Shown piece by piece: positions 1-64,000 of a stretch of DNA of 64,000 nt (position 1 is its first letter; every line of letters starts with the position of its first letter). The notes beneath the pieces were generated by a model that worked only from the letters and a program-made list of their open reading frames with translations, was not told where the DNA came from and did not search any database. This DNA comes from Piscinibacter sp. Lineage in GTDB: Bacteria > Pseudomonadota > Gammaproteobacteria > Burkholderiales > Burkholderiaceae_C. Position numbers and translations under genes: made by a program. The stretch spans positions 1 to 64,000 of the forward strand of contig JAGOAS010000015.1 of assembly GCA_017983795.1 (NCBI GenBank), given 5' to 3'.

Positions 1-295
1 GCGGTGGTGGGGGCGGCGGGGGCGGCGGCCGGTACCACTCGCGCGAGGCGAAGGCGTCCTCGCCGCCGTCGGCCGCCAGGCGGGCGCGCGGCGCGGGGGC
101 CGACGCTGCCTCGGCGGGTGTGCCGGTCGCGGGCGGCTCGGCGCTGCGCACCGGCTCGGGCGGCGGTGCGGCACGGCGGCGTGGCTCGTTGGCCGCCACC
201 ACCGGGCCGCTGCCGGCCTGGCCGTGCATCACGATCCAGGCCGACCACAGGCCCACCACCGCGGCGCTGGCGAACAGCACGGGACGCCGCTTCAT
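1..295 (-). CDS. PilP-like secretion/pilus protein, 3' end beyond window
   Basis: Last visible gene of a minus-strand gsp/pil-type operon; only the first 98 residues lie in the window. The ATG at 295 overlaps the stop of the preceding PilO-like gene (ATGA). The protein starts MKRRP, followed by one hydrophobic helix (about residues 5-20), so it is probably inner-membrane anchored. A Pro/Ala-rich stretch follows, then an FASREWYRP segment running into a polyproline tract at the window edge. Position after PilM/N/O-like genes, the single N-terminal helix and the Pro-rich linker suggest a PilP/GspC-like connector. No conserved domain is visible, so function rests on context. Confidence 0.6.
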   Translation of the reverse strand, partial: MKRRPVLFASAAVVGLWSAWIVMHGQAGSGPVVAANEPRRRAAPPPEPVRSAEPPATGTPAEAASAPAPRARLAADGGEDAFASREWYRPPPPPPPPP

Positions 296-870
296 GGCGT
301 CTCCTCGCTGTAGAAGAGCACCAGCCGCGCGGTTGCCTGCAGCTCCTTGGCCTGCGCGTTGGCGCGCTCGAGCTGCAGGCTTTCGAGCGCCGCATGCGGC
401 AGCTCGTTGAGCACCTCGGCGACGAAGCGCCGCACGCCGGCATAACTGCCCGTCAGCGGCAGCGTCGCCTCGACGCGCGTCAGCGCGCCCGCGGTGGCGG
501 CGCCGAGCGAATAGTCGGCGCGCTCCAGGCCCAGGCCGGCGCGCTGCGCGGCCGCGACCAGCTGCTCCAGGTCGCGCCCGCGCTGGCGCGCCGAGGGGAT
601 GTCGGCGGCGGACAGCGGCCCGCGCGCGCCGGCGTCGAAGGCGCGCGGCGCGGGCGCGCCGGCGAGCGCGGCGCGACGGGCCTCCAGCCGCAGCGCGTCG
701 CGCTGCTGCAGCGGACGCAGCTGCCACTGCAGCAGCGCGGCGCACACGAGCAGCAGCAGTGCCACCCAGGCGGGCCGGCCGAGGTGGCGCTGCCACGTGA
801 TGGCCAGCGCGCGCGCGGCCGGCGACGCGCGCCGCAGCCACGTGCGCAGCAGGGCGAGCAGGCGCTTCAC
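292..870 (-). CDS. PilO/GspM-like inner-membrane assembly protein
   Basis: A 192-residue protein with a GTG start at 870 that overlaps the upstream stop (GTGA); its own stop overlaps the next ATG. One transmembrane helix lies near residues 34-50 (PAWVALLLLVCAALLQW) after a basic cytoplasmic N-terminus. Then come a predicted coiled coil (LRPLQQRDALRLEARRAAL) and a ferredoxin-like region containing LPLTGSYAGVRRFVAEVLN, typical of PilO/GspM folds. In such systems PilO pairs with PilN to build the inner-membrane platform between pseudopilus and secretin. Family assignment is from architecture and gene order; sequence similarity in this family is weak. Confidence 0.65.
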   Translation of the reverse strand: MKRLLALLRTWLRRASPAARALAITWQRHLGRPAWVALLLLVCAALLQWQLRPLQQRDALRLEARRAALAGAPAPRAFDAGARGPLSAADIPSARQRGRDLEQLVAAAQRAGLGLERADYSLGAATAGALTRVEATLPLTGSYAGVRRFVAEVLNELPHAALESLQLERANAQAKELQATARLVLFYSEETP

Positions 871-1409
871 GACACCTCCTTCGGCGCCGCCGGCGCGCCG
901 CGCCAGCCGGCCTGGATGACGAAGCGCAGCGGCTGCCCCGGCGTCTCGCGCTCGAGCTGCTGCGTGGTGAGCGCGACGCGCACCAGGCGCGCATCGGCCT
1001 CGAGTTCGTGCAGGTAGGCAAAGAGCGACTTGGCATCGCGTGCCTGGCCGGTGATGCGCACCACGCCGGCCTTGGCATCGGGCTCGAGCTTGAGCAGGCC
1101 GATGTCGCCCTGGCCGTGTTCCTCGAAGGTGGCGAGCAGGTCGCCCCAGGGGGCGCGCAATTCGCCGGCCACGCGCGCGGCCTGCGTGAGGCGCACGCGC
1201 TCCGCTTCGCTGAGCTTGCGCGGCGCCGGCGGCAGCAGCCGCGCGGCCTGCTCGTTCAGGCGGGCGAGCGCCTGGCGGTTGTCCTGCTCGATGCGCCACG
1301 AGGAGAACGCCACGCCGGCCAGCAGCACGGCGGCGAGGCCCGCCAGCGCGATGCCGCCCCAGGGCCGCGGCGCGCCGGCGAGGAAGTCGAGCTGCGGCAG
1401 CGTCTTCAT
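867..1409 (-). CDS. PilN-like inner-membrane assembly protein
   Basis: A 180-residue protein starting at ATG 1409 and coupled by 4-nt overlaps to genes on both sides. A short N-terminal segment with an LDFL motif (PilN proteins carry a related motif that binds PilM) precedes one membrane helix at about residues 15-38. A coiled coil follows (IEQDNRQALARLNEQAARL), then an alpha/beta domain with VVRITGQARDAKSLFAYLHELE, the part that resembles PilN. It should bridge the cytoplasmic PilM-like protein and the periplasmic PilO-like protein. Identification is by architecture and operon order. Confidence 0.7.
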   Translation of the reverse strand: MKTLPQLDFLAGAPRPWGGIALAGLAAVLLAGVAFSSWRIEQDNRQALARLNEQAARLLPPAPRKLSEAERVRLTQAARVAGELRAPWGDLLATFEEHGQGDIGLLKLEPDAKAGVVRITGQARDAKSLFAYLHELEADARLVRVALTTQQLERETPGQPLRFVIQAGWRGAPAAPKEVS

Positions 1410-2182
1410 GCGCCCGCCTCCGCCGCGGCCGCGGGCGCGGGCGACGCGTCGCGCATCAGCAGCGTCCAGCCGTGGGCCTGGGTCATGCGCTCCCAGTGCT
1501 CGCGCTGCTCGGTCGAGCGGCACAGCATCCACACCGCCGGCGGCTGGCTGCTGACGATCGCGCCCTGGAAGGCCACCAGGCGCTGCTCGACCAGGCGCAG
1601 CGCGCGCGGGTCGCAGCGCTCCCAGCTGAGCTCCACCGGCACGCCGCGCTCGATGCGCAGCAGCGTCGAGCCTTCCTCGCGCAGCAGCGCGACGATTGCC
1701 TCGTCGGGCACCTGCCTGGCGAGGTGGCGCAGGTCGTCGAGCAGCTGCAGCTCCACGCGGGCCAGCCGCACGCCGGCCTCGGCCAGCGCACGCTGCCAGG
1801 CCTGCAGATCCCCGGGTTCGATCGCGGCGGCCAGCCACGCGGCCGCGCCGGGCAGGGCCACCGCCTGCACGACCAGGTCCTGGCGGCCCAGCGTGGCGGC
1901 GAAGTGCGTGACGGCGGCCTGGCGCGTGCCGTGCCAGCCGTTGCCGCCCGCGAGCAGCGAGAAGTAGGCGAGCTCGTCGGGCACGCACAGCCGCGCCTGC
2001 GCGGGCAGCGGCTCGGCGCTGCGCTCGCGCAGTGCGCTCAGCGCGGCGGGCAGCGCCTGCGCCGGCGCGCCTTCGCAGCGCACCTCGTCGAGCACGCGGC
2101 GCGACCAGGGCGCGAGCCGCTGCACCGCGGTCGCGCCGCGGCCGAGCTGCACGCTCAGTTCACTCTTCCACGGCCGTGACAC
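1406..2182 (-). CDS. PilM/GspL-like cytoplasmic assembly protein (divergent)
   Basis: A 258-residue soluble protein whose first ATG (2182) lies 23 bases inside the end of gspE. No better start is evident. It opens with KSELSVQLGRGATAVQRL, resembling the first beta hairpin of actin-like PilM/GspL cytoplasmic domains. It is shorter than typical PilM (about 350 residues), and the usual phosphate-binding loops are not obvious. Its place between gspE and the PilN-like gene points to the ring protein joining the ATPase to the membrane platform. Assignment is inference from synteny; the sequence alone would be called hypothetical. Confidence 0.55.
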   Translation of the reverse strand: MSRPWKSELSVQLGRGATAVQRLAPWSRRVLDEVRCEGAPAQALPAALSALRERSAEPLPAQARLCVPDELAYFSLLAGGNGWHGTRQAAVTHFAATLGRQDLVVQAVALPGAAAWLAAAIEPGDLQAWQRALAEAGVRLARVELQLLDDLRHLARQVPDEAIVALLREEGSTLLRIERGVPVELSWERCDPRALRLVEQRLVAFQGAIVSSQPPAVWMLCRSTEQREHWERMTQAHGWTLLMRDASPAPAAAAEAGA

Positions 2183-3887
2183 GGTTGGCCTCCTCGAGGG
2201 TGGTTTCGCCGCGAGCCACCAGCTCCAGCGCGGCCTCGCGCAGCGTGCGCAGGCCGCGCTCGCGCGCCGCCTCGCGCAGCGCCGCCGGGCTGGCGCGCTC
2301 GGCGATCAGGCTGCGCAGGCCGACGTCCATCGCCAGCGTCTGCGCGATCGCGCGGCGGCCCTTGTAGCCGGTGCCGCGGCAATGCGCGCAGCCGATGCCG
2401 CGGCGGAAGGTCCAGCCCAGCGGGATGTCGGGCAGCGCACTCGCTTCGATGCGCTCGGCGCCGGGTTCGTCGGGCGTGCTGCAGTGCGGGCAGACGATGC
2501 GCACGAGGCGCTGCGCCACCACGCCGTTCAGCGCCGAGACGAGGTTGTACGGGTCCACGCCCATCGTCGAGAGCCGGCCGATCACGTCGAACACGTTGTT
2601 GGCATGCACGGTGGCGAATACCTGGTGGCCGGTCAGCGCGGCCTGGATGGCGATCTGTGCCGTCTCGGGGTCGCGCATCTCGCCGACCATGATCTTGTCC
2701 GGGTCGTGGCGCAGGATGGAGCGCAGGCCGCGCGCGAAGGTCAGGCCCTTGGCCTCGTTGACCGGGATCTGCAGCACGTCGGGCAGCTGGTACTCGACCG
2801 GATCCTCGATGGTGATGATCTTCTCCTGGCCGCTGTTGACCTCCGAGATCACCGCGTACAGCGTGGTGGTCTTGCCGCTGCCGGTCGGCCCGGTGACGAG
2901 CAGCAGCCCGTAGGGCATCGCGCCGAGGCGGCGGATGAAGCGCGCGTTGGCGGCGTCGAAGCCGAGGTGCTCGATCGACAGCGTCGACTCGGCCGAGAGC
3001 TGGTAGCGGTCGAGGATGCGCAGCACCGCATCCTCGCCGTACAGGTTGGGCATGATGGACACGCGCACGTCGATGGCGCGGCCGCCGTAGCTGAGCTTGA
3101 GGCGCCCGTCCTGCGGCACGCGGCGCTCGGAGATGTCGAGGTCGGCCAGCACCTTGATGCGCGAGACCACGCGGTCGGCGAAGTCGCGGCCCTCGGGCCG
3201 CGCCACCGCCTGCAGCACGCCGTCGAGGCGGTATTTCACCGCCAGGCCGCGCGCGGCGCACTCGAGGTGGATGTCGCTCGCCTGCGCCTTCAGCGCGTCG
3301 TAGAGCAGGCCGTTGACGAAGCGCACCACCGGGCTCTCGTCGGCGCTGATGTCGGCCAGCGAGAGCTGCAGCACGTCGGCGGCTTCGTCGCCGCTGCCGG
3401 CCACCGCGCCCGGCGCGGCGCCGTCGAGCGCGCGCATCTCGCGCTCCATGCGCGCGTAGAAGGCGGCGATGTCGTTCACCCCGGCCACGTACCAGACGCT
3501 GGGCGGGTGGCCGGCGGCGCGGATGCGCGACTCCAGCCACATGCGCGTGCCGCCGTCGAAGGGGTCGGCCAGCACCACGTGGCGCAGCGCCGTGCCGTCG
3601 CGCAGCACCACGCACAGGCGCTGCTGGCCGACGCTGAAGGGCACCAGCTCGAGGTCGGCCTGCTCCGGCGTCCAGTGCGTGAGGTCGGCGAGCGTCAGGC
3701 CGCTGCCTTCGCTCAGCCAGCGCTTCATCGCGGCCTCGCGGATCTCCGGGCGCTCGTGCTGCAGCAGCCGGCGCGCGGCGGCGAAGCGCTGGCCGAGCCG
3801 GGCGGCAAGCTCCTGTGCGTGGCGCGAACCGTCGGCGACGGCGGCGACGTCGGCGCTGGCGGTGTCGGGTGCGGCGGTGTCGTTCAT
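2160..3887 (-). CDS. gspE: GspE/PilB-type secretion ATPase
   Basis: A 575-residue hexameric traffic ATPase that powers pseudopilus assembly from the cytoplasmic face. An N-terminal GspE/PilB N-domain (about 40-150) is followed by the ATPase core. Walker A GPTGSGKT is at 333-340, the Asp box IITIEDPVEY at 357-366, the Walker B region IMVGEMRD at 399-406, and the His-box ATVHAN around 425-430. A zinc-binding C-terminal insert carries C466xxC469 and C500xxC503, as expected for GspE/PilB and not PilT. Length is normal for the family. gspF lies 10 bases upstream and the PilM-like gene overlaps the 3' end. Confidence 0.95.
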   Translation of the reverse strand: MNDTAAPDTASADVAAVADGSRHAQELAARLGQRFAAARRLLQHERPEIREAAMKRWLSEGSGLTLADLTHWTPEQADLELVPFSVGQQRLCVVLRDGTALRHVVLADPFDGGTRMWLESRIRAAGHPPSVWYVAGVNDIAAFYARMEREMRALDGAAPGAVAGSGDEAADVLQLSLADISADESPVVRFVNGLLYDALKAQASDIHLECAARGLAVKYRLDGVLQAVARPEGRDFADRVVSRIKVLADLDISERRVPQDGRLKLSYGGRAIDVRVSIMPNLYGEDAVLRILDRYQLSAESTLSIEHLGFDAANARFIRRLGAMPYGLLLVTGPTGSGKTTTLYAVISEVNSGQEKIITIEDPVEYQLPDVLQIPVNEAKGLTFARGLRSILRHDPDKIMVGEMRDPETAQIAIQAALTGHQVFATVHANNVFDVIGRLSTMGVDPYNLVSALNGVVAQRLVRIVCPHCSTPDEPGAERIEASALPDIPLGWTFRRGIGCAHCRGTGYKGRRAIAQTLAMDVGLRSLIAERASPAALREAARERGLRTLREAALELVARGETTLEEANRVTAVEE

Positions 3888-3897
3888 CGTCGCCCCT

Positions 3898-4986
3898 TCA
3901 GCGGATGCTGCTGGCCATCTGGAAGATCGGCACGTACATCAGCACGACGATGCCGCCGACCACGCTGCCGATGGCCAGCATCAGGATCGGCTCGATCAGC
4001 CGCCCGAGCCGCTCCAGGCCGCGCTCGAGCTGCGCGTCGTGCACGTCGGCCACGCGGTCGAGCGCGGCATGCAGCTGGCCGGTGGCCTCCGAGACGCGCA
4101 GCACGCGCCAGGTCAGCGCGTCCAGCAGCCCGGCCTCGTGCAGCGACTGCGCCAGCGGTGTGCCGGTCGCGGCCGCGGCGAGCGCGCGATCGAGCGCCTC
4201 GCGGTCGCCTGCGGCGACCAGCTCGCGGCACATGCCCAGCGCCTTCAGCGCCGGGATGCCGGAGCGGATCAGCATCGCACCGCTGCGCGCCAGCTGCGAC
4301 AGGCCGAAGCTGCGCACGTAGGGGCGCATCCACGGCAGCCGCACGGTCTGCTGCAGCAGCCAGGCAGAGAGCTGGCCGGCGCGCGCCTGGCGCCACACCA
4401 CCCAGGCGCCGGCGCCCAGCGCGAGCGCCAGCGCGATCCAGATCGGCCCCTGCACGCCGTGCAGCGTCTTGCCGAGCTCGATGAGCAGGCGCGACAGCGG
4501 GGCGATGTCCTGCACGGCGTTGTCGAGCACCAGCGCGAAACGCGGCACGACGTAGACGAGCAGGAACAGCACGACGAGGAAGGTCACGCCCACCAGCAGC
4601 GCCGGGTAGACGCAGGCCGACACCAGGCGGCTGCGCAGCGTGCGCAGCCGCGCGGCGTTGGCGGCGAAGCGCTGCAGGCTGTCGCCGAGATCGCCGGTGA
4701 GCTCGCTGGCCTTGGCGCAGGCGAGCAGGGGCACGCCGAAGGCGCCGGTGGCCTGCATCGCGCGCGACAGCGTCTCGCCGTGCTGCAAGGCGCCCAGCAC
4801 CGTGCGCAGCGTGGCCGCGCCGTTGCCCTGCTCGCCGAGCGTGCGCAACGCCTCGACGAGGCTGAGCCCGGAGCGCAGCATCAGGCTGAGGTCGTGGGCG
4901 AACTGCTCCTCGTCGATGCGCGACACCATGGCGCGGCGCGCCGGTGCGGCGGCGCCGAGGGCGGCAGGAGCGTCGAGCTTCAGCAT
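3898..4986 (-). CDS. gspF: GspF/PilC-type inner-membrane platform protein
   Basis: A 362-residue polytopic protein with the duplicated GspF domain. The first copy starts near SRIDEEQFAHDLSLMLRSGLSLVEAL and the second near LSQLARSGAMLIRSGIPALKAL. Hydrophobic helices are at about 136-157 (LLVGVTFLVVLFLLVYVV), around 185-200, and at the C-terminus (ILMLAIGSVVGGIVVLMYVPIF). It anchors the GspE ATPase and guides pseudopilin insertion. Only four bases separate it from gspG upstream and ten from gspE downstream, so the three are surely cotranscribed. Confidence 0.93.
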   Translation of the reverse strand: MLKLDAPAALGAAAPARRAMVSRIDEEQFAHDLSLMLRSGLSLVEALRTLGEQGNGAATLRTVLGALQHGETLSRAMQATGAFGVPLLACAKASELTGDLGDSLQRFAANAARLRTLRSRLVSACVYPALLVGVTFLVVLFLLVYVVPRFALVLDNAVQDIAPLSRLLIELGKTLHGVQGPIWIALALALGAGAWVVWRQARAGQLSAWLLQQTVRLPWMRPYVRSFGLSQLARSGAMLIRSGIPALKALGMCRELVAAGDREALDRALAAAATGTPLAQSLHEAGLLDALTWRVLRVSEATGQLHAALDRVADVHDAQLERGLERLGRLIEPILMLAIGSVVGGIVVLMYVPIFQMASSIR

Positions 4987-4990
4987 CGCT

Positions 4991-5428
4991 TCACCACGAG
5001 ACCACGTCGGCGTTCTCGCCTTCGCCGCCGGGCTGGCCGTCGGCGCCCAGGCTGACCAGGTCGTAGTCGCCGTGCTGGCCGGGACGCCGGTAGAGGTAGG
5101 CGTGACCCCAGGGGTCTTCCGGGATGTCGCGCTTCAGGTAGGGGCCCTGCCAGCGCGGCACCTGCTGCGGCGCCGCGCGCAGCGCCAGCAGGCCCTGCTC
5201 GGTGCTGGGGTACTGGCCGACGTCGAGCCGGTACTGGTCGAGCGCCTGGCCGAAGGACTCGATCTGCGCGCGCGCCACCTTGGTGTTGGACTTGCCGATC
5301 TGCGCGAAATACTGCGGCGCGACGATGCCGGCGAGCAGGCCGATGATCACCATCACCACCAGCAGTTCGAGCAGCGTGAAGCCGCGCCCGCCTGCCCGTC
5401 CGACCCGCTTGCTGTGCCGATACCGCAT
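4991..5428 (-). CDS. gspG: Major pseudopilin GspG
   Basis: A 145-residue type II secretion pseudopilin. The ATG at 5428 is chosen because a G-rich ribosome site precedes it; the upstream in-frame alternatives are a TTG (5449) and a GTG. A short basic leader (MRYRHSKRVGRAGGRG) ends in the prepilin peptidase site G|FTLLELLVV, with Glu at mature position 5. The GspG core follows, with YRLDVGQYPST, LKRDIPEDPWGHAY and a C-terminal GDYDLVSLGADG loop that binds calcium in GspG. It is the only pseudopilin visible here. A PmrA-box-like repeat sits about 42 bases upstream. Confidence 0.93.
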   Translation of the reverse strand: MRYRHSKRVGRAGGRGFTLLELLVVMVIIGLLAGIVAPQYFAQIGKSNTKVARAQIESFGQALDQYRLDVGQYPSTEQGLLALRAAPQQVPRWQGPYLKRDIPEDPWGHAYLYRRPGQHGDYDLVSLGADGQPGGEGENADVVSW

Positions 5429-5469
5429 CGCCACCCCCGTCGATTTCAAGATCGATTCTTGGGGGGCGT

Positions 5470-5486
5470 CTTAAACGGTTCTTAAT
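5470..5486 (-). promoter_or_regulatory. PmrA/QseB-box-like repeat before gspG
   Basis: Read on the minus strand this is ATTAAG-AACCG-TTTAAG, two TTAAG half sites one helical turn apart. This is close to the published PmrA consensus YTTAAK-N5-YTTAAK. It lies about 42 bases upstream of the gspG start. PmrA/QseB-family regulators are encoded at 6317-6985 and 62550-63233. Binding is inference. Confidence 0.4.
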
Positions 5487-5552
5487 GCGAGGCCCTATTG
5501 CGGCACTGGGGAGCCCCCGAGCCGCGGGGTCGGGTAGACCCCCATGCGCGGC

Positions 5553-6170
5553 TCAGCGCGAGGCCAGGCGCGCCATCACCTTGGCGACGTAGTCCTGCGT
5601 CTCCGGGTAGGCCGGCACGCGCCGGCCGGCGCGCGCCACCGCGCCTTCGCCGGCGTTGTAGGCAGCCAGCGCGAGCTGCAGGTCGTTGTCGAACTGCGTG
5701 AGCAGCCAGCGCAGGTAGGCCGCGCCGCCGTCGATGTTCTGCTGCACCGCGAATACGTCCTTCACGCCGAAGCGCCGCGCGGTCTCGGGCATCAGCTGCA
5801 TCAGGCCCTTGGCGCCCTTGGGCGACACCGCCTTCGGGTTGAAGCCCGACTCGACGGCGATCACCGCCGCCAGCAGCGACTCGGGCAGGGCATGGCGCTG
5901 CGCCGCGGCGCGGATCTCGCCGGACAGCGGTGCCGCGGCCGGCTGCGGCAGCGCCGCTTCGCTGCGCGGCGCGGCCGCCGCGGGATCGGCCGGCGCCGCC
6001 AGCAGGAGCTCCGGCGCTTCGCTGCTCGCATGGTTGCTGAGCACCAGCGTGCCCTGCGCATCGCTGCCCATGTAGACCTGCGCCTGCGCGGCCGCGCCGA
6101 GCAGCAGCGCCGCCGCGCCGTGCAGCGCGCGTGCGAGGACGATGAGCCGTGGCCGGGTCATGTGCGCCAT
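5553..6170 (-). CDS. Secreted lytic transglycosylase (SLT family, DUF4124-like N-terminus)
   Basis: A 205-residue periplasmic murein hydrolase. Start 6170 (MAHMTRPRLIV) is preferred over the upstream in-frame codons because the signal sequence begins there, with a hydrophobic core and AQAQ cleavage region. The DUF4124-like piece VYMGSDAQGTLVLSNH follows, then an Ala/Pro linker. The goose-lysozyme/SLT fold begins at LPESLLAAVIAVESGFNP, with catalytic Glu near residue 107, GLMQLMPETA and NLxLALAAYNAGEGAV. Such enzymes open peptidoglycan for envelope-spanning machines, fitting its place beside the gsp operon, though it is a separate transcription unit. Confidence 0.9.
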   Translation of the reverse strand: MAHMTRPRLIVLARALHGAAALLLGAAAQAQVYMGSDAQGTLVLSNHASSEAPELLLAAPADPAAAAPRSEAALPQPAAAPLSGEIRAAAQRHALPESLLAAVIAVESGFNPKAVSPKGAKGLMQLMPETARRFGVKDVFAVQQNIDGGAAYLRWLLTQFDNDLQLALAAYNAGEGAVARAGRRVPAYPETQDYVAKVMARLASR

Positions 6171-6316
6171 TGCAGCGCAGGCTCCGGCCCCCTCCAACGG
6201 GCACTCCTCCTCGCCACGCATGGGCAAATACCCTACTCCCCCAGGAGTGAGTGTTCCCGCCACCGCTGCCGCGCTGATGAAATCGCGCCGTCCGATAACA
6301 GAAACATCTGGAAACC

Positions 6317-6985
6317 ATGCGGCTGCTGCTGGCCGAAGACGACGAAGCGTTGGGGCGCGCCACCTGTACGTTCATGATGCGCGACGGCCATGCCGTCGAC
6401 TGGGTCACGAATGGCAATCAGCTGCTCGAGCTGAGCGGGCGCTTCGAGTACGACTGCGTGCTGCTCGATCTCGGCCTGCCCGAGCTCGAGGGGCGCGACT
6501 GCCTGGTCAACCTGCGCGCGCGCGCCAACCTCACGCCGGTGGTGGTGACCACGGCGCAGGGCTTCCGCGAGCAGCGCATCCAGCTGCTCGACCTGGGCGC
6601 CGACGACTACCTGATCAAGCCCTACGACCTGGCCGAGCTGGCCGCGCGCGTGAAGGCGGTGATCCGGCGCAGCCGCCACGTCGAGCGCGGCGAGGACGAG
6701 GGCGCCAGCCACGGCCCGCTGAAGCTGCAGCCGGCCAGCAACTCGGTGCTGTGGCACGGCGCGAACGTGGTACTGACGGCGCGCGAGTACCGCGTGCTCG
6801 ATACGCTGGTGCGGCGCCGCGGCAGCACGGTGACGCGCCAGCAGCTCGAAGCCGCCGTCTACGGCTGGAACGAGAGCATCGGCAGCAACGCCATCGAGGT
6901 GCACATCCACAGCCTGCGGCGCAAGCTCGCGCCGGGGCTGATCGTCACGCTGCGCGGCATCGGCTACCAGCTCGGCACGCTCTGA
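6317..6985 (+). CDS. OmpR-family response regulator, no adjacent kinase
   Basis: A 222-residue DNA-binding response regulator. The receiver domain (1-115) has acidic pocket E7-D8-D9, phosphoacceptor D51 in LLDLGLPE, T78/T79 and K101 in DDYLIKPYD. The C-terminal winged helix (about 128-220) contains LTAREYRVLDTLVRRRGSTVTRQQL and IEVHIHSLRRKL, typical of the PmrA/QseB/TctD branch. No histidine kinase lies on either side, so it is an orphan locally. Its partner could be the kinase at 63230 or one elsewhere. Candidate OmpR-type direct repeats lie just downstream at 6997-7013 and a PmrA-like box at 5470-5486. Confidence 0.9.
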   Translation: MRLLLAEDDEALGRATCTFMMRDGHAVDWVTNGNQLLELSGRFEYDCVLLDLGLPELEGRDCLVNLRARANLTPVVVTTAQGFREQRIQLLDLGADDYLIKPYDLAELAARVKAVIRRSRHVERGEDEGASHGPLKLQPASNSVLWHGANVVLTAREYRVLDTLVRRRGSTVTRQQLEAAVYGWNESIGSNAIEVHIHSLRRKLAPGLIVTLRGIGYQLGTL

Positions 6986-6996
6986 GCGGCACCGCA

Positions 6997-7013
6997 CTTC
7001 ACGCCGACTTCAC
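6997..7013 (+). promoter_or_regulatory. CTTCAC direct repeat upstream of exosortase operon
   Basis: CTTCAC occurs at 6997-7002 and again at 7008-7013, an 11-base period (ACTTCACGCCG ACTTCACAC). Same-face direct repeats of this spacing are typical sites for winged-helix response regulators such as the one ending at 6985. They sit about 95 bases upstream of the VIT/VWA gene. No protein-binding evidence exists beyond this pattern. Confidence 0.3.
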
Positions 7014-7107
7014 ACAAGCGCCTGGCGCTTCGAACCCTCTTCGCAGGCCGCTTCCATCCTGAGCCCCGTGCCGCCGCCCCGTGCGGCACGCCATCAGGAG
7101 AAGCCGC

Positions 7108-9189
7108 ATGCGCCGCGTTCGAGGTCCCGTCTTTCCGCTCTTGCGCCACCCCGTGCCGCCGCTGTCGGCGAGCGGCCGGGTGCTGGTCGCCGTGTTGTTC
7201 GCGATCTGGGCCTTCGCCCTCAGCGTGGCCTGGTCGCCGGCCCTCGCCGACGACGGCGAGGCCTTGAAGGCCGAAGGGCCGTACTTCGCCGTCGCCGGTG
7301 ATCCGTCGCTCGACGCGCTGCCGCTGAAGTCGACCAAGGTCGACGTGCGCCTGGCCGGCGTGATCGCCGACGTCACCGTCACGCAGCGCTACACCAACGA
7401 AGGCCAGCGCCCCATCGAGGCGCGCTACGTCTTCCCGGGTTCGACGCACGCCGCGGTGCATGCGATGCAGGTGCGCCTGGGCGGCCGCGTGCTGCACGCG
7501 CAGATCGAGGAGAAGCAGCGCGCGCGCATCCGCCACGAGACCGCCAGGCGCGAGGGCAAGACCAGCGCGCTGCTCGAGCAGGAGCGCCCCAACGTCTTCC
7601 AGATGAACGTGGCCAACATCCTGCCCGGCGACGACGTGCAGGTGGAGCTGCACTACACCGAACTGGTCGTGCCCACCGAGGGCCGCTACGAGTTCGTCTT
7701 CCCCACCGTGGTCGGCCCGCGCTACCACCGCAGCGCGAGCGCCGGCGGCACGAGCAGATTCCCGGCCACCGCGCATCTGAAGGAAGGCGAGGCCTCGCGC
7801 TCGGCTTTCGACCTGCACGTGCACTTCGCCTCGCCGCTGCCGGTGAGCGAGCTGCGCTCGGCCACACATGGCATCGAGGTCAGCGGCGAAGGCACGGGCG
7901 CGGCCGAGGTGGAACTCGTCGATGCTGGCGCGCGCAACGACCGCGACTTCATCCTCACGTACCGCCTCGCCGGCGAGCGCACCGCCACCGGGCTGACGCT
8001 GTTCCGGGGTGACGGTTCGGCCGGCGCGGAGAACTTCTTCCTCGCGGTGGTCGAGCCGCCCAAGGCCATCGCGCCCGCGCAGATCAACCCGCGCGAATAC
8101 GTCTTCGTGGTCGACATCTCCGGCTCCATGCACGGCCAGCCGCTGGCCACCGCCAAGGCGTTGCTGCGCAACCTGATCGGCAACCTGCGCCAGAGCGACA
8201 GCTTCAACGTGCTGCTCTTCTCCGGCAGCAGCCAGATGCTCAGCGCCGCGCCGGTGCCGGCCACGCGCGTCAACATCGAACGCGCCATCGCGGTGATCGA
8301 CCAGGCGCGCGGCGGCGGCTCCACCGAGATCGTGCCGGCGCTCAAGCGCATCGCCGCGCTGCCCAAGGCGGCCGACGTGGCGCGCAGCGTGATCGTCGTC
8401 ACCGACGGCTACGTGACGGTGGAGAACGAGGTCTTCGCGCTGGTGCGCCGCAACCTCGGCAACAGCAACGTATTCGCCTTCGGCATCGGCAGCTCGGTGA
8501 ACCGCCACCTCATCGAAGGCATCGCGCGCGCCGGCCAGGGCGAGCCCTTCATCGTGACCAAGCCCGAGCTCGCCGCCGCGCAGGCCGAGCGCCTGCGCAA
8601 GATGATCGATTCGCCGGTGCTGACCCACCTGCAGGCGCGCTTCGACGGCCTGGAGGTCTACGACCTCGAGCCCGCTTCGCTGACGGCGCTGCCCGACGTG
8701 CTCGGCGGCCGTCCCGTGGTGATCCAGGGCAAGTGGCGCGGCGAGCCGCGCGGCCAGCTGGTGCTCGAAGGCCGTGCGGCGCAGGGCTCGCATGTCGACG
8801 TGGTGCCGGTGGCCGCGCCCGACGTGCAGGCCGGCGCGCTGCGCCAGCTGTGGGCGCGCAGCCGCATCCAGCAGCTCTCCGACCAGGAGGCGCTGGAAGG
8901 CGGCAGCGGCCAGCGCGAGGCCATCACCGCGCTGGGCCTGCGCTACAGCCTGCTCACGCAATACACCAGCTTCATCGCCGTCGACGAAATCGTGCGCACC
9001 AGCGAGGCCGCCGTGCCGGTGAACCAGCCGCTGCCGCTGCCGCAGGGCGTGAGCAATCTCGCCGTGGGTGGTGACGGTGGCGAGGTGGGTGCGGCGGTGC
9101 CCAGCACGCCCGAGCCGGGCGCGTGGCTGTCGCTGCTGGTGGTGCTCGCGCTGGTGGGCGCGGCGCTGGCCAAGCGGAGCAACTGGTGA
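7108..9189 (+). CDS. VIT and von Willebrand A domain protein with PEP-CTERM-type sorting tail
   Basis: A 693-residue exported protein; start 7108 is chosen because an AGGAG site lies just upstream and the signal sequence follows. Order: signal/membrane helix (about 25-47), VIT domain (about 65-195), and a VWA domain (about 330-500) with a perfect metal-ion site D336-x-S338-x-S340 in VVDISGSM. A C-terminal region contains LWARSRIQQLSDQEAL. The last 28 residues form an exosortase signal: STPEP (PEP at 668-670), a hydrophobic helix, then KRSNW. The next gene, overlapping by 4 bases, is an exosortase, so this is probably its dedicated substrate. Function is presumably a surface-displayed adhesive or protein-binding protein. 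Confidence 0.92.
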   Translation: MRRVRGPVFPLLRHPVPPLSASGRVLVAVLFAIWAFALSVAWSPALADDGEALKAEGPYFAVAGDPSLDALPLKSTKVDVRLAGVIADVTVTQRYTNEGQRPIEARYVFPGSTHAAVHAMQVRLGGRVLHAQIEEKQRARIRHETARREGKTSALLEQERPNVFQMNVANILPGDDVQVELHYTELVVPTEGRYEFVFPTVVGPRYHRSASAGGTSRFPATAHLKEGEASRSAFDLHVHFASPLPVSELRSATHGIEVSGEGTGAAEVELVDAGARNDRDFILTYRLAGERTATGLTLFRGDGSAGAENFFLAVVEPPKAIAPAQINPREYVFVVDISGSMHGQPLATAKALLRNLIGNLRQSDSFNVLLFSGSSQMLSAAPVPATRVNIERAIAVIDQARGGGSTEIVPALKRIAALPKAADVARSVIVVTDGYVTVENEVFALVRRNLGNSNVFAFGIGSSVNRHLIEGIARAGQGEPFIVTKPELAAAQAERLRKMIDSPVLTHLQARFDGLEVYDLEPASLTALPDVLGGRPVVIQGKWRGEPRGQLVLEGRAAQGSHVDVVPVAAPDVQAGALRQLWARSRIQQLSDQEALEGGSGQREAITALGLRYSLLTQYTSFIAVDEIVRTSEAAVPVNQPLPLPQGVSNLAVGGDGGEVGAAVPSTPEPGAWLSLLVVLALVGAALAKRSNW

Positions 9190-10019
9190 GCAGCGCCGTC
9201 GTCTCGACCATCGCCTGCCGGCCCACCCATCTGGCGCCGGCCGGCTGGCTGGCCCTGCAGGCGGCTGCGCTGTGGCCGCACGGCGCGTGGATGGCGGCGC
9301 GCGTGCAGGACGGCTCCGACGCACCGCTCGGCCTGGCCGCACTGGCCGCGCTGCTGATGCTGCTGGGCTTGCGCCGCCACACGCTGCGCATCGCACCGCA
9401 CACCGGCTGGCTGGCCGCGGGCGTGGCGCTCACGCTGCTGTCCAACGCCGCGCTGCTGGTCGCGCCGCCGCTGGCCTGCGCGCTGCTCGCCGCGCTGGCG
9501 CTCGGAGCGGCACTGATGGCCTGGCTGCCCACCGACGCGCCGCGCGCCGCGCTGGCCGGCCTGGTGCTGCTCGCGCTGCCCTGGATCGCTTCGCTGCAGT
9601 ACTACGGCGGCTACCCGCTGCGCGTGGTCACCGCGCAGGCCAGTGCGTGGCTGCTGCAGCTCGCCGGCCTCGCTGCCGAGCGCAGCGGCACCGCCATGCT
9701 GGTGCAGGGGCAGCTGGTGATCGTCGACGCGCCCTGCTCGGGCGTGCAGATGGCCTGGATGGCCTGGTTCTGCGCCTGCGCGGTGGCAGGGCTGCTCGCG
9801 CTGCGCGACGGCGTGTTCCTGCGCCGCCTGCCGTGGATCGGCGCGATCGTGCTCGCCGGCAACGTGCTGCGCAACAGCCTGCTGGTGGCGCTCGAAGCGC
9901 GCCCGCAGGGGCTCGCCGCTTCGATGCACGAAGGCATCGGCCTGATCGCGCTGGCGCTGGTGTGCGCCGCGGTGGTCGCGGTGATGACACGAGGAGTGCG
10001 GCATGAAGCGCGCTGCTGA
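9186..10019 (+). CDS. Exosortase, dedicated type (possibly XrtQ class)
   Basis: A 277-residue polytopic membrane protein. The GTG start at 9186 overlaps the VIT/VWA stop (GTGA). About eight hydrophobic helices enclose the exosortase active-site triad: C184 in DAPCSGVQM, R229 in GNVLRNSLLV and H248 in MHEGIGL. Exosortases process C-terminal PEP-CTERM tails in the inner membrane by a transpeptidase-like mechanism. The immediate neighbour carries such a tail, and no other PEP-CTERM protein was found in the window. No EPS biosynthesis genes adjoin it, unlike EpsH-type exosortases. The exact class name needs a profile search. Confidence 0.88.
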   Translation: MSSAVVSTIACRPTHLAPAGWLALQAAALWPHGAWMAARVQDGSDAPLGLAALAALLMLLGLRRHTLRIAPHTGWLAAGVALTLLSNAALLVAPPLACALLAALALGAALMAWLPTDAPRAALAGLVLLALPWIASLQYYGGYPLRVVTAQASAWLLQLAGLAAERSGTAMLVQGQLVIVDAPCSGVQMAWMAWFCACAVAGLLALRDGVFLRRLPWIGAIVLAGNVLRNSLLVALEARPQGLAASMHEGIGLIALALVCAAVVAVMTRGVRHEARC

Positions 10020-10539
10020 ACTCTGGCGGCGCCACTGGCCGGCGTTTGCCGTGCTGCTGCTGGCGCTGGCCGCGGCGCTGCCGCTGCTCTCGGCGCCGCG
10101 CGCCGCGCCAGTGGCGCGCCACGTCGAGTGGCCGCGCGAGTGGGAGGGCCGCGCGCTGCGGCCGCTCGCGCTCAGCGAAGTCGAGCAGCGTTTTGCGGCG
10201 CGCTTTCCCGGCGCGATCGCGCGCTTCTCCGATGGCGAGCGCGTGCTGGTGCTGCGCCGCGTCAGCGAGCCGACGCGCATGCTGCACCCGGCCGCCGATT
10301 GTTTTCGCGGCCTGGGCTGGCGCATCCAGCGCACGCAGCTCGAACGCGACGCGCAGCAACGCCTGTGGCGCTGCTTCGAGGCCGAGGGGCGCGATGGCCA
10401 GCGCCTGCGCGTGTGCGAACGCATCGCGGCCGATGACGACGGCAGCTCCTTCGTCGATGCGTCCTCGTGGTTCTGGGCCGCGGCGCTGGGCCGGTCGAAA
10501 GGGCCGTGGCAGGCCGTCACCGTGGTGGAGGCGATGTGA
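10003..10539 (+). CDS. Exosortase-associated EpsI-like protein
   Basis: A 178-residue protein starting at ATG 10003, 17 bases inside the exosortase gene. It has one N-terminal membrane helix (about 12-32), then a periplasmic domain with HPAADCFRGLGWRIQ and a paired Cys in LWRCFEAEGRDGQ. The HPxxDCxRGxGW motif matches the core of EpsI/exosortase-associated proteins, which are often fused to or encoded beside exosortases. Its role in sorting is not established. It may act on the processed product or be a partner subunit. It ends ATGTGA, overlapping the GTG start of the next gene. Confidence 0.75.
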   Translation: MKRAAELWRRHWPAFAVLLLALAAALPLLSAPRAAPVARHVEWPREWEGRALRPLALSEVEQRFAARFPGAIARFSDGERVLVLRRVSEPTRMLHPAADCFRGLGWRIQRTQLERDAQQRLWRCFEAEGRDGQRLRVCERIAADDDGSSFVDASSWFWAAALGRSKGPWQAVTVVEAM

Positions 10540-11798
10540 TCAAGAAGCTGCTCGGATTCCTGGTCGGCGTGCTGCTCGCGCTCGCGCTGGCCGCGACGCT
10601 GCTGGCGACGCTCGCCTGGCACGCGCTCGCGCCGCAGCCGGGCGAGTGGGCCACCGCGCTGCACATCGGCCCCTTCGAGCGCCAGGCCAGCGTGCCCACG
10701 CTGCTGCGCTGGGCCACGCACCCGCTCGCGCTGCCGGCACTCGACGGTCGCCGCATCGCCGGCTGGCGGCTGAGGGCCGAGGGCGCGCATCGCCTCGTCG
10801 CGCGTTGCGCACCCTGCCGCGTGCAGCTGGCCGCGCTGGGCCCGCAGCCCTTGCTGATCGACGAAGCGCGCCTGAGCGTCGAAGTGCGCGGCGCCGACCG
10901 CTACGACGGCACGCTGCGCCTGGGCGCCGGCGAGCGCCCGGCCAGCATCGCCTGGCACGCCGAGCTCGAGCGCGAAGGCCTGGCCGTGCAGGCCGAGTTG
11001 CCACCCACGCCGCTGGCGCGCGTGCTGTCGGCCTTCGCGGCTTCGCTGCCCGAGCTGCAGCGCGCGCAGATCGAGGGCAGCGTGGCCTTGAAGCTCGATG
11101 CGACGCTTGGCGCCGCGGGCTGGCGGGTCACGAAGCTGAAGCCGACGCTGGCGGACGTGAGCGTCGCCGGCCTGGGCACCGAGGCGCTGCGCGATGTCGA
11201 CGTGGCGCAGCGCTGCCGCCCGCAGCCCGCGGGCGGGCGCATCGAGGGCTGGATCCAGAACGCGGTGATCGCCGCCGAAGACCAGCGCTTCTTCGAGCAC
11301 CCGGGCTACGAGCTCGAGGCCTGGGTCACGGTGTTCAAGGCCAACCAGCGCGAGGGCGAGCCGCTGCAGGGCGCCAGCACCATCACCCAGCAGCTCGCCA
11401 AGCTGCTCTACACCGGCGACGAGCGCGACGCCGCGCGCAAGCTGCGCGAGTGGTTGTATGCGGCGGAGATGGAGCGCACGCTCGGCAAGGGCCGCATCCT
11501 GCAGCTCTACCTCGCGCTGCTGCCCTGGGGCGACGGCATCTGCGGCGCCGAAGCCGCGGCGCGCCACCACCTCGGCAAGAGCGCCAGCCAGCTCAAGCCG
11601 CGCGAAGCCGCCTGGCTGGCCAGCCTGCTGATCAACCCCGACCAGCAGCTGCGCCGCTGGAGCAGCGACGAGGCCGCCGCGCGCGAGCGCGCCGCCTGGG
11701 TGCTCAAGGGCATACGCCGGCTGCCGCGCGAGCGCCGCGAGGCCGAGCTCGACGCGCTGGTGAGCTGGCGCCCGCCGGTGGGGCGCGCCGCGCACTGA
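10536..11798 (+). CDS. Monofunctional GT51 peptidoglycan glycosyltransferase in the exosortase operon
   Basis: A 420-residue protein with GTG start 10536 overlapping the EpsI-like stop. An N-terminal membrane helix (about 5-29) is followed by about 200 residues of unassigned periplasmic sequence including a CAPC pair (91-94). The GT51 domain begins near 232: IQNAVIAAEDQRFFEHPG (catalytic Glu E248), QGASTITQQLAK (279-289), and RKLREWLYAAEMERTLGKGRILQLYL. No penicillin-binding transpeptidase domain follows, so it polymerises glycan strands only. Monofunctional MtgA is about 240 residues, so the N-terminal extension is unusual. Tight coupling suggests it works with the exosortase products. Confidence 0.88.
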   Translation: MIKKLLGFLVGVLLALALAATLLATLAWHALAPQPGEWATALHIGPFERQASVPTLLRWATHPLALPALDGRRIAGWRLRAEGAHRLVARCAPCRVQLAALGPQPLLIDEARLSVEVRGADRYDGTLRLGAGERPASIAWHAELEREGLAVQAELPPTPLARVLSAFAASLPELQRAQIEGSVALKLDATLGAAGWRVTKLKPTLADVSVAGLGTEALRDVDVAQRCRPQPAGGRIEGWIQNAVIAAEDQRFFEHPGYELEAWVTVFKANQREGEPLQGASTITQQLAKLLYTGDERDAARKLREWLYAAEMERTLGKGRILQLYLALLPWGDGICGAEAAARHHLGKSASQLKPREAAWLASLLINPDQQLRRWSSDEAAARERAAWVLKGIRRLPRERREAELDALVSWRPPVGRAAH

Positions 11799-11870
11799 GG
11801 GAGTGACGATCGGCCGCGCGTCCGCATAATGCCGCGTGCTAACACCACAAGTCAGCGGAGGACGATGGCG

Positions 11871-13376
11871 ATGAAGGTCGGGAAGCAGTCACTGCGTCGT
11901 GGAGTCTGGGTGGCCTGCCTGGCCTTGTCGGCCTGCGGCGGGGGAGGCGGCGGCGGAGGAGGAGGGGGTGGTGGTGGCGGCGGCGGCGGCCAGGGCACCG
12001 GCACCGCGGCCTTGGCGCAGCAATGCTCGGCCTTCAACCCCTACCGCGCCGACGCGCGCAGCGCCACCACGGCCGGCACGCTGGGTACGGAGAAGAGCTG
12101 GGTGCGCGCCTACTTCGACGAAGCCTATCTCTGGTACAGCGAAGTGCCCGTGGTCGACGCGTCTGCTGCGGCCTACAGCAACGACACCGCGACGGGCTTC
12201 TACACCTCCATCGACGGCTATTTCGAGGCCTTGAAGGTCACGGCCAAGGATCGCTTCAGCTTCACCTACCCCACGAAGGCCTGGGACACGCTGTTCCAGT
12301 CCGGGCAGATGGTGGGCGACGGCATCCAGTGGCACTACGACTCGCCCACGCCGCCGCGCAACATGCGCGTGGTATTCGTGGAGCCCGGCTCGCCCGCGGC
12401 CAGCGCCGGCGTGCAGCGCGGCGACACCCTGGTGTCGGTGAACGGCATCTCGGCCGACGACAGCTCGCCGGCCGGCGTGGCGGTGCTCAACGAGGCCTTG
12501 TTCGGTTCGACCACCAGCGCCTACAGCTACGTGTTCAGCCGTGCCGGCGTGACGCAGAGTGCCAAGTCCATCGCCAAGCTCGCCAACCTCGTCACCGACC
12601 CGGTGCCGCAGACCAGCGTGCTGACCGATTCGAACGGCGCCAAGATCGGCTACCTGCTCTTCAACGACCACATCGCCACGGCCGAGGGCCGCTTGAGCAC
12701 GGCGATCGACGCCCTCAAGGCGCAGAACGTCACCGACCTGGTGCTCGACCTGCGCTACAACGGCGGCGGCTATCTCTACATCGCCAGCGAACTCGCCTAC
12801 ATGATCGCCGGCCCGGCGCGCACCGCCGGCAAGAGCTTCGAGACGCTGCGCTACAACGCCAAGCGCAGCGCGCAGAACGAGAGCACGCCGTTCTACGACA
12901 CCTCCACGCAGAACCAGGCGCTGCCCACGCTCAACCTGGGCCGCGTCTACGTGCTGACCGGCGCGGGCACCTGCTCGGCGAGCGAGTCCATCATCAACAG
13001 CCTGGAGGGCGTGGACGTCACGGTGCAGCGCATCGGCGCCACCACCTGCGGCAAGCCCTACGGCTTCCAGGCGCGCGACAACTGCGGCATCTCCTATTTC
13101 CCCATCGAGTTCCAGGGCGTCAACGCCAAGGGCTGGGGCGACTACGCGAGCGGCTTCACGCCCACCTGCACGGTGGCCGACGATCTGGAGCACCCGCTCG
13201 GCAATCCGGCCGAGGCGCGCCTCGCGGCCGCGCTCACGCTGCGCGCCAGCGGCGCCTGCCCGGCAGGCTCGGAGGCCCGGGCGCAGCCGAGCCGCGTGAC
13301 GGCGGCACTGGACAGCGCCGGCGCGCTGGTCAAGCACCCGGTGCGCGAGAGCGCCTACCGCGGCGGGCGCGAGTGA
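11871..13376 (+). CDS. S41-family C-terminal processing protease lipoprotein with polyglycine linker
   Basis: A 501-residue lipoprotein. Start 11871 is preferred because GGAGGA lies eight bases before it; ATG 11865 is too close. Signal peptide with lipobox LSAC (C22), then 18 consecutive glycines (23-40). A PDZ domain spans about 160-240 (VVFVEPGSPAASAGVQRGDTLVSVNG). The S41 core has DLRYNGGG (293-300), probable catalytic S369 in TCSASES and K395 in CGKPYG. Such proteases clip C-termini in the periplasm. It follows the exosortase operon by 72 bases but looks like its own unit. The polyglycine stretch probably tethers the catalytic body away from the membrane. Confidence 0.9.
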   Translation: MKVGKQSLRRGVWVACLALSACGGGGGGGGGGGGGGGGGGQGTGTAALAQQCSAFNPYRADARSATTAGTLGTEKSWVRAYFDEAYLWYSEVPVVDASAAAYSNDTATGFYTSIDGYFEALKVTAKDRFSFTYPTKAWDTLFQSGQMVGDGIQWHYDSPTPPRNMRVVFVEPGSPAASAGVQRGDTLVSVNGISADDSSPAGVAVLNEALFGSTTSAYSYVFSRAGVTQSAKSIAKLANLVTDPVPQTSVLTDSNGAKIGYLLFNDHIATAEGRLSTAIDALKAQNVTDLVLDLRYNGGGYLYIASELAYMIAGPARTAGKSFETLRYNAKRSAQNESTPFYDTSTQNQALPTLNLGRVYVLTGAGTCSASESIINSLEGVDVTVQRIGATTCGKPYGFQARDNCGISYFPIEFQGVNAKGWGDYASGFTPTCTVADDLEHPLGNPAEARLAAALTLRASGACPAGSEARAQPSRVTAALDSAGALVKHPVRESAYRGGRE

Positions 13377-13401
13377 GGTACCGGCCCGCGCGCTGCTGAG
13401 C

Positions 13402-13417
13402 GCCCCGGGGCCGGGGC
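13402..13417. terminator. GC hairpin between convergent genes
   Basis: GCCCCGGGGCCGGGGC can fold with a five-base GCCCC/GGGGC stem. It lies between the convergent S41 protease gene and the minus-strand gene ending at 13419. There is no T tract, so it is at most a weak or Rho-assisted terminator. Confidence 0.25.
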
Positions 13418-13418
13418 T

Positions 13419-14147
13419 TCACATGCGCTGGCGCGGCAGCGCGGCCAGCGGCAGCGGCCGGCCTTGCAGCCAATCGGCCACCAGCGCGTGCGGGTCGGCG
13501 CCCTGCGTCGCCTGCCACACCCACTCCGGCGCCATCACGCGCGTGCCGCTCGCGCTCGCCGGCAGAGCGCGTGCGATCGCGGCGACCAGCGCCGCCACCT
13601 TGGCGGCGCGCACCGGCTGTTCGCGCTGCGGCACCATCACGCGCAGCTGCGCGAGCACCGCATCGGCCAGGCGCTGCAGGCCGCGGCTGGAAGCCTCGTC
13701 GGGCCGCTGCGCGGTGCGCACGATGGCCACGTGATCGAAGCCGAGCGCGGCCACGGCCTGCTCGTCCAGCGAAGCGAGCCCGGCCTTGAGCGCCTCGGGC
13801 AGCGTGGCGCTCACGTGCGGCATCACGACGAGCAGGTGGCGCACGCCGATGTCGTGCAAGCGCCGCGCGAGCGGCAGCAGCTCGGCCGGCGGCGGTTGCC
13901 AGAACGCCGCCTCGCGGCCGTTGACCTGGCGCGCCGCGTCGAACACCACCACCGCCAGCGGCAGGCGCACCGCGGCCTGCGGCAGCGTGGCCAGCAACTG
14001 CGCATGCAGGCCCGGCGCGGTGGCGTGGAAGTCTTGCGTCACCAGCACGTGCAGCGGCGCGGCCACGCGCGTGCCCAGCAGCGCCTCGAGCACCGCCGAG
14101 CCGAGCGCGCCGCCGCCGCCCGCCAACCAACATCCGTGTTGATGCAT
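13419..14147 (-). CDS. Hypothetical protein with Rossmann-like glycine-rich N-terminus
   Basis: A 242-residue protein. Start ATG 14147 is taken because the glycine-rich GGGGALGSAVLEALL follows within a few residues, and the longer reading frame upstream overlaps the divergent sulfhydrylase gene. The GGGGALGxxVLExLL pattern resembles the nucleotide-binding loop of NAD(P)-binding folds; VRHLLVVMPHVSATLPEALKAGL and LGFDHVAIVRTAQRP look like further Rossmann strands. No catalytic motif is recognised. It is divergent from metY with a 67-base shared promoter region, which may hint at a sulfur-metabolism link, but that is speculation. Confidence 0.65.
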   Translation of the reverse strand: MHQHGCWLAGGGGALGSAVLEALLGTRVAAPLHVLVTQDFHATAPGLHAQLLATLPQAAVRLPLAVVVFDAARQVNGREAAFWQPPPAELLPLARRLHDIGVRHLLVVMPHVSATLPEALKAGLASLDEQAVAALGFDHVAIVRTAQRPDEASSRGLQRLADAVLAQLRVMVPQREQPVRAAKVAALVAAIARALPASASGTRVMAPEWVWQATQGADPHALVADWLQGRPLPLAALPRQRM

Positions 14148-14214
14148 GGGAGGATTCTGAGGCTCCGGCGCCCCTAGACTCGGCGCTTTGCCCAGCCGAA
14201 CCCAGGAGACCCGC

Positions 14215-15507
14215 ATGACCCGCGACAGCAGCCAATGGCGTTTCGAGACCAAGTCCGTGCACGCCGGCTACACGCCCGAGCCCACCACGCATGCCGTGGC
14301 GGTGCCGCTGTACCAGACCGTGGCCTATTCCTTCGACAGCGCGCAGCACGGCGCCGACCTGTTCGACCTGAAGGTGGCGGGCAACATCTACACGCGCATC
14401 ATGAACCCGACGCAGGCGGTGCTGGAGGAGCGCATCGCCGCGCTCGAAGGCGGCATCGCGGCGCTGGCGCTGGCCTCGGGCCAGGCGGCCATCACCTACG
14501 CGATCCAGACCATCACCGAGGCGGGCGACAACATCGTCGCCAGCAGCGCGCTCTATGGCGGCACCTACAACCTGTTCGCGCACACGCTGCCGCAGTACGG
14601 CATCCAGGCGCGCTTCGCCGACTACCGCGACCCGAAGAGCTTCGAGCCGCTGATCGACGCGCGCACCAAGGCGGTGTTCGTCGAATCGCTCGGCAACCCG
14701 CAGGGCAACATCACCGACATCGCCGCCATCGCGGCCATCGCGCACCAGCATGGCGTGCCGCTGATCGTCGACAACACCGTGCCCAGCCCGTACCTGTGCC
14801 GGCCCTTCGAGCACGGCGCCGACATCGTCGTGCACTCGCTCACCAAATACCTCGGCGGCCATGGCACCAGCATCGGCGGCGCGATCGTCGACAGCGGCAA
14901 GTTCCCTTGGGGCGAGCACAAGGCGCGCTTCAAGCGCCTCAACGAACCCGACGTCAGCTACCACGGCGTGGTCTATACCGAGGCGCTCGGCGCGGCGGCC
15001 TACATCGGCCGCGCGCGCGTGGTGCCGCTGCGCAACATGGGCGCGGCCATCTCGCCCTTCAACGCCTGGCAGATCCTGCAGGGCGTGGAGACGCTGGCGC
15101 TGCGCATGGACCGCATCTGCGAGAACACGCTGGCCGTGGCGCGGCACCTGAAGGCGCATCCCAAGGTGGCCTGGGTCAACTACGCCGGCCTGGAAGACCA
15201 CCCCGACCACGCCCTCGTGAAGAAGCTGATGGGCGGACGCGCCTCCGGGCTGCTGACCTTCGGCGTGAAGAGCGGGCGCGCCGGCGGCGAGCGCTTCCTC
15301 GACGCGCTGCAGCTGTTCACGCGGCTCGTGAACATCGGCGATACCAAGTCGCTCGCCACGCACCCGGCCTCGACCACGCACCGCCAGCTCTCGCCCGAGG
15401 AATTGAAGAAGGCCGGCGTCAGCGAGGAGACGGTGCGCCTGTGCGTGGGCATCGAGCACATCGACGACCTGCGCGCCGATCTGGATGCGGCGCTGGCGCA
15501 GGCCTGA
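14215..15507 (+). CDS. metY: O-acetylhomoserine sulfhydrylase-type PLP enzyme
   Basis: A 430-residue Cys/Met-metabolism PLP enzyme starting at ATG 14215 after CCAGGAG. These enzymes join sulfide to O-acetyl- or O-succinyl-homoserine to give homocysteine in the cytoplasm. It shows FETKSVHAGYTPE at the N-terminus, the cofactor-binding SGQAA and SSALYGGTYNLF segments, D186 in LIVDNTVPSPY, the Schiff-base lysine K211 in VVHSLTKYLGGHG, and the substrate loop LATHPASTTHRQL. Length and motifs match MetY, which is longer than MetB/MetC (about 380-400). Substrate preference (acetyl or succinyl) cannot be read from sequence alone. Confidence 0.92.
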   Translation: MTRDSSQWRFETKSVHAGYTPEPTTHAVAVPLYQTVAYSFDSAQHGADLFDLKVAGNIYTRIMNPTQAVLEERIAALEGGIAALALASGQAAITYAIQTITEAGDNIVASSALYGGTYNLFAHTLPQYGIQARFADYRDPKSFEPLIDARTKAVFVESLGNPQGNITDIAAIAAIAHQHGVPLIVDNTVPSPYLCRPFEHGADIVVHSLTKYLGGHGTSIGGAIVDSGKFPWGEHKARFKRLNEPDVSYHGVVYTEALGAAAYIGRARVVPLRNMGAAISPFNAWQILQGVETLALRMDRICENTLAVARHLKAHPKVAWVNYAGLEDHPDHALVKKLMGGRASGLLTFGVKSGRAGGERFLDALQLFTRLVNIGDTKSLATHPASTTHRQLSPEELKKAGVSEETVRLCVGIEHIDDLRADLDAALAQA

Positions 15508-15544
15508 CGAACGCCGGGCGAATGCCTGATTGAAATCCGCGGCG

Positions 15545-15566
15545 GCGCTCCCACATCGTGGGGCGC
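15545..15566 (+). terminator. Hairpin after metY
   Basis: GCGCTCCCAC-ATC-GTGGGGCGC forms a stem of about nine pairs with one bulged T and a three-base loop, 38 bases after the metY stop and 39 before lemA. No T run follows, so termination strength is doubtful. Confidence 0.35.
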
Positions 15567-15604
15567 GGGGTACCATCGCCGCGCTTCACTGGGGAGAACC
15601 AAGC

Positions 15605-16225
15605 ATGACCTTCTCGATCTCGCGCCGCCTGCTGGGCGCCATCGCCGCATTCGCCACCGCGCTGGCGCTCAGCGGCTGCGGCTACAACGACTTCCAGCGC
15701 CTCGACGAGCAGACCAAGTCGGCCTGGTCGGAAGTGCTGAACCAGTATCAGCGGCGCGCCGACCTGATTCCCAACATCGTCGCCACGGTGAAGGGCGAGG
15801 CCAATTTCGAGCAAGAGACGCTCACCAAGGTGGTCGAGGCGCGCGCCAAGGCAACCTCCATCCAGGCCACGCCCGAGCTCGTCAACGACCCGGCGGCGTT
15901 CCAGAAATTCCAGGCCGCGCAGGGCGAGCTGTCGAGCGCGCTGTCACGCCTGCTGGTCGTCAGCGAGAACTATCCGAACCTGAAGGCCAACCAGGGCTTC
16001 CAGGATCTGCGCGTGCAGCTCGAAGGCACCGAGAACCGCATCACCGTGGCGCGCGGCCGCTACGTCAAGGCGGTGCAGGACTACAACGTGCTCGCGCGCA
16101 GCTTCCCGACCAACCTCACCGCGATGCTGTTCAGCTACAAGGTGAAGGAGAACTTCGCCGTGCAGAACGAGGCGCAGATCTCGCAGCCGCCGGCGGTGAG
16201 CTTCGACAAGCCGGCCTCGAAGTAG
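15605..16225 (+). CDS. lemA: LemA family lipoprotein
   Basis: A 206-residue protein starting at ATG 15605. Signal peptide with lipobox ALSGC, then the LemA coiled-coil body: LDEQTKSAWSEVLNQYQRRADLIPNIVATVKG is the family signature, with SENYPNLKANQGFQDLRVQLEGTENRI and a YNxxxRSFPTN motif (YNVLARSFPTN). LemA proteins are anchored helical proteins of unclear function that nearly always sit beside TPM-domain genes, as here: two follow at 14-base spacing and by overlap. Probably one operon through 18273. Confidence 0.94.
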   Translation: MTFSISRRLLGAIAAFATALALSGCGYNDFQRLDEQTKSAWSEVLNQYQRRADLIPNIVATVKGEANFEQETLTKVVEARAKATSIQATPELVNDPAAFQKFQAAQGELSSALSRLLVVSENYPNLKANQGFQDLRVQLEGTENRITVARGRYVKAVQDYNVLARSFPTNLTAMLFSYKVKENFAVQNEAQISQPPAVSFDKPASK

Positions 16226-16238
16226 GAAGGCCCGCGCC

Positions 16239-17168
16239 GTGCTGCGCCTGCGGCGCTTTCTCGCTGCGCTGGTGCTCGGCACGCTGGCGACCGCCGCGCT
16301 CGCGCAAGGCCTGCTGCCGGTGCCGCCGCTGGCCGGCCGCGTGATCGACCAGACCGACACGCTCTCGGCCGCGCAGCAGCAGGCGCTGAGTGACAAGCTC
16401 ACGGCCATCGAGGCCAAGCGCGGCTCGCAGATCGTCGTGCTGATGGTGGCGAGCACCCAGCCCGAAGACATCGCCGCCTACGGCCAGCGCGTGGCCGACC
16501 AGTGGAAGATCGGCCGCCTCGCGGTGGGCGACGGCATCCTGATCGTCGTCGCCAAGAACGACCGGCGCGTGCGCATCGAGGTGGCCAAGGCGCTCGAAGG
16601 CGCGGTGCCCGATCTGGCTGCCAAGCAGATCATCAGCGAGGTCATCAGCCCGGCCTTCCGCAAGGGCGACTATGCCGGCGGCCTGAATGCCGCGGTCGAC
16701 CGGCTCGATGCGCGCATCGGCCACGAAGGGCTGCCCGAGCCGAATCCCGCGCCGGGCGCCACGCACGGCGCGCTGCCGCCTTCGGGCCAGGGCTTCAACC
16801 TGCAGGATCTGGCGATCTTCCTGTTCGTCGCCGTGCCCGTGATCGGCGCGGTGCTCACCGGCATCCTCGGCCGCAAGCTCGGCTCGCTGGCCACCGCGGG
16901 CGCGGCCGGCGGCATGGGCTGGTGGCTGAGCGCGAGCCTCGCGGTCGCCGCCGGCGCGGGTTTCATCGCGCTCATCGTCGTGCTGGTGCTGGGCATCGGC
17001 GCGGCGCGGCGCGGCGTCTCGCGCGGCACGCGCGGCGGCGGCCCGCCGATCATCTTCGGCGGCGGCTCCGGTGGGGGCGGCTGGGGCGGCGGTGATGGCG
17101 GCGGTGGCGGCTTCAGCTCCGGCGGCGGCGGTGATTTCGGCGGCGGCGGCGCCTCGGGAGACTGGTGA
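16239..17168 (+). CDS. TPM-domain (YgcG-type) membrane protein with Gly-rich tail
   Basis: A 309-residue protein with GTG start 16239, eight bases after AGGAAGG. Signal peptide ending ALAQ, then the TPM/DUF477 domain (about 33-155) with VIDQTDTLSAAQQQALSDKLTAIEAKRGSQIVVLMV, VGDGILIVVAKNDRRVRIEV and FRKGDYAGGLNAAVDRL. Two or three hydrophobic helices (about 190-265) precede a C-terminal Gly/Ser-rich tail ending GGGGASGDW. TPM proteins act with LemA at the envelope and have been linked to photosystem repair in plants; the bacterial role is unclear. Its stop overlaps the next start. Confidence 0.9.
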   Translation: MLRLRRFLAALVLGTLATAALAQGLLPVPPLAGRVIDQTDTLSAAQQQALSDKLTAIEAKRGSQIVVLMVASTQPEDIAAYGQRVADQWKIGRLAVGDGILIVVAKNDRRVRIEVAKALEGAVPDLAAKQIISEVISPAFRKGDYAGGLNAAVDRLDARIGHEGLPEPNPAPGATHGALPPSGQGFNLQDLAIFLFVAVPVIGAVLTGILGRKLGSLATAGAAGGMGWWLSASLAVAAGAGFIALIVVLVLGIGAARRGVSRGTRGGGPPIIFGGGSGGGGWGGGDGGGGGFSSGGGGDFGGGGASGDW

Positions 17169-17674
17169 TGAACCGCTTCGGGCGCATCCTCAAGCACCGC
17201 TGGCTCGACGAGCGCGATCTCGCGCGCACGCTCGACGACGCGCTGCTCACGCGCATCGAAGCGCGCGTCGCGGCGAGCGAGAAGCGCCACAGCGGCGAGA
17301 TCCGCGTCTGCGCCGAGGCCGGCCTGCCGCTGTCCTACCTGTGGCGCGGCGCCTCGGCGCGCGAGCGCGCGCTGGCGATGTTCGGCAAGCTGCGCGTGTG
17401 GGACACCGAGCACAACAACGGCGTGCTGATCTACCTGCTGCTGGCCGAACACCGCATCGAGATCGTCGCCGACCGCGGGCTCGACCGGCAGGTGAGCGCG
17501 GCGCAATGGCGCGACGTGATGGAGCGCATGCGTGCCGCGTTCCGCCAGGGCGAGTTCGAGGCCGGCCTGAATGCGGCCATCGACGCGGTCGATGCGCTGC
17601 TGGTGCAGCACTTTCCGCTCGCGCCGGGCGAGCACAATCCCAACGAGCTGCCCGACAAACCGCATCTGCGATGA
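17168..17674 (+). CDS. Second TPM-domain protein, no signal peptide
   Basis: A 168-residue protein; ATG 17168 overlaps the previous stop (TGATG). It has a TPM-like domain: IEARVAASEKRHSGEIRVCAE, NNGVLIYLLLAEHRIEIVADRGLDRQV and FRQGEFEAGLNAAIDAVDALL. It lacks a signal peptide and transmembrane helix, so it appears cytosolic or peripheral, unlike its neighbour. Tandem lemA-TPM-TPM arrangements recur in proteobacteria. Function unknown. It ends in ATGA with the next gene. Confidence 0.88.
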   Translation: MNRFGRILKHRWLDERDLARTLDDALLTRIEARVAASEKRHSGEIRVCAEAGLPLSYLWRGASARERALAMFGKLRVWDTEHNNGVLIYLLLAEHRIEIVADRGLDRQVSAAQWRDVMERMRAAFRQGEFEAGLNAAIDAVDALLVQHFPLAPGEHNPNELPDKPHLR

Positions 17675-18273
17675 ACCCGACCATGAACACCCTCCGCCGC
17701 CGCCCGCTCGTGCTGACCCTCGCCGCGCTCGCGCTGGCCCCGCTCGCCGCCTGCTCGAAGAAGGAAGACGAGGCCGCCGCACCGCGCGCGGCGCGCAAGC
17801 CCAGCGGCATCGAGGCCTACGCCATCGCGCAGCGCGGCCACGGCTTCACGGTCGGCGCGGTGATGGCGGCCAACACCGTCTACGTGTTCTTCGACACCAC
17901 CTGCCCGCATTGCGCCGAGCTGTGGACGGCCTCGCAGCCGCTGCTCAACCGGCTCAAGATGGTGTGGATGCCGATCGGCCTGCTGCGCCCGCAATCCGGC
18001 CCGCAGGGCGCCACCATCCTCGCCGCGGCCGACCCCGCCAAGGCGATGACCGAGAACGAGACCAGCGTGATGGCGCGCGGCGGCGGCATCAGCGTGCCCG
18101 CGAACCTGCCCGACGACATCGTGCAGAAGGTCAAGGACAACACCGCCTTGTTCCAGCAGCTGCAGGCCGAGAGCGTGCCGCTGATCGTCTACCGCCATGC
18201 GGTGAGCGGCGAGCACGGCCTATACGCCGGCGCGCTCGACAGCGCCGGCCTGGCGACGCTGGTGGGGCTGTGA
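17671..18273 (+). CDS. DsbG/DsbC-like thiol-disulfide lipoprotein
   Basis: A 200-residue exported thioredoxin-fold protein starting at ATG 17671, overlapping the TPM gene stop. The signal sequence carries lipobox LAAC (C28), so it is probably lipid-anchored. The active site is C78-P-H-C81 in VFFDTTCPHCAELW. The cis-proline loop is ESVPLIVYRH. It lacks the N-terminal dimerisation domain of full DsbC/DsbG (about 230 residues or more). It may shuffle or reduce periplasmic disulfides. Its link to the lemA/TPM genes is only positional. Confidence 0.8.
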   Translation: MNPTMNTLRRRPLVLTLAALALAPLAACSKKEDEAAAPRAARKPSGIEAYAIAQRGHGFTVGAVMAANTVYVFFDTTCPHCAELWTASQPLLNRLKMVWMPIGLLRPQSGPQGATILAAADPAKAMTENETSVMARGGGISVPANLPDDIVQKVKDNTALFQQLQAESVPLIVYRHAVSGEHGLYAGALDSAGLATLVGL

Positions 18274-18289
18274 GGCGAGAATCGCGCCC

Positions 18290-18538
18290 ATGAGTGAAAC
18301 GACGAACAAGCCGCCGCTGCCCGACCACCTCTCGATCGACCCGCGCAGCCCGCACTACGCGGCCGCGGTGTTCGAGCACGAGGTCGGCATCCGCTTCAAC
18401 GGCGTCGAGCGCAGCGACGTCGAGGAATACTGCATCAGCGAGGGCTGGGTGCGCGTGCCGCACGGCCGCACGGTCGACCGCAAGGGCAACCCGGTGATGC
18501 TCAAGCTGAAGGGGCGCGTCGAGGCCTTCTATCGCTAG
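18290..18538 (+). CDS. DUF3297 family small protein
   Basis: An 82-residue cytosolic protein, recognised by its full sequence pattern: LPDHLSIDPRSPHY near the start, then FEHEVGIRFNGVERSDVEEYC and a GRTVDRKGNPVMLKLKG end. Databases sometimes label this family glutathione peroxidase without support. A TAnAAT-like element (GAGAATCGCG) lies directly upstream, common before Burkholderiales genes. Its last four bases overlap the convergent DUF3014 gene. Confidence 0.85.
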   Translation: MSETTNKPPLPDHLSIDPRSPHYAAAVFEHEVGIRFNGVERSDVEEYCISEGWVRVPHGRTVDRKGNPVMLKLKGRVEAFYR

Positions 18539-19374
18539 CGCGGCATAGCGACGGCGCGGCGGAATCCGGCCAGCCAGCCCTTGAGGCGGCGCTCGTTGTC
18601 CAGCCCGACGCGCACCATGATCTTCTGCCCGGCCGAGAGCGATTCGAGCTTCTCGTCGGCGTACTCGTAGCGCACCCAGGGCCGCGTCGAGGGCACCTCG
18701 CCCTTCACCTCGACCAGATGCACCGCCGGCGGCTGCGCCGGCTCGGGCGCGGCCATCAGGTGGTCGATCACCTCGACGAGCCGGTCGTTGAAGTGGCCCT
18801 TGGGGTAGCCCAGCTCGGCATAGGCCTGCTGGAACAGCGGGTAGAAGCGCCGGTACAGCGCCGCCGCGCGCGCCGGCTCGACCGAGGCCACGAAGGCGAC
18901 GAAGGGCGCGTAGCGCCTGGCGTTGTCGGGCGCGATCAGCTCGGCATCGCCGGCGACGATGCGCTGCAGCTTGCCCGGCGTGGGCTGCACCGGCCACAGC
19001 CGCGGCACCGCGCTCGGCCGCGCCAGGTTGTCGATGGTGACGACGCAGCGCTGCACGAAGCCCTCGCCGACCAGGAAGGTCATCACGCTGGAGCGGCCGA
19101 GCAGTTGCGCGAGCGCGTCGCCCACCACGCCGTCGGAATCCGCCAGGGCCGGCAGCGGCGCCGGCGCGGAAGCGCCGGGCTCGGGTGTTATCGGGTGCCT
19201 GGGCCCGGCCTCGGCGACGGGTGCGGAGGCCGGCGCTTCAGCCGGTGCGGCCGGTGCCATCACCACCGCCACCGGCGGCGCCGCCGGCTTGCCGCGCCAC
19301 CACCAGGCGGCGCCACCCGCGGCGGCGAGGGCGAGCAGGGCCGCGACGATCAGGGCGATGGAGCGGGTCGGCAT
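18535..19374 (-). CDS. DUF3014 domain membrane protein
   Basis: A 279-residue protein with an N-terminal anchor (about 6-26, including AAWWWRGK), a Pro/Ala-rich linker (30-75), then the DUF3014 region: LPALADSDGVVGDALAQLLG, FVQRCVVTIDNLARPSAVPRLWPVQP, YRRFYPLFQQAYAELGYP and NDRLVEVIDHL. Probably a periplasmic domain tethered to the inner membrane. Function unknown. Convergent with the DUF3297 gene; the EamA gene lies 96 bases upstream on the same strand. Confidence 0.88.
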   Translation of the reverse strand: MPTRSIALIVAALLALAAAGGAAWWWRGKPAAPPVAVVMAPAAPAEAPASAPVAEAGPRHPITPEPGASAPAPLPALADSDGVVGDALAQLLGRSSVMTFLVGEGFVQRCVVTIDNLARPSAVPRLWPVQPTPGKLQRIVAGDAELIAPDNARRYAPFVAFVASVEPARAAALYRRFYPLFQQAYAELGYPKGHFNDRLVEVIDHLMAAPEPAQPPAVHLVEVKGEVPSTRPWVRYEYADEKLESLSAGQKIMVRVGLDNERRLKGWLAGFRRAVAMPR

Positions 19375-19470
19375 CGAAGGCTCTCCTCGGGGCGTGGCAT
19401 CCCGGTGCGACTCCGAAGGCTACGCCGCGGTTCGAACGTTTGTGTATCAATGTCCCCGTCGGGCACGCTG

Positions 19471-20466
19471 TCAGTTCGGATGCGCCTCGGCGGCTTCGGG
19501 GCCGGTGCCCGAGCGCAGCGCCCACAGCACGCCGGCCACCAGCAGCACGATGCCGGCCAGCGTGGGCGTGGCCGGCCAGTGGCCGCGCAGCACGAAGGCA
19601 TAGGCCAGCGCCGAGAGCGTCTCGAATACGATCAGCTGGCCGGCGATGGTGGGCGGCAGGCGCTGGCTGGCCTCGTTCCAGCACAGCGTGCCGAGCCAGG
19701 AGGCGAGCAGGCCGATGGCCGCCATCAGGGTGACGAAGAACCACGGCCGCGGGCCGAAGGGCATGGCGAAGTCCACGCCGCTGGCCGCGAACCAGGCCCA
19801 GGTGAGCGCATAGCCGAGCAGCGCCAGCGGCAGCGTGGCCAGGCCCTGCGCCGTGGCCCAGCCGCGCGGGCTGCGATCCGGGTGGGCGCGCAGCCACTCG
19901 GCGTTGCGGATCGGGTACCAGGTCCAGCAGGCCACCGCGCCCACCGCGAGCAGCGCGCCGAGCGCGTAGCGGCCGAGATCGGCGCCCGGGTCGGCGCGCA
20001 GCCGCTCCAGCTCGACCTGGTTGACCAGCGCGATGCCCAGCGCGATCAGCATCAGCGAGGGCGCCATCTGGCGCCAGCGCAGCGGCGCCTCGCGGCGCGT
20101 GCCGGCGCGGTGGCCGCGCGCCTTGGCGGTGATGGCGATCACCACCGGCAGCGTGCCGATGATCATGGTCGGCAGCGGCCCGCCGGCGCGCTGGATGGCG
20201 CTGGCGAGGAACAGGTAGTAGACGACGTTGCCCACCAGCGCCAGGCGCAGCGCCTCGCGCCAGTCGGCGCGCGTGAGCTGGCGCAGCGTGGCGCGGTCGA
20301 ACCAGGCCAGCGGCAGCGCGATCAGGCCGAAGGCGAGGTAGCGGCCGAAGCTCTGCAGTGCGGCCGGGTACTCGGGCAGCAGCAGCGGGCCGACGAAGAC
20401 CAGGCCCCACATCAGGCCGGCGGCGAGGGCGAACAGGGTTCCGGAGAAGACAGGGGCGGCGAACAT
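19471..20466 (-). CDS. EamA/DMT-superfamily transporter
   Basis: A 331-residue membrane protein with about ten hydrophobic helices arranged as two EamA-like halves. The first is around SGTLFALAAGLMWGLVFVGP to TLPVVIAITAKARG; the second runs from YALGALLAVGAVACWTWYPI to LAGIVLLVAGVLWALR. ATG 20466 is used; a GTG two codons upstream is also in frame. Members export metabolites, amino acids or drugs; the substrate cannot be inferred. The AraC regulator gene ends 15 bases upstream on the same strand, so the regulator and transporter may be one operon. Confidence 0.85.
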   Translation of the reverse strand: MFAAPVFSGTLFALAAGLMWGLVFVGPLLLPEYPAALQSFGRYLAFGLIALPLAWFDRATLRQLTRADWREALRLALVGNVVYYLFLASAIQRAGGPLPTMIIGTLPVVIAITAKARGHRAGTRREAPLRWRQMAPSLMLIALGIALVNQVELERLRADPGADLGRYALGALLAVGAVACWTWYPIRNAEWLRAHPDRSPRGWATAQGLATLPLALLGYALTWAWFAASGVDFAMPFGPRPWFFVTLMAAIGLLASWLGTLCWNEASQRLPPTIAGQLIVFETLSALAYAFVLRGHWPATPTLAGIVLLVAGVLWALRSGTGPEAAEAHPN

Positions 20467-20481
20467 GGCCACGAGTGTGGT

Positions 20482-21324
20482 CTACGGATCGCGGCGCGGT
20501 CTTGTACCGAGTTGCTGCTGGTAGCGCGCCGGCGTCACGCCGTAGCGCTGCGCGAAGGCGCGCGTCAGGTGCGCCTGGTCGGCCAGGCCCACGGCCGCCG
20601 CCACGTCGGCCGGCGCGCTGCCGGCGGCGAGGCGCCGCTTGGCCGCGAACAGGCGCAGCGCCATCAGCATCTGCTGCGGCGTGGCGTGGTGGGCGCGCTT
20701 GAACTGGCGCTGGAAGTGGAAGGGCGAGAGCCCCGCCACGCCGGCCAGCTCCTCCAGCGTGATGCGCTCGGCCAGCCGCGCGCGCATCTGCTCGATCACC
20801 GGCGCGAAGCGCGGCAGCGCGCCGTCGCGCGCGGGAGTGGCGCGCCGCGCCGCCGGGCGCAGCTCGTCGACCAGATCCTGCAGCAGCGCATCGAAGGCGA
20901 GCGGTTCGCTGGCATGCCAGAGCTGGCGCAACACACGCGTCGTGCGCCGCGCGCTGGCGGCGTCGCGGCCCACGGCCTCGGCGAACCACCAGCCGCGTTC
21001 GCCGCTGAGTTCCTCCAGCAGCGGCGCGTCGAGGTAGGCCATGCGGTAGCGCCAGCCGGCGGCGGTCTCGGCGCGGCCGGTGTGCAGCTCGTCGGGGTTC
21101 ATCAGCACCAGCGTGTCGGCCGGCGCCAGGTGCTCCTCGCCGCGGTAGCGGAAGCGCTCCACGCCGGCCTCGATCGCGCCCAGGCCGTAGGCCTCGTGGG
21201 TGTGCGGCTCGAAGGCATGGCGCACGATGTGGGCGCGGTACAGCTCCACGCCGGCGCGGTGCGCGGGGCGCTTGAACTCGGCGGCGTCGAGCGGATGCTC
21301 GAAGGTGTCGGGGACGGCGTGCAT
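20482..21324 (-). CDS. AraC-family transcriptional regulator
   Basis: A 280-residue regulator. The N-terminal cupin-like sensing domain (about 20-170) contains FEPHTHEAYGLGAIEAGVERFRYRG and LVLMNPDELHTG. Two helix-turn-helix units at the C-terminus (about 185-275) have ITLEELAGVAGLSPFHFQRQFKRAHHATPQQ and DVAAAVGLADQAHLTRAFAQRYGVTPARY. This type often controls an adjacent exporter, and the EamA gene follows after 15 bases. Confidence 0.92.
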   Translation of the reverse strand: MHAVPDTFEHPLDAAEFKRPAHRAGVELYRAHIVRHAFEPHTHEAYGLGAIEAGVERFRYRGEEHLAPADTLVLMNPDELHTGRAETAAGWRYRMAYLDAPLLEELSGERGWWFAEAVGRDAASARRTTRVLRQLWHASEPLAFDALLQDLVDELRPAARRATPARDGALPRFAPVIEQMRARLAERITLEELAGVAGLSPFHFQRQFKRAHHATPQQMLMALRLFAAKRRLAAGSAPADVAAAVGLADQAHLTRAFAQRYGVTPARYQQQLGTRPRRDP

Positions 21325-21363
21325 GGCGGCTTCGCTGAAGCCGCATTGTCGGCGCAGCGGCGC

Positions 21364-22467
21364 TCAGGCCACGCGCGCCGCCACCTGGCGGTGGATGCGG
21401 GCGGACAGCTCGTGCACAGAGTGCACGTCCAGGCGCGCGTAGATCTTCTTCACGTGGTCGGCTACGGTCGCCGGCGAGATCGACAGCGAGGCCGCGATGT
21501 CGGTCGTGCTGCGGCCGACGTGCAGCAGCGCGCAGACCTCGCGCTGCGCAGGCGACAGCGGCAGCGCGTCGATGGCGCGCCGCAGGCCCAGGCCATAGGG
21601 CTCCTGCTGGCGGATGCCCACGTGCAGCATCGGCGCAGCGCCTTCGCCCAGCGGCGCCATCGGCGTGCTCTCGTAGACGAAGCGGCCCCAGGCATTCTCG
21701 ACCGTGATCACCAGTCCGTCGTGGCCCGGCGCGCCGGGACGACGGTGGTGCTGCCACAGCAGCGAGAGCGTCGGGAAGTCCTCGCGCCGGTGCGTGCGCC
21801 CGACGTTGTCCGGCGTCACGTCGCCATGCGACAGCAGCAGCATCTTCAGCGCATCGGGCGAGAGGTGGCACAGGCGCCCATCGGCATCGAGGCTGAGCAC
21901 GGCGCGGCGGTCGCGCCGCTCGACGAACTCGCCGGCCACCAGCCCGGCGCTGGGCACCTCGAGCCCGCGGGCCACGTAGCGCGACGCCTGCTCCAGCAGC
22001 ACCTCGTCCTCGCGGCTGAAGCTGCGCTCGCCCGGCCCGCGGTACAGGACCAGCGAGCCCAGCGGTCGACCGCCGGCGTTGCGCACCACGGCCTCCAGCC
22101 GGGTGTGCAGGCCCTGCGGCCGCCAGATCTCGTTGTACAGCGCCGACCCGAAGAAGGCGTCGTTCTCGAGTTCCTGCGCACTGCGGATCACCGAGCGCCC
22201 CGTGACCGCCTGGCGGAAGGTCGGCATCACGTCGCCTTCGCGCCGGTTGTGGAACTCCTCGAAATAGTGGGCGGCGATGCGCGGATCGATCGGGCCCTCG
22301 AAGTAGTAGCGGATCAGGTCGCCCTGTGCGTCGGTCCAGTCGAACAGGTTGCGCAGCGACGGGATGATGCCGTGCATCATTTCCAGCGCAGCCGGGATGA
22401 AGAGTTCCGCAGGCAGACCCAGGGCGCTGAGCGCGCGCAGGCTGGCCATCTGGGCGGAGCACTTCAT
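21364..22467 (-). CDS. LuxR-family regulator with N-terminal PAS/GAF-like region
   Basis: A 367-residue protein. The C-terminal GerE/LuxR helix-turn-helix (about 300-365) reads LPLSPAQREVCALLHVGRSTTDIAASLSISPATVADHVKKIYARLDVHSVHEL. The N-terminal 290 residues look like a sensory module (SLRNLFDWTDAQGDLIRYYFEGP, LGSLVLYRGPGERSFSREDEVLLEQASRYVARGLE, GAF-like). No phosphoacceptor receiver domain is present. It is divergent from the hybrid sensor kinase gene with a 108-base gap, which could make them co-regulated. Confidence 0.88.
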   Translation of the reverse strand: MKCSAQMASLRALSALGLPAELFIPAALEMMHGIIPSLRNLFDWTDAQGDLIRYYFEGPIDPRIAAHYFEEFHNRREGDVMPTFRQAVTGRSVIRSAQELENDAFFGSALYNEIWRPQGLHTRLEAVVRNAGGRPLGSLVLYRGPGERSFSREDEVLLEQASRYVARGLEVPSAGLVAGEFVERRDRRAVLSLDADGRLCHLSPDALKMLLLSHGDVTPDNVGRTHRREDFPTLSLLWQHHRRPGAPGHDGLVITVENAWGRFVYESTPMAPLGEGAAPMLHVGIRQQEPYGLGLRRAIDALPLSPAQREVCALLHVGRSTTDIAASLSISPATVADHVKKIYARLDVHSVHELSARIHRQVAARVA

Positions 22468-22575
22468 GCGCGCACCTTAGGACGAAGCGGGCCCGCTGTC
22501 ACCCCGTCCGAAGGGGATGCCGGCGTACCGGCCCGGCGGTAGCGTGCAGCCAGGAACCACTCGGCCGCGCCTGCC

Positions 22576-24930
22576 GTGAATCGAGCGATCGTCTGCGTCG
22601 CAGCTTGTGCACTCGCCTGCGGATCGGCCGCACGGGCGAGCGGCCTGGAACTGCGCCAGGCCGAGCGCAGCGGCGTGGCCGGCGAGCCGGCGCGGGCGGT
22701 GGTGCTGCCCGATGAACTGTCGGCCGGCGACGCGCCGGCGCAGCCGCTGACGGCGCAGTACCGCCTGCGTGCCGAACTCGGACCGCGCGCGGGGGCCACC
22801 GCCCTGTACTTGCCCGGCCTCATCGCGCATGCCCGCATCCGTGTCAACGGCCACGTGCTGTTCGACACGCTGGACCGGCGCGCGCAACCGCTGCCGCGTA
22901 GCGCCGAGCGCATCCAGCTGCTGCGGCTGCCCGACGAGTTCGTGCACGACGGCGTCAACGAGATCACCATCGAGGCCGCCGCGACGCGCTACCTCAGCCT
23001 GTCGCCGGTGTGGATCGGCGGCGTCGCCGAGCTGGAGCGGCTGTACGACGAGCGGCTGCTGGGCGCGGTGATCGGGCCGGCGATCGTGGCCACGGTGATG
23101 GGCTGTCTCGCGCTGTGCGTGCTGCTGCTGTGGGCGCGCCGGCCGGCGCAGTCGTCGTACGGCTACTTCGGCGCCGGCGCGCTGTGCTGGGCGCTGCACA
23201 GCGCGTGGACCGTGCTGCCCGCCCCCTTGCTGCACGGCGTGCATCTGGGCGTCTGGTGGACATCGATGTACTCGGCCTTCGTCGTGCTGCTGGTGATCTT
23301 CTGCGTGCGCTTCGCCGGCTGGCACTGGCCGCGTTTCGACCGCACGCTGTGGATCATGGCGCTGGCGGCGCCCGCCGTGCTGTACGCGGCCGCGGCGCTC
23401 GGCCACCTGGCCGAGGCGGCCGAGGCCTGGCGCCTGGCCTGCATCGGCATCGTGCTGATCGGCGTCGTCGCCGTGGGGCTGCACGCCTGGCGGCGGCGCG
23501 ACGTGGCCAGCGTGCTGCTGCTGGCCAGCGGTGCGGTGTCGCTGGTCTTCGGGCTGCGCGACTGGGAGATCGCCCACCGCGGCGCCGACAACAACCCGGT
23601 GTACCTCACGCCCTACGCGGGCCTGCTCTTCATTGCCCTGGTCGCGTGGATGCTGATCGACGGCTTTGTGCACGCCACGCAGGCGCTGGAGCGGGTCAAC
23701 GCCGGCCTGGAGGATCGCGTCGCACGCAAGAGTGAGGCGCTGCGCGTCGCGCTGGAGGACATGCGCGCCGCGCGCGATGCCGCCCAGGCGGCCGACCGCG
23801 CCAAGTCGCGCTTCCTGGCCGCCGCCAGCCACGACCTGCGCCAGCCGGTGCACGCCATCGGGCTCTACCTCGCGGCGATACCGCCGGCAGCGGTGCCGGA
23901 GGCCATCCGCGACACGCTGGCGCGCATGGGCACCTCGCTGCGCGCGCTGGGGGCGATGTTCGACGCGCTGCTGGACGTGTCGCGCATGGATGCCGGCGCC
24001 GTCGTGCCACGGCCCGAGCCCTTCGATCTCGACGCGCTGATGCACCGCCTGGGCGACGAGTTCGCGCCGCTGGCCGAAGGCAAGGGGCTGCGCCTGCTGC
24101 TGCACGGCGACGCGCGCGCCGCCGGGCGGCGTGCGCTGGCCGATCCCTTCCTGGTCGAGCGCATCGTGCGCAACCTGCTCGCCAACGCCGTGAAGTACAC
24201 ACCTGCCGGCGGCGTGCTGCTGGCGTGGCGGCTGCGCGCAGGCGGCGCGCCGGGCTGGCGCATCGAGGTGCGCGACACCGGCGTCGGCATCGAGCCCTCG
24301 CTGCAGTCGCGCGTCTTCGACGAGTTCGTGCAGGGCAGCCCGCGCGCCGAGAGTGGCGGCGACGGGCTCGGCCTCGGGCTCGCGATCGTGCGCCGCCTGA
24401 CGCGCCTGATGGGGCTGGCGCTCGACATGCGCTCCGTGCCCGGGCGGGGTACGCGCTTCCGGCTCGGCCTGCCCGCCACCGAGGCGCCGGCCGCGCCGGT
24501 GAAGACGCTGCCCGAGACCGCGCTCGCGCCGGGCGCCTGGATCTGCCTGCTCGAGGACGATGCCGCCGTGCTCGGCGCGATGCGCCGCCTCGTCGAACAC
24601 TGGGGCTGCCGTGTCGTCGAGGGGGCCGACGCGGCGCAGGCGCTGGACGACTGGCACCGCAGCGGCTGCCCGCGCCCGAGCGCCATCGTCGCCGACCTGC
24701 AACTCGGCGCGGCGGACGGGTTGGACGCCGTGCGCCGCCTGAGGGAAGGCTTTGGCACGCCGGGCCTGCCGGCGCTCGTGGTGACTGGCGATGCGTCGCC
24801 CGATCGCATTGCCCGCCTCAACGATTCCGGCACGCCCTGGCTCGCCAAGCCGGTTCCCGCGGCGCGCCTGCGCTGCTGGCTGACCCAGGCCGCTGCCGCG
24901 CACCCGGGAGGGCCGTCATGCGGGTGTTGA
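22576..24930 (+). CDS. Hybrid sensor histidine kinase with 7TM (7TMR-DISM-type) sensor
   Basis: A 784-residue kinase with GTG start 22576 and a signal peptide. A periplasmic beta-rich domain (about 25-150) is followed by seven hydrophobic helices (about 165-365), a coiled coil, and the kinase core with H419 in AAASHDLRQPVHAIGLYL. ATPase boxes are N in NLLANAVKYTPAGG, DTGVGI and GDGLGLGLAIVRRL. A C-terminal receiver domain (about 655-775) holds EDD, D in IVADLQLG and a Lys in LAKPVP. HDLRQP kinases of this layout usually pair with a NarL-type regulator, here the overlapping next gene. Ligand unknown. Confidence 0.92.
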   Translation: MNRAIVCVAACALACGSAARASGLELRQAERSGVAGEPARAVVLPDELSAGDAPAQPLTAQYRLRAELGPRAGATALYLPGLIAHARIRVNGHVLFDTLDRRAQPLPRSAERIQLLRLPDEFVHDGVNEITIEAAATRYLSLSPVWIGGVAELERLYDERLLGAVIGPAIVATVMGCLALCVLLLWARRPAQSSYGYFGAGALCWALHSAWTVLPAPLLHGVHLGVWWTSMYSAFVVLLVIFCVRFAGWHWPRFDRTLWIMALAAPAVLYAAAALGHLAEAAEAWRLACIGIVLIGVVAVGLHAWRRRDVASVLLLASGAVSLVFGLRDWEIAHRGADNNPVYLTPYAGLLFIALVAWMLIDGFVHATQALERVNAGLEDRVARKSEALRVALEDMRAARDAAQAADRAKSRFLAAASHDLRQPVHAIGLYLAAIPPAAVPEAIRDTLARMGTSLRALGAMFDALLDVSRMDAGAVVPRPEPFDLDALMHRLGDEFAPLAEGKGLRLLLHGDARAAGRRALADPFLVERIVRNLLANAVKYTPAGGVLLAWRLRAGGAPGWRIEVRDTGVGIEPSLQSRVFDEFVQGSPRAESGGDGLGLGLAIVRRLTRLMGLALDMRSVPGRGTRFRLGLPATEAPAAPVKTLPETALAPGAWICLLEDDAAVLGAMRRLVEHWGCRVVEGADAAQALDDWHRSGCPRPSAIVADLQLGAADGLDAVRRLREGFGTPGLPALVVTGDASPDRIARLNDSGTPWLAKPVPAARLRCWLTQAAAAHPGGPSCGC

Positions 24931-25538
24931 TCGCCGACGATCATCCGCTGGTGCGCGATGCGCTGGCGCGCGCGCTGGCCGCGGTCGACCCGGCGCTGGA
25001 CGCCGTCGAGGCGGGCGACGGCCACGAGCTGCTGGCACGCCTGGACGAACAGGCCTTCGATCTGGCGCTGGTCGACCTGCTGATGCCCGGCATGGACGGC
25101 GTGAACGGCGTGCGTGCGTTGCGCCGGCGCTGCCCCACGCTGCCCGTTATCGTCGTCTCCGGACAGGTCGAGCCGGGCACGGTGCGGGCCGTGCTCGAGG
25201 CCGGTGCCGCGGGCTTCGTGCCCAAGACCGGCGCGGCCGAGACGCTGCTGCTGGCCTGCGGTGTCGTCGCCAGCGGCGGCGTCTACGTGCCGCCCCACGC
25301 GCTGCTGGCCTTGCACGACGGCGGCGCGCCGGCCGCGCCCACGGTTGCGCTGACGCCGCGCCAGCGCGACGTGCTCGCGCTGTTGATGGACGGCGAGCCC
25401 AACAAGCGCATCGCGCAGCGTCTCGGCCTCACCGAGGGGACCGTGAAGCTGCACATCGCCGCGCTGCTGCGTGCCCTGCAGGCGCGCAACCGCACCGAGG
25501 CCGTGGTGCGGGCGCGTCAGCTATCTCCAAGGGCATAG
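24918..25538 (+). CDS. NarL/LuxR-type response regulator
   Basis: A 206-residue regulator starting at ATG 24918, 13 bases inside the hybrid kinase gene, hence its natural partner. The receiver domain has D7-D8 pocket residues, D53 in LALVDLLMPG, S81 and K103 in GFVPKTGA. The GerE domain (about 140-200) has LTPRQRDVLALLMDGEPNKRIAQRLGLTEGTVKLHIAALLRAL. Phosphorylation should promote DNA binding. The next genes (25639, 25912) are on the same strand and may be targets. Confidence 0.93.
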   Translation: MRVLIADDHPLVRDALARALAAVDPALDAVEAGDGHELLARLDEQAFDLALVDLLMPGMDGVNGVRALRRRCPTLPVIVVSGQVEPGTVRAVLEAGAAGFVPKTGAAETLLLACGVVASGGVYVPPHALLALHDGGAPAAPTVALTPRQRDVLALLMDGEPNKRIAQRLGLTEGTVKLHIAALLRALQARNRTEAVVRARQLSPRA

Positions 25539-25638
25539 CCCAGGCTCCCCTGCGCCGTGGGCGCGCCGCAGCGCCGCTCCTCCTAGAGTGGACCGCGCGC
25601 AATCACCGCGCTTCGATCTCACTTCCAGGAGAGCCGAC

Positions 25639-25890
25639 ATGGAAACTGCCAACCGCGGCTTCGGCCGCTACGAAAGCGCTGCCCTGTGGATCGCCGCGAT
25701 CCTCATGCTGGTGGCGATCGCCCTCTACGGCTGGCTGGCCGGCGGCGTGCCCGCCAGCGCACCGCCCCTGGTGGTGGCCGGCGCCGTGCACGCCGAGCCC
25801 GCCGCCACCGCGGTGCCCGAGGTGATGCCGAGCATCCCGCCCACCGCGCTCGACGACGCGCTGCCGGAAGAGCCCGTGCCGACCTTCTGA
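25639..25890 (+). CDS. Small single-span membrane protein
   Basis: An 83-residue protein starting at ATG 25639 after CCAGGAG. One hydrophobic helix (about 14-35, ALWIAAILMLVAIALYGWLAG) is followed by a Pro/Ala/Glu-rich segment with PSIPPTALDDALPEEPVP. No known domain. It is 100 bases after the response regulator, with a TAGAGT element at about 25585 as a possible -10. Function unknown. Confidence 0.6.
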   Translation: METANRGFGRYESAALWIAAILMLVAIALYGWLAGGVPASAPPLVVAGAVHAEPAATAVPEVMPSIPPTALDDALPEEPVPTF

Positions 25891-25911
25891 GGCCGCGCGA
25901 GGGAGGATCTC

Positions 25912-26742
25912 ATGGCCGACCGCGACTTGCTGCAGCTGCTCTACGTGACGTCGGGCGTCGTGCTCGTGCTGGGCTACGGCCCGCAGCTGCGCCGCCTCGT
26001 CCTGCATCCCGAAGCCGGCGCCATCGCCTGCCCGATGAGCAGCTGGCTGCTGTGGACCGCCTGCCGCGTCGTCGCGCTCGCCTACAGCGCCTGCGCTGTG
26101 CGCGACGCAGCGCTGACGCTCATCGTCAGCCTCGACGTTGCGGGCCGCGCTGCGGTGCTGGCGCTGCTCGTGCGCGTGCACTGGATCCGGCGCCGGCGGC
26201 GCCGGCCGCGCGCGGCCCCCTGGCCGGCCGCTTGGGGCGCGTTGGCGCTGCTGGCGTCGACGCCACTGCTGCTGGGATGCCGTCAGCCTCAGACCGGCCC
26301 GCCGGCCCGCACGGCCACGAACCCGCAACAGGCGTCACAGGTGTCACAGGCGAGGCTCGCGTGGCTGCGACGACACGTGCTGAACCTCGTGCTGCTGCCC
26401 TTACTCGACGACGGCGAACCGCAGCGCTGGATCGAGCCTCGCCAGGCGTTCGACTGCCTGGGGCCGCTCGCCGTGCGCGTCGACGGCCGGCCCCTCGAGG
26501 ACGGCGCTGCCGTCCCGTCCACGCCGTTCGTGCTGGAGTGGCGCGGCGAACAGTGCGCGCTGGCCTGGGGCGGCGTGCTGCCGCTGTCGGGCCGCATCAC
26601 TCTGCAGGTGCGTAGATCCGCCACGGCCATCGCTGCGTTCGTCGAACCCGACGACATCGTGCTGCCGGTCGACGGCATTCCGCTGCGGCTGCACGATGCC
26701 TTCGCCACGGCCGTGGACGTGGGACCGATGGATGGGCCATGA
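25912..26742 (+). CDS. PQ-loop/SemiSWEET-like membrane protein fused to a lipoprotein-like domain
   Basis: A 276-residue frame, 21 bases after the small membrane protein. The N-terminal third has three hydrophobic helices and a PQ-loop-like motif (VLVLGYGPQLRRLV, SSWLLWTACRVVALAY), resembling SemiSWEET half-transporters. A run of arginines (about 90-97) leads into PWPAAWGALALLASTPLLLGC, which looks like a second, lipoprotein-type signal with lipobox. A soluble domain of about 145 residues follows (LDDGEPQRWIEPRQAFDCLGP and AFVEPDDIVLPVDGIPLRLHD). It could be one fusion or two genes sharing a frame, the second from a GTG near 26175. Function unknown. Confidence 0.6.
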   Translation: MADRDLLQLLYVTSGVVLVLGYGPQLRRLVLHPEAGAIACPMSSWLLWTACRVVALAYSACAVRDAALTLIVSLDVAGRAAVLALLVRVHWIRRRRRRPRAAPWPAAWGALALLASTPLLLGCRQPQTGPPARTATNPQQASQVSQARLAWLRRHVLNLVLLPLLDDGEPQRWIEPRQAFDCLGPLAVRVDGRPLEDGAAVPSTPFVLEWRGEQCALAWGGVLPLSGRITLQVRRSATAIAAFVEPDDIVLPVDGIPLRLHDAFATAVDVGPMDGP

Positions 26743-26757
26743 ACCCGCGGCCGACGG

Positions 26758-27420
26758 TCAGGGCGACGCCGCTTCGGCCACGCGCTGCGCCGGCAGCTTC
26801 CAGCTGCCGCTGCGGATCTCGGCGTGCGTGAGGCGGCGCACCTCCACCTTGGCGATGCCGCTGATGCCGAGCTTGCGCGCCGCGGCGTGGCTGAGGTCGA
26901 TCACGCGGCCGTCCTTGAACGGCCCGCGGTCGTTGACGCGCACCACCACCTCGCGGCGGTTCTTCGGGTTGCGCACCACGGCGTAGCTGGGCAGCGGCAT
27001 GGTCTTGTGCGCCGCCGTCATCGCGTGCATGTCGTAGACCTCGCCGGTGGCGGTGCGGCGGCCGTGAAAGGGCCGGCCGTACCAGGAGGCGATGCCGGTC
27101 TCGGTGATCGGCACATCCTCCGCGAGCGGCTCGTAGAGCTCGCCCTTGATCTCGTAGGGCAGGTTGGGCGCGCCCTGCGGAATGGCCGAAACGCGCGGCA
27201 CCGCATCGGGCGGGTGCGGGCGCGGCGCGGCCGGCGGCGTTGCCGCGGCGCGCGCCGGTGCCGGCGGCGGGGCCTCGGCCGCGGGCGCTGCTGCGGGCGG
27301 CGGCGCGGGCCAGGGCAGCGGCAGGCTGGGCAGGCGCAGGCTGCTGCAGCCGGCCAGCAGGCCGGCGGCGAGCAGCCAGGCGGCGCGGCGGGCAAGGATG
27401 CCGGGCAGGGCGGTGTCCAT
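26758..27420 (-). CDS. rlpA: RlpA-type septal ring lytic transglycosylase lipoprotein
   Basis: A 220-residue lipoprotein. Start 27420 places the signal and lipobox LLAGC at the N-terminus. A Pro/Ala-rich linker follows, then the RlpA double-psi beta-barrel: ETGIASWYGRPFHGRRTATGE, YDMHAMTAAHKTMPLPSYAVVRNPKNRREVVVRVNDRGPFKDGRVIDLSHAAARKLG. The catalytic-type Asp in VNDRGPF is present. There is no C-terminal SPOR domain, so septal targeting would need another route. RlpA cleaves denuded glycan strands at division sites in some species. Confidence 0.92.
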   Translation of the reverse strand: MDTALPGILARRAAWLLAAGLLAGCSSLRLPSLPLPWPAPPPAAAPAAEAPPPAPARAAATPPAAPRPHPPDAVPRVSAIPQGAPNLPYEIKGELYEPLAEDVPITETGIASWYGRPFHGRRTATGEVYDMHAMTAAHKTMPLPSYAVVRNPKNRREVVVRVNDRGPFKDGRVIDLSHAAARKLGISGIAKVEVRRLTHAEIRSGSWKLPAQRVAEAASP

Positions 27421-27644
27421 GGCGGCAGTGAACGGCGCGCCGCGGCCGCGCTGCAGCGGCGGATACGTTTCATGGCCGGGCGTCGTGACAAGCGGCCGGA
27501 ACGCGCCGGCGCGAGGGGGGAAGGTGCAAGTAACGGCAACTGGCGGCTGCGGCGCCGGCGCAACGGGTGGACTGACATTCCACAAGCGCGTGCGCGGCTG
27601 CACTGTCCAGAATGGATCGCGACATCCACGCTTCGAGGACGACC

Positions 27645-28121
27645 ATGACCCTGCGCACCGCCTTGCCGCTCACGCTCGCCGCCGCTTTCATCACGGGCTG
27701 CGCGCTCGAAGTGCAGAACCGCCAGCCGGCGCAGGAGCTGGCGCAGGCGGCCAGGCCGCCGGGCTCGGTCTATACCGGCTGGCGCGTGTTCCAGGAGCGC
27801 TGCGCCGGCTGCCACGGCGAGGCGGCCACCGGCACCGCCAAGGCGCCCAACCTGCTGGAACGCGTGCAGACGCTCGGCCCGCGCAGCTTCGTCAGCCGCG
27901 TGCTCTACCGCTACGACTGGGGCATCCCGGCGGCGCAGGCGGGCAGCGAGAGCGCGGCGCGCGAGGCGCTGGTCGAGGAGATCCTGCAGCGCCGCCAGGG
28001 CGCGATCCAGATGCCCGCCTGGCAGGGCGAGCCGCGCGTGCAGGCGCACATCGCCGACCTCTATGCCTGGCTGTCGGCGCGCGCGCAGGGCACGCAGGGG
28101 CCGGGACGCCCGACGCCGTAG
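27645..28121 (+). CDS. Monohaem cytochrome c lipoprotein
   Basis: A 158-residue exported protein. Start ATG 27645 puts the lipobox ITGC at residue 20. The haem site CAGCH lies in FQERCAGCHGEAATGTAKAPNL; the likely axial Met is in GAIQMPAW. The C-terminus ADLYAWLSARA is typical of class I c-type cytochromes. It is probably an electron carrier anchored facing the periplasm. No partner oxidoreductase is adjacent; an HD-GYP-type gene follows after 101 bases. Confidence 0.85.
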   Translation: MTLRTALPLTLAAAFITGCALEVQNRQPAQELAQAARPPGSVYTGWRVFQERCAGCHGEAATGTAKAPNLLERVQTLGPRSFVSRVLYRYDWGIPAAQAGSESAAREALVEEILQRRQGAIQMPAWQGEPRVQAHIADLYAWLSARAQGTQGPGRPTP

Positions 28122-28222
28122 CGGCCGCGGCGGTTGCAGCCGGACACGCTCTCGCGCGCGGCCGGCCTTCAGCTTCGCGCGGCGGCGCCGATAGGGCGGT
28201 GGACAGCCCCAGGGAGCGTCCC

Positions 28223-29494
28223 ATGTCCACCTCGAACCGCAGCGCCTCGGCCTTCGCCAGCGCCAACCCGCACGCGCTGGCAGCCATCCTCGAAGCCAGC
28301 GAGACGCGCCGCATCATCGCGGCCACCGACATCTTCGATCTCGCCGGCACCAAGCTGTGGGCGCGCAACCAGCCGGTGTCGGCCGAGCTGCAGCGCAAGC
28401 TGCTCGACCGCAAGCTGCGCGAGCCGCTGGAGGCCTGCCTGGTTGCCGAAGACGGCGTCACGCCGGCCTCGCTGGCGGCGGCGCTGGCGCAGCGCATCGA
28501 CTCCGACGGCGGCCTCGCGCCGCTGCTGCGCCCGCAGGCGTCCATGCTGCTGCGCGAGGTGACGCACCTGCACCTGCACCCGGTGGCACAGCTGCTGCTG
28601 TCGGCCGCGCAGGCGGCGCGGCCCGAGAGCTTCGATCATGCGGTGGCGGCGATGGCGCTCACCGGCGCGCTGATGGCACGCCACGGCGGCCAGGCGCCGG
28701 AGATCCGTGTGGCGATGATCGCCGGCCTGCTGCACGACCTCGGCGAGATGTACATCGCGCCCGAGTTCGGCGAGGCCGAGGCCGACCGCGAGCTCGACGC
28801 GCTCGCCTACCGCCAGCTGGTGGTGCATCCGCACGTCGGCCTGCTGCTGGTGGCGCAGCTCACCAACTACCCCGGCGCGGTGGCGCGCGCCGTGGCCGAG
28901 CACCACGAGCGGCTCGACGGCTCGGGCTATCCGCACCGCCTCACGGGCGACCGCATCTCGGTGCTCGGCCGCCTCGTCGCCGTCGCCGATGCAGCGCTGG
29001 CCGCGCTGCGCGGCCCGGACGCGGCGCTGCAGCGCGCCAGCGTCGCGCTGCGTGCGGTGCCGGGCGAATTCGACCTCGCCTGGGTCGGCCACCTCACGCG
29101 CGCCGCGGGCGACGAGCCGGCGCTGACGCCGGTGATGGAGCCGGCCGACATCCGCGCGCGCCGCGCGGCGCTCGGCGAGGTGCTGCAGGCGGCCGAAGAC
29201 AACGTCGCGCTGCTCGGCGTCGGCGAGCGTTCGCCGGCGCTGCGTGCGGCACTCGAGCTGGCTTCCTTCCTGGTCGCGCGGCTGCGCGTCGGCTGGAACG
29301 AGAGCGGGCTGTGGCACCCGCAGGCCGCCAGCGGCGCGGACGCCGCCGAGGTCGAGGCGGTCGAAGACGAGCTCTACTTCCGCCTGCGCGGCATCCAGCG
29401 CGCCGTGCTGATGCGCGCCGGCGAGCTGCCGGCCGAGGAGGCCGCCACGCTCGCCGCGCTGTGCGATTCGCTGCCGATGGGGCGGATGGGCTAG
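28223..29494 (+). CDS. HD-GYP-type phosphohydrolase-like protein
   Basis: A 423-residue cytosolic protein. The middle third carries an HD-GYP domain: LLHDLGEMYIAPEF, VHPHVGLLL, and an intact HHERLDGSGYPHRL motif. This family degrades cyclic-di-GMP. The usual HDIGK lysine is Glu here (HDLGE), and the VADxxDAL motif reads VADAALAAL. The metal-ligand His/Asp set appears mostly present, but activity is uncertain. The N-terminal 110 residues and the C-terminal 140 are helical, with no receiver domain. Confidence 0.8.
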   Translation: MSTSNRSASAFASANPHALAAILEASETRRIIAATDIFDLAGTKLWARNQPVSAELQRKLLDRKLREPLEACLVAEDGVTPASLAAALAQRIDSDGGLAPLLRPQASMLLREVTHLHLHPVAQLLLSAAQAARPESFDHAVAAMALTGALMARHGGQAPEIRVAMIAGLLHDLGEMYIAPEFGEAEADRELDALAYRQLVVHPHVGLLLVAQLTNYPGAVARAVAEHHERLDGSGYPHRLTGDRISVLGRLVAVADAALAALRGPDAALQRASVALRAVPGEFDLAWVGHLTRAAGDEPALTPVMEPADIRARRAALGEVLQAAEDNVALLGVGERSPALRAALELASFLVARLRVGWNESGLWHPQAASGADAAEVEAVEDELYFRLRGIQRAVLMRAGELPAEEAATLAALCDSLPMGRMG

Positions 29495-29510
29495 ATCCGC
29501 CCCGCCGGGC

Positions 29511-31244
<1,734 letters not shown>

Positions 31245-31278
31245 TCGGGTCTCCTCAGATGTGCTCCCCTTTGTTGTC

Positions 31279-31310
31279 GGTCGCCGGCCGGGCAGCGGGA
31301 GCCGGCGACC
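31279..31310 (-). promoter_or_regulatory. Perfect 10-bp stem-loop between glpU and glpV
   Basis: GGTCGCCGGC (31279-31288) is an exact inverted repeat of GCCGGCGACC (31301-31310) with a 12-base loop. It sits in the only sizable gap of the glp transport genes, just before the binding-protein gene. It could stabilise or partly terminate the message to set glpV levels. No T tract follows on the minus strand. Confidence 0.5.
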
Positions 31311-31325
31311 CTTGCAAACGGTGCG

Positions 31326-31634
31326 TCAGCCCTTGCGCATGATCAGCGCGAGCAGCGCCATCGAGAGCGCGAAGCTGATCCAGATCGAGGGCTCTTCCTC
31401 GAGCGACATCGCCTCCATCAGCTTCTCGCTGACCGCGACGAACAGCAGGTTGACGTAGGCCGCGCTCAAGAGCCCGATGAACAGGCGATCGCCGCGCGTC
31501 GTGGCGATCGGCAGGAAGCCGCGCCGCTCGACGGTGGGCGAGCGGATCTCCCAGATCGTCATGCCGATCAGCATCGCCACGATGCAGGCGAAGAACACCG
31601 CCACGGGCGTGGTCCAGGCCATCCAGTCGAACAT
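31326..31634 (-). CDS. glpU: DUF2160 membrane protein of the glycerol transporter
   Basis: A 102-residue protein with three hydrophobic helices: PVAVFFACIVAMLIGMTIWE, RLFIGLLSAAYVNLLFVAV and IWISFALSMALLALI. The RSPTVERRGFLPIATTRGDRLFIGLL block is the DUF2160 signature. It lies 10 bases after glpQ and before glpV, the conserved position of this family in GlpSTPQUV glycerol importers. Its role is unknown; it may be an accessory subunit. Confidence 0.88.
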   Translation of the reverse strand: MFDWMAWTTPVAVFFACIVAMLIGMTIWEIRSPTVERRGFLPIATTRGDRLFIGLLSAAYVNLLFVAVSEKLMEAMSLEEEPSIWISFALSMALLALIMRKG

Positions 31635-31644
31635 CTCGAACTCC

Positions 31645-32449
31645 TCAGACGCGGCCCATCGCGAAACCCTTCGCGATGTAGTTGCGCACGAACCAGATCA
31701 CGATCGCACCCGGCACGATGGTCAGCACGCCGGCGGCGGCGAGCACGCCCCAGTCCATGCCGGAGGCGCTGACGGTGCGCGTCATCGTCGCGACGATGGG
31801 CTTGGCGTTGACGCTGGTCAGCGTGCGCGCCATCAGCAGCTCGACCCAGCTGAACATGAAGCAGAAGAAGGCGGCCACGCCGACGCCGGCCTTGATCAGC
31901 GGGATGAAGATGGTCAGGAAGAAGCGCGGGAAGGAATAGCCGTCGATGTAGGCCGTCTCGTCGATCTCGCGCGGCACGCCGCTCATGAAACCCTCCAGGA
32001 TCCACACCGCCAGCGGCACGTTGAACACCAGGTGCGCCAGCGCCACCGCGATGTGCGTGTCCATCAGCCCGAGCGTGGTGTAGAGCTGGAAGAAGGGCAG
32101 CAGGAATACCGCCGGCGGCGTCATGCGGTTGGTCAGCAGCCAGAAGAAGACGTGCTTGTCGCCGAGGAACGAGTAGCGCGAGAAGGCATAGGCCGCCGGC
32201 AGCGCCACCAGCAGCGACACCGCCGTATTGATCGCCACGTAGATCAGCGAGTTGATGTAGCCCGAGTACCAGGACGCGTCGGTGAAGATCACCTTGTAGT
32301 TGTCCCAGGTGAAGGCCTGCGGCCACAGCGAGAAGACGCCGAGGATCTCCTCGTTGGTCTTGAAGCTCATGTTGACCATCCAGTACACCGGCAGGATGGC
32401 GAATACGAGGTAGAGGATCAGGAACAGCACCCTCTTGTGGAAGCGGTTC

Positions 32450-32457
<8 letters not shown>
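31645..32457 (-). CDS. glpQ: Glycerol ABC transporter permease GlpQ
   Basis: A 270-residue inner-membrane permease of the carbohydrate ABC family (MalG-like). Six hydrophobic helices; the first is VLFLILYLVFAILPVYWMVNMSF. The EAA loop contacting the ATPases is VPREIDETAYIDGYSFPRFFLTIFIPLIKAG. Its start overlaps the end of glpP by 8 bases. Confidence 0.93.
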
Positions 32458-34368
<1,911 letters not shown>

Positions 34369-34369
34369 G

Positions 34370-35439
<1,070 letters not shown>

Positions 35440-35449
<10 letters not shown>

Positions 35450-36990
35450 GTCGTCTCCGTCGCGCGGGCGGTCTCGCCCGAGCTGCCCCAGTGCGCGCGG
35501 CACCAGGCGTCCACCGCGGCGCGGTGGTGTTCGTCGTAATGCAGGCCCAGCTTGCTGCGCCGCCACAGCACGTCGTCGGCGCAGCGGGCCCACTCCTCGT
35601 CGTGCAGGAACTGCAGCTCGGCCTCGAACAACCCCGGCGCCACTTCGGCGCCGCGCGGGCGCTGCAGCAGCTCGGTGGCGCGCGAGCCGTAGGCGCGCGC
35701 CAGGCGGCGCACCAGCGGCGTGGGCAGTTCGGGGTGCGCGAGCGCGAGCGCCTGCACGAAGCGGCTGAAGTCGGTGTCGGGCCGCTGCGGCGCGCCGATG
35801 CTGGCGCTGAGGTCGCCGCCGGGCAGGAAGCTGCCTTCGGTCCAGGCGCCGCGCCCGGCCTTCAGCGGTGCGGCCAGCAGGTCGGCGGCCTCCTCCGCGA
35901 GCTTGCGGAACGTAGTGATCTTGCCGCCCCACACACTGAGCAGCGGCGCCTGCGCGGTGTCGAGTTCGAGCGCGTAGTCGCGCGTCACGGCCGAGGGGTC
36001 GCCCGATTCGTCGTCGAGCAGCGAGCGCACGCCCGAGTAGCTCCACACCACGTCGGCCGGCCGCACGGCCTTGGCGAAATAGCGGCTCGCCTGCTCGCAC
36101 AGGTAGGCGATCTCGTCGGCGTCGATCTTCGCCGCGCCGATCGCGCCGTGGTGCTCCACGTCGGTGGTGCCGATCAGCGTGAACTCGCCCTCGTAGGGGA
36201 TGGCGAAGATGATGCGCTTGTCGGGGTTCTGGAAGATGTAGGCGTGCTCGTGCTCGAACATCTTCGGCACGACGATGTGGCTGCCCTTCACCAGGCGCAG
36301 CGATTTCGGCCGCGGCGCATGCGCATGCTCGGCGAGAAACTGCGCCGCCCAGGGCCCGGCGGCGTTGACCAGCGCGCGTGCCTTCACCGTGCGCTCGCGG
36401 CCGTCGTCCGCGCGCAGCGTGGCCTGCCATTGCGTCGCCTCGCGGCGTGCGTCGACGCAGGCGGTGCGCGTCAGCACCGTGGCGCCGCGCGCCTTGGCAT
36501 CGAGCGCGTTGAGCACCACCAGGCGCGCGTCGTCGACCCAGCCGTCGGAATAGACGAAGCCCTTGCGGAAGTCGCGCTTGAGCGGCGCGCCGGCCGGGTG
36601 CGAGCGCAGGTCCACCGTGGTCGAGCCGGGCAGCACCTCGCGGCGCGCGAGGTGGTCGTAGAGGAACAGCCCGGCGCGGATCATCCACACCGGCCGCATG
36701 CCGGGATCGTGCGGCATCACGAAGCGCAGCGGCCACATGATGTGCGGCGCGCTCCTGAGCAGCACCTCGCGCTCGGCCAGCGCCTTGCGCACCAGCGCGA
36801 ACTCGTAGTACTCGAGGTAGCGCAGCCCGCCGTGGATCAGCTTGGTCGACGAGGAGGAGGTGTGCGAGGCGAGGTCGTCCTTCTCGGCCAGCACGACGCG
36901 CAGGCCCCGGCCGGCGCAGTCGCGCGCGATGCCGGCACCGTTGATGCCGCCGCCGACGATCAACACGTCGCAGTCCAGGGATTCGCTCAA
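35440..36990 (-). CDS. glpD: Aerobic glycerol-3-phosphate dehydrogenase
   Basis: A 516-residue FAD enzyme of the inner membrane that oxidises glycerol-3-phosphate to dihydroxyacetone phosphate and feeds quinone. The dinucleotide site CDVLIVGGGINGAGIARDCAGRGL is at the N-terminus; SSSSTKLIHGGLRYLE, ALVNAAGPWAAQFL, TLIGTTDVEH and SVWGGKITTFRKLAE are GlpD signatures. First gene of the minus-strand operon whose later genes import glycerol, and divergent from glpR. Confidence 0.95.
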
Positions 36991-37020
36991 GCTGTCTCCG
37001 CCTCAGGGTTTCGGCGCCAG

Positions 37021-37040
37021 TTCGTTTGTGTTCGTTTTGG
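37021..37040. promoter_or_regulatory. Candidate GlpR operator in glpD-glpR intergenic region
   Basis: TTCGTTTGTGTTCGTTTTGG holds two TTCGTTT copies 10 bases apart (37021-37027 and 37031-37037), with a related GTTTCGG just upstream. DeoR/GlpR-type regulators bind TTCG-rich direct or inverted repeats. The site is between the divergent glpD and glpR starts and is the only A/T-rich patch of the gap, so it probably overlaps promoter elements. Confidence 0.5.
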
Positions 37041-37134
37041 CGCGTCTTTTTTCTTTTTAGCCGACAAACGCGCTTTGGGCAAGCTGGGTAAGCCCTGTGG
37101 TTTTCCCGGAAAGGCTCGCTCTACGCTCGCCGCC

Positions 37135-37896
37135 ATGACGCCCAATCCCCGCCAGTCGGACCTGCTGGAAGAAGTGCGCGCGCGCGGTTCGGTGTCGGTC
37201 GAGGCGCTCGCCGAGCGTTTCGGCGTGACGCTGCAGACCGTGCGCCGCGACGTCAAGCTGCTCTCCGACGAAGGCCTGCTCGCGCGCTTCCACGGCGGCG
37301 TGCGCGTGCCGGCCTCGACCACCGAGAACATCGCCTACCGCCAGCGCCAGAAGCTCAACGAGAGCGCCAAGCAGCGCATCGCGCGCGCGGTGGCCCGCGC
37401 GGTGCCGGAGAACTGCTCGCTGATCATCAACATCGGCACCACCACCGAGGCGATCGCGCGCGAACTGCTGCGCCACAAGGGCCTGCGCGTCATCACCAAC
37501 AACCTCAACGTGGCGGCGATCCTGTCGGACAACCCCGACTGCGAGGTGATCGTCGCCGGCGGCGTGGTGCGCGGCCGCGACCGCGGCATCGTCGGCGAGG
37601 CGACGGTGGATTTCATCGCGCAGTTCAAGGTCGACATCGCGCTGATCGGCATCTCGGCGATCGAGTCCGACGGCACGCTGCGCGACTTCGACTACCGCGA
37701 GGTGAAGGTGGCCAAGGCCATCATCGGCCACTCGCGCGAGGTCTGGCTGGCGGCCGACCACAGCAAGTTCAACCGCCCGGCGATGGTGGAGCTGGCGCGG
37801 CTCGACCAGATCGACGCGCTCTATACCGATGCCGAACCGCCCGCACCCTTCGCATCGCTGCTGGCCGAGGCCGGCGTCACGCTGCATCTCTCATGA
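37135..37896 (+). CDS. glpR: DeoR-family glycerol regulon repressor
   Basis: A 253-residue regulator starting at ATG 37135. The N-terminal helix-turn-helix [36 protein letters not shown] is followed by the sugar-phosphate sensing domain with [26 protein letters not shown] and [14 protein letters not shown]. GlpR proteins respond to glycerol-3-phosphate, which GlpK makes and GlpD removes. It should repress glpDSTPQUV and perhaps glpK. glpK follows after a repeat-containing gap of 76 bases. Confidence 0.94.
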
Positions 37897-37898
37897 CC

Positions 37899-37961
37899 GC
37901 CCCCCAGTCGCTGCGCTCCTGCCCCCGAGGGGCGCCGTCCGGCTTGGGGCGGCCCAGCGCC
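37899..37961. repeat. Interspersed hairpin repeat, family A copy 1
   Basis: Begins CCCCCCAGTCGCTGCG, continues CTCCTGCCCCCGAGGGGC and ends with CTTGGGGCGGCCC. It closely matches the reverse complement of 60716-60780 and more loosely 62474-62535. It lies between glpR and glpK and can form a CCCC-GA-GGGG hairpin. Confidence 0.75.
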
Positions 37962-37972
37962 GGACACACACC

Positions 37973-39466
37973 ATGAGCAAGTACCTGCTCGCCCTCGACC
38001 AGGGCACCTCCAGCTCGCGCAGCATCGTGTTCGACGCGCAAGGCCGCATCGTCGCGATGGCGCAGCGCGAATTCCGCCAGATCTATCCGCAGCCCGGCTG
38101 GGTGGAGCACGACCCGAAGGAGATCTGGGCCACGCAGCTCGCCACCGCGCAGGAGGCGCTGGCCAAGGCCAGGCTGAAAGCCGGCGACATCGCCTCCATC
38201 GGCATCACCAACCAGCGCGAGACCACGGTGGTGTGGAATCGGCGCACGGGCGAGCCGGTCTACAACGCCATCGTCTGGCAGGACCGGCGCGCCGAGCCCA
38301 CCTGCGCGGCCCTGCGCGCTCGAGGCCTGGAAGACACCTTCAAGCGCAAGACCGGCCTGATCGTCGACGCCTACTTCTCGGGCACCAAGCTGAAGTGGAT
38401 CCTCGACAACGTGGCCGGCGCACGCGCCGCGGCCGAGGCTGGCGAGCTCGCCTTCGGCACCGTCGACAGCTGGCTGATGTGGCAGCTCACCGCAGGTGCC
38501 GTGCACGCGACGGACGTCAGCAACGCCTCGCGCACGCTGATGCTCAACGTGCACACCAACACCTGGGACGAGGAACTGCTGAAGCTCCTCGACGTGCCGG
38601 TGGCGGTGCTGCCGGCGGTGTTCCCGTCGTCGCATGTCTACGGCCACACGAAGGCCGATCTGCTCGGCGCCTCGCTGCCGATCGGCGGCGTCGCCGGCGA
38701 CCAGCAGAGCGCGCTGTTCGGCCAGGCCTGCTTCCGCTCGGGCCTGGCGAAGAATACCTACGGCACCGGCTGCTTCATGCTGATGCACACCGGTGGCCAG
38801 TTCCAGACCTCGGCCAATGGCCTCATCACCACCAGCGCGGCGCAACCGACGGGCATGCCGGAGTTCGCCTTCGAAGGCAGCGTCTTCATCGGCGGCGCGG
38901 TGGTGCAATGGCTGCGCGACGGCCTGCACGCCATCCGGGCCAGCGGCGAGGTGCAGCAGCTCGCGCAGAGCGTGCCCGATTCGGGCGGCGTGATGTTCGT
39001 GCCCGCCTTCACCGGCCTGGGCGCGCCCTACTGGAAGCCCGAGGCGCGCGGCGCCATCGTCGGCCTGACGCGCGGCAGCACGGTGGCGCACATCGCGCGC
39101 GCGGCGCTGGAGAGCATCGCCTTCCAGAGCGCCGCGCTGCTGCAGGCCATGAGCCGCGACGCGGTGGCCAGCGGCGGTGCGCCGGTGGCCGAGTTGCGCG
39201 TCGACGGCGGCGCCTGCGTCAACGACCTGCTGATGCAGTTCCAGGCCGATCTGCTCGGCATCCCGGTGGTGCGGCCGCAGGTGATCGAGACCACCGCGCT
39301 CGGCGCGGCCTATCTTGCCGGGCTGTCCTGCGGCGTCTACAAGAGCCTCGACGAACTCGCGGCGCAGTGGCAGGTGGAGCGCCGCTTCCTGCCGACGCTC
39401 TCGCGCGAGCGTGCGCAGGAGCTGATGCAGCGCTGGGAGCATGCGGTGGCGCAGGCCACGCTCTGA
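37973..39466 (+). CDS. glpK: Glycerol kinase
   Basis: A 497-residue FGGY kinase converting glycerol and ATP to glycerol-3-phosphate in the cytoplasm. The ATG at 37973 gives the expected [17 protein letters not shown] start. Substrate and ATP motifs are [49 protein letters not shown] and [22 protein letters not shown]. Length is normal. It completes the import-phosphorylation-oxidation set with the divergent glp operon. Confidence 0.96.
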
Positions 39467-39471
39467 TCCCT

Positions 39472-39564
39472 GTTCGGGCTGATGGATCCCGTTCGGGCTG
39501 AGCCTGTCGAAGCCCGGCCGAGGTGCAGCGCGGGGCCCAACGACCAAGCTCAGGGCGAACGGAG
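39472..39564. repeat. Interspersed inverted repeat, family B
   Basis: Two direct copies of GTTCGGGCTGA (39472-39482 and 39491-39501). The second continues GCCTGTCGAAGCCC and is inverted at 39545-39563 as CAAGCTCAGGGCGAACGGA. The TTCGGGCTGAGC..GTCGAAGCC core is a widespread Burkholderiales intergenic repeat. Located between convergent glpK and the DUF4148 gene, it may serve as a bidirectional terminator. Confidence 0.65.
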
Positions 39565-39569
39565 GCTAC

Positions 39570-39950
39570 TTACTTCGCCGCGCGCGCCACGCCGTTGTCG
39601 ATCGCGCGCAGCCCCGCGGCGCGGATCTGCTCGAGCTGCGCCGGCGTGGCCACGCGCACCATGCCGTCGTCGCTGCCGACCAGGCCCAGGCGCAGCGCCT
39701 CGCGCGCCTCGGCCTGCACCTGGGCGCGGCTCAGCGTCGACACGGCCTGCGGCGCCGGCGAGGCTTCGTTGGCGGTGGCTTCGGCGGCCGGCGCGGCCTT
39801 CAGCGTGGCGATCACTTCGCTGCGGGTCAGCTTGGCGGGCGCCTGGTACTTGGGCGCGGGGAAGTCCTGCGTGCCTTCCTGCGCGAACGCAGCGCCGGCA
39901 CCGGCGAAGGAGAGGACGAGGGCGGTGGCGATCAGGGTCTTGGCATTCAT
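39570..39950 (-). CDS. DUF4148-type secreted protein
   Basis: A 126-residue exported protein with a clean signal peptide (MNAKTLIATALVLSFAGAGAAFAQ). The mature part has LTRSEVIATLKAA and LSRAQVQAEAREALRLGL, the paired SRAQVxAE motif typical of DUF4148. Such proteins often sit by metal-responsive two-component systems in Burkholderiales. It is divergent from one here, with a cop-box-like sequence between. Function unknown. Confidence 0.8.
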   Translation of the reverse strand: MNAKTLIATALVLSFAGAGAAFAQEGTQDFPAPKYQAPAKLTRSEVIATLKAAPAAEATANEASPAPQAVSTLSRAQVQAEAREALRLGLVGSDDGMVRVATPAQLEQIRAAGLRAIDNGVARAAK

Positions 39951-40049
39951 GGCTGTGTCCTTTGCATTTCGGGTTGAAGCGGCGCCGGAATCGTCGTCGG
40001 CGTGGGGTGAACTCTAGGAAGCGACTCTCGTGCTTTCCCGGACAGGCAG

Positions 40050-40066
40050 ATGACAAATTCGTAATC
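40050..40066. promoter_or_regulatory. cop-box-like operator between DUF4148 gene and heavy-metal regulator
   Basis: ATGACAAATTCGTAATC is an imperfect palindrome close to the CusR/CopR-type site (TGACAnnTTnGTAAT). It lies 34 bases before the response regulator start and 99 bases from the divergent DUF4148 start, placed to control both. Confidence 0.5.
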
Positions 40067-40100
40067 CGGCGCGCGGCGCGGAAGTGCGAACATGCGCGCC

Positions 40101-40790
40101 ATGCGATTGCTCGTGATCGAAGACGAACCCAAGCTCGCCGACTACCTGCACAAGGGTCTGTCGGAGAACGGCCACGTCGTCGACGTGGCGCGCGACGGCA
40201 TCCAGGGCCGCCTGCTCGCCTGCGAGGGCGAGTACGACCTGGTGCTGCTCGACCTGATGCTGCCCGGCGTCGACGGCTTCGGCGTGTTGAAGGCGATGCG
40301 CGAGCGCGGTGGCCAGACGCCGGTGCTGATGCTGACGGCGCGCGACAAGGTCGAAGACCGTGTGCGCGGCCTGCAGGAAGGTGCGGACGACTACCTCGTC
40401 AAGCCCTTCGCCTTCTCCGAACTGCTGGCGCGCGTGGGCGCGCTGCTGCGCCGCGGCGGCGGCAACAGCGCGGCCAACGCCACGCAGCTGCGCCTGGCCG
40501 ATCTCGACCTCGACCTCGCCAGCCGCAAGGCGCACCGCGCCGGCGCGCGGCTGGACCTCACCGCCAAGGAGTTCACGCTGCTGACCCTGCTGCTGCGCCG
40601 GCGCGGCCAGGTGCTCTCGCGCACCACGCTGGCCGAGCAGGTGTGGGACATGAATTTCGACTCCGACACCAACGTCGTCGAAGTGGCGGTGCGCCGCCTG
40701 CGCGCCAAGCTCGACGATCCCTTCGCCAACAAGCTGCTGCACACCGTGCGCGGCATGGGCTACGTGCTCGAAGACCGCTCGGCGCCATGA
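40101..40790 (+). CDS. Heavy-metal-type response regulator (CusR/CzcR/IrlR family)
   Basis: A 229-residue OmpR-family regulator. ATG 40101 gives the usual [16 protein letters not shown] start; ATG 40092 is an alternative. D51 in [13 protein letters not shown] is the phosphoacceptor, with T79 and K101 ([10 protein letters not shown]). The winged helix has [56 protein letters not shown], the hallmark of the CusR/CzcR group. The kinase gene overlaps by 4 bases. Which metal it senses cannot be told; no efflux genes are adjacent. Confidence 0.93.
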
Positions 40791-42142
40791 GCGACACCCT
40801 CTGCAGCCACTCGATCAGCCGGCTTCTCGCGCGCAAGCTGGCCGTCGTCACCATGGTGGTGCTGGCGCTGCTATTCGCCGGCGCCTGGGCTTCGGTGCGC
40901 ATGCTCATCAAGGAGAAGAACCAGGAAGAGGCGCTCTACCGCAGCAACGTGATCGCGCAGATCCTCGCCCGCGAAGCGGGCAACGGCGGCGAAGCGGCCT
41001 GCCTGGCGCGCGTGCGCGCCGACGCGCCGATGCGCGCCAACACGCGGCTCGAGCTGTGGCGCGCCGACGGCAGCCTGCTCTACGCGGACGCCCGCAGCGG
41101 CGTGCACGCGATGTCGGCCCACACCCATGCCATCGACTTCGACGTCCCCGCGCCGCAGTTGTCCGGCGGCGTGCTGAAGGCGCGCTACACGATGGATTTC
41201 GCCGGCGACGCCAAGTTCGGCAACCAGTGGGTGCTCGTCTTCGTGGTCGTCACGCTGCTGGCCGGCGTGCTGGTGGCCGCCGGCAGCCGCTGGCACGTGC
41301 GGCGCGCGCTGCAGCCGCTGCATGCGCTGGCCGCGCAGACGCGCGCCATCTCGCCGAGCCGGCTCGACCAGCGCCTGCACCTGGCCGACCCGGCCGAGGA
41401 ACTGCTGCCCTGGGTCGAGCAGTTCAACGCGCTGATGGACCGGCTCGAGCGGGCGGTGTCGCAGCTGGAGGCTTTCAACGCCGACGTGGCGCACGAGCTG
41501 CGCACGCCGCTGGCCGCGCTGATCGGCCACACCGAGGTGGCGCTGTCGCGCGAGCGGTCGGCCGAGGAGCTGCACGAGACCCTGCTGAGCAGCCTCGAGG
41601 AGGCGCAGCGCCTGTCGGCGATGGTCAACGACATGCTGTTCCTCTCGCAGGCCGACCGCGGCGCGACCGCGCGGCGCGGCGCGCCCACGAGCCTGGCGGC
41701 GCTGGCGGCGCAGGTGGTGGAGTTCCACGAGGGCGTCGCCGAGGAGGCCGGGCTGGCCATGCGCATCGAGGGCGATGCGCAGGCCGCGGTCGACGAGCCG
41801 CTGGTCAAGCGCGCGCTCTCCAACCTGCTGTCCAACGCGATTCGCTACGCGCCGCGCGGCTCCACGCTGGTGCTGCGCATCGCGCCGGAGGAGGGGCAGC
41901 AGCTGCGCGTCGAGGTCGAGAACGCCGGCGAGACGATCGCGCCGCAGCACCTGCCGCGCCTGTTCGACCGCTTCTTCCGCGCCGACGCGGCGCGCTGCTG
42001 CGACGGCCGCGACGGCCAGGCCCACCACGGCCTGGGGCTGGCCATCGTCGCGGCCATCGCGCGCATGCACGGCGGCCGGCCGCTGGCCGAATCCTGCCAA
42101 GGGCGCACGCGCGTCGGCTTCACGCTGCTGGCGCAGGGCTGA
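40787..42142 (+). CDS. Heavy-metal-type sensor histidine kinase
   Basis: A 451-residue kinase starting ATGA-overlapped with its regulator. Transmembrane helices at about 17-39 and 148-168 flank a short periplasmic sensor with several His ([12 protein letters not shown]). HAMP and dimerisation regions follow, with H236 in [23 protein letters not shown] box [14 protein letters not shown] and G2 [16 protein letters not shown] are intact. In CusS-type kinases the sensor domain binds Cu/Ag; the His cluster here fits metal sensing but is not proof. Confidence 0.92.
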
Positions 42143-42174
42143 GGTGCGCGCGGGAGTTCTGGCGCCTCTGCCCT

Positions 42175-42189
42175 TGCATCGCGGATGCA
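42175..42189 (+). promoter_or_regulatory. Inverted repeat before vapB remnant
   Basis: TGCATC-GCG-GATGCA is a perfect 6-base inverted repeat 20 bases upstream of the vapB ATG, followed by TGTATC as a possible -10. Toxin-antitoxin loci are autoregulated through such palindromes. The operator seems intact although the genes are not. Confidence 0.4.
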
Positions 42190-42209
42190 GAAATCTGTAT
42201 CGTCGCTTG

Positions 42210-42446
42210 ATGAAAACCACCCTGGATCTCGATGATCAGCTTCTCGCCGACGCCAAGGCGTTTGCGGCCCAGCAGCGCACGAGTCTGACGCGCGTGATCG
42301 AAGAAAGGCTGCAACTGCGACTTCACGCGAAGGCCGCTGCCGCGGAGCGGCAGCGGGTCCGCCTGATGTCAGCGTGCTCGTCGCTGCGTCGCGCGCCGAT
42401 CACCCGCACCATGCCGTGGCGCGCGCCTGGCTCGAGGAGGCCCTGA
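42210..42446 (+). pseudogene. vapB: VapB-type antitoxin remnant, fused out of frame into vapC
   Basis: The frame encodes 78 residues. The first about 50 (MKTTLDLDDQLLADAKAFAAQQRTSLTRVIEERLQLRL) form a normal ribbon-helix-helix VapB N-terminus. After LHAKAAAAERQRVR the DNA is already the start of vapC: the alternate frame from 42365 reads DVSVLVAASRADHPHHA. The antitoxin C-terminus, which should wrap the toxin, is therefore missing, and the frame runs on as unrelated sequence to 42446. A deletion joining mid-vapB to early vapC is the simplest explanation. Confidence 0.75.
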
Positions 42447-42741
42447 CCGCGTCCGGGGCGGGTGCAGCCTTCGCGCTGATGCCGGTGGTGCTGGCCGGCT
42501 TCCTGCGGCTGGTGACCAGCCCGAAGATCTTTCATCTGGCGACGCCGGTCGAAGATGCCGTGGCCTTCGTCGATGCGCTGCTGGCATCGCCCGGCGTGCG
42601 ACTGGCGGCCCTGGGTCCGGAGTGGCCAAGACTGCGGCAGCTGTCGCCCACTCGGGCGAGCACCTCGTCAGCTTCGATCGGGACGTCAGGAAGCTGCTCG
42701 CGCGCAGCCAGTTCACGCTGCTGCAGAATCGCGCCGCATGA
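42365..42741 (+). pseudogene. vapC: VapC-type PIN-domain toxin remnant with 5' loss and internal frameshift
   Basis: PIN-domain sequence without a start codon of its own: DVSVLVAASRADHPHHAVARAWLEEAL opens directly after the vapB remnant. The frame continues through FLRLVTSPKIFHLATPVEDAVAFVDALLASPGVRLAALGPEWPRL, then the match jumps to the +2 frame. There AAAVAHSGEHLVSFDRDVRKLLARSQFTLLQ gives the normal C-terminus and stops at 42739-42741. The stretch carrying central acidic residues between GPEWP and AAAVAHSGEH appears deleted with a frame change near 42625-42640. It is almost certainly inactive. Confidence 0.78.
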
Positions 42742-43379
42742 TGCAACTGCACTACTTTCCCGGCAACGCCAGCATGACGCCGCACATGCTGCTCGAGGAG
42801 CTGGGCGTGCCGCACCAGCTTGTGCTGGTCGACCGCGCGAACAACGGCCAGCGTTCGCCCGCCTACCTGGCGCTCAACCCGAACGGCAAGATCCCGGTGC
42901 TGGTCGACGGCGCGCTGGTGCTCTACGAGACCGCGGCGATCGTGCTGCACCTGGTCGACACGCACCCGCAGGCACGGCTCGCGCCGGCCGTCGGCACAGC
43001 CGAGCGCGCCGTGTTCTACAAGTGGCTGATGTGGCTGTCGAACACGCTGCAGGCCGAGATGCCGCTGTACTACTACAGCGAGCGCTGGGCCGACGGCGCG
43101 GAGGGCGCGGCGCAGGTGAAGCGGCATGCCGAGTTGCACATCGCCGCGCTGATCGACCAGCTCGAGGCCGAGCTGGCGCGCCATGGCGGGCCGTGGTTCG
43201 GGGGCGAGCGCTTCAGCGCGCTCGACCCCTACGTGCTGATGCTGTGCCGCTGGACGCGCGGTATGGCGCGCCCGGCGCGCACGCTGCCGCGCCTGGGCGA
43301 GTATCTGCAGCGCATGCTGGCGCGGCCCGCGGTGCAGCGTGTATTCGCCAGCGAAGGGCTGACGCAGCCCTACGTCTGA
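42738..43379 (+). CDS. Glutathione S-transferase family protein
   Basis: A 213-residue cytosolic protein. ATG 42738 overlaps the end of the vapC remnant, and a second ATG follows at 42741. The N-terminal thioredoxin fold has LHYFPGNASMTPHMLLEELGVPHQLVLVD, NPNGKIPVLVDGALVLYETAAIVLHL (cis-Pro and the YETAA glutathione-binding element). The helical C-terminal domain has FGGERFSALDPYVLMLCRWTRG. Likely a beta-class-like or theta-like GST; substrate unknown. Confidence 0.9.
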   Translation: MMQLHYFPGNASMTPHMLLEELGVPHQLVLVDRANNGQRSPAYLALNPNGKIPVLVDGALVLYETAAIVLHLVDTHPQARLAPAVGTAERAVFYKWLMWLSNTLQAEMPLYYYSERWADGAEGAAQVKRHAELHIAALIDQLEAELARHGGPWFGGERFSALDPYVLMLCRWTRGMARPARTLPRLGEYLQRMLARPAVQRVFASEGLTQPYV

Positions 43380-44029
43380 GCCGGCGCCGCCGGCAGGCCC
43401 ACCGTCTGCGCCAGCAGCAACTGCTGGTCGGCGCCCAGGCCCATCGCGGCGGCGAGCGCGCGGTGGTCGAACCAGGCGCGGATCACCGCGGCCAGGCCCT
43501 GCGCGGCGCAGGCGAGGTAGACGTTCTGCGCCATCGCGCCGGCGGCGGTGAACGCGAAGGCCTCGCGCTGCGCGGCCGGCACCATCTTCATGCGCGCGTG
43601 GTCGGCCACGTAAACGAGGTCCAGCGGCGCGCTGTCGACGAAATCCTGGTAGCCGGTGACGCGCCGCACGTCGCTCGCGGCGACGTGCAGCAGCGCATGC
43701 GCGGCCGGGTCGTAGCGGTACAGGCCGTCGGCCATGGCGGCGTAGACGTCGACCTCCTGCGCGTTCAGCGCGCTCGGCGCGGTGCGGCCGCCGAGCTCGG
43801 GCCGGTTGATGCCGGCGGCGGCCCAGAGCAGATCGGCAAGCTGCTGCGGCGTGAGCGGCCCGGGCGCGAACTCGCGCTGCGACTGGCGCTGCATCAGCGC
43901 CTCGACGAGCGGCTTGCCGCCATGCCGGCGCGCGGCGGGCAGCGTGATGGTGCGTGCGGCATCGGCCGGCGCGCCGTGCGGCTTCAACTGGCCCAGCATG
44001 CCGAGGGCGAGCTTGGTGAGGGTATTCAT
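43370..44029 (-). CDS. SagB/ThcOx-type nitroreductase family protein
   Basis: A 219-residue flavoprotein starting at ATG 44029. It has LMQRQSQREFAPGPLTPQQLADLLWAAAGINRP (FMN-phosphate loop), RTAPSALNAQEVDVYAAMADGLYRYDP (typical SagB block), and AFTAAGAMAQNVYLACAAQGLAAVIRAWFD near the end. The N-terminal segment MNTLTKLALGMLGQLKP is weakly hydrophobic. SagB-like enzymes oxidise azolines in peptide modification, but many relatives are lone reductases as here: no YcaO or precursor peptide was found nearby. Convergent with the GST gene (10-base overlap). Confidence 0.85.
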   Translation of the reverse strand: MNTLTKLALGMLGQLKPHGAPADAARTITLPAARRHGGKPLVEALMQRQSQREFAPGPLTPQQLADLLWAAAGINRPELGGRTAPSALNAQEVDVYAAMADGLYRYDPAAHALLHVAASDVRRVTGYQDFVDSAPLDLVYVADHARMKMVPAAQREAFAFTAAGAMAQNVYLACAAQGLAAVIRAWFDHRALAAAMGLGADQQLLLAQTVGLPAAPAQT

Positions 44030-44072
44030 CGCGCCAGCGTAGGCCGGCGCGCGCCGGCGGCATTGCGTGGCG

Positions 44073-45407
44073 TCAACCGCGCGCGGCGAGGCCGAGCCGT
44101 TCGCGCCAGTGCGCCAGCTGCGGCGTGTGGCCGCGCGCCAGCGCCCGCTCGTTGAGCAGCGCGCGGCCCAGCGGCCGGCTGCCGCCGGGCAGGGCGCAGG
44201 CGGCCAGCAGCGTGAGCTCGATGAGATCGCGCTGCGCATGGCTGCCGCCGAAGCGGTGCGCCGTCTCGCGCAGCGGCGCGAGCAGCGCGATGCTGCCGGC
44301 CGCATCGCCGGCGTCGAAGGCGAGCAGGCCGCGCATCAGCGGCAGGCCGACTTCGCGCGCCATCGCCGCGTTGGCGTCGCTGCCGCGTTCGGCGCGGCGC
44401 TGCACGGCGCCGAGCAGCGCCTGCGTGGCGGCGCCCTCACCCGTGCCGATCAGCGTCATCAGCGCGTGCGCGTCGTTGAAGGCCGAATGGCCGGCGTCGC
44501 GCGGCGTGAGATCCCAGCCCTGGGCCAGATCGTTCCAGCGCGCGCCGACGTCCGCGCCGAGCAGCTTCAGGCGCCACAACAAGGCCGCACCGTCGAGGCG
44601 CTGCAGCGTCAGCACGGCATGTGCGCTGCCCTGGTGGGCGTCGTGCAGCGCGAGTGCGCCGTCGAGGTCCATCGCCTCCAGGTGGAACAGCGCGAGGTGC
44701 CACCACAAGTGCCCGGCGAAGCCGTTGCCCTCGGCCCAGCCGGGCTGCTGCGCGCGCAGCCAGGCCTGGCCTTCGGCGTGGCGACCCTGCATCTCCATCA
44801 CGTGGGCGACGGCGTGCGTGGCCCAGGGCACTTTCGCAGCGCCGGCCAGCGCCTCGCGCCCCACGCCTTCCGCCTGCGCGTACAGGCCGCATTCCTCCAG
44901 GCCGAAGGCGTGCATGCCCAGCAGGTAGGGGCGCAGCGCATCGTCGGCCGGCCACTCGGGCAGCACGCGCGCGACGCGGCCGCGCAGGTTGCGCGCATCG
45001 CCGCGGTAGAAGTCGAACAGGTGCGCCCATTGCAGCGCGTACAGGTCGCGCGGGTGTTCGAGCAGGATCTGCTCCCAGGCCGCGCAGGCGCCATGCCAGT
45101 CGCCCGCCGCGCAGCGGCTCGCCGCGGCCCACAGCGCGCGCTCGCGCTCGGGCGCGTCGGCGGCGAGCAGGTCGGCCTGTTCGAGCGCGGCGCGCACGTC
45201 GGGCAGCAGCGAGGGTTCGGTGAGCGAGAGCAGGAAGCTCGCGCGCATCACGTGCGGCAGCATCCAGCCGGGGTCGGCGGCGATGGCGGCATCGATGTCG
45301 GCGATCGGCGCATCGAAGAAGGAGCACATGCGCCACAGCGCGGTCTCGGCGTGTTCCAGCGCTTGCTGCGAGGCCGTGCCGACGGGGTTGCCGCGACGGT
45401 CGTTCAT
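44073..45407 (-). CDS. TPR-repeat protein (TTC38-like)
   Basis: A 444-residue soluble protein starting at ATG 45407. It is all alpha, with degenerate tetratricopeptide units, such as ERALWAAASRCAAGDWHGACAAWEQILLEHPRDLYALQWAHLFDFYRGD and LLGMHAFGLEECGLYAQAEGVGREAL. The HAVAHVMEMQGRHAEGQAWL and HLWWHLALFHLE motifs are characteristic of the TTC38-like family, whose function is unknown. No signal peptide. The upstream amidase gene is on the same strand, with a 126-base gap holding no other gene. Confidence 0.82.
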   Translation of the reverse strand: MNDRRGNPVGTASQQALEHAETALWRMCSFFDAPIADIDAAIAADPGWMLPHVMRASFLLSLTEPSLLPDVRAALEQADLLAADAPERERALWAAASRCAAGDWHGACAAWEQILLEHPRDLYALQWAHLFDFYRGDARNLRGRVARVLPEWPADDALRPYLLGMHAFGLEECGLYAQAEGVGREALAGAAKVPWATHAVAHVMEMQGRHAEGQAWLRAQQPGWAEGNGFAGHLWWHLALFHLEAMDLDGALALHDAHQGSAHAVLTLQRLDGAALLWRLKLLGADVGARWNDLAQGWDLTPRDAGHSAFNDAHALMTLIGTGEGAATQALLGAVQRRAERGSDANAAMAREVGLPLMRGLLAFDAGDAAGSIALLAPLRETAHRFGGSHAQRDLIELTLLAACALPGGSRPLGRALLNERALARGHTPQLAHWRERLGLAARG

Positions 45408-45533
45408 GGCAGATGCGTCACCGAGCGCGGCGCGGGCGCGGCCTGCCGGTCTGCGCGCCGCCCGATATCGGTGCTCGACCGGCAGGCCACGCCCGGCCGA
45501 TGCCGCTCTCCGAAGCCACGAGACGAGCACCCA

Positions 45534-46934
45534 TCACAAAGGCGGCCGAGGCCAGGGCCGCTGCGCGGGCCGCAGCCGCTCCCACAGGCGCGCCACCTGC
45601 AGCACGCCGAGGTCGTCATGGCGCTGCCCGCTGATCTGCAGGCCGATGGGCAGGCCGGCGCTCGTGTAGCCGCAGTTGATGCTGGCCGAAGGCTGCTCGC
45701 TCATGTTGAAGGGCAGCGTGAAGCCGATGTGCTCGAGCGGGTGCGCCGGGTCGTTGGTGGGCGAGGCCCACTCGGCAGCGTAAGCCACCACCGGCGAGGT
45801 CGGGCTGATCAGCACGTCGAAGGGCGCGCAGGCGGCCACCGCGGCTTCGCGCATCGCGCCCATCTGGCTGTAGCCGCGGAACACCTGCTCGCCGCTGAGA
45901 TTCGCGCCGCCGCGCGCCCATTCGAGGATGAAGGGCAGCACGCGCGCGCGGCGCTCTTCCGGCAGCGCCGAGATGTCCAGCCAGCTGCGGCAGCGCCAGA
46001 AGGCGTCCATGCCGTCGATCATCGCGCGCGTCATGAAGGGCGCGATCGGCTCGACGATCGCGCCGGCGTCGGCAAAGCGCTGCGCCGCGGCCTCGACCGC
46101 CGCGCGCGTCTCGGGCTCGACGGGCAGGCCCCAGCCGGCGTCGAGCTGCAAGCCGATGCGCAGGCCCTTGGCATCGCGGTCGAGTCGATGCCAGGCGATG
46201 TCCTGCCAGGGCAGGCTCATGGTGTCGCGCGCATCGGGGCGGGAGAGCACGCCCATCATCAATGCTGCATCGACCACCGTGCGCGTCATCGGCCCGGCCA
46301 CGCGGCCGGCATAGGGCGGGAAGATCGGGATGCGCCCCAGGCTGGGCTTGAGCGCGAAGATGCCGCACCAGGCCGCCGGCAGGCGCACCGAGCCGCCGAT
46401 GTCGGTGCCGACGTGCAGCGGCCCGTAGCCGGCCGCCGCAGCCGCACCGGCGCCGGCGCTGCTGCCGCCGGGGTTCTTCGTCAGATCCCAGGGGTTGCGC
46501 GTCAGCGCATGGAAGCTCGACAGCCCCGAGGACAGCATGCCGTAGTCGGGCATGGTGGTCTTGCCGAGAATCACCGCACCGGCCTCGCGCAGCCGCGCGG
46601 CCGGCGGTGCGTCCTGCGCGGCCGGCACGAGCTCGGTGGCGGCGGTGCCCAGCGGCACGGGAACGCCGCGCGTGGCGATGTTCTCCTTGATGGTCGCCGG
46701 CACGCCGTCGAGCGCGCCGAGCGGCTCGCCCTTCAGCCAGCGCGCTTGCGACGCCTCGGCCTGCGCCAGCGCGGCCGCCGCATCGAGCGCATAGGTGGCG
46801 TGCAGGTGCGGCTCCCAGCGCTCGATGTGCGCGAGCACGGCGCGCAGCACCTCCACCGGGCCGAGCCGGCGCGTGCGGTAGGCGTCGCTCAGTTCGGCGG
46901 CGCTCAGGTCATGCAGCTCATGCAGTTCGGCCAT
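45534..46934 (-). CDS. Amidase signature family enzyme
   Basis: A 466-residue amidase. The Ser-cisSer-Lys triad is visible: Lys in GVPATIKENIATRG, the GGSSAGAGAAAAAGYGPLHVGTDIGGSVRLPA block with cis-Ser and nucleophile Ser (GGS in DIGGSVR). The C-terminus has SINCGYTSAGLPIGLQISGQRHDD. It hydrolyses an amide, but the substrate is unknown; GatA is unlikely because no gatB/gatC adjoins. The TonB receptor gene ends 11 bases upstream on the same strand, so it could be the last gene of that operon and might process the imported compound. Confidence 0.9.
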   Translation of the reverse strand: MAELHELHDLSAAELSDAYRTRRLGPVEVLRAVLAHIERWEPHLHATYALDAAAALAQAEASQARWLKGEPLGALDGVPATIKENIATRGVPVPLGTAATELVPAAQDAPPAARLREAGAVILGKTTMPDYGMLSSGLSSFHALTRNPWDLTKNPGGSSAGAGAAAAAGYGPLHVGTDIGGSVRLPAAWCGIFALKPSLGRIPIFPPYAGRVAGPMTRTVVDAALMMGVLSRPDARDTMSLPWQDIAWHRLDRDAKGLRIGLQLDAGWGLPVEPETRAAVEAAAQRFADAGAIVEPIAPFMTRAMIDGMDAFWRCRSWLDISALPEERRARVLPFILEWARGGANLSGEQVFRGYSQMGAMREAAVAACAPFDVLISPTSPVVAYAAEWASPTNDPAHPLEHIGFTLPFNMSEQPSASINCGYTSAGLPIGLQISGQRHDDLGVLQVARLWERLRPAQRPWPRPPL

Positions 46935-46944
46935 GCGGCGATCC

Positions 46945-49161
46945 TCACAGTTTCATCTCGAGCCGCAGCGTCGCATTCAGGTCTGTGCGGCCGACCGTAT
47001 TGACCGTCTGCAACTGCGAGCCCTGCAGCACGCTCACGGTGCCGACGCTGTCGATCGGCACGAGGTTGGCGAGCGAGAGACGCAGCCGCGTGCCAGCGTC
47101 GATCTGCCACAGCACATAGGCATCGAGCACGCGGCGCAGGCCCAGCTCCTGGCTCTGGAACTCGGTGAGCTGGGTGCGGTAGCCGGGCGTGAGGCCCAGC
47201 GAGCCGCCCACCGTCCAGGGCGTGCCGCGGAAGCGGTAGTCGGCGCCGAGGTTGCCCACCGCGTGCGGCTGCTGGTCGATGCGGTTGTCGGGGCCGGGCA
47301 CCGACTCGACGCGCGAGCGGTACAGGCTCAGGTTCATGCGCAGGTCCAGCGGCAGCCAGTCGGGTTGCAGCTCGGTGAGGCGGAACTTGGCGTCGAACTC
47401 GACGCCCTCCACCGTCGCGCGGCCGAGGTTGCGCGGCCGCGAGACCCAGCGCGGCTCGCCGGCCCAGGGCACGTCTTCCAGCGCGGTGACGTTGCGGATC
47501 AGGTCGCGGATGCGGCGGTGGAACAGGTTCACCGAGACGATGCCGCCGTTGGCGAGGTAGCGCTCCAGCGCGAGGTCGATGCCGTGCGACTGCTCGGGCT
47601 TGAGCTCGGGGTTGCCGGCGCGGTCGGGCGAGGAGGCGACGTTGCCGCCGGGCACCGGGTAGAGCGTGTTGAGTGCCGGCAGCGCGATCAGGTTGCGCAG
47701 CGTCGGCGCGCGGTAGCTCTGCGTCAGCGACAGGCGCAGCTGGTCGCGCCTGGGCGCATCGAAGCGCCACACCAGATGCGCCAGCGGCGAGATCACGCTG
47801 CTGCGGTTGTCCACCGGCGTGTCGCCGCTGTCACTGGTCGAGCGGATCGTCTCGACGCGCAGCCCCGCATAGGCCGACCAGTCGCGCGCCGGATCCCATT
47901 CGTCCTGCAGGTAGAGCGCGCGGCGCCGCGTGCGTGCCGACATGTCGATGCCGGTGGCGCCTTCCTGCAGCGCTCCGTCGAGCCAGGTGGCGTCGTCTTC
48001 GCGGCGCTGCGCGCCTTCCATCTCCCAGCCGCCGACCAGGTTGTGGCCGCTCCCGAGGCTGTGCAGCAGCTTGCCCGCGAGCGACCAGGAGCGGTCGCGG
48101 ATGCTGGTTTCGTTGCGCACGTCCAGCACCGGCGAAGCGTCGGCCGCGAACTGGTTCAGCGTCGAGCCCGCGTCGGCGCTGAAGTGCCCGGCGCCGCCGC
48201 GCAGCTCGATGCGCGTGTCGGGCCCGATGCGGCGCGTCAGCTGCAGGTTCAGGCGTGCGATGTCGTACGAGGACGAGCTCGCGCCGGCGCGCGTGGCATA
48301 GGGCGCGGCCGGCGCAGCACCAATCGCCGCCAGCGTGCCTTCGCTCTCGCCGCGCGACTGCCCGTGCATCAGGAAGGGCTGCAGCGTGAACTGCTCGCCG
48401 GGGCCGAGCCGCCACTGGAAGCGCGAGGAGGCGTTGATGCGCCGGCGCACCGAGCTGGCGAGGTCTTCGTCGAGCTGGTCGAGCGTCACCGCGCCGCTGC
48501 CGGTGTCGACGAAGGTGGTGCGCGTGGCGGTGTCGGTGCGATCGTGGTTCTCGCTCGCGTTGACGCTGACGTTGAAGCTGCCGTCCTCGCCGAACAGACC
48601 GTCGCGCGAGAGCGAGAGCTGCGGTGAGAGCCGGCCGCGCTCCAGGCTCAGCGCGGGGCGCAGCTCGGTATTGCGCCGGCGCAGCGGCTCGCGCAGGATG
48701 ATGTTGATGGTGCCGGCGATGGCGCGCGTGCCGGTCTCGGCGGTGGGTGCGCGCAGCAGCTCGATGCGCTCGACCATGTCGGGCGAGATCTGATCGATCG
48801 AGAAGCCCGGCGGCGGGCGTTCGCCGTCGATGAGGATCTGCGTGTAGCCGCTGCCCATGCCGCGCATGCGCAGATCGCCGCCGCGGCCGGGCCGGCCGCC
48901 CTGCGTGACGCCGGGCAGGCGGCGGATCACGTCGCCCAGCGTGCTGTCGCCGTACTGCTCGATCTCCTGGCGGCCGATCACGATCTTGGCCGCGCTGGCG
49001 TTGCGGCGCATCTCGGTGGGGTCGTCGCGCCGACCCTGCACTTCCACTCTCTCCAGCGAGGTCGACGCCGGCGCCGAGGCGGCCGCCGCCGGTGCCGCCG
49101 GCTGCGCGTGTGCGGCCGGCGCAAGGGCCAGCGCGGCCAGGGCGAGAAGCGCCGGCCTCAC
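46945..49161 (-). CDS. TonB-dependent outer-membrane receptor
   Basis: A 738-residue receptor. GTG 49161 overlaps the stop of the substrate-binding protein gene (GTGA) and is followed by a normal signal peptide (RPALLALAALALAPAAHAQ). The plug domain contains SLERVEVQGRRDD (TonB-box-like), DVIRRLPGVTQGGRPGRGGDLRMRGMG and YTQILIDGERPPPGF. The beta barrel ends in LNATLRLEMKL with a hydrophobic pattern for BAM recognition. Overlap with a peptide-type binding protein suggests a single uptake route from outer membrane to cytoplasm. Ligand unknown. Confidence 0.92.
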   Translation of the reverse strand: MRPALLALAALALAPAAHAQPAAPAAAASAPASTSLERVEVQGRRDDPTEMRRNASAAKIVIGRQEIEQYGDSTLGDVIRRLPGVTQGGRPGRGGDLRMRGMGSGYTQILIDGERPPPGFSIDQISPDMVERIELLRAPTAETGTRAIAGTINIILREPLRRRNTELRPALSLERGRLSPQLSLSRDGLFGEDGSFNVSVNASENHDRTDTATRTTFVDTGSGAVTLDQLDEDLASSVRRRINASSRFQWRLGPGEQFTLQPFLMHGQSRGESEGTLAAIGAAPAAPYATRAGASSSSYDIARLNLQLTRRIGPDTRIELRGGAGHFSADAGSTLNQFAADASPVLDVRNETSIRDRSWSLAGKLLHSLGSGHNLVGGWEMEGAQRREDDATWLDGALQEGATGIDMSARTRRRALYLQDEWDPARDWSAYAGLRVETIRSTSDSGDTPVDNRSSVISPLAHLVWRFDAPRRDQLRLSLTQSYRAPTLRNLIALPALNTLYPVPGGNVASSPDRAGNPELKPEQSHGIDLALERYLANGGIVSVNLFHRRIRDLIRNVTALEDVPWAGEPRWVSRPRNLGRATVEGVEFDAKFRLTELQPDWLPLDLRMNLSLYRSRVESVPGPDNRIDQQPHAVGNLGADYRFRGTPWTVGGSLGLTPGYRTQLTEFQSQELGLRRVLDAYVLWQIDAGTRLRLSLANLVPIDSVGTVSVLQGSQLQTVNTVGRTDLNATLRLEMKL

Positions 49162-50642
49162 CAGCTCAGCGCCGCCAGGTCGTTGGCGAAGATCGGCGAG
49201 CTGCTCCACAGGCCCTTGAGCGGCTTGCGCGCCACCGCGAACTGCGGCAGCTGGAACAGCCAAGCGTTGACCTGGTCGTCGGCCAGGCGGCGCTGGATGT
49301 CGCCGACGATCTTCAGCCGCGCCTTGGCGTCGGTGCTCGCGTTGTAGGAGGCCAGCAAGTCGCGGAAGGGCTTGCTGTCGTAGCCCCAGTAGTAGTTCGG
49401 GTCGGCGTAGCGATCGAAGTCCAGCGGCTCGACGTGGCTGATGATGGTGAGGTCGTAGTTGCCCTTGAAGGCACCCGACAGCCACTGCGCCCACTCGACG
49501 TTCTCGATCTTCGCGACGATGCCCGCCTTGGCGAGTTGCGCGGCGACGATCTCGCCGCCCTTGCGCGCGTACTGCGGCGGCGGCAGCGTGAGCGTCACGT
49601 TCAGCGGCGTGGCCACGCCGGCTTCCTTGAGCAGGCGCCTGGCCTTGTCGATGTCGTGCGGGCTCGCTCCGGTGAGGTCGACGTAGCCGGCGTCGCTGGG
49701 CACGAGGTGGCTGCCGATGGGCGCGCCGTAGCCTTCCAGCGCGCCATCGACGATCGCCTTGCGGTCGACCGCGGCCGCGATGGCACGGCGCACGCGCACG
49801 TCGTCGAAGGGCTTGCGCTTGTTGTTGATGGCGACGATGGTCTTGCCCTCGGTGCCGCCGATGGCCACCGTGAAGCGCTTGTCGGCCTGGAACTGCGGCA
49901 GGTTCTGCGGCGCGCCGAAGCGCGGCATGCCGTCGATGTCGCCGGCCAGCAGCGCCGACACCTGAGCGGCCGGGTCGCTGATGAAGCGCCAGGTCACCTT
50001 CTTCATCTTCACCGCGGCGGCGTTGCGGTAGTCGGGGTTCTTCGCCAGCGTGATGGAGGCGCCCTTCTTCCAGTCCTCGAAGCGGAACGGGCCGGTGCCG
50101 ATCGGCTTGGTCGCCGTGCCGGCCGCGCTCTTGGGGTCGAGAATGGCGGCGGTGGCCTCGCCCATGCGGAAGAGGAAGTTGCCGTCGGCCCGCTCGAGCA
50201 CCAGGATCACCGTGTAGGGGTCGGGCGTCTCGATGCGGCTGATGTTGTCGAATACCGACTTCTTGGCCTTGTTGGTCGAACCCTCCGCCTTCGCGCGCTC
50301 GAAGCTGAACTTCACGTCGCTGGCATCGAAGGCTTCGCCGTCGTGGAACTTCACGCCGCGGCGCAGCTTGAAGCTGTAGACCTTGCCGTCCGGGTCGACG
50401 CTCCAGCTCTCGGCCAGCAGCGGGCTCACCGTGCCGTCCATGCCGATCTTCGTCAGCCCTTCCAGCACGCTCAGGTGCACCACTTCGCCGATCGCGGCGG
50501 CCGAGGCCATGGTCGGGTCCAGCCCCGGCGCGGGTTCGAGCACCATGCCGAGCACGACGCTGTCCTTGCGGCTCTGGGCGGGGCTGGTGGCGGCGAGCGC
50601 GGCGAGCAGGGTGGCGGCGAGCAGGCGGGCGGTCGGGGTCAT
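49158..50642 (-). CDS. Peptide/nickel-type ABC substrate-binding protein (SBP_bac_5)
   Basis: A 494-residue periplasmic binding protein with signal peptide ending SPAQS. Family motifs: LDPTMASAAAIGEVVHLSVLEGLTKIGMDGTVSPLLAESWSVDPDGKVYSFKLRRGVKFHDGEAFDASDVKFSFER, IGTGPFRFEDWKKG and DDVRVRRAIAAAVDRKAIVDGAL. ATG 50642 overlaps the stop of the ATPase gene (ATGA) and its own stop overlaps the receptor start. It probably feeds the DppB/DppC-like permeases encoded at 55673-57465. Confidence 0.93.
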   Translation of the reverse strand: MTPTARLLAATLLAALAATSPAQSRKDSVVLGMVLEPAPGLDPTMASAAAIGEVVHLSVLEGLTKIGMDGTVSPLLAESWSVDPDGKVYSFKLRRGVKFHDGEAFDASDVKFSFERAKAEGSTNKAKKSVFDNISRIETPDPYTVILVLERADGNFLFRMGEATAAILDPKSAAGTATKPIGTGPFRFEDWKKGASITLAKNPDYRNAAAVKMKKVTWRFISDPAAQVSALLAGDIDGMPRFGAPQNLPQFQADKRFTVAIGGTEGKTIVAINNKRKPFDDVRVRRAIAAAVDRKAIVDGALEGYGAPIGSHLVPSDAGYVDLTGASPHDIDKARRLLKEAGVATPLNVTLTLPPPQYARKGGEIVAAQLAKAGIVAKIENVEWAQWLSGAFKGNYDLTIISHVEPLDFDRYADPNYYWGYDSKPFRDLLASYNASTDAKARLKIVGDIQRRLADDQVNAWLFQLPQFAVARKPLKGLWSSSPIFANDLAALSW

Positions 50643-51484
50643 CGAGGCTCCTCGGGTTCGTCGGATGGCGCCGTCACTGTAGCGGAGGCCGGCGCCGGCT
50701 CGCCCTCGTGCGCGGCGATCAGGGCGCGCGTGGTCGGATGCTGCGGGTTGCGGAAGATCGCCGCCGTCTCGCCGCGTTCGACGATGCGGCCATGCTGCAT
50801 CACCACCACCTCGTCGCAGACGTGGTCGACCACCGCGAGGTCGTGGCTGATCAGCAGGTAGGTCACGCCGTAGCGCTGCTGCAGCTCGATCAGCAGATTG
50901 AGCACCTGCGCCTGCACGGACACGTCGAGCGCGCTGACCGGCTCGTCGGCGACGATCAGCCGCGGCCGCGTGATCAGCGCACGCGCGATCGCGATGCGCT
51001 GGCGCTGGCCGCCGGAGAATTCGTGCGGGTACTTGGCCGCGTCGCTCGCGCGCAGGCCGACCGCTTCGAGCACCTCGGACACCGCGCGCTCTCGTTGGCC
51101 GGCGCTGTCCTGCTGCAGCGGCTCGGCGACGATGCGGCCGACCTTCATGCGCGGATCCAGCGAGCCGTAGGGATCCTGGAACACCATCTGGAAGTCGCGC
51201 CGCGCCGCGCGCAGCTCGCGCTCCGGCAGCGCATTCAGGTCGCGGCCCATGAACTCGACGCGGCCCGTGCTGGGCGGCTCCAGCGCCATCGCGATGCGCG
51301 CCAGCGTCGACTTGCCCGAGCCCGATTCGCCCACCACGCCGAGGCTGCGGCCGGCGTGCAATAACAGGCTCACGCCCTGCAACGCGTCGACATGCGCTGC
51401 CGGTGCAAGCAGGTGTTCGCGCGGCGCGCGGTAGCGGCGCGTCACCTCGTGCAGCGCCAGCAGCGGTGGTTCGGAGCGGTTCAC
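50639..51484 (-). CDS. Oligopeptide-type ABC ATPase (DppF/OppF-like)
   Basis: A 281-residue ATPase with GTG start 51484, taken because the ABC fold begins right after it (PPLLALHEVTRRY). Walker A GESGSGKST, Q-loop MVFQDPYGSLDPRM, signature FSGGQRQR, Walker B LIVADEP and ISHDLAVV are all intact. It matches the second ATPase (DppF) of peptide transporters; the first (DppD-like) is at 54699-55676, so the set is complete but split. Confidence 0.92.
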   Translation of the reverse strand: MNRSEPPLLALHEVTRRYRAPREHLLAPAAHVDALQGVSLLLHAGRSLGVVGESGSGKSTLARIAMALEPPSTGRVEFMGRDLNALPERELRAARRDFQMVFQDPYGSLDPRMKVGRIVAEPLQQDSAGQRERAVSEVLEAVGLRASDAAKYPHEFSGGQRQRIAIARALITRPRLIVADEPVSALDVSVQAQVLNLLIELQQRYGVTYLLISHDLAVVDHVCDEVVVMQHGRIVERGETAAIFRNPQHPTTRALIAAHEGEPAPASATVTAPSDEPEEPR

Positions 51485-51626
51485 GGCAAGGGATGATGCC
51501 CGAGGCCGGGAACGCGCTCGTCTGCATGTGCGTTGCGGCCCGTCACCAATCTGTGGCCCACATGTTCGTAAGGGCTGGTCGCGTGGCTGCGCCAAGCTGT
51601 GACGGACGTAAAGGTGGCGGATACAT

Positions 51627-51643
51627 GTGGGAAAACGTCCCAC
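51627..51643 (+). promoter_or_regulatory. Inverted repeat upstream of cytochrome lipoprotein
   Basis: GTGGGA-AAACG-TCCCAC is a perfect 6-base inverted repeat, 74 bases before the ATG at 51717, in the 232-base divergent gap with the ABC ATPase gene. It could be an operator or a leader hairpin. Nothing else was recognised in this gap. Confidence 0.3.
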
Positions 51644-51716
51644 GACGCCCTTATGGTTCGCACCCGCCGGGATGCAAGCCCCGGCTCACACCATCACAGA
51701 CCAGAAGGGTACGAGC

Positions 51717-53084
51717 ATGAAATCCAAGACATCGACGTCGTTGAAACTGAGCGCCGTGGCGTTCGCCACCGCGCTGCTGTTCGGCTGCGGCGGCGGCAAC
51801 GGCACCGACGGCGCGGACACCGCAGCCGCATCGAGCGTGCAGGTCAGCGAGACCGCCAACGCGCTGCGCGTGAGCGTCGCCAGCGACGACAGCAGTTCGG
51901 CCGGCAGCACCGTGCTCGCCCAGGCGCAGTACACGTTCAGCGCCACCGTGAGTGCAGGGCCGGATGCCGGTCAGACCATCAGCGGCACGCTGATGCTCAA
52001 GACCGAGCAGGAAGACGACGGCACCGAGGTCGAGGGCCTGCTGGTGCCGACCACCGCGGCGGCGACGACCACCACCACGAGCGCGGCGACCGACGCCCAG
52101 GTGGCCGCGCTGCGCGCGCAGCTCAAGACCAAGCTGGCCGACCTGCGCAGCGCCTACCGCGCCGATGTGCAGGTGCTGCTCGATACCCTCAAGGCCGCCA
52201 TGAAGGCCGGCGCACCCACCGACGGCAGCCACAAGCTGAGCGCGGCGCAGAAGGAAGCGCTGGCCGCCTTCAAGACGGCCTTCGCCGAGCGCACCACGCG
52301 CTATGAGACCGACGTGGCCACGGTGACGCAGGACATCCGCAGCCAGCTGCAGGCGCTGGGCGTGACGCTGGCCGACAAGGGCTCGCGCGACAGCGACGAC
52401 GACCGCCGCGAGAGCGCCAAGGGCTACAAGGTGAAGGGCGAGATCGCGGCCGACGGCTCGATCAAGCTGAAGATCAGCTACGGCGCGAAGACCATCGTGG
52501 CGACCGCCGGCCCCGCGGGTAGCGACGGCAGCCTGAGCGGCAACATCACCGGCCCGGCCAGCGGCGACACGGGCACGTGGACGGCCACGGTGGCTGGTGG
52601 CACGCCTGCGCCGGCACCTGCTCCGGCACCGGCCCCGGCACCCGCGCCGGCTCCGGCTCCCGCACCTGCCCCGGCACCTGCACCTGCACCTGCACCTGCG
52701 CCTGCGCCTGCGCCTGCGCCTGCGCCTGCGCCTGCACCTGCGCCTGCGCCTGCACCTGCACCTGCGCCTGCGCCTGCACCTGCACCTGCACCTGCACCTG
52801 CACCTGCACCTGCGCCCGCACCGGCACCTGCACCTGCACCTGCACCTGCGCCCGCACCGGCACCTGCACCGACGGGTGACGTTGCCGCGGGTCTCGCGCT
52901 CTACACCGCCAACTGCACTGGCTGCCACGGCACGGGCAAGGCGAGCGCGTCGCAAGCCAACACGGCGACCAAGCTGCAATCGGTCATGAACAGTGTGGGC
53001 AGCCACGTCAACATGGGGCTGAACACCAAGTTCAGCAGCCAGCAGCAGCTTGACCTGTCGGCCTACATCGCCAGCCCGAAGTAA
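51717..53084 (+). CDS. Lipoprotein with helical domain, long Pro-Ala linker and C-terminal cytochrome c domain
   Basis: A 455-residue protein starting at ATG 51717 (AAGGG upstream). Signal with lipobox LFGC. Then come a Ser/Thr/Ala-rich segment, a mostly helical domain (about 120-225: AALRAQLKTKLADLRSAYRADVQVLLDTLKAAM) and a beta-like part (KGYKVKGEIAADGSIKLKISYGAKTIV). About 89 residues of strict Pro-Ala alternation follow (52605-52872). The last 70 residues carry haem motif CTGCH and a plausible distal Met in NSVGSHVNMGL. Pro-Ala rods are extended and stiff, so the haem may be held far from the membrane. No close family is recognised for the helical domain. Confidence 0.82.
   Translation: MKSKTSTSLKLSAVAFATALLFGCGGGNGTDGADTAAASSVQVSETANALRVSVASDDSSSAGSTVLAQAQYTFSATVSAGPDAGQTISGTLMLKTEQEDDGTEVEGLLVPTTAAATTTTTSAATDAQVAALRAQLKTKLADLRSAYRADVQVLLDTLKAAMKAGAPTDGSHKLSAAQKEALAAFKTAFAERTTRYETDVATVTQDIRSQLQALGVTLADKGSRDSDDDRRESAKGYKVKGEIAADGSIKLKISYGAKTIVATAGPAGSDGSLSGNITGPASGDTGTWTATVAGGTPAPAPAPAPAPAPAPAPAPAPAPAPAPAPAPAPAPAPAPAPAPAPAPAPAPAPAPAPAPAPAPAPAPAPAPAPAPAPAPAPAPAPAPAPTGDVAAGLALYTANCTGCHGTGKASASQANTATKLQSVMNSVGSHVNMGLNTKFSSQQQLDLSAYIASPK
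52605..52872 (+). repeat. Hexanucleotide repeat array encoding (Pro-Ala)n
   Basis: About 45 copies of a six-base unit. The 5' part uses mixed codons (GCGCCG, GCACCT, GCTCCG, GCCCCG); from about 52676 the array is nearly pure CCTGCA/CCTGCG units, including repeated longer blocks. Such purity points to recent slippage expansion. All units are multiples of three, so length changes keep the frame. Confidence 0.85.
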
Positions 53085-53107
53085 GCCGTCAACCGGCCTT
53101 CCAGGCC

Positions 53108-53147
53108 AGGGCGGGCGTCCTCACGGGCGCCCGCCCTTCTTTCGTTG
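53108..53147 (+). terminator. Rho-independent terminator of the cytochrome lipoprotein gene
   Basis: AGGGCGGGCG (53108-53117) pairs exactly with CGCCCGCCCT (53128-53137) around a ten-base loop, followed by TCTTTCGTT. It is 24 bases after the stop codon at 53084 and is the clearest terminator in the window. Confidence 0.8.
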
Positions 53148-53174
53148 CGCTGTCGGGCAGCGTGCTACCCGGCG

Positions 53175-53678
53175 CTAACCCGCCACCCGAGTGAACTTCG
53201 CGAGCGACACGATCAGCTTGCGCGTCGCGCCGCCGAATTCCTCGAAACCGTGGTGGCGGTAGAAGGCAGCCGCGGCATCGTCCTTCGCATCGACGACGAG
53301 CGCGAACACGGCAAGCTCGGACCGCGCCGCTCGCAGGGCTGCATCGGCGAGCAGGGCGGCGCCCAGACTCCTGCCATGGAACGCCTGGTCTACGGCCAGC
53401 CTGCCGATGCGGGCGACGGGAACCGAAGGGTAGCGAGGCAGGCGCTTGGTCAGCGTCGGCGGCAGTTCGTTCAAGGGCACACCGCCGGCGGCGAGCGTGT
53501 AGTAGCCGGCGATCCTGCCGGTGCCGACTTCAACGGCGACATAGCAGGCGCTGACGCTGCGCCGGACATCCTGGCTCACCTGGCGGAGCAGGTATTGATT
53601 CAATGCCTCCACGCCACAGGAGAAAGCAGCCCGGTCGTGCTCCGGTGCAAGGGTCTCGATCCGGAACGGCGCCGTCAC
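53175..53678 (-). CDS. tacT: GNAT acetyltransferase toxin (TacT-like)
   Basis: A 167-residue GNAT protein with GTG start 53678 overlapping the antitoxin stop (GTGA). Motifs: FSCGVEALNQYLLRQVSQDVRR (typical of TacT/AtaT, CGxxxLdxyL), RIAGYYTLAAGGVPL, acetyl-CoA loop IGRLAVDQAFHGRSLGAALLADA, and catalytic-type Tyr in FYRHHGFEEF. These toxins acetylate aminoacyl-tRNA and are neutralised by the upstream DUF1778 protein. The acetyl-CoA loop reads GRSLGA, where GRGLG is usual; this is a mild change. Confidence 0.9.
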   Translation of the reverse strand: MTAPFRIETLAPEHDRAAFSCGVEALNQYLLRQVSQDVRRSVSACYVAVEVGTGRIAGYYTLAAGGVPLNELPPTLTKRLPRYPSVPVARIGRLAVDQAFHGRSLGAALLADAALRAARSELAVFALVVDAKDDAAAAFYRHHGFEEFGGATRKLIVSLAKFTRVAG

Positions 53679-53965
53679 TTCGCGCCGTCGATCAGGCGTT
53701 GGCGAGCCTTGAGTGCGCGCTTCATGGCCGGCGCAAGCGGCGGCGGCTCGAGCAGCAGATCGACGAAGCGCTGCTGGTCTTCAACCGACAGGCGGACGAG
53801 CTGGGCGTCCTCGATCGTGCGCTGCGCATCCTTCAACGCAGCGGCCACCAGGAAGTCGCTGAGGCTGCGGCCCTGCAGCTCCGCGGCACGGCGGACGACG
53901 GCGAGGGCGTCGGGCGCGATGCGAGCCTCGACGCGAGCGGTGCGGGTGGATTCGGTGGTGGCCAT
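53675..53965 (-). CDS. tacA: DUF1778-type antitoxin (TacA-like)
   Basis: A 96-residue protein starting at ATG 53965. Ribbon-helix-helix N-terminus (RTARVEARIAPDALAVVRRAAELQGRSLSDFLVAAAL) and a C-terminal toxin-binding arm (LSVEDQQRFVDLLLEPPPLAPAMKRAL). Antitoxin first, overlapping toxin second is the standard TacAT order. A palindrome at 53991-54013 is the likely autoregulatory site. Confidence 0.9.
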   Translation of the reverse strand: MATTESTRTARVEARIAPDALAVVRRAAELQGRSLSDFLVAAALKDAQRTIEDAQLVRLSVEDQQRFVDLLLEPPPLAPAMKRALKARQRLIDGAK

Positions 53966-53990
53966 GACGATCCTCGATGGGCAGCAGGTA

Positions 53991-54013
53991 GTGTACGTCG
54001 ATTCGCCGTACAC
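53991..54013 (-). promoter_or_regulatory. tacAT operator palindrome
   Basis: GTGTACG (53991-53997) and CGTACAC (54007-54013) are exact inverted repeats with a nine-base spacer, 26 bases upstream of tacA. On the minus strand the site overlaps TACACT, a possible -10, with TTGGTT 18 bases upstream as a weak -35, as expected for repression by the TacAT complex. Confidence 0.6.
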
Positions 54014-54039
54014 AACCAACGGCGCGCAGATTTCGCGTT

Positions 54040-54702
54040 TCAACCGGGCCAGCCCTGCGCCCCGGTGAGCGGCACGAAGCGCACGCCCATCAGTTCCTCG
54101 CGGCGCGTCTCGTGCTCGTTCACGCGCGTCAACCGCAGCAGCCACTGCGCGCCCTCGCGCTCGCCCACCGGCATCACCAGCCGGCCGCCGACGGCGAGCT
54201 GCGCCAAGAGCGCCACAGGCACTTCGGGCCCGGCCGCGGTGACGACGATGGCGTCGTAGGGCGCCGCCGCCGGCCAGCCCAGCGTGCCGTCGGCGGTGTG
54301 CACCTGCACGTTGTCCACGCCGAGTGCGGCGAGCGCCGCTGCCGCGCCCTCGGCCAGCACGGCGTGGCGTTCCACCGTGTGCACCTCTTTCGCCAGCCGC
54401 CCCAGCACCGCGGCCGCGTAGCCGGAGCCGGTGCCGATCTCGAGCACGCGCTCGCCGCCGCGCAGCTGCAGCGCCTCGCTCATGAAGGCGACGATGTAGG
54501 GCTGCGAGATGGTCTGGCCGGCGGCGATGGGCAGCGGGTTGTCGTCGTAGGCCTCGGCCTCCCAGCCGGGGCGCACGAAGCGTTCGCGCGGCAGCTCGCG
54601 CATCGCCTGCAGCACGCGCGCATCGTGCACGCCGCGTGCCTCGATCTGCTCGCGCACCATCGCGTCGCGGCGGCGCGCGAACTCCTCGGCGTGGCGGTTC
54701 AT
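54040..54702 (-). CDS. pcm: Protein-L-isoaspartate O-methyltransferase
   Basis: A 220-residue SAM-dependent repair enzyme that methylates isoaspartyl residues in damaged proteins. Motifs: VLQAMRELPRERFVRPGWEAEAYDDNPLPIAAGQTISQPYIVAFM (substrate region), VLEIGTGSGYAAAVL (SAM loop), and VGGRLVMPVGEREGAQWLLRL near the end. Its ATG overlaps the upstream ABC ATPase stop (ATGA), so it belongs to the dppBCD-like operon. This is unusual company, since pcm is commonly near surE or nlpD. Confidence 0.94.
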   Translation of the reverse strand: MNRHAEEFARRRDAMVREQIEARGVHDARVLQAMRELPRERFVRPGWEAEAYDDNPLPIAAGQTISQPYIVAFMSEALQLRGGERVLEIGTGSGYAAAVLGRLAKEVHTVERHAVLAEGAAAALAALGVDNVQVHTADGTLGWPAAAPYDAIVVTAAGPEVPVALLAQLAVGGRLVMPVGEREGAQWLLRLTRVNEHETRREELMGVRFVPLTGAQGWPG

Positions 54703-55676
54703 GGCCGGCCCTCCTCGATGCGGATGCAGCGCGCCGCGTGGCTCGCGCCCACCTCGACCGCCGGTGGCGGCGCGCGCCGGCAGTCGTCGATGGCGCGATC
54801 GCAGCGCGGCGCGAAGGCGCAGCCCTCGCCCAGATCGGCCAGCTCGGGCACGCGGCCGGGGATGGTGGGCAGCAGCGTGCCGCGCGTCGCACCCAAGCGC
54901 GGCCGCGCCGCGTAGAGGCCGCGCGTATAGGGATGGGCGCGCTGCTCGAACACCGCCGCGGTCGGGCCGGCCTCGACCACCGTGCCGCCGTACATCACCA
55001 TCACGCGCTGCACATGGCGCGCCATCACCGAGAGATCGTGGCTGATCAGCAGCAGGCCCATGCCGCTGCCGCGCACCAGTTCGTCGATCAGCATCAGCAC
55101 CTCGTGCTGCAGCGTCACGTCCAGCGCCGTGGTCGGCTCGTCGGCGATCAGCAGATCGGGCCCGCAGGCCAGCGCCATGGCAATCATCACGCGCTGGCGC
55201 TGCCCGCCGCTCAGCTGGTGCGGGTAGGCGTCGAGGCGCCGCGCCGCGTCCGGCAGCCGCACGCGATCGAGCAGGCGCAGCGCCTCGGCGCGCGCCGCCG
55301 CACGATCCAGGCCGCGGTGCAGGCGCAGCGGCTCGGCCACCTGCGCGCCGACCGTGTGCAGCGGGTTGAGCGCCGTCATCGGCTCCTGGAAGATCATCGC
55401 CACGCGGTCGCCGCGCAGGCGCGCCATCGCGTCGTCGGCGAGGCCCACCAGCTCCGCGCCGTTCAGGCGGATGCTGCCCTCGATGCGTGCGCCCTCGGGC
55501 AGCAGGCCCATGATGGCCAGCGCGCTGAGCGACTTGCCGCAGCCGCTCTCGCCGATCAGGCCGAGCTTCTCGCCGCGCGCCATCGTGAAGGACACGCCGC
55601 GCAGCGCCGCTGCCGGGCCGCGCGCGGTGGGCAGCACGACGCGCAGGTCACGCAGTTCGAGCAGCGGCGCGCTCAT
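54699..55676 (-). CDS. Oligopeptide-type ABC ATPase (DppD/OppD-like)
   Basis: A 325-residue ATPase. Walker [21 protein letters not shown], signature LSGGQRQR, Walker B LLIADEP and ISHDLSVM. The C-terminal oligopeptide-ABC extension has [12 protein letters not shown] and the Cys pattern CAFAPRC...C (iron-sulfur-type cysteines common in DppD). Overlaps neighbours on both sides by 4 bases. Confidence 0.93.
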
Positions 55677-56506
55677 CGTGTTCTTGCCAGGCGCGGGTCG
55701 AGCAGATCGCGCAGCCCGTCGCCCAGCAGGTTCAGGCCCAGCACCGAGAACACGATGGCCAGGCCCGGCCACACGGCCAGCAGCGGCGCCTGGTACATCA
55801 TGCTCTGGCCTTCGTTGAGCATGCGGCCCCAGCTCGGCAGCGGCGGCTGCGCACCGAGGCCGAGGTAGCTCAGGCCGGCCTCGGCGAGGATGGCGATGGC
55901 GAAGCGCACCGTCGCCTGCACGATCAGCACCGAGGCCACGTTGGGCAGCACGTGTTCGAGCGTGATGCGCGTCGCGCCCTTGCCGCAGGCGCGCGCGGCC
56001 AGCACGAACTCGCGCGACCACACCGCATTCGCCGAGGCGCGCGTGATGCGCGCGAACTCGGGGATGTTGAACAGGCCGATGGCGACGATGGCGGTGGCCA
56101 GGCCCGGCCCGTAGACCGCGCCGAGCATGATGGCGGTGAGCAGCGCCGGGAAGGCGAGGCCGAAGTCCGCCAGGCGCATCACCGCCTCCTCCACCCAGCC
56201 GCGCCGCGCCGCGGCCAGCAGGCCCAGCGCCACGCCGCCCGCGATGCCGATGCCCACCGCGATCAGGCCGACCGCGATCGAGGCGCGCGCGCCGACGATC
56301 AGCTGCGAGACGATGTCGCGCCCCAGGCTGTCGGTGCCCAGCCAGTGCGTGGCCGAGGGCGGCTGCAGCTTGTTCGGCACGTCGATCTCGGTGGCGGGAA
56401 AGGGCGTCCACACGAAGGACAGCAGCGCGAGCGCGACGAGCAGCATCACCAGCACGCCGCCGGCGACGAAGCTCTTGTGGCGCAACGCGCGCTGCCAGAA
56501 GTTCAT
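55673..56506 (-). CDS. Peptide-type ABC permease (DppC-like)
   Basis: A 277-residue permease with an N-terminal helix ([21 protein letters not shown]), the [28 protein letters not shown] block typical of DppC, and the EAA loop [30 protein letters not shown]. Six hydrophobic helices. Starts ATGA with dppB's stop. Confidence 0.93.
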
Positions 56507-57465
56507 CGGCCCACCATCTTCAAGCGCGGGTCGATCACCGCATAGAGCACGTCGACCACGAAGTTGATCGTGATCACCGTCGCCGCGATCAGCATCACCA
56601 GCGCCTGCACCAGCGGCAGGTCGCGGTTGCCGATGGCCTGGAAGATCAGCCGGCCGAGGCCGGGCAGCGAGAACACGTTCTCGATCACCACCGTGCCGGT
56701 GACGAGGTTGGCGAACTGCAGGCCCATCACCGTGAGCACCGGCACCATGGCGTTGCGCAGCACATGGCCCCACAGCACCGCGCGCCGCGACAGGCCCTTG
56801 GCGCGCGCGGTGCGCACGAAGTCCTCGCGCAGCACGTCGAGCACCGCCGAGCGCGTGAAGCGCGCCAGGATGGCGGCCTGCACCACGGCCAGTGCGACGG
56901 CCGGCAGCGCCAGCGCGCGCAAGCCCTCCCACAGGCCGCCGCCTTCGTCCTCGCTCCAGCCGGGAAAGCCGCCGGAAGGGAACCAGGGCAGCTTCACCGC
57001 GAACAGCATGACGAGCAGGATGCCGAACCAGAAGCTCGGCACGGCGATGCCCAGCTGGCTCAGCGCCATCACGCCGAGATCGCCGGCGCGGTTGTGGCGC
57101 GACGCGGCGTAGAGGCCGGCGGCGAGCGCCAGCACCACCGTCAGCGCCATCGCCAGCAGCGCCAGCGGCAGGGTCACCGCGAGGCGCTCGGCCACCAGCT
57201 CGACGATGGGGCTGTCGTAGGCGTGGCTGATGCCGAAGTCCAACGTGACCAGGCCGCGCAGCCAATCGAGGTAGCGCGCGGGCGCGGGGCGATCCAGGCC
57301 GAGCCTGGCTTCGAGCGCGGCCACCGCCTCGGGCGTGGCGCTCTCGCCCAGCATCACCTGTGCGACGTTGCCGGGCAGCAGGGCCAGCACCGCGAACACC
57401 ACCACCGAGGCCACGGCCAGCGTGATCAGCAGGCTCGCGAAACGCTTGAGCAGGAAGAGGGCGAT
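56503..57465 (-). CDS. Peptide-type ABC permease (DppB-like), start codon uncertain
   Basis: Homology to DppB clearly extends upstream of the first conventional start (GTG 57414): the frame reads IALFLLKRFASLLITLAVASVVVFAVLALLPGN, a normal DppB N-terminus. No in-frame ATG/GTG/TTG exists between there and the in-frame TAG at 57495-57493. The coordinates given start at an ATC (57465) preceded by GGGGAA, giving 320 residues; the conventional alternative is 56503-57414. The rest is standard: SPIVELVAERLAVTLPLALLAMAL and EAA loop DFVRTARAKGLSRRAVLWGHVLRNAMVPVL. First gene of the operon. Confidence 0.88.
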   Translation of the reverse strand: MALFLLKRFASLLITLAVASVVVFAVLALLPGNVAQVMLGESATPEAVAALEARLGLDRPAPARYLDWLRGLVTLDFGISHAYDSPIVELVAERLAVTLPLALLAMALTVVLALAAGLYAASRHNRAGDLGVMALSQLGIAVPSFWFGILLVMLFAVKLPWFPSGGFPGWSEDEGGGLWEGLRALALPAVALAVVQAAILARFTRSAVLDVLREDFVRTARAKGLSRRAVLWGHVLRNAMVPVLTVMGLQFANLVTGTVVIENVFSLPGLGRLIFQAIGNRDLPLVQALVMLIAATVITINFVVDVLYAVIDPRLKMVGR

Positions 57466-57553
57466 GGCGGTTCCCCGCGGGAAGTCGACTGCCTATGATG
57501 GCCGAAACGCGTCGGGCCTCATCCGGGACGCCTTTTGTGTGGGAGAGCCGAAC

Positions 57554-58147
57554 ATGCAACGCCAGATCGAGTTCTTCTATTTCATCGGAAGCACCTACTC
57601 CTACTTGTCGGTGACCCGAGCCGAAGCACGCGCCGCTCAGGACGGGGTAGCGCTGATCTGGCGCCCATTCAGCGTGCGCACGCTGATGCGCGAGCAGAAC
57701 AACATTCCCTTCGCGACCAAGCCCGTGAAGATGAAGTACATGTGGCGCGACCTGGAGCGCCGAGCGGCGCGGTTCGGCGTCCCCTTCAGCGGGATCCCAC
57801 CCTACCCGATCGATCCCGACGAGACGGCGAATCACGTGGCAACGCTGGCCGCCCGTGAGGGCTGGTGCAGAGAGTTCACGCAGGCCGCCTATCGCACCTG
57901 GTTCCTTCAGAAGCAGGATCCGGGCACGCCGGAGAGCCTGCGCAACATCCTGGCGTCACTCGGCCGGGATGCCGATGATTGCCTCGCGCGTGCGGCCGAG
58001 GACAGGACGAAGCAGGACTACCTGGCGTCGACCGAGAGCGCGCGCCAACTGGGGCTCTTCGGTTCGCCCAGCTTCGTCGTGGGCCAGGAGATCTTCTGGG
58101 GCGACGACCGGCTCGACGACGCGCTCGACTGGTGCAAGGCGCAGTGA
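57554..58147 (+). CDS. 2-hydroxychromene-2-carboxylate isomerase-like DsbA-family protein
   Basis: A 197-residue cytosolic protein starting at ATG 57554. Thioredoxin-like/kappa-GST fold: IEFFYFIGSTYSYLSVTRAEA at the N-terminus with Ser/Thr in place of CxxC, WRPFSVRTLMREQNNIPF, KMKYMWRDLERRAARFGVPF, and SARQLGLFGSPSFVVGQEIFWGDDRLDDALDW at the C-terminus. The family isomerises aromatic degradation intermediates using glutathione. No aromatic pathway genes are adjacent, so the actual substrate is open. Divergent from the dppB-like gene. Confidence 0.88.
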   Translation: MQRQIEFFYFIGSTYSYLSVTRAEARAAQDGVALIWRPFSVRTLMREQNNIPFATKPVKMKYMWRDLERRAARFGVPFSGIPPYPIDPDETANHVATLAAREGWCREFTQAAYRTWFLQKQDPGTPESLRNILASLGRDADDCLARAAEDRTKQDYLASTESARQLGLFGSPSFVVGQEIFWGDDRLDDALDWCKAQ

Positions 58148-58239
58148 GGCCTGACATCCGTGCTCAGGAATTCCTAAGTTCCGGCGTCCAAAGTGGAAGC
58201 ACAGTCAGTGTCGACTGGACACCGTCGGAAGGAAGGATC

Positions 58240-58524
58240 ATGAATCTCAACAGCATCGGCATCGCGCTGTGCCTCGCAGCCGCCGCGGCCAGCTTCTCCT
58301 CGTACGCGGGCGATCATCGCAAGGCGTCGCGTGACACGCGTCACGCCGAGTCGGCCATGCAACTCGTCGCCGTCGACGCACGCGCCGGCGAGCCCGGCCA
58401 CGGGTGGCAATACTTCAGCGATGTGCGCAGGCACAGAGCCGTCGTGATCAGCCCCGATGGCGACTACTACTACAGCCGCGGCAAGGGCCTCGAGCTGGTG
58501 TTCAAGGCAAGCGGCAGCGCCTGA
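58240..58524 (+). CDS. Small secreted protein of unknown function
   Basis: A 94-residue protein starting at ATG 58240 after GGAAGGA. Signal peptide MNLNSIGIALCLAAAAASFSSYAG. The mature part has ESAMQLVAVDARAGEPGHGWQYFSDVRRHRAVVISPDGDYYYSRGKGLELVFKA, rich in aromatic residues and likely a small beta domain. No known domain was recognised. Codon use is less G+C-rich at third positions than its neighbours, hinting at newer DNA in 58148-59236. Confidence 0.65.
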   Translation: MNLNSIGIALCLAAAAASFSSYAGDHRKASRDTRHAESAMQLVAVDARAGEPGHGWQYFSDVRRHRAVVISPDGDYYYSRGKGLELVFKASGSA

Positions 58525-58597
58525 CCCTTCGCCGGAGCAGACGGCCACCGGCAAGCATCCACCCCCTTGGCCGTCACCAATTCTGACTGCGCATGCC

Positions 58598-58622
58598 GTA
58601 GCCTGCAAGCTACAATCGCGGC
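58598..58622 (+). promoter_or_regulatory. Promoter/operator of the HigBA-like pair, possibly leaderless
   Basis: GTAGC-CTGCAA-GCTAC (58598-58613) is an inverted repeat overlapping TACAAT (58611-58616), a near-consensus -10. The toxin ATG begins at 58623, about seven bases after the -10, so transcription may start at the ATG itself. No good -35 was found. Confidence 0.5.
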
Positions 58623-58916
58623 ATGCGCGTTGAGAAGACCGACGAGTACCGCGACTGGATCGACAAGCTCAAAGATCCAGCCGGCCGGGCCCGCATCTTG
58701 ATGCGCGTTGATCGGCTCATCCACGGCAATCCAGGTTCGCACCGCAACTTGACGCATGGCGTATCCGAGCTGAAGGTCGATGTTGGTCCCGGCTATCGCG
58801 TGTACTACGCGCAGCGCGGCGATCGCTTGCTCCTTCTGCTCGTTGGCGGCGACAAGTCCACGCAGCCCAAGGACATCGCCAGAGCCATTCGCCTCGCACA
58901 GGCATACGGAGAGTGA
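58623..58916 (+). CDS. higB: RelE/ParE-superfamily toxin (HigB-like)
   Basis: A 97-residue basic protein matching the killer-type RelE/ParE group: EYRDWIDKLKDPAGRARILMRVDRLIHGNPGSHRNLTHGVSELKVDVGPGYRVYYAQRGDRLLLLLVGGDKSTQPKDIARA. The VSELKVDVGPGYRVYY and GGDKSTQ..DI motifs are diagnostic. Members cleave ribosome-bound mRNA or inhibit gyrase. Toxin-first order, with the antitoxin ATG two bases after the stop. Confidence 0.9.
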   Translation: MRVEKTDEYRDWIDKLKDPAGRARILMRVDRLIHGNPGSHRNLTHGVSELKVDVGPGYRVYYAQRGDRLLLLLVGGDKSTQPKDIARAIRLAQAYGE

Positions 58917-58918
58917 CC

Positions 58919-59236
58919 ATGGCCTCGACTGCCCGCAAGAAGCCCGCAAAGGTGAAGACCTCCTCCTACGACGTGGCGGAACATCTGCGCACGCCCGAAG
59001 AGATGGCCGCCTATCTCGACGCGTGGCTTGATGAAGCGCCGGATGATGTGTCCGGCATTGCCAGAGCGCTCGGTGACATCGCCAGAGCCAAAGGAATGAG
59101 CCAGGTCGCCAAAGAAGCCGGGCTCAGTCGGGAGAGCCTTTATCGGGCCCTCAGCGAAGGTGGCAATCCAAGCTTTTCTACCGTGCTCAAGGTTGCGCGG
59201 GCGCTCGGCGTGCGCCTGCACGCCCAACCGGCTTGA
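58919..59236 (+). CDS. higA: HigA-like addiction module antidote protein
   Basis: A 105-residue protein; ATG 58919 is preferred over GTG 58913. A flexible basic N-terminus is followed by YDVAEHLRTPEEMAAYLDAWLDEAPDD, then a helix-turn-helix IARALGDIARAKGMSQVAKEAGLSRESLYRALSEGGNPSFSTVLKVARALGVRL. This matches the putative addiction-module antidote family always found after RelE-like toxins. Expected to bind the toxin and the operator at 58598-58613. Confidence 0.9.
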   Translation: MASTARKKPAKVKTSSYDVAEHLRTPEEMAAYLDAWLDEAPDDVSGIARALGDIARAKGMSQVAKEAGLSRESLYRALSEGGNPSFSTVLKVARALGVRLHAQPA

Positions 59237-59251
59237 GTTCGGAGACCGGCC

Positions 59252-60709
59252 ATGCGCGAAACGCTTCCCTTCCCCACCCACGAACTCCTCATCGCCGGCC
59301 GCTGGCGTGAAGCGGGTTCGGGCCAGCGCCTGCCGCTGATGAACCCGTCGGACGGCAGCACGCTCGCCGAGATCGCGCGCGGCAATGCCGAAGACGTGGA
59401 CGCCGCCGTGCAGGCCGCGCAGGCGGCCCGCGCGGGCGAGTGGGGCCGGCTGACCGCCGCCGAGCGCGGCCGGCTGCTGATGGCGATGGGCCGCGCGGTG
59501 CTGGAGCGTGTCGACGAACTCGCGCGCCTCGAAGCGCTGGACGTCGGCAAGCCGCTGCGGCAGGGCCGCGCCGATGCCGTCGCGCTGGCGCGCTACCTCG
59601 AGTTCTACGGCGGCGCGGCCGACAAGGTGAGCGGCGAGACGATTCCCTACCTGAACGGCTACACCGCGCTCACCTGGCGCGAGCCGCATGGCGTGACCGG
59701 CCACGTGGTGCCCTGGAACTACCCGATGCAGATCATCGGCCGCAGCGTCGGTGCGGCGCTGGCGATGGGCAACGCCTGCGTGCTCAAGCCCGCCGAGGAA
59801 GCCTGCCTCACGGCGCTGGCCATCGGCCGCATCGCGCAGCAATGCGGCCTGCCTGCCGGCGCGCTCAACATCGTGCCGGGCCTGGGCGAAGAAGCCGGCG
59901 CGGCGCTCACGGCGCATGCCGGCGTGCAGCACCTCTCCTTCACCGGCTCGGTGGCCACCGGGCGGCTGGTGCAGGCGGCGGCGGCGAAGCACACGGTGCC
60001 CGTGACGCTGGAACTCGGCGGCAAGAGCCCGCAGATCGTCTTCGCCGATGCCGAGCTGGACGCGGCGCTGCCCTTCCTCGTCAACGCCGGCATCCAGAAC
60101 GCCGGGCAGACCTGCTCGGCCGGCTCGCGCATCCTGGTCGAACGCAGCCGCTTCGACGAGGTGGTGGAGCGCCTCGCGCAGCGCGTGCGCGTGCTGAAGG
60201 TGGGCCCGGCGCTGGCCGATCTCGACCTCGGCCCGCTGATCTCGAAGCGCCAGCACGAGATCGTCTCGCACTATCTCGGCCTGGCGCGCGACACTGGCCT
60301 GAGCGTCGCCGCGCAAGGCGAGATCGTGGACAGCGCGCCGGCCGGCGGCTTCTACGTGCGGCCGACGCTGGTGGCAGCCGTGCCCGCGGCGCACGCGCTG
60401 GCGCAGGAGGAGATCTTCGGCCCGGTGCAGGTGGTGATCGCCTTCGACGACGAGGCCGATGCGCTGCGCATCGCCAACGGCACGCCCTACGGCCTGGTGG
60501 CCGGCGTGTGGACGCGCGACGGCTCGCGCGCGCTGCGCATGGCGCGCGCGCTGCGCTGCGGCCAGGTGTTCATCAACAACTATGGCGCGGGCGGCGGCGT
60601 CGAGCTGCCCTTCGGCGGCGTCGGCGCTTCAGGGCACGGGCGCGAGAAGGGCTTCGAGGCGCTGTATGGTTTCTCCGCGCTGAAGACGGTGGCGATCCTG
60701 CACGGCTGA
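59252..60709 (+). CDS. NAD(P)-dependent aldehyde dehydrogenase
   Basis: A 485-residue ALDH-superfamily enzyme. Catalytic residues are visible: N155 in VVPWNYP, K178 in VLKPAEEA, E254 in LELGGKSP and nucleophile C288 in NAGQTCSAGSR. C-terminal EEIFGPVQVVIAF and GAGGGVELPFGGVGASGHGREKGFEAL are normal. It oxidises an aldehyde to its acid; substrate unknown. A family A repeat separates it from the SDR gene, with which it may share a catabolic role. Confidence 0.93.
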   Translation: MRETLPFPTHELLIAGRWREAGSGQRLPLMNPSDGSTLAEIARGNAEDVDAAVQAAQAARAGEWGRLTAAERGRLLMAMGRAVLERVDELARLEALDVGKPLRQGRADAVALARYLEFYGGAADKVSGETIPYLNGYTALTWREPHGVTGHVVPWNYPMQIIGRSVGAALAMGNACVLKPAEEACLTALAIGRIAQQCGLPAGALNIVPGLGEEAGAALTAHAGVQHLSFTGSVATGRLVQAAAAKHTVPVTLELGGKSPQIVFADAELDAALPFLVNAGIQNAGQTCSAGSRILVERSRFDEVVERLAQRVRVLKVGPALADLDLGPLISKRQHEIVSHYLGLARDTGLSVAAQGEIVDSAPAGGFYVRPTLVAAVPAAHALAQEEIFGPVQVVIAFDDEADALRIANGTPYGLVAGVWTRDGSRALRMARALRCGQVFINNYGAGGGVELPFGGVGASGHGREKGFEALYGFSALKTVAILHG

Positions 60710-60715
60710 GATGTC

Positions 60716-60780
60716 GGGCGCCGGGCCGCCCCAAGCCCGACGGCGCCCCACGGGGGCAGGAGCGAAGCGACTGGGGGGCT
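60716..60780. repeat. Interspersed hairpin repeat, family A copy 2
   Basis: Contains GGGCCGCCCCAAG, GGCGCCCCACGGGGGCAGG and AGCGAAGCGACTGGGGGG. Its reverse complement aligns almost base for base with 37899-37961. It lies right after the ALDH stop and before a CATAAT element (60800) upstream of the SDR gene. Confidence 0.75.
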
Positions 60781-60833
60781 CTGTGCCCCGGCGGCTGGCC
60801 ATAATCGTCGACAACAAGTTCCAGGAGGCCAAC

Positions 60834-61574
60834 ATGCGCCTGCAAGGCAAGGCCGCCATCGTCACCGGCGGCGGCTCGGGTTTCGGCGAAGGCATCGTGC
60901 GCAAGTTCGTTGCCGAGGGCGCGAAGGTGATCGTGGCCGACCGCGACGCGGCCAACGCGCAGCGCGTCGCCGAGGCCACCGGCGCGGTGGCGCTGACGGT
61001 CGACGTGGCGCGCGCCGAAGATGCGAAGCGCATGGTCGACGCGGCGTATGAACGCTTCGGCGCGCTCGACATCCTCGTCAACAACGCCGGCATCGGTCAC
61101 CTGCCGCAGCCGCTCGAAGGCCTGGCGGAAGACGAGTTCGACCGCATCGTGGCGGTCAACATGAAGGCCATCTACCTGGCCGCGCGCGAAGCCGTGCCGC
61201 GCATGAAGGCGGCGGGCCGCGGCGTGATCCTCAACATGGCGAGCACGGCCGGCGTGAGCCCGCGGCCGAAGCTCGCCTGGTACAACGCCAGCAAGGGCTG
61301 GGTGATCACCGCCACGCGCGCGATGGCGGTGGAGCTGGCGCCCTTCGGCATCCGCGTCGTGGCGCTCAACCCGGTGGCCGGCGAGACGCCGCTCTTGGCC
61401 ACCTTCATGGGCGGCGACACGCCCGAGACGCGCGCGAAATTCCTCGCCACCATCCCGCTCGGGCGCTTCTCGCGGCCGGAGGATCTCGGCAACGCCGCCT
61501 GCTTCCTGTGCAGCGACGAGGCGGCGATGATCACCGGCGTGGCGATGGAAGTGGACGGCGGACGCTGCATCTGA
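60834..61574 (+). CDS. Short-chain dehydrogenase/reductase
   Basis: A 246-residue SDR starting at ATG 60834 after CCAGGAGG. Cofactor motif TGGGSGFGEG (11-20), NNAG (83-86), catalytic S137, Y150 and K154 (YNASK). D36 after the second strand (IVADRD) favours NAD(H) over NADP(H). C-terminal RFSRPEDLGNAACFLCSDEAAMITGVAMEVDGGRCI is typical of glucose 3-dehydrogenase/FabG-like SDRs. Substrate unknown. Confidence 0.93.
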   Translation: MRLQGKAAIVTGGGSGFGEGIVRKFVAEGAKVIVADRDAANAQRVAEATGAVALTVDVARAEDAKRMVDAAYERFGALDILVNNAGIGHLPQPLEGLAEDEFDRIVAVNMKAIYLAAREAVPRMKAAGRGVILNMASTAGVSPRPKLAWYNASKGWVITATRAMAVELAPFGIRVVALNPVAGETPLLATFMGGDTPETRAKFLATIPLGRFSRPEDLGNAACFLCSDEAAMITGVAMEVDGGRCI

Positions 61575-61576
61575 AT

Positions 61577-61813
61577 ATGAAAACCTACGACATCGAGATC
61601 CAGCGCCTCAAGTCGGCGCGACACGACAAGGGCGTGATCGAACTCGGCACCGACGCATTCGTGCAGGCCAAGACAGCGCGCGACGACGGCGCCATGAGCA
61701 GCACCCTCCGCCTGCCGGTGGAGCATGCACGCACGCTGGTGATCCTGCTCAAGCAGCAGCTCGCCGAACTCGACAAGCTGCAGCCGCGCAGCCGTCGCTC
61801 GGGGCGCTGCTGA
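61577..61813 (+). CDS. Small conserved-looking hypothetical protein
   Basis: A 78-residue protein, ATG 61577, two bases after the SDR stop and overlapping the start of the FrnE-like gene by one base. Sequence includes YDIEIQRLKSARHDKGVIELGTDAF and TLRLPVEHARTLVILLKQQLAELDKL, the second half a likely amphipathic helix. No signal peptide, no recognised domain. Tight packing in the operon supports it as a real gene. Confidence 0.65.
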   Translation: MKTYDIEIQRLKSARHDKGVIELGTDAFVQAKTARDDGAMSSTLRLPVEHARTLVILLKQQLAELDKLQPRSRRSGRC

Positions 61814-62472
61814 TGGGTACCGTGAAGACGCTCAAGATCGACTTCGTCTCCGACGTGGTCTGCCCCTGGTGTGCCATCGGCCTCGCGTCGCTGGAGATCG
61901 CGCTGAAGCGGCTGCAGGGCGAAGTCGCGGCCGAGCTGCACTTCCAGCCCTTCGAGCTGCATCCGGACATGGGGCCGGAGGGCGTGGAGGTCGTGCCCTA
62001 CCTGGCGAAGAAATACGGCATGAGCGCCGAGCAGGTCGAGCGCAACCAGCAATCCATCGCCGAGCGCGGCAAGGCGGTCGGTTTCGAGTTCCGCATGGAG
62101 CGGCGCAACCGCACCTGGAACACCTTCGATGCGCACCGCCTGCTGCACTGGGCCGGCGAGGTGGGTGCCGCGCAACAGCGCGCGCTCAAGCATGCGCTGC
62201 TCTCGGCTCACTTCACCGAGGGCGAGAACCCGGGCGCGCGCGCGGTGCTGCTGCGCTGCGCCGCCCAGGCCGGGCTGGATGCGACGCGCGCCGCCGCGGT
62301 GGTCGATGGCGACGAATACGCCGACGCGGTGCGCGAGCGCGAGCAGCTCTACCGGCAGGCTGGCATCAGCTCGGTGCCCTCGGTGATCGTCAACGAGCGC
62401 TACCTCATCCAGGGTGGCCAGCCGCCCGAGCTGTTCGAGAAGTCGCTGCGCGAGATCGCGGCCGAGATATGA
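61813..62472 (+). CDS. FrnE-like DsbA-family oxidoreductase
   Basis: A 219-residue cytosolic thioredoxin-fold protein (no signal peptide). Active site C17-P-W-C20 in DFVSDVVCPWCAIGLASLE; HFQPFELHPDMGPEG, NTFDAHRLLHWAGEVG, HFTEGENPGARAVLL and the cis-Pro loop ISSVPSVIVNERYLIQGGQPPE match FrnE. Such proteins act as thiol-disulfide oxidoreductases or isomerases linked to oxidative stress or polyketide synthesis. Third gene after the SDR. Confidence 0.92.
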   Translation: MGTVKTLKIDFVSDVVCPWCAIGLASLEIALKRLQGEVAAELHFQPFELHPDMGPEGVEVVPYLAKKYGMSAEQVERNQQSIAERGKAVGFEFRMERRNRTWNTFDAHRLLHWAGEVGAAQQRALKHALLSAHFTEGENPGARAVLLRCAAQAGLDATRAAAVVDGDEYADAVREREQLYRQAGISSVPSVIVNERYLIQGGQPPELFEKSLREIAAEI

Positions 62473-62473
62473 G

Positions 62474-62535
62474 ACCCCCAAGCTCACTGCGTTCGCGGCC
62501 CCCCGAGGGGGCGCTCAGTGGCTTCGGAACGGCCG
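62474..62535. repeat. Interspersed hairpin repeat, family A-like copy 3 (divergent)
   Basis: ACCCCCAAGCTCACTGCG, then TTCGCGGCCCCCCGAGGGGGC, then CTCAGTGGCTTCGGAACGGCC. The layout (CCCCCAxxCxCxxTGCGxTC, then CCCC-GA-GGGG hairpin, then a C/G-rich end) parallels copy 1 but is diverged. It fills the gap between the FrnE-like gene and the response regulator. Confidence 0.5.
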
Positions 62536-62549
62536 TGCGCCACTGACCG

Positions 62550-63233
62550 ATGCGTGTGCTTGTCGTCGAGGACGATCCCCAACTCGGCGACGCGCTCGCC
62601 ACCGGGCTGCGCCAGCTGCAGCACGTGGTCGACTGGTTCCGCGACGGCGCGCGCGCCGATGCGGCGCTGCAGGGCGTGCCCTACGACGCCGTGGTGCTCG
62701 ACCTCGGCCTGCCGGGCGGCGACGGCATGCGCTGGCTGCGCCAGTGGCGCGGCGCCGGGCGCGACATGCCGGTGCTCATCCTCACCGCGCGCGACGGCGT
62801 GGCCGACCGCGTGGCCGGGCTGGATGCCGGCGCCGACGACTACCTCGTCAAGCCCATCACCATCGACGAACTCGCCGCGCGACTGCGCGCGCTGAGCCGG
62901 CGCAGCACCGGCCGCGCGCAGAGCGTGTGGCGCCACGGCGCGCTCAGCTACGACCCGGCCGGCCGCAGCGTGCGCTGGAACGATCAGCCGGTGGAGCTGA
63001 CGGCGCGCGAGCTGATGCTGCTCGAGGCGCTGATGGCGCACCCCGGGCGCATCCTCTCCAAGGCGCAGCTGCAGGAGAAGCTCTACGACTGGGGCGAATC
63101 GTTGGAGAGCAACACGCTCGAGGTGCACGTGCACCACCTGCGCCGCAAGCTCGGCCGCGAGCTGATCCGCACCGTGCGCGGCGTGGGCTATGCGCTCGGC
63201 GCGGCGCAGGGCGAGGAGCCGGAGCCCGCATGA
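62550..63233 (+). CDS. QseB/PmrA-type response regulator
   Basis: A 227-residue OmpR-family regulator. Receiver: E7-D8-D9, D51 in VVLDLGLPGGDG, T79, K101 in DDYLVKPITI. Winged helix: LTARELMLLEALMAHPGRILSKAQLQEKLYDWGESLESNTLEVHVHHLRRKLG, which is the QseB/PmrA/TctD signature. Its kinase gene overlaps by 4 bases. It may recognise PmrA-like boxes such as 5470-5486. Confidence 0.93.
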   Translation: MRVLVVEDDPQLGDALATGLRQLQHVVDWFRDGARADAALQGVPYDAVVLDLGLPGGDGMRWLRQWRGAGRDMPVLILTARDGVADRVAGLDAGADDYLVKPITIDELAARLRALSRRSTGRAQSVWRHGALSYDPAGRSVRWNDQPVELTARELMLLEALMAHPGRILSKAQLQEKLYDWGESLESNTLEVHVHHLRRKLGRELIRTVRGVGYALGAAQGEEPEPA

Positions 63234-64000
63234 GCATTCAAAGGCGGCTGCTGCTCTACCTGCTGGTGGGCGCGCCGCTGGTGTGGCTGCTGGCCGGGTT
63301 GGTGTCGATCCGCTTCGCGCGCCACGAGGTCGACGAGCTGTTCGACACCGAGCTGATCCGCCTGGCGCGGCAAGTGCAGGTGACGCTCGCGCTGCCCGCC
63401 GCCGAGCGCGGCGCGCCGCTGCCGATGCCGCCGGCCAGCGCCGCCAGCGGCGAGGCCGACGTGCGCGATCTGGCGATCGCCGTCTGGGCGCGCGACGGCC
63501 GCCTGCTGCTGGCCGACCGCGAAGGCGTGAGCCTGCCCTACCGGCCCGAGACGGCCGGCTTCGTCGACCTCGCCATCGCCGGCGAGCTGTGGCGCATCTA
63601 CTACCTGCAGTCCTTCGACGGCGACTGGCTGGTGGCCGCCGGCCAGAAGGCCCACGAGCGCGAGGAGCTGGCGCTGGACGTCACGCTCGGCCAGGCGCTG
63701 CCCTGGCTGGCGACGCTGCCGCTGCTGCTGCTGGTGATGGCCTTCGCCGTGCGCCGCGCCGTCGCGCCGCTGCACGGGCTGAGCGACGAGCTGCGTGCGC
63801 GCAGCGCCGATGCGCTGCAGCCGCTGGCGCTGACCCATGCGCCCAGCGAGCTGCGTCCGCTGGTCGGGGCGATGAACGGCCTGTTCTCGCGCATCGAGGC
63901 CATGCTGGCGCGCGAGCGCCGCTTCACCGACGATGCCGCGCACGAGCTGCGCACGCCGCTGGCGGTGCTGCGCGCGCAATGGGACGTGCTGCGCCGCGCG
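63230..64000 (+). CDS. QseC-type sensor histidine kinase, truncated by window end
   Basis: The first 257 residues are present. Helix 1 (LLLYLLVGAPLVWLLAGLVSI), a periplasmic region of about 130 residues (DELFDTELIRLARQVQVTLALP, IAVWARDGRLLLADREG, typical of the QseC/TctE two-component sensor kinase N-terminal domain), helix 2 (LPWLATLPLLLLVMAFAVRRAV), HAMP, and the phosphoacceptor box [21 protein letters not shown] just before the edge. The ATPase domain lies beyond 64000. Confidence 0.92.
   Translation, partial: MSIQRRLLLYLLVGAPLVWLLAGLVSIRFARHEVDELFDTELIRLARQVQVTLALPAAERGAPLPMPPASAASGEADVRDLAIAVWARDGRLLLADREGVSLPYRPETAGFVDLAIAGELWRIYYLQSFDGDWLVAAGQKAHEREELALDVTLGQALPWLATLPLLLLVMAFAVRRAVAPLHGLSDELRARSADALQPLALTHAPSELRPLVGAMNGLFSRIEAMLARERRFTDDAAHELRTPLAVLRAQWDVLRRA

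Follow-up and report, generated by a model that had tools for sequence, protein, structure and literature searches.

A conserved four-gene operon of the exosortase XrtQ, with a GT51 glycosyltransferase and a predicted CreB binding site, in Piscinibacter sp. and related bacteria

Several described systems resemble the operon reported here, each of them in part. The PEP-CTERM/EpsH proposal, together with EpsI, goes back to PMC1569441, and that paper also describes lipid II as the acceptor of classical sortases; background on exosortases is given in PMC12188702. The classical EpsH/PEP-CTERM (XrtA) systems share the tail architecture and the exosortase superfamily with our locus, whereas the XrtT (NF033770) and XrtN/TIGR04477 systems combine an exosortase and an EpsI-like part with a VIT protein. 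The system that an NCBI model title names "Proteobacterial dedicated sortase system" (target TIGR03788, kinase TIGR03785, regulator TIGR03787) has a target of the VIT/VWA superfamily and an accompanying two-component system, but its processing enzyme is a sortase, and in the operon described here an exosortase stands in its place. To our knowledge, little is settled about the acceptors to which exosortases attach their substrates, or about the timing of this step. The exosortase of this operon belongs to a known family, XrtQ; its association with a VIT/VWA protein, an EpsI-like protein, a GT51 glycosyltransferase and a CreB tag, and the control that this implies, were not found described in the open-access literature under the terms searched.

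The window, that is, the whole stretch of DNA analysed, comprises 64,000 nt of contig JAGOAS010000015.1 of Piscinibacter sp. Four intact genes were found on its forward strand at 7108-11798, coding in this order for the VIT/VWA protein, the exosortase, the EpsI-like protein and the GT51 glycosyltransferase, with successive overlaps of 4, 17 and 4 nt; four overlapping genes of these kinds had been proposed in the original prediction, which was made from the sequence alone. Upstream, the operon is flanked by T2SS E/F/G-like frames (identified by eye), an SLT and a response regulator, and downstream by an S41 peptidase. No polysaccharide genes were seen among the flanking genes inspected, in agreement with the absence of polysaccharide-export genes noted originally and as a difference from the XrtA systems. 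The regulator and the S41 peptidase of the window were not conserved at other XrtQ loci. The regulator, a lone QseB-like gene, stops 12 nt before the cre tag described below and could read through into the operon, a point against the CreB reading.

The exosortase gene (9186-10019, + strand) was assigned to XrtQ, since its product scored 324 bits with NF012182 (cut-off 270) and the next models, XrtT, XrtO and XrtN, reached 36-37 bits; the profile search thereby put a name to the established family that had been claimed. Its frame is open from 9123, and the likely start is the GTG at 9186, which overlaps the VIT/VWA stop. The predicted residues C184, R229 and H248 fit this start (they are C205, R250 and H269 in the longer frame), and the Cys/Arg/His triad was invariant in 41/41 aligned XrtQ proteins. 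XrtQ was the sole exosortase match in the genome (PF09721, E 0.001).

The VIT/VWA gene (7108-9189, + strand) starts with the ATG at 7108, preceded by AGGAG. Its product (PF08487, 114.9 bits; PF13768, 65.4 bits) shows a signal peptide, recognized by eye, a VIT domain, a VWA domain with a DxSxS MIDAS, conserved in all 40 rows with letters at that position out of 41 aligned, and a C-terminal tail. With 412 bits against a cut-off of 551.65 for TIGR03788, the protein can be classed, by its profile score, as a relative and not a member of the sortase targets. The tail VPSTPEPGAWLSLLVVLALVGAALAKRSNW (9097-9189 including the stop, + strand) reads VPSTPEP-helix-AKRSNW, so that the PEP motif, the hydrophobic helix and the basic end are all present. 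It scored just under the profile cut-offs, with 14.2 against 16 for TIGR02595 and, for PF07589 (cut-off 20.7), 15.7 in the protein scan and 19.9 in the genome scan. The PEP-CTERM-type tail that had been announced is accordingly there in architecture, and from its sequence it is best described as a variant PEP-CTERM tail. Of the 79 VIT/VWA frames identified in the named loci (the best 80 of 240 confirmed relatives), 78 had an xxxPEP-like tail and 59 had PSTPEP.

The assignment of a single substrate to this exosortase was likewise examined. The VIT/VWA tail was the top PEP-CTERM match in the genome (19.9 bits), followed by a partial match of 14.1 bits, and no better-fitting PEP-CTERM protein was found elsewhere in it. 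Between 0 and 2 PEP-CTERM matches per genome (PF07589 at E 0.1) were obtained in 13 genomes with XrtQ as the only exosortase, few in comparison with XrtA systems, versus 2-36 in seven genomes with a second exosortase. However, in 7 of those 13 genomes PF07589 failed to detect even the tail of the VIT/VWA protein (the sole match lay elsewhere in G017, G020 and G071, and G035, G047, G105 and G126 had none) and could therefore also miss other XrtQ-type tails; in G098, another XrtQ-only genome, a second match of 32.4 bits exceeded the VIT/VWA tail (20.9). One VIT/VWA substrate per XrtQ is likely, given the sole exosortase and the lack of a better match in the host genome, and the missed tails and G098 weaken this part of the original prediction.

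The EpsI-like protein (10003-10539, + strand), a putative periplasmic partner, consists of one TM-length helix and an alpha/beta domain (structure model, pLDDT 94.0) and aligns to the C-terminal part of XrtT with 47.6 bits. PF11984 (DUF3485) gave no match in the window protein and weak matches in 2 of 56 aligned members (best E 0.011). The last gene (10536-11798, + strand) encodes a monofunctional GT51 glycosyltransferase which passed the PF00912 cut-off. It resembles the monofunctional transglycosylases of TIGR02070 in its N-terminal TM-length helix, its GT51 domain and the invariant E248 and E305 (41/41), which we take to be the catalytic Glu residues. It differs from them in its score (141 against 182.65 bits), in a private, beta-rich N-terminal domain of ~190 residues (10638-11225, + strand) and in four invariant Cys, C91, C94 and C227 in this domain and C336 in the GT51 part. 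A strong match to the N-terminal domain was obtained in 46 of 49 strong-XrtQ genomes versus 2 of 250 others (both, 46; XrtQ only, 3; domain only, 2; neither, 248); the domain is almost confined to XrtQ genomes.

The conservation of the arrangement was analyzed in 106 distinct loci, including the window and with duplicates removed. VIT/VWA adjoined XrtQ in 105 of them, the EpsI-like gene in 106 (in 16 it shared a single open frame with XrtQ) and GT51 in 93; GT51 was absent with room for it in 10, and 3 reached a contig edge. The four-gene set recurred in full in 93 of the 103 loci not ending too soon, which answers the neighbourhood survey suggested with the original prediction. All four genes were present in the same order in 30/30 short XrtQ loci. 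In 40 longer loci, which include the genomes of those 30, VIT/VWA and XrtQ were present in 40 each, GT51 in 39 (L105 lacks it) and the EpsI-like gene in 39 by BLAST, the remaining one (L092) having an in-frame stop. Among the best 80 of 240 confirmed relatives, where close relatives weigh heavily, VIT/VWA was found in 79 (L182 begins at a contig edge), the EpsI-like gene in 80 and GT51 in 69; the nearest of these were mostly Piscinibacter, others came from Variovorax, Rhizobacter, Methylibium, Caldimonas, Ottowia and Azoarcus MAGs, and more distant ones from Panacagrimonas and Agitococcus. When the loci were clustered at 70% XRT identity, GT51 was present in 33 of the 39 clusters and absent in 6; where loci lacking GT51 were inspected, the genes that came next looked unrelated. 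At E 0.001, XrtQ was detected in 55 of the 299 family genomes searched, 46 of which scored above the cut-off; the phylum draw of 398 genomes yielded 15, with 5 above it.

The GT51 gene was also found on its own. In the complete genome G129, a full-length GT51 gene lies behind a cre tag without VIT/VWA, XrtQ and EpsI, the exact tag following creC ~340 nt before the aligned GT51 start; in the MAG G266, which lacks XrtQ, a tag is located ~0.3 kb before a GT51 gene missing model positions 254-359, in the catalytic part. GT51 is thus a conserved, usual but separable fourth part of the module, the core of which is VIT/VWA, XrtQ and EpsI.

Furthermore, a candidate binding site for the regulator CreB was located in front of the operon. 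The cre tag, printed as TTCACN6TTCAC in PMC4689548, has its sole exact match in the window at 6998-7013 (+ strand, TTCACGCCGACTTCAC), and its end lies 95 nt upstream of the ATG of VIT/VWA; three matches with up to one mismatch were obtained in the window versus 0.76 expected. An exact tag was present upstream of VIT/VWA in 87 of the 96 usable distinct loci (106 minus 10 with an edge or a short VIT/VWA), one mismatch occurred in 7, and the tag was absent (two mismatches) in L124 and L217. Control pieces drawn at random from the same loci gave 0 exact and 23 one-mismatch tags in 2,733. Within the 1,591,917 bases of the loci, 101 of the 103 exact tags, of which some loci contribute more than one, fell within 420 nt upstream of VIT/VWA, and the reversed pattern was found once. 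With one locus per 70% cluster, the tag was exact in 30 of 35 usable loci and had one mismatch in 3; without removal of duplicates, it was present in 89 of 114 loci (control, 0.1%), or 91 when a longer stretch was used. Exact tags in four whole genomes numbered 2, 6, 3 and 5 versus 2, 3, 1 and 0 for the reversed pattern, the host having two of each, and these four counts revealed no wider cre-tag regulon. Such genome-wide counts prove nothing alone; the evidence is carried by position and conservation.

The presence of the cognate regulators was consistent with this tag. A creC gene (E 1e-100 or better) was found in 48 of 49 strong-XrtQ genomes, the exception (G104) being 76% complete, versus 74 of 250 others. 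The host creC is on contig C32 (E 4.1e-171) with an adjoining creB-like frame and with no exact tag in this creBC stretch, and it scored 790 bits on a profile of XrtQ-linked kinases, whereas seven creC from genomes without XrtQ scored 373-441. In the host, creBC is thus on a separate contig, and in three congeners it lies ~40-45 kb from the operon. Of 99 loci, 53 encoded a CreC-like kinase within the upstream DNA retrieved, and none was found in 35 loci having more than 5 kb of such DNA. In 20 loci the kinase gene was less than 600 nt away and directly followed by the operon, and a tag (up to one mismatch) lay between it and VIT/VWA in 20/20. The named regulators near XrtQ loci were all above the cut-off (CreC, 598 and 575 bits; CreB, 305 bits), and the kinase and regulator of L139 scored 598 and 305 bits as CreC and CreB versus 116 and 141 as TIGR03785 and TIGR03787. 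CreB-like and CreC-like genes, under the cut-off, also adjoin the XrtT-VIT/VWA pair of L216, although the XrtT/XrtN loci seen (L213, L215 and L216) lack a GT51 of the operon's kind. In seven chosen XrtQ-less creBC regions, an exact tag preceded creD (PF06123, 429-472 bits) in six, and in three of them (L239, L241 and L242) the tag and creD directly follow creC; hence, within this family the tag can be taken for a site of CreB. Unlike in the known CreBC regulon, the output here would be an exosortase operon and not CreD.

The signals reported for CreBC vary by species. Responses have been described to the loss of PBP4 (PMC2654508) and to metabolic signals or peptidoglycan stress (PMC4689548), metabolic ones in the case of E. 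coli (PMC4689548), where CreBC genes are also induced by colicin M, a lipid II hydrolase (PMC3599342). In S. maltophilia, according to PMC4689548, β-lactams barely shift the creD promoter and the loss of CreBC raised creD expression.

The module is real, conserved and CreB-tagged. As to its joint function, we judge it fairly probable, from sequence evidence, that it is an envelope-stress module switched by CreB, which serves to export and process a single VIT/VWA protein while supplying additional glycan-polymerizing capacity. Activated CreB would bind the tag, as suggested by known CreB sites, and would turn on the four genes. Sec would export the VIT/VWA protein, whose PxTPEP-helix-basic tail would retain it in the inner membrane. 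By analogy with its family, XrtQ would cleave this tail by means of the triad, the protein being released or handed to an acceptor; by the same family logic, the EpsI-like protein would be the periplasmic partner of XrtQ. In the same cells and under the same switch, GT51, anchored in the membrane and with an intact catalytic part as judged from its sequence, would polymerize lipid II and add glycan strands at the stressed wall, and its private N-terminal domain may recruit the enzyme to a site or partner.

The original prediction, of a self-contained machine in which peptidoglycan synthesis is built in, was borne out in part, by the recurring four-gene set and the single exosortase, and neither of the two observations named in advance as refuting it was made. 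Its "built in" synthesis was not supported as worded, as GT51 is missing from 10 loci and stands alone in G129 and G266, and "self-contained" overlooked the CreB tag as well as creBC. The host genome has four other GT51 places. This separability bears on the reading in which the VIT/VWA-XrtQ-EpsI and GT51 halves obey one CreB signal and never act on each other: each half is kept alone behind an exact tag, the former in L105 and the latter in G129 (its locus being L211). We nevertheless regard it as rather unlikely, in view of the 4-nt gene overlap and of the co-occurrence of the N-terminal domain with XrtQ, far tighter than that of creC; in the other genome with GT51 alone, the MAG G266, the copy lacks part of the catalytic domain. 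That the GT51 neighbour of an ordinary exosortase locus reflects chance or lineage drag is very improbable: XrtQ is a named family and exosortases with VIT targets are already on record (TIGR04477), but GT51 persists in most of the identity clusters, its N-terminal domain is specific, and the genes flanking the operon in the window are not kept.

A closer, sortase-like coupling, in which XrtQ would transfer the cut VIT/VWA protein to lipid II or to the GT51 product and GT51 would build the conjugate into glycan, resulting in covalent wall anchoring, appears doubtful. It would fit the position of GT51 as the next gene in most loci, the use of lipid II by sortases, the resemblance of the VIT/VWA protein to a dedicated sortase target and the trees built from 57 loci for each of the four proteins, which have many supported splits in common (20 for XRT-GT51), with XRT-GT51 distances correlating at r 0.84. 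Nevertheless, the correlations for VIT-XRT (0.82) and VIT-GT51 (0.83) are similar, so this value shows common inheritance only; the 10 loci without GT51 and the GT51 of G129 without XrtQ also speak against the coupling, though other GT51s could serve in the former. Moreover, we know of no proven acceptor for any bacterial exosortase. Its most specific form, a Gram-negative counterpart of sortase anchoring in which CreB-controlled XrtQ joins VIT/VWA to lipid II and GT51 polymerizes the conjugate at damaged sites, seems at least as doubtful; if it were true, the exosortase acceptor would be a cell-wall precursor.

The CreB-switched module that we favour pairs a single enzyme and its one partner with a single likely substrate, and joins to them a linked lipid II-type polymerase and a stress regulator known by name, which makes the question of the exosortase acceptor testable. 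The cre tag in the promoter hints that exosortase processing is tied to cell-wall building, and the module also points to an output for CreBC in many environmental members of the family.

In the window, the genes encoding the VIT/VWA protein, the XrtQ exosortase, the EpsI-like protein and the GT51 glycosyltransferase are accompanied by an S41 peptidase gene (11829-13376, plus strand), the product of which carries a lipobox-like cysteine and then a long poly-glycine run. A gene for an SLT lytic transglycosylase (PF01464) was located at 5553-6263 on the minus strand, divergent to the response regulator gene. A tRNA-Gly (gcc) was also predicted by ARAGORN at 19771-19869 (minus strand; 99 nt, anticodon position 39), and this prediction may be false, given its unusual length.

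When the frames were clustered, the GT51 cluster took in 49 upstream minus-strand frames. In one Variovorax, a PBP1A-type gene (GT51 plus transpeptidase) was found upstream of the operon and divergent from it (L191:3149-5584, minus strand).

Incomplete copies were observed at two of the compared loci. At L218 (genome G027), genes for a kinase and a regulator of the CreBC kind were followed by an XrtQ fragment only, and an exact cre tag, the CreB binding site motif TTCACN6TTCAC, was still present; at this locus, the operon appears to be in decay. The GT51 frame of L212 (G266; 580-1965, minus strand) lacked model positions 254-359, which make up most of the catalytic part, while the extra beta-rich N-terminal domain and the C-terminal end were retained in frame. 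This gap reflects either decay or an assembly error.

Exosortases distantly similar to XrtQ were found in L213 (G366) and L215 (G522), together with an EpsI-like gene and a PEP-tailed VIT protein closest to the XrtN type, below cut-off. No GT51 match was obtained in these two loci.

At L216 (G553), an exosortase of another family, XrtT, had an EpsI-like part fused to it and adjoined a VIT/VWA protein, which in the profile comparison scored 435 bits, below cut-off, against TIGR03788 (proteobacterial dedicated sortase target). Judged by sequence, this locus is a second exosortase-VIT-CreBC-like association, in which the CreB-like (222 bits) and CreC-like (155 bits) matches were both below cut-off.
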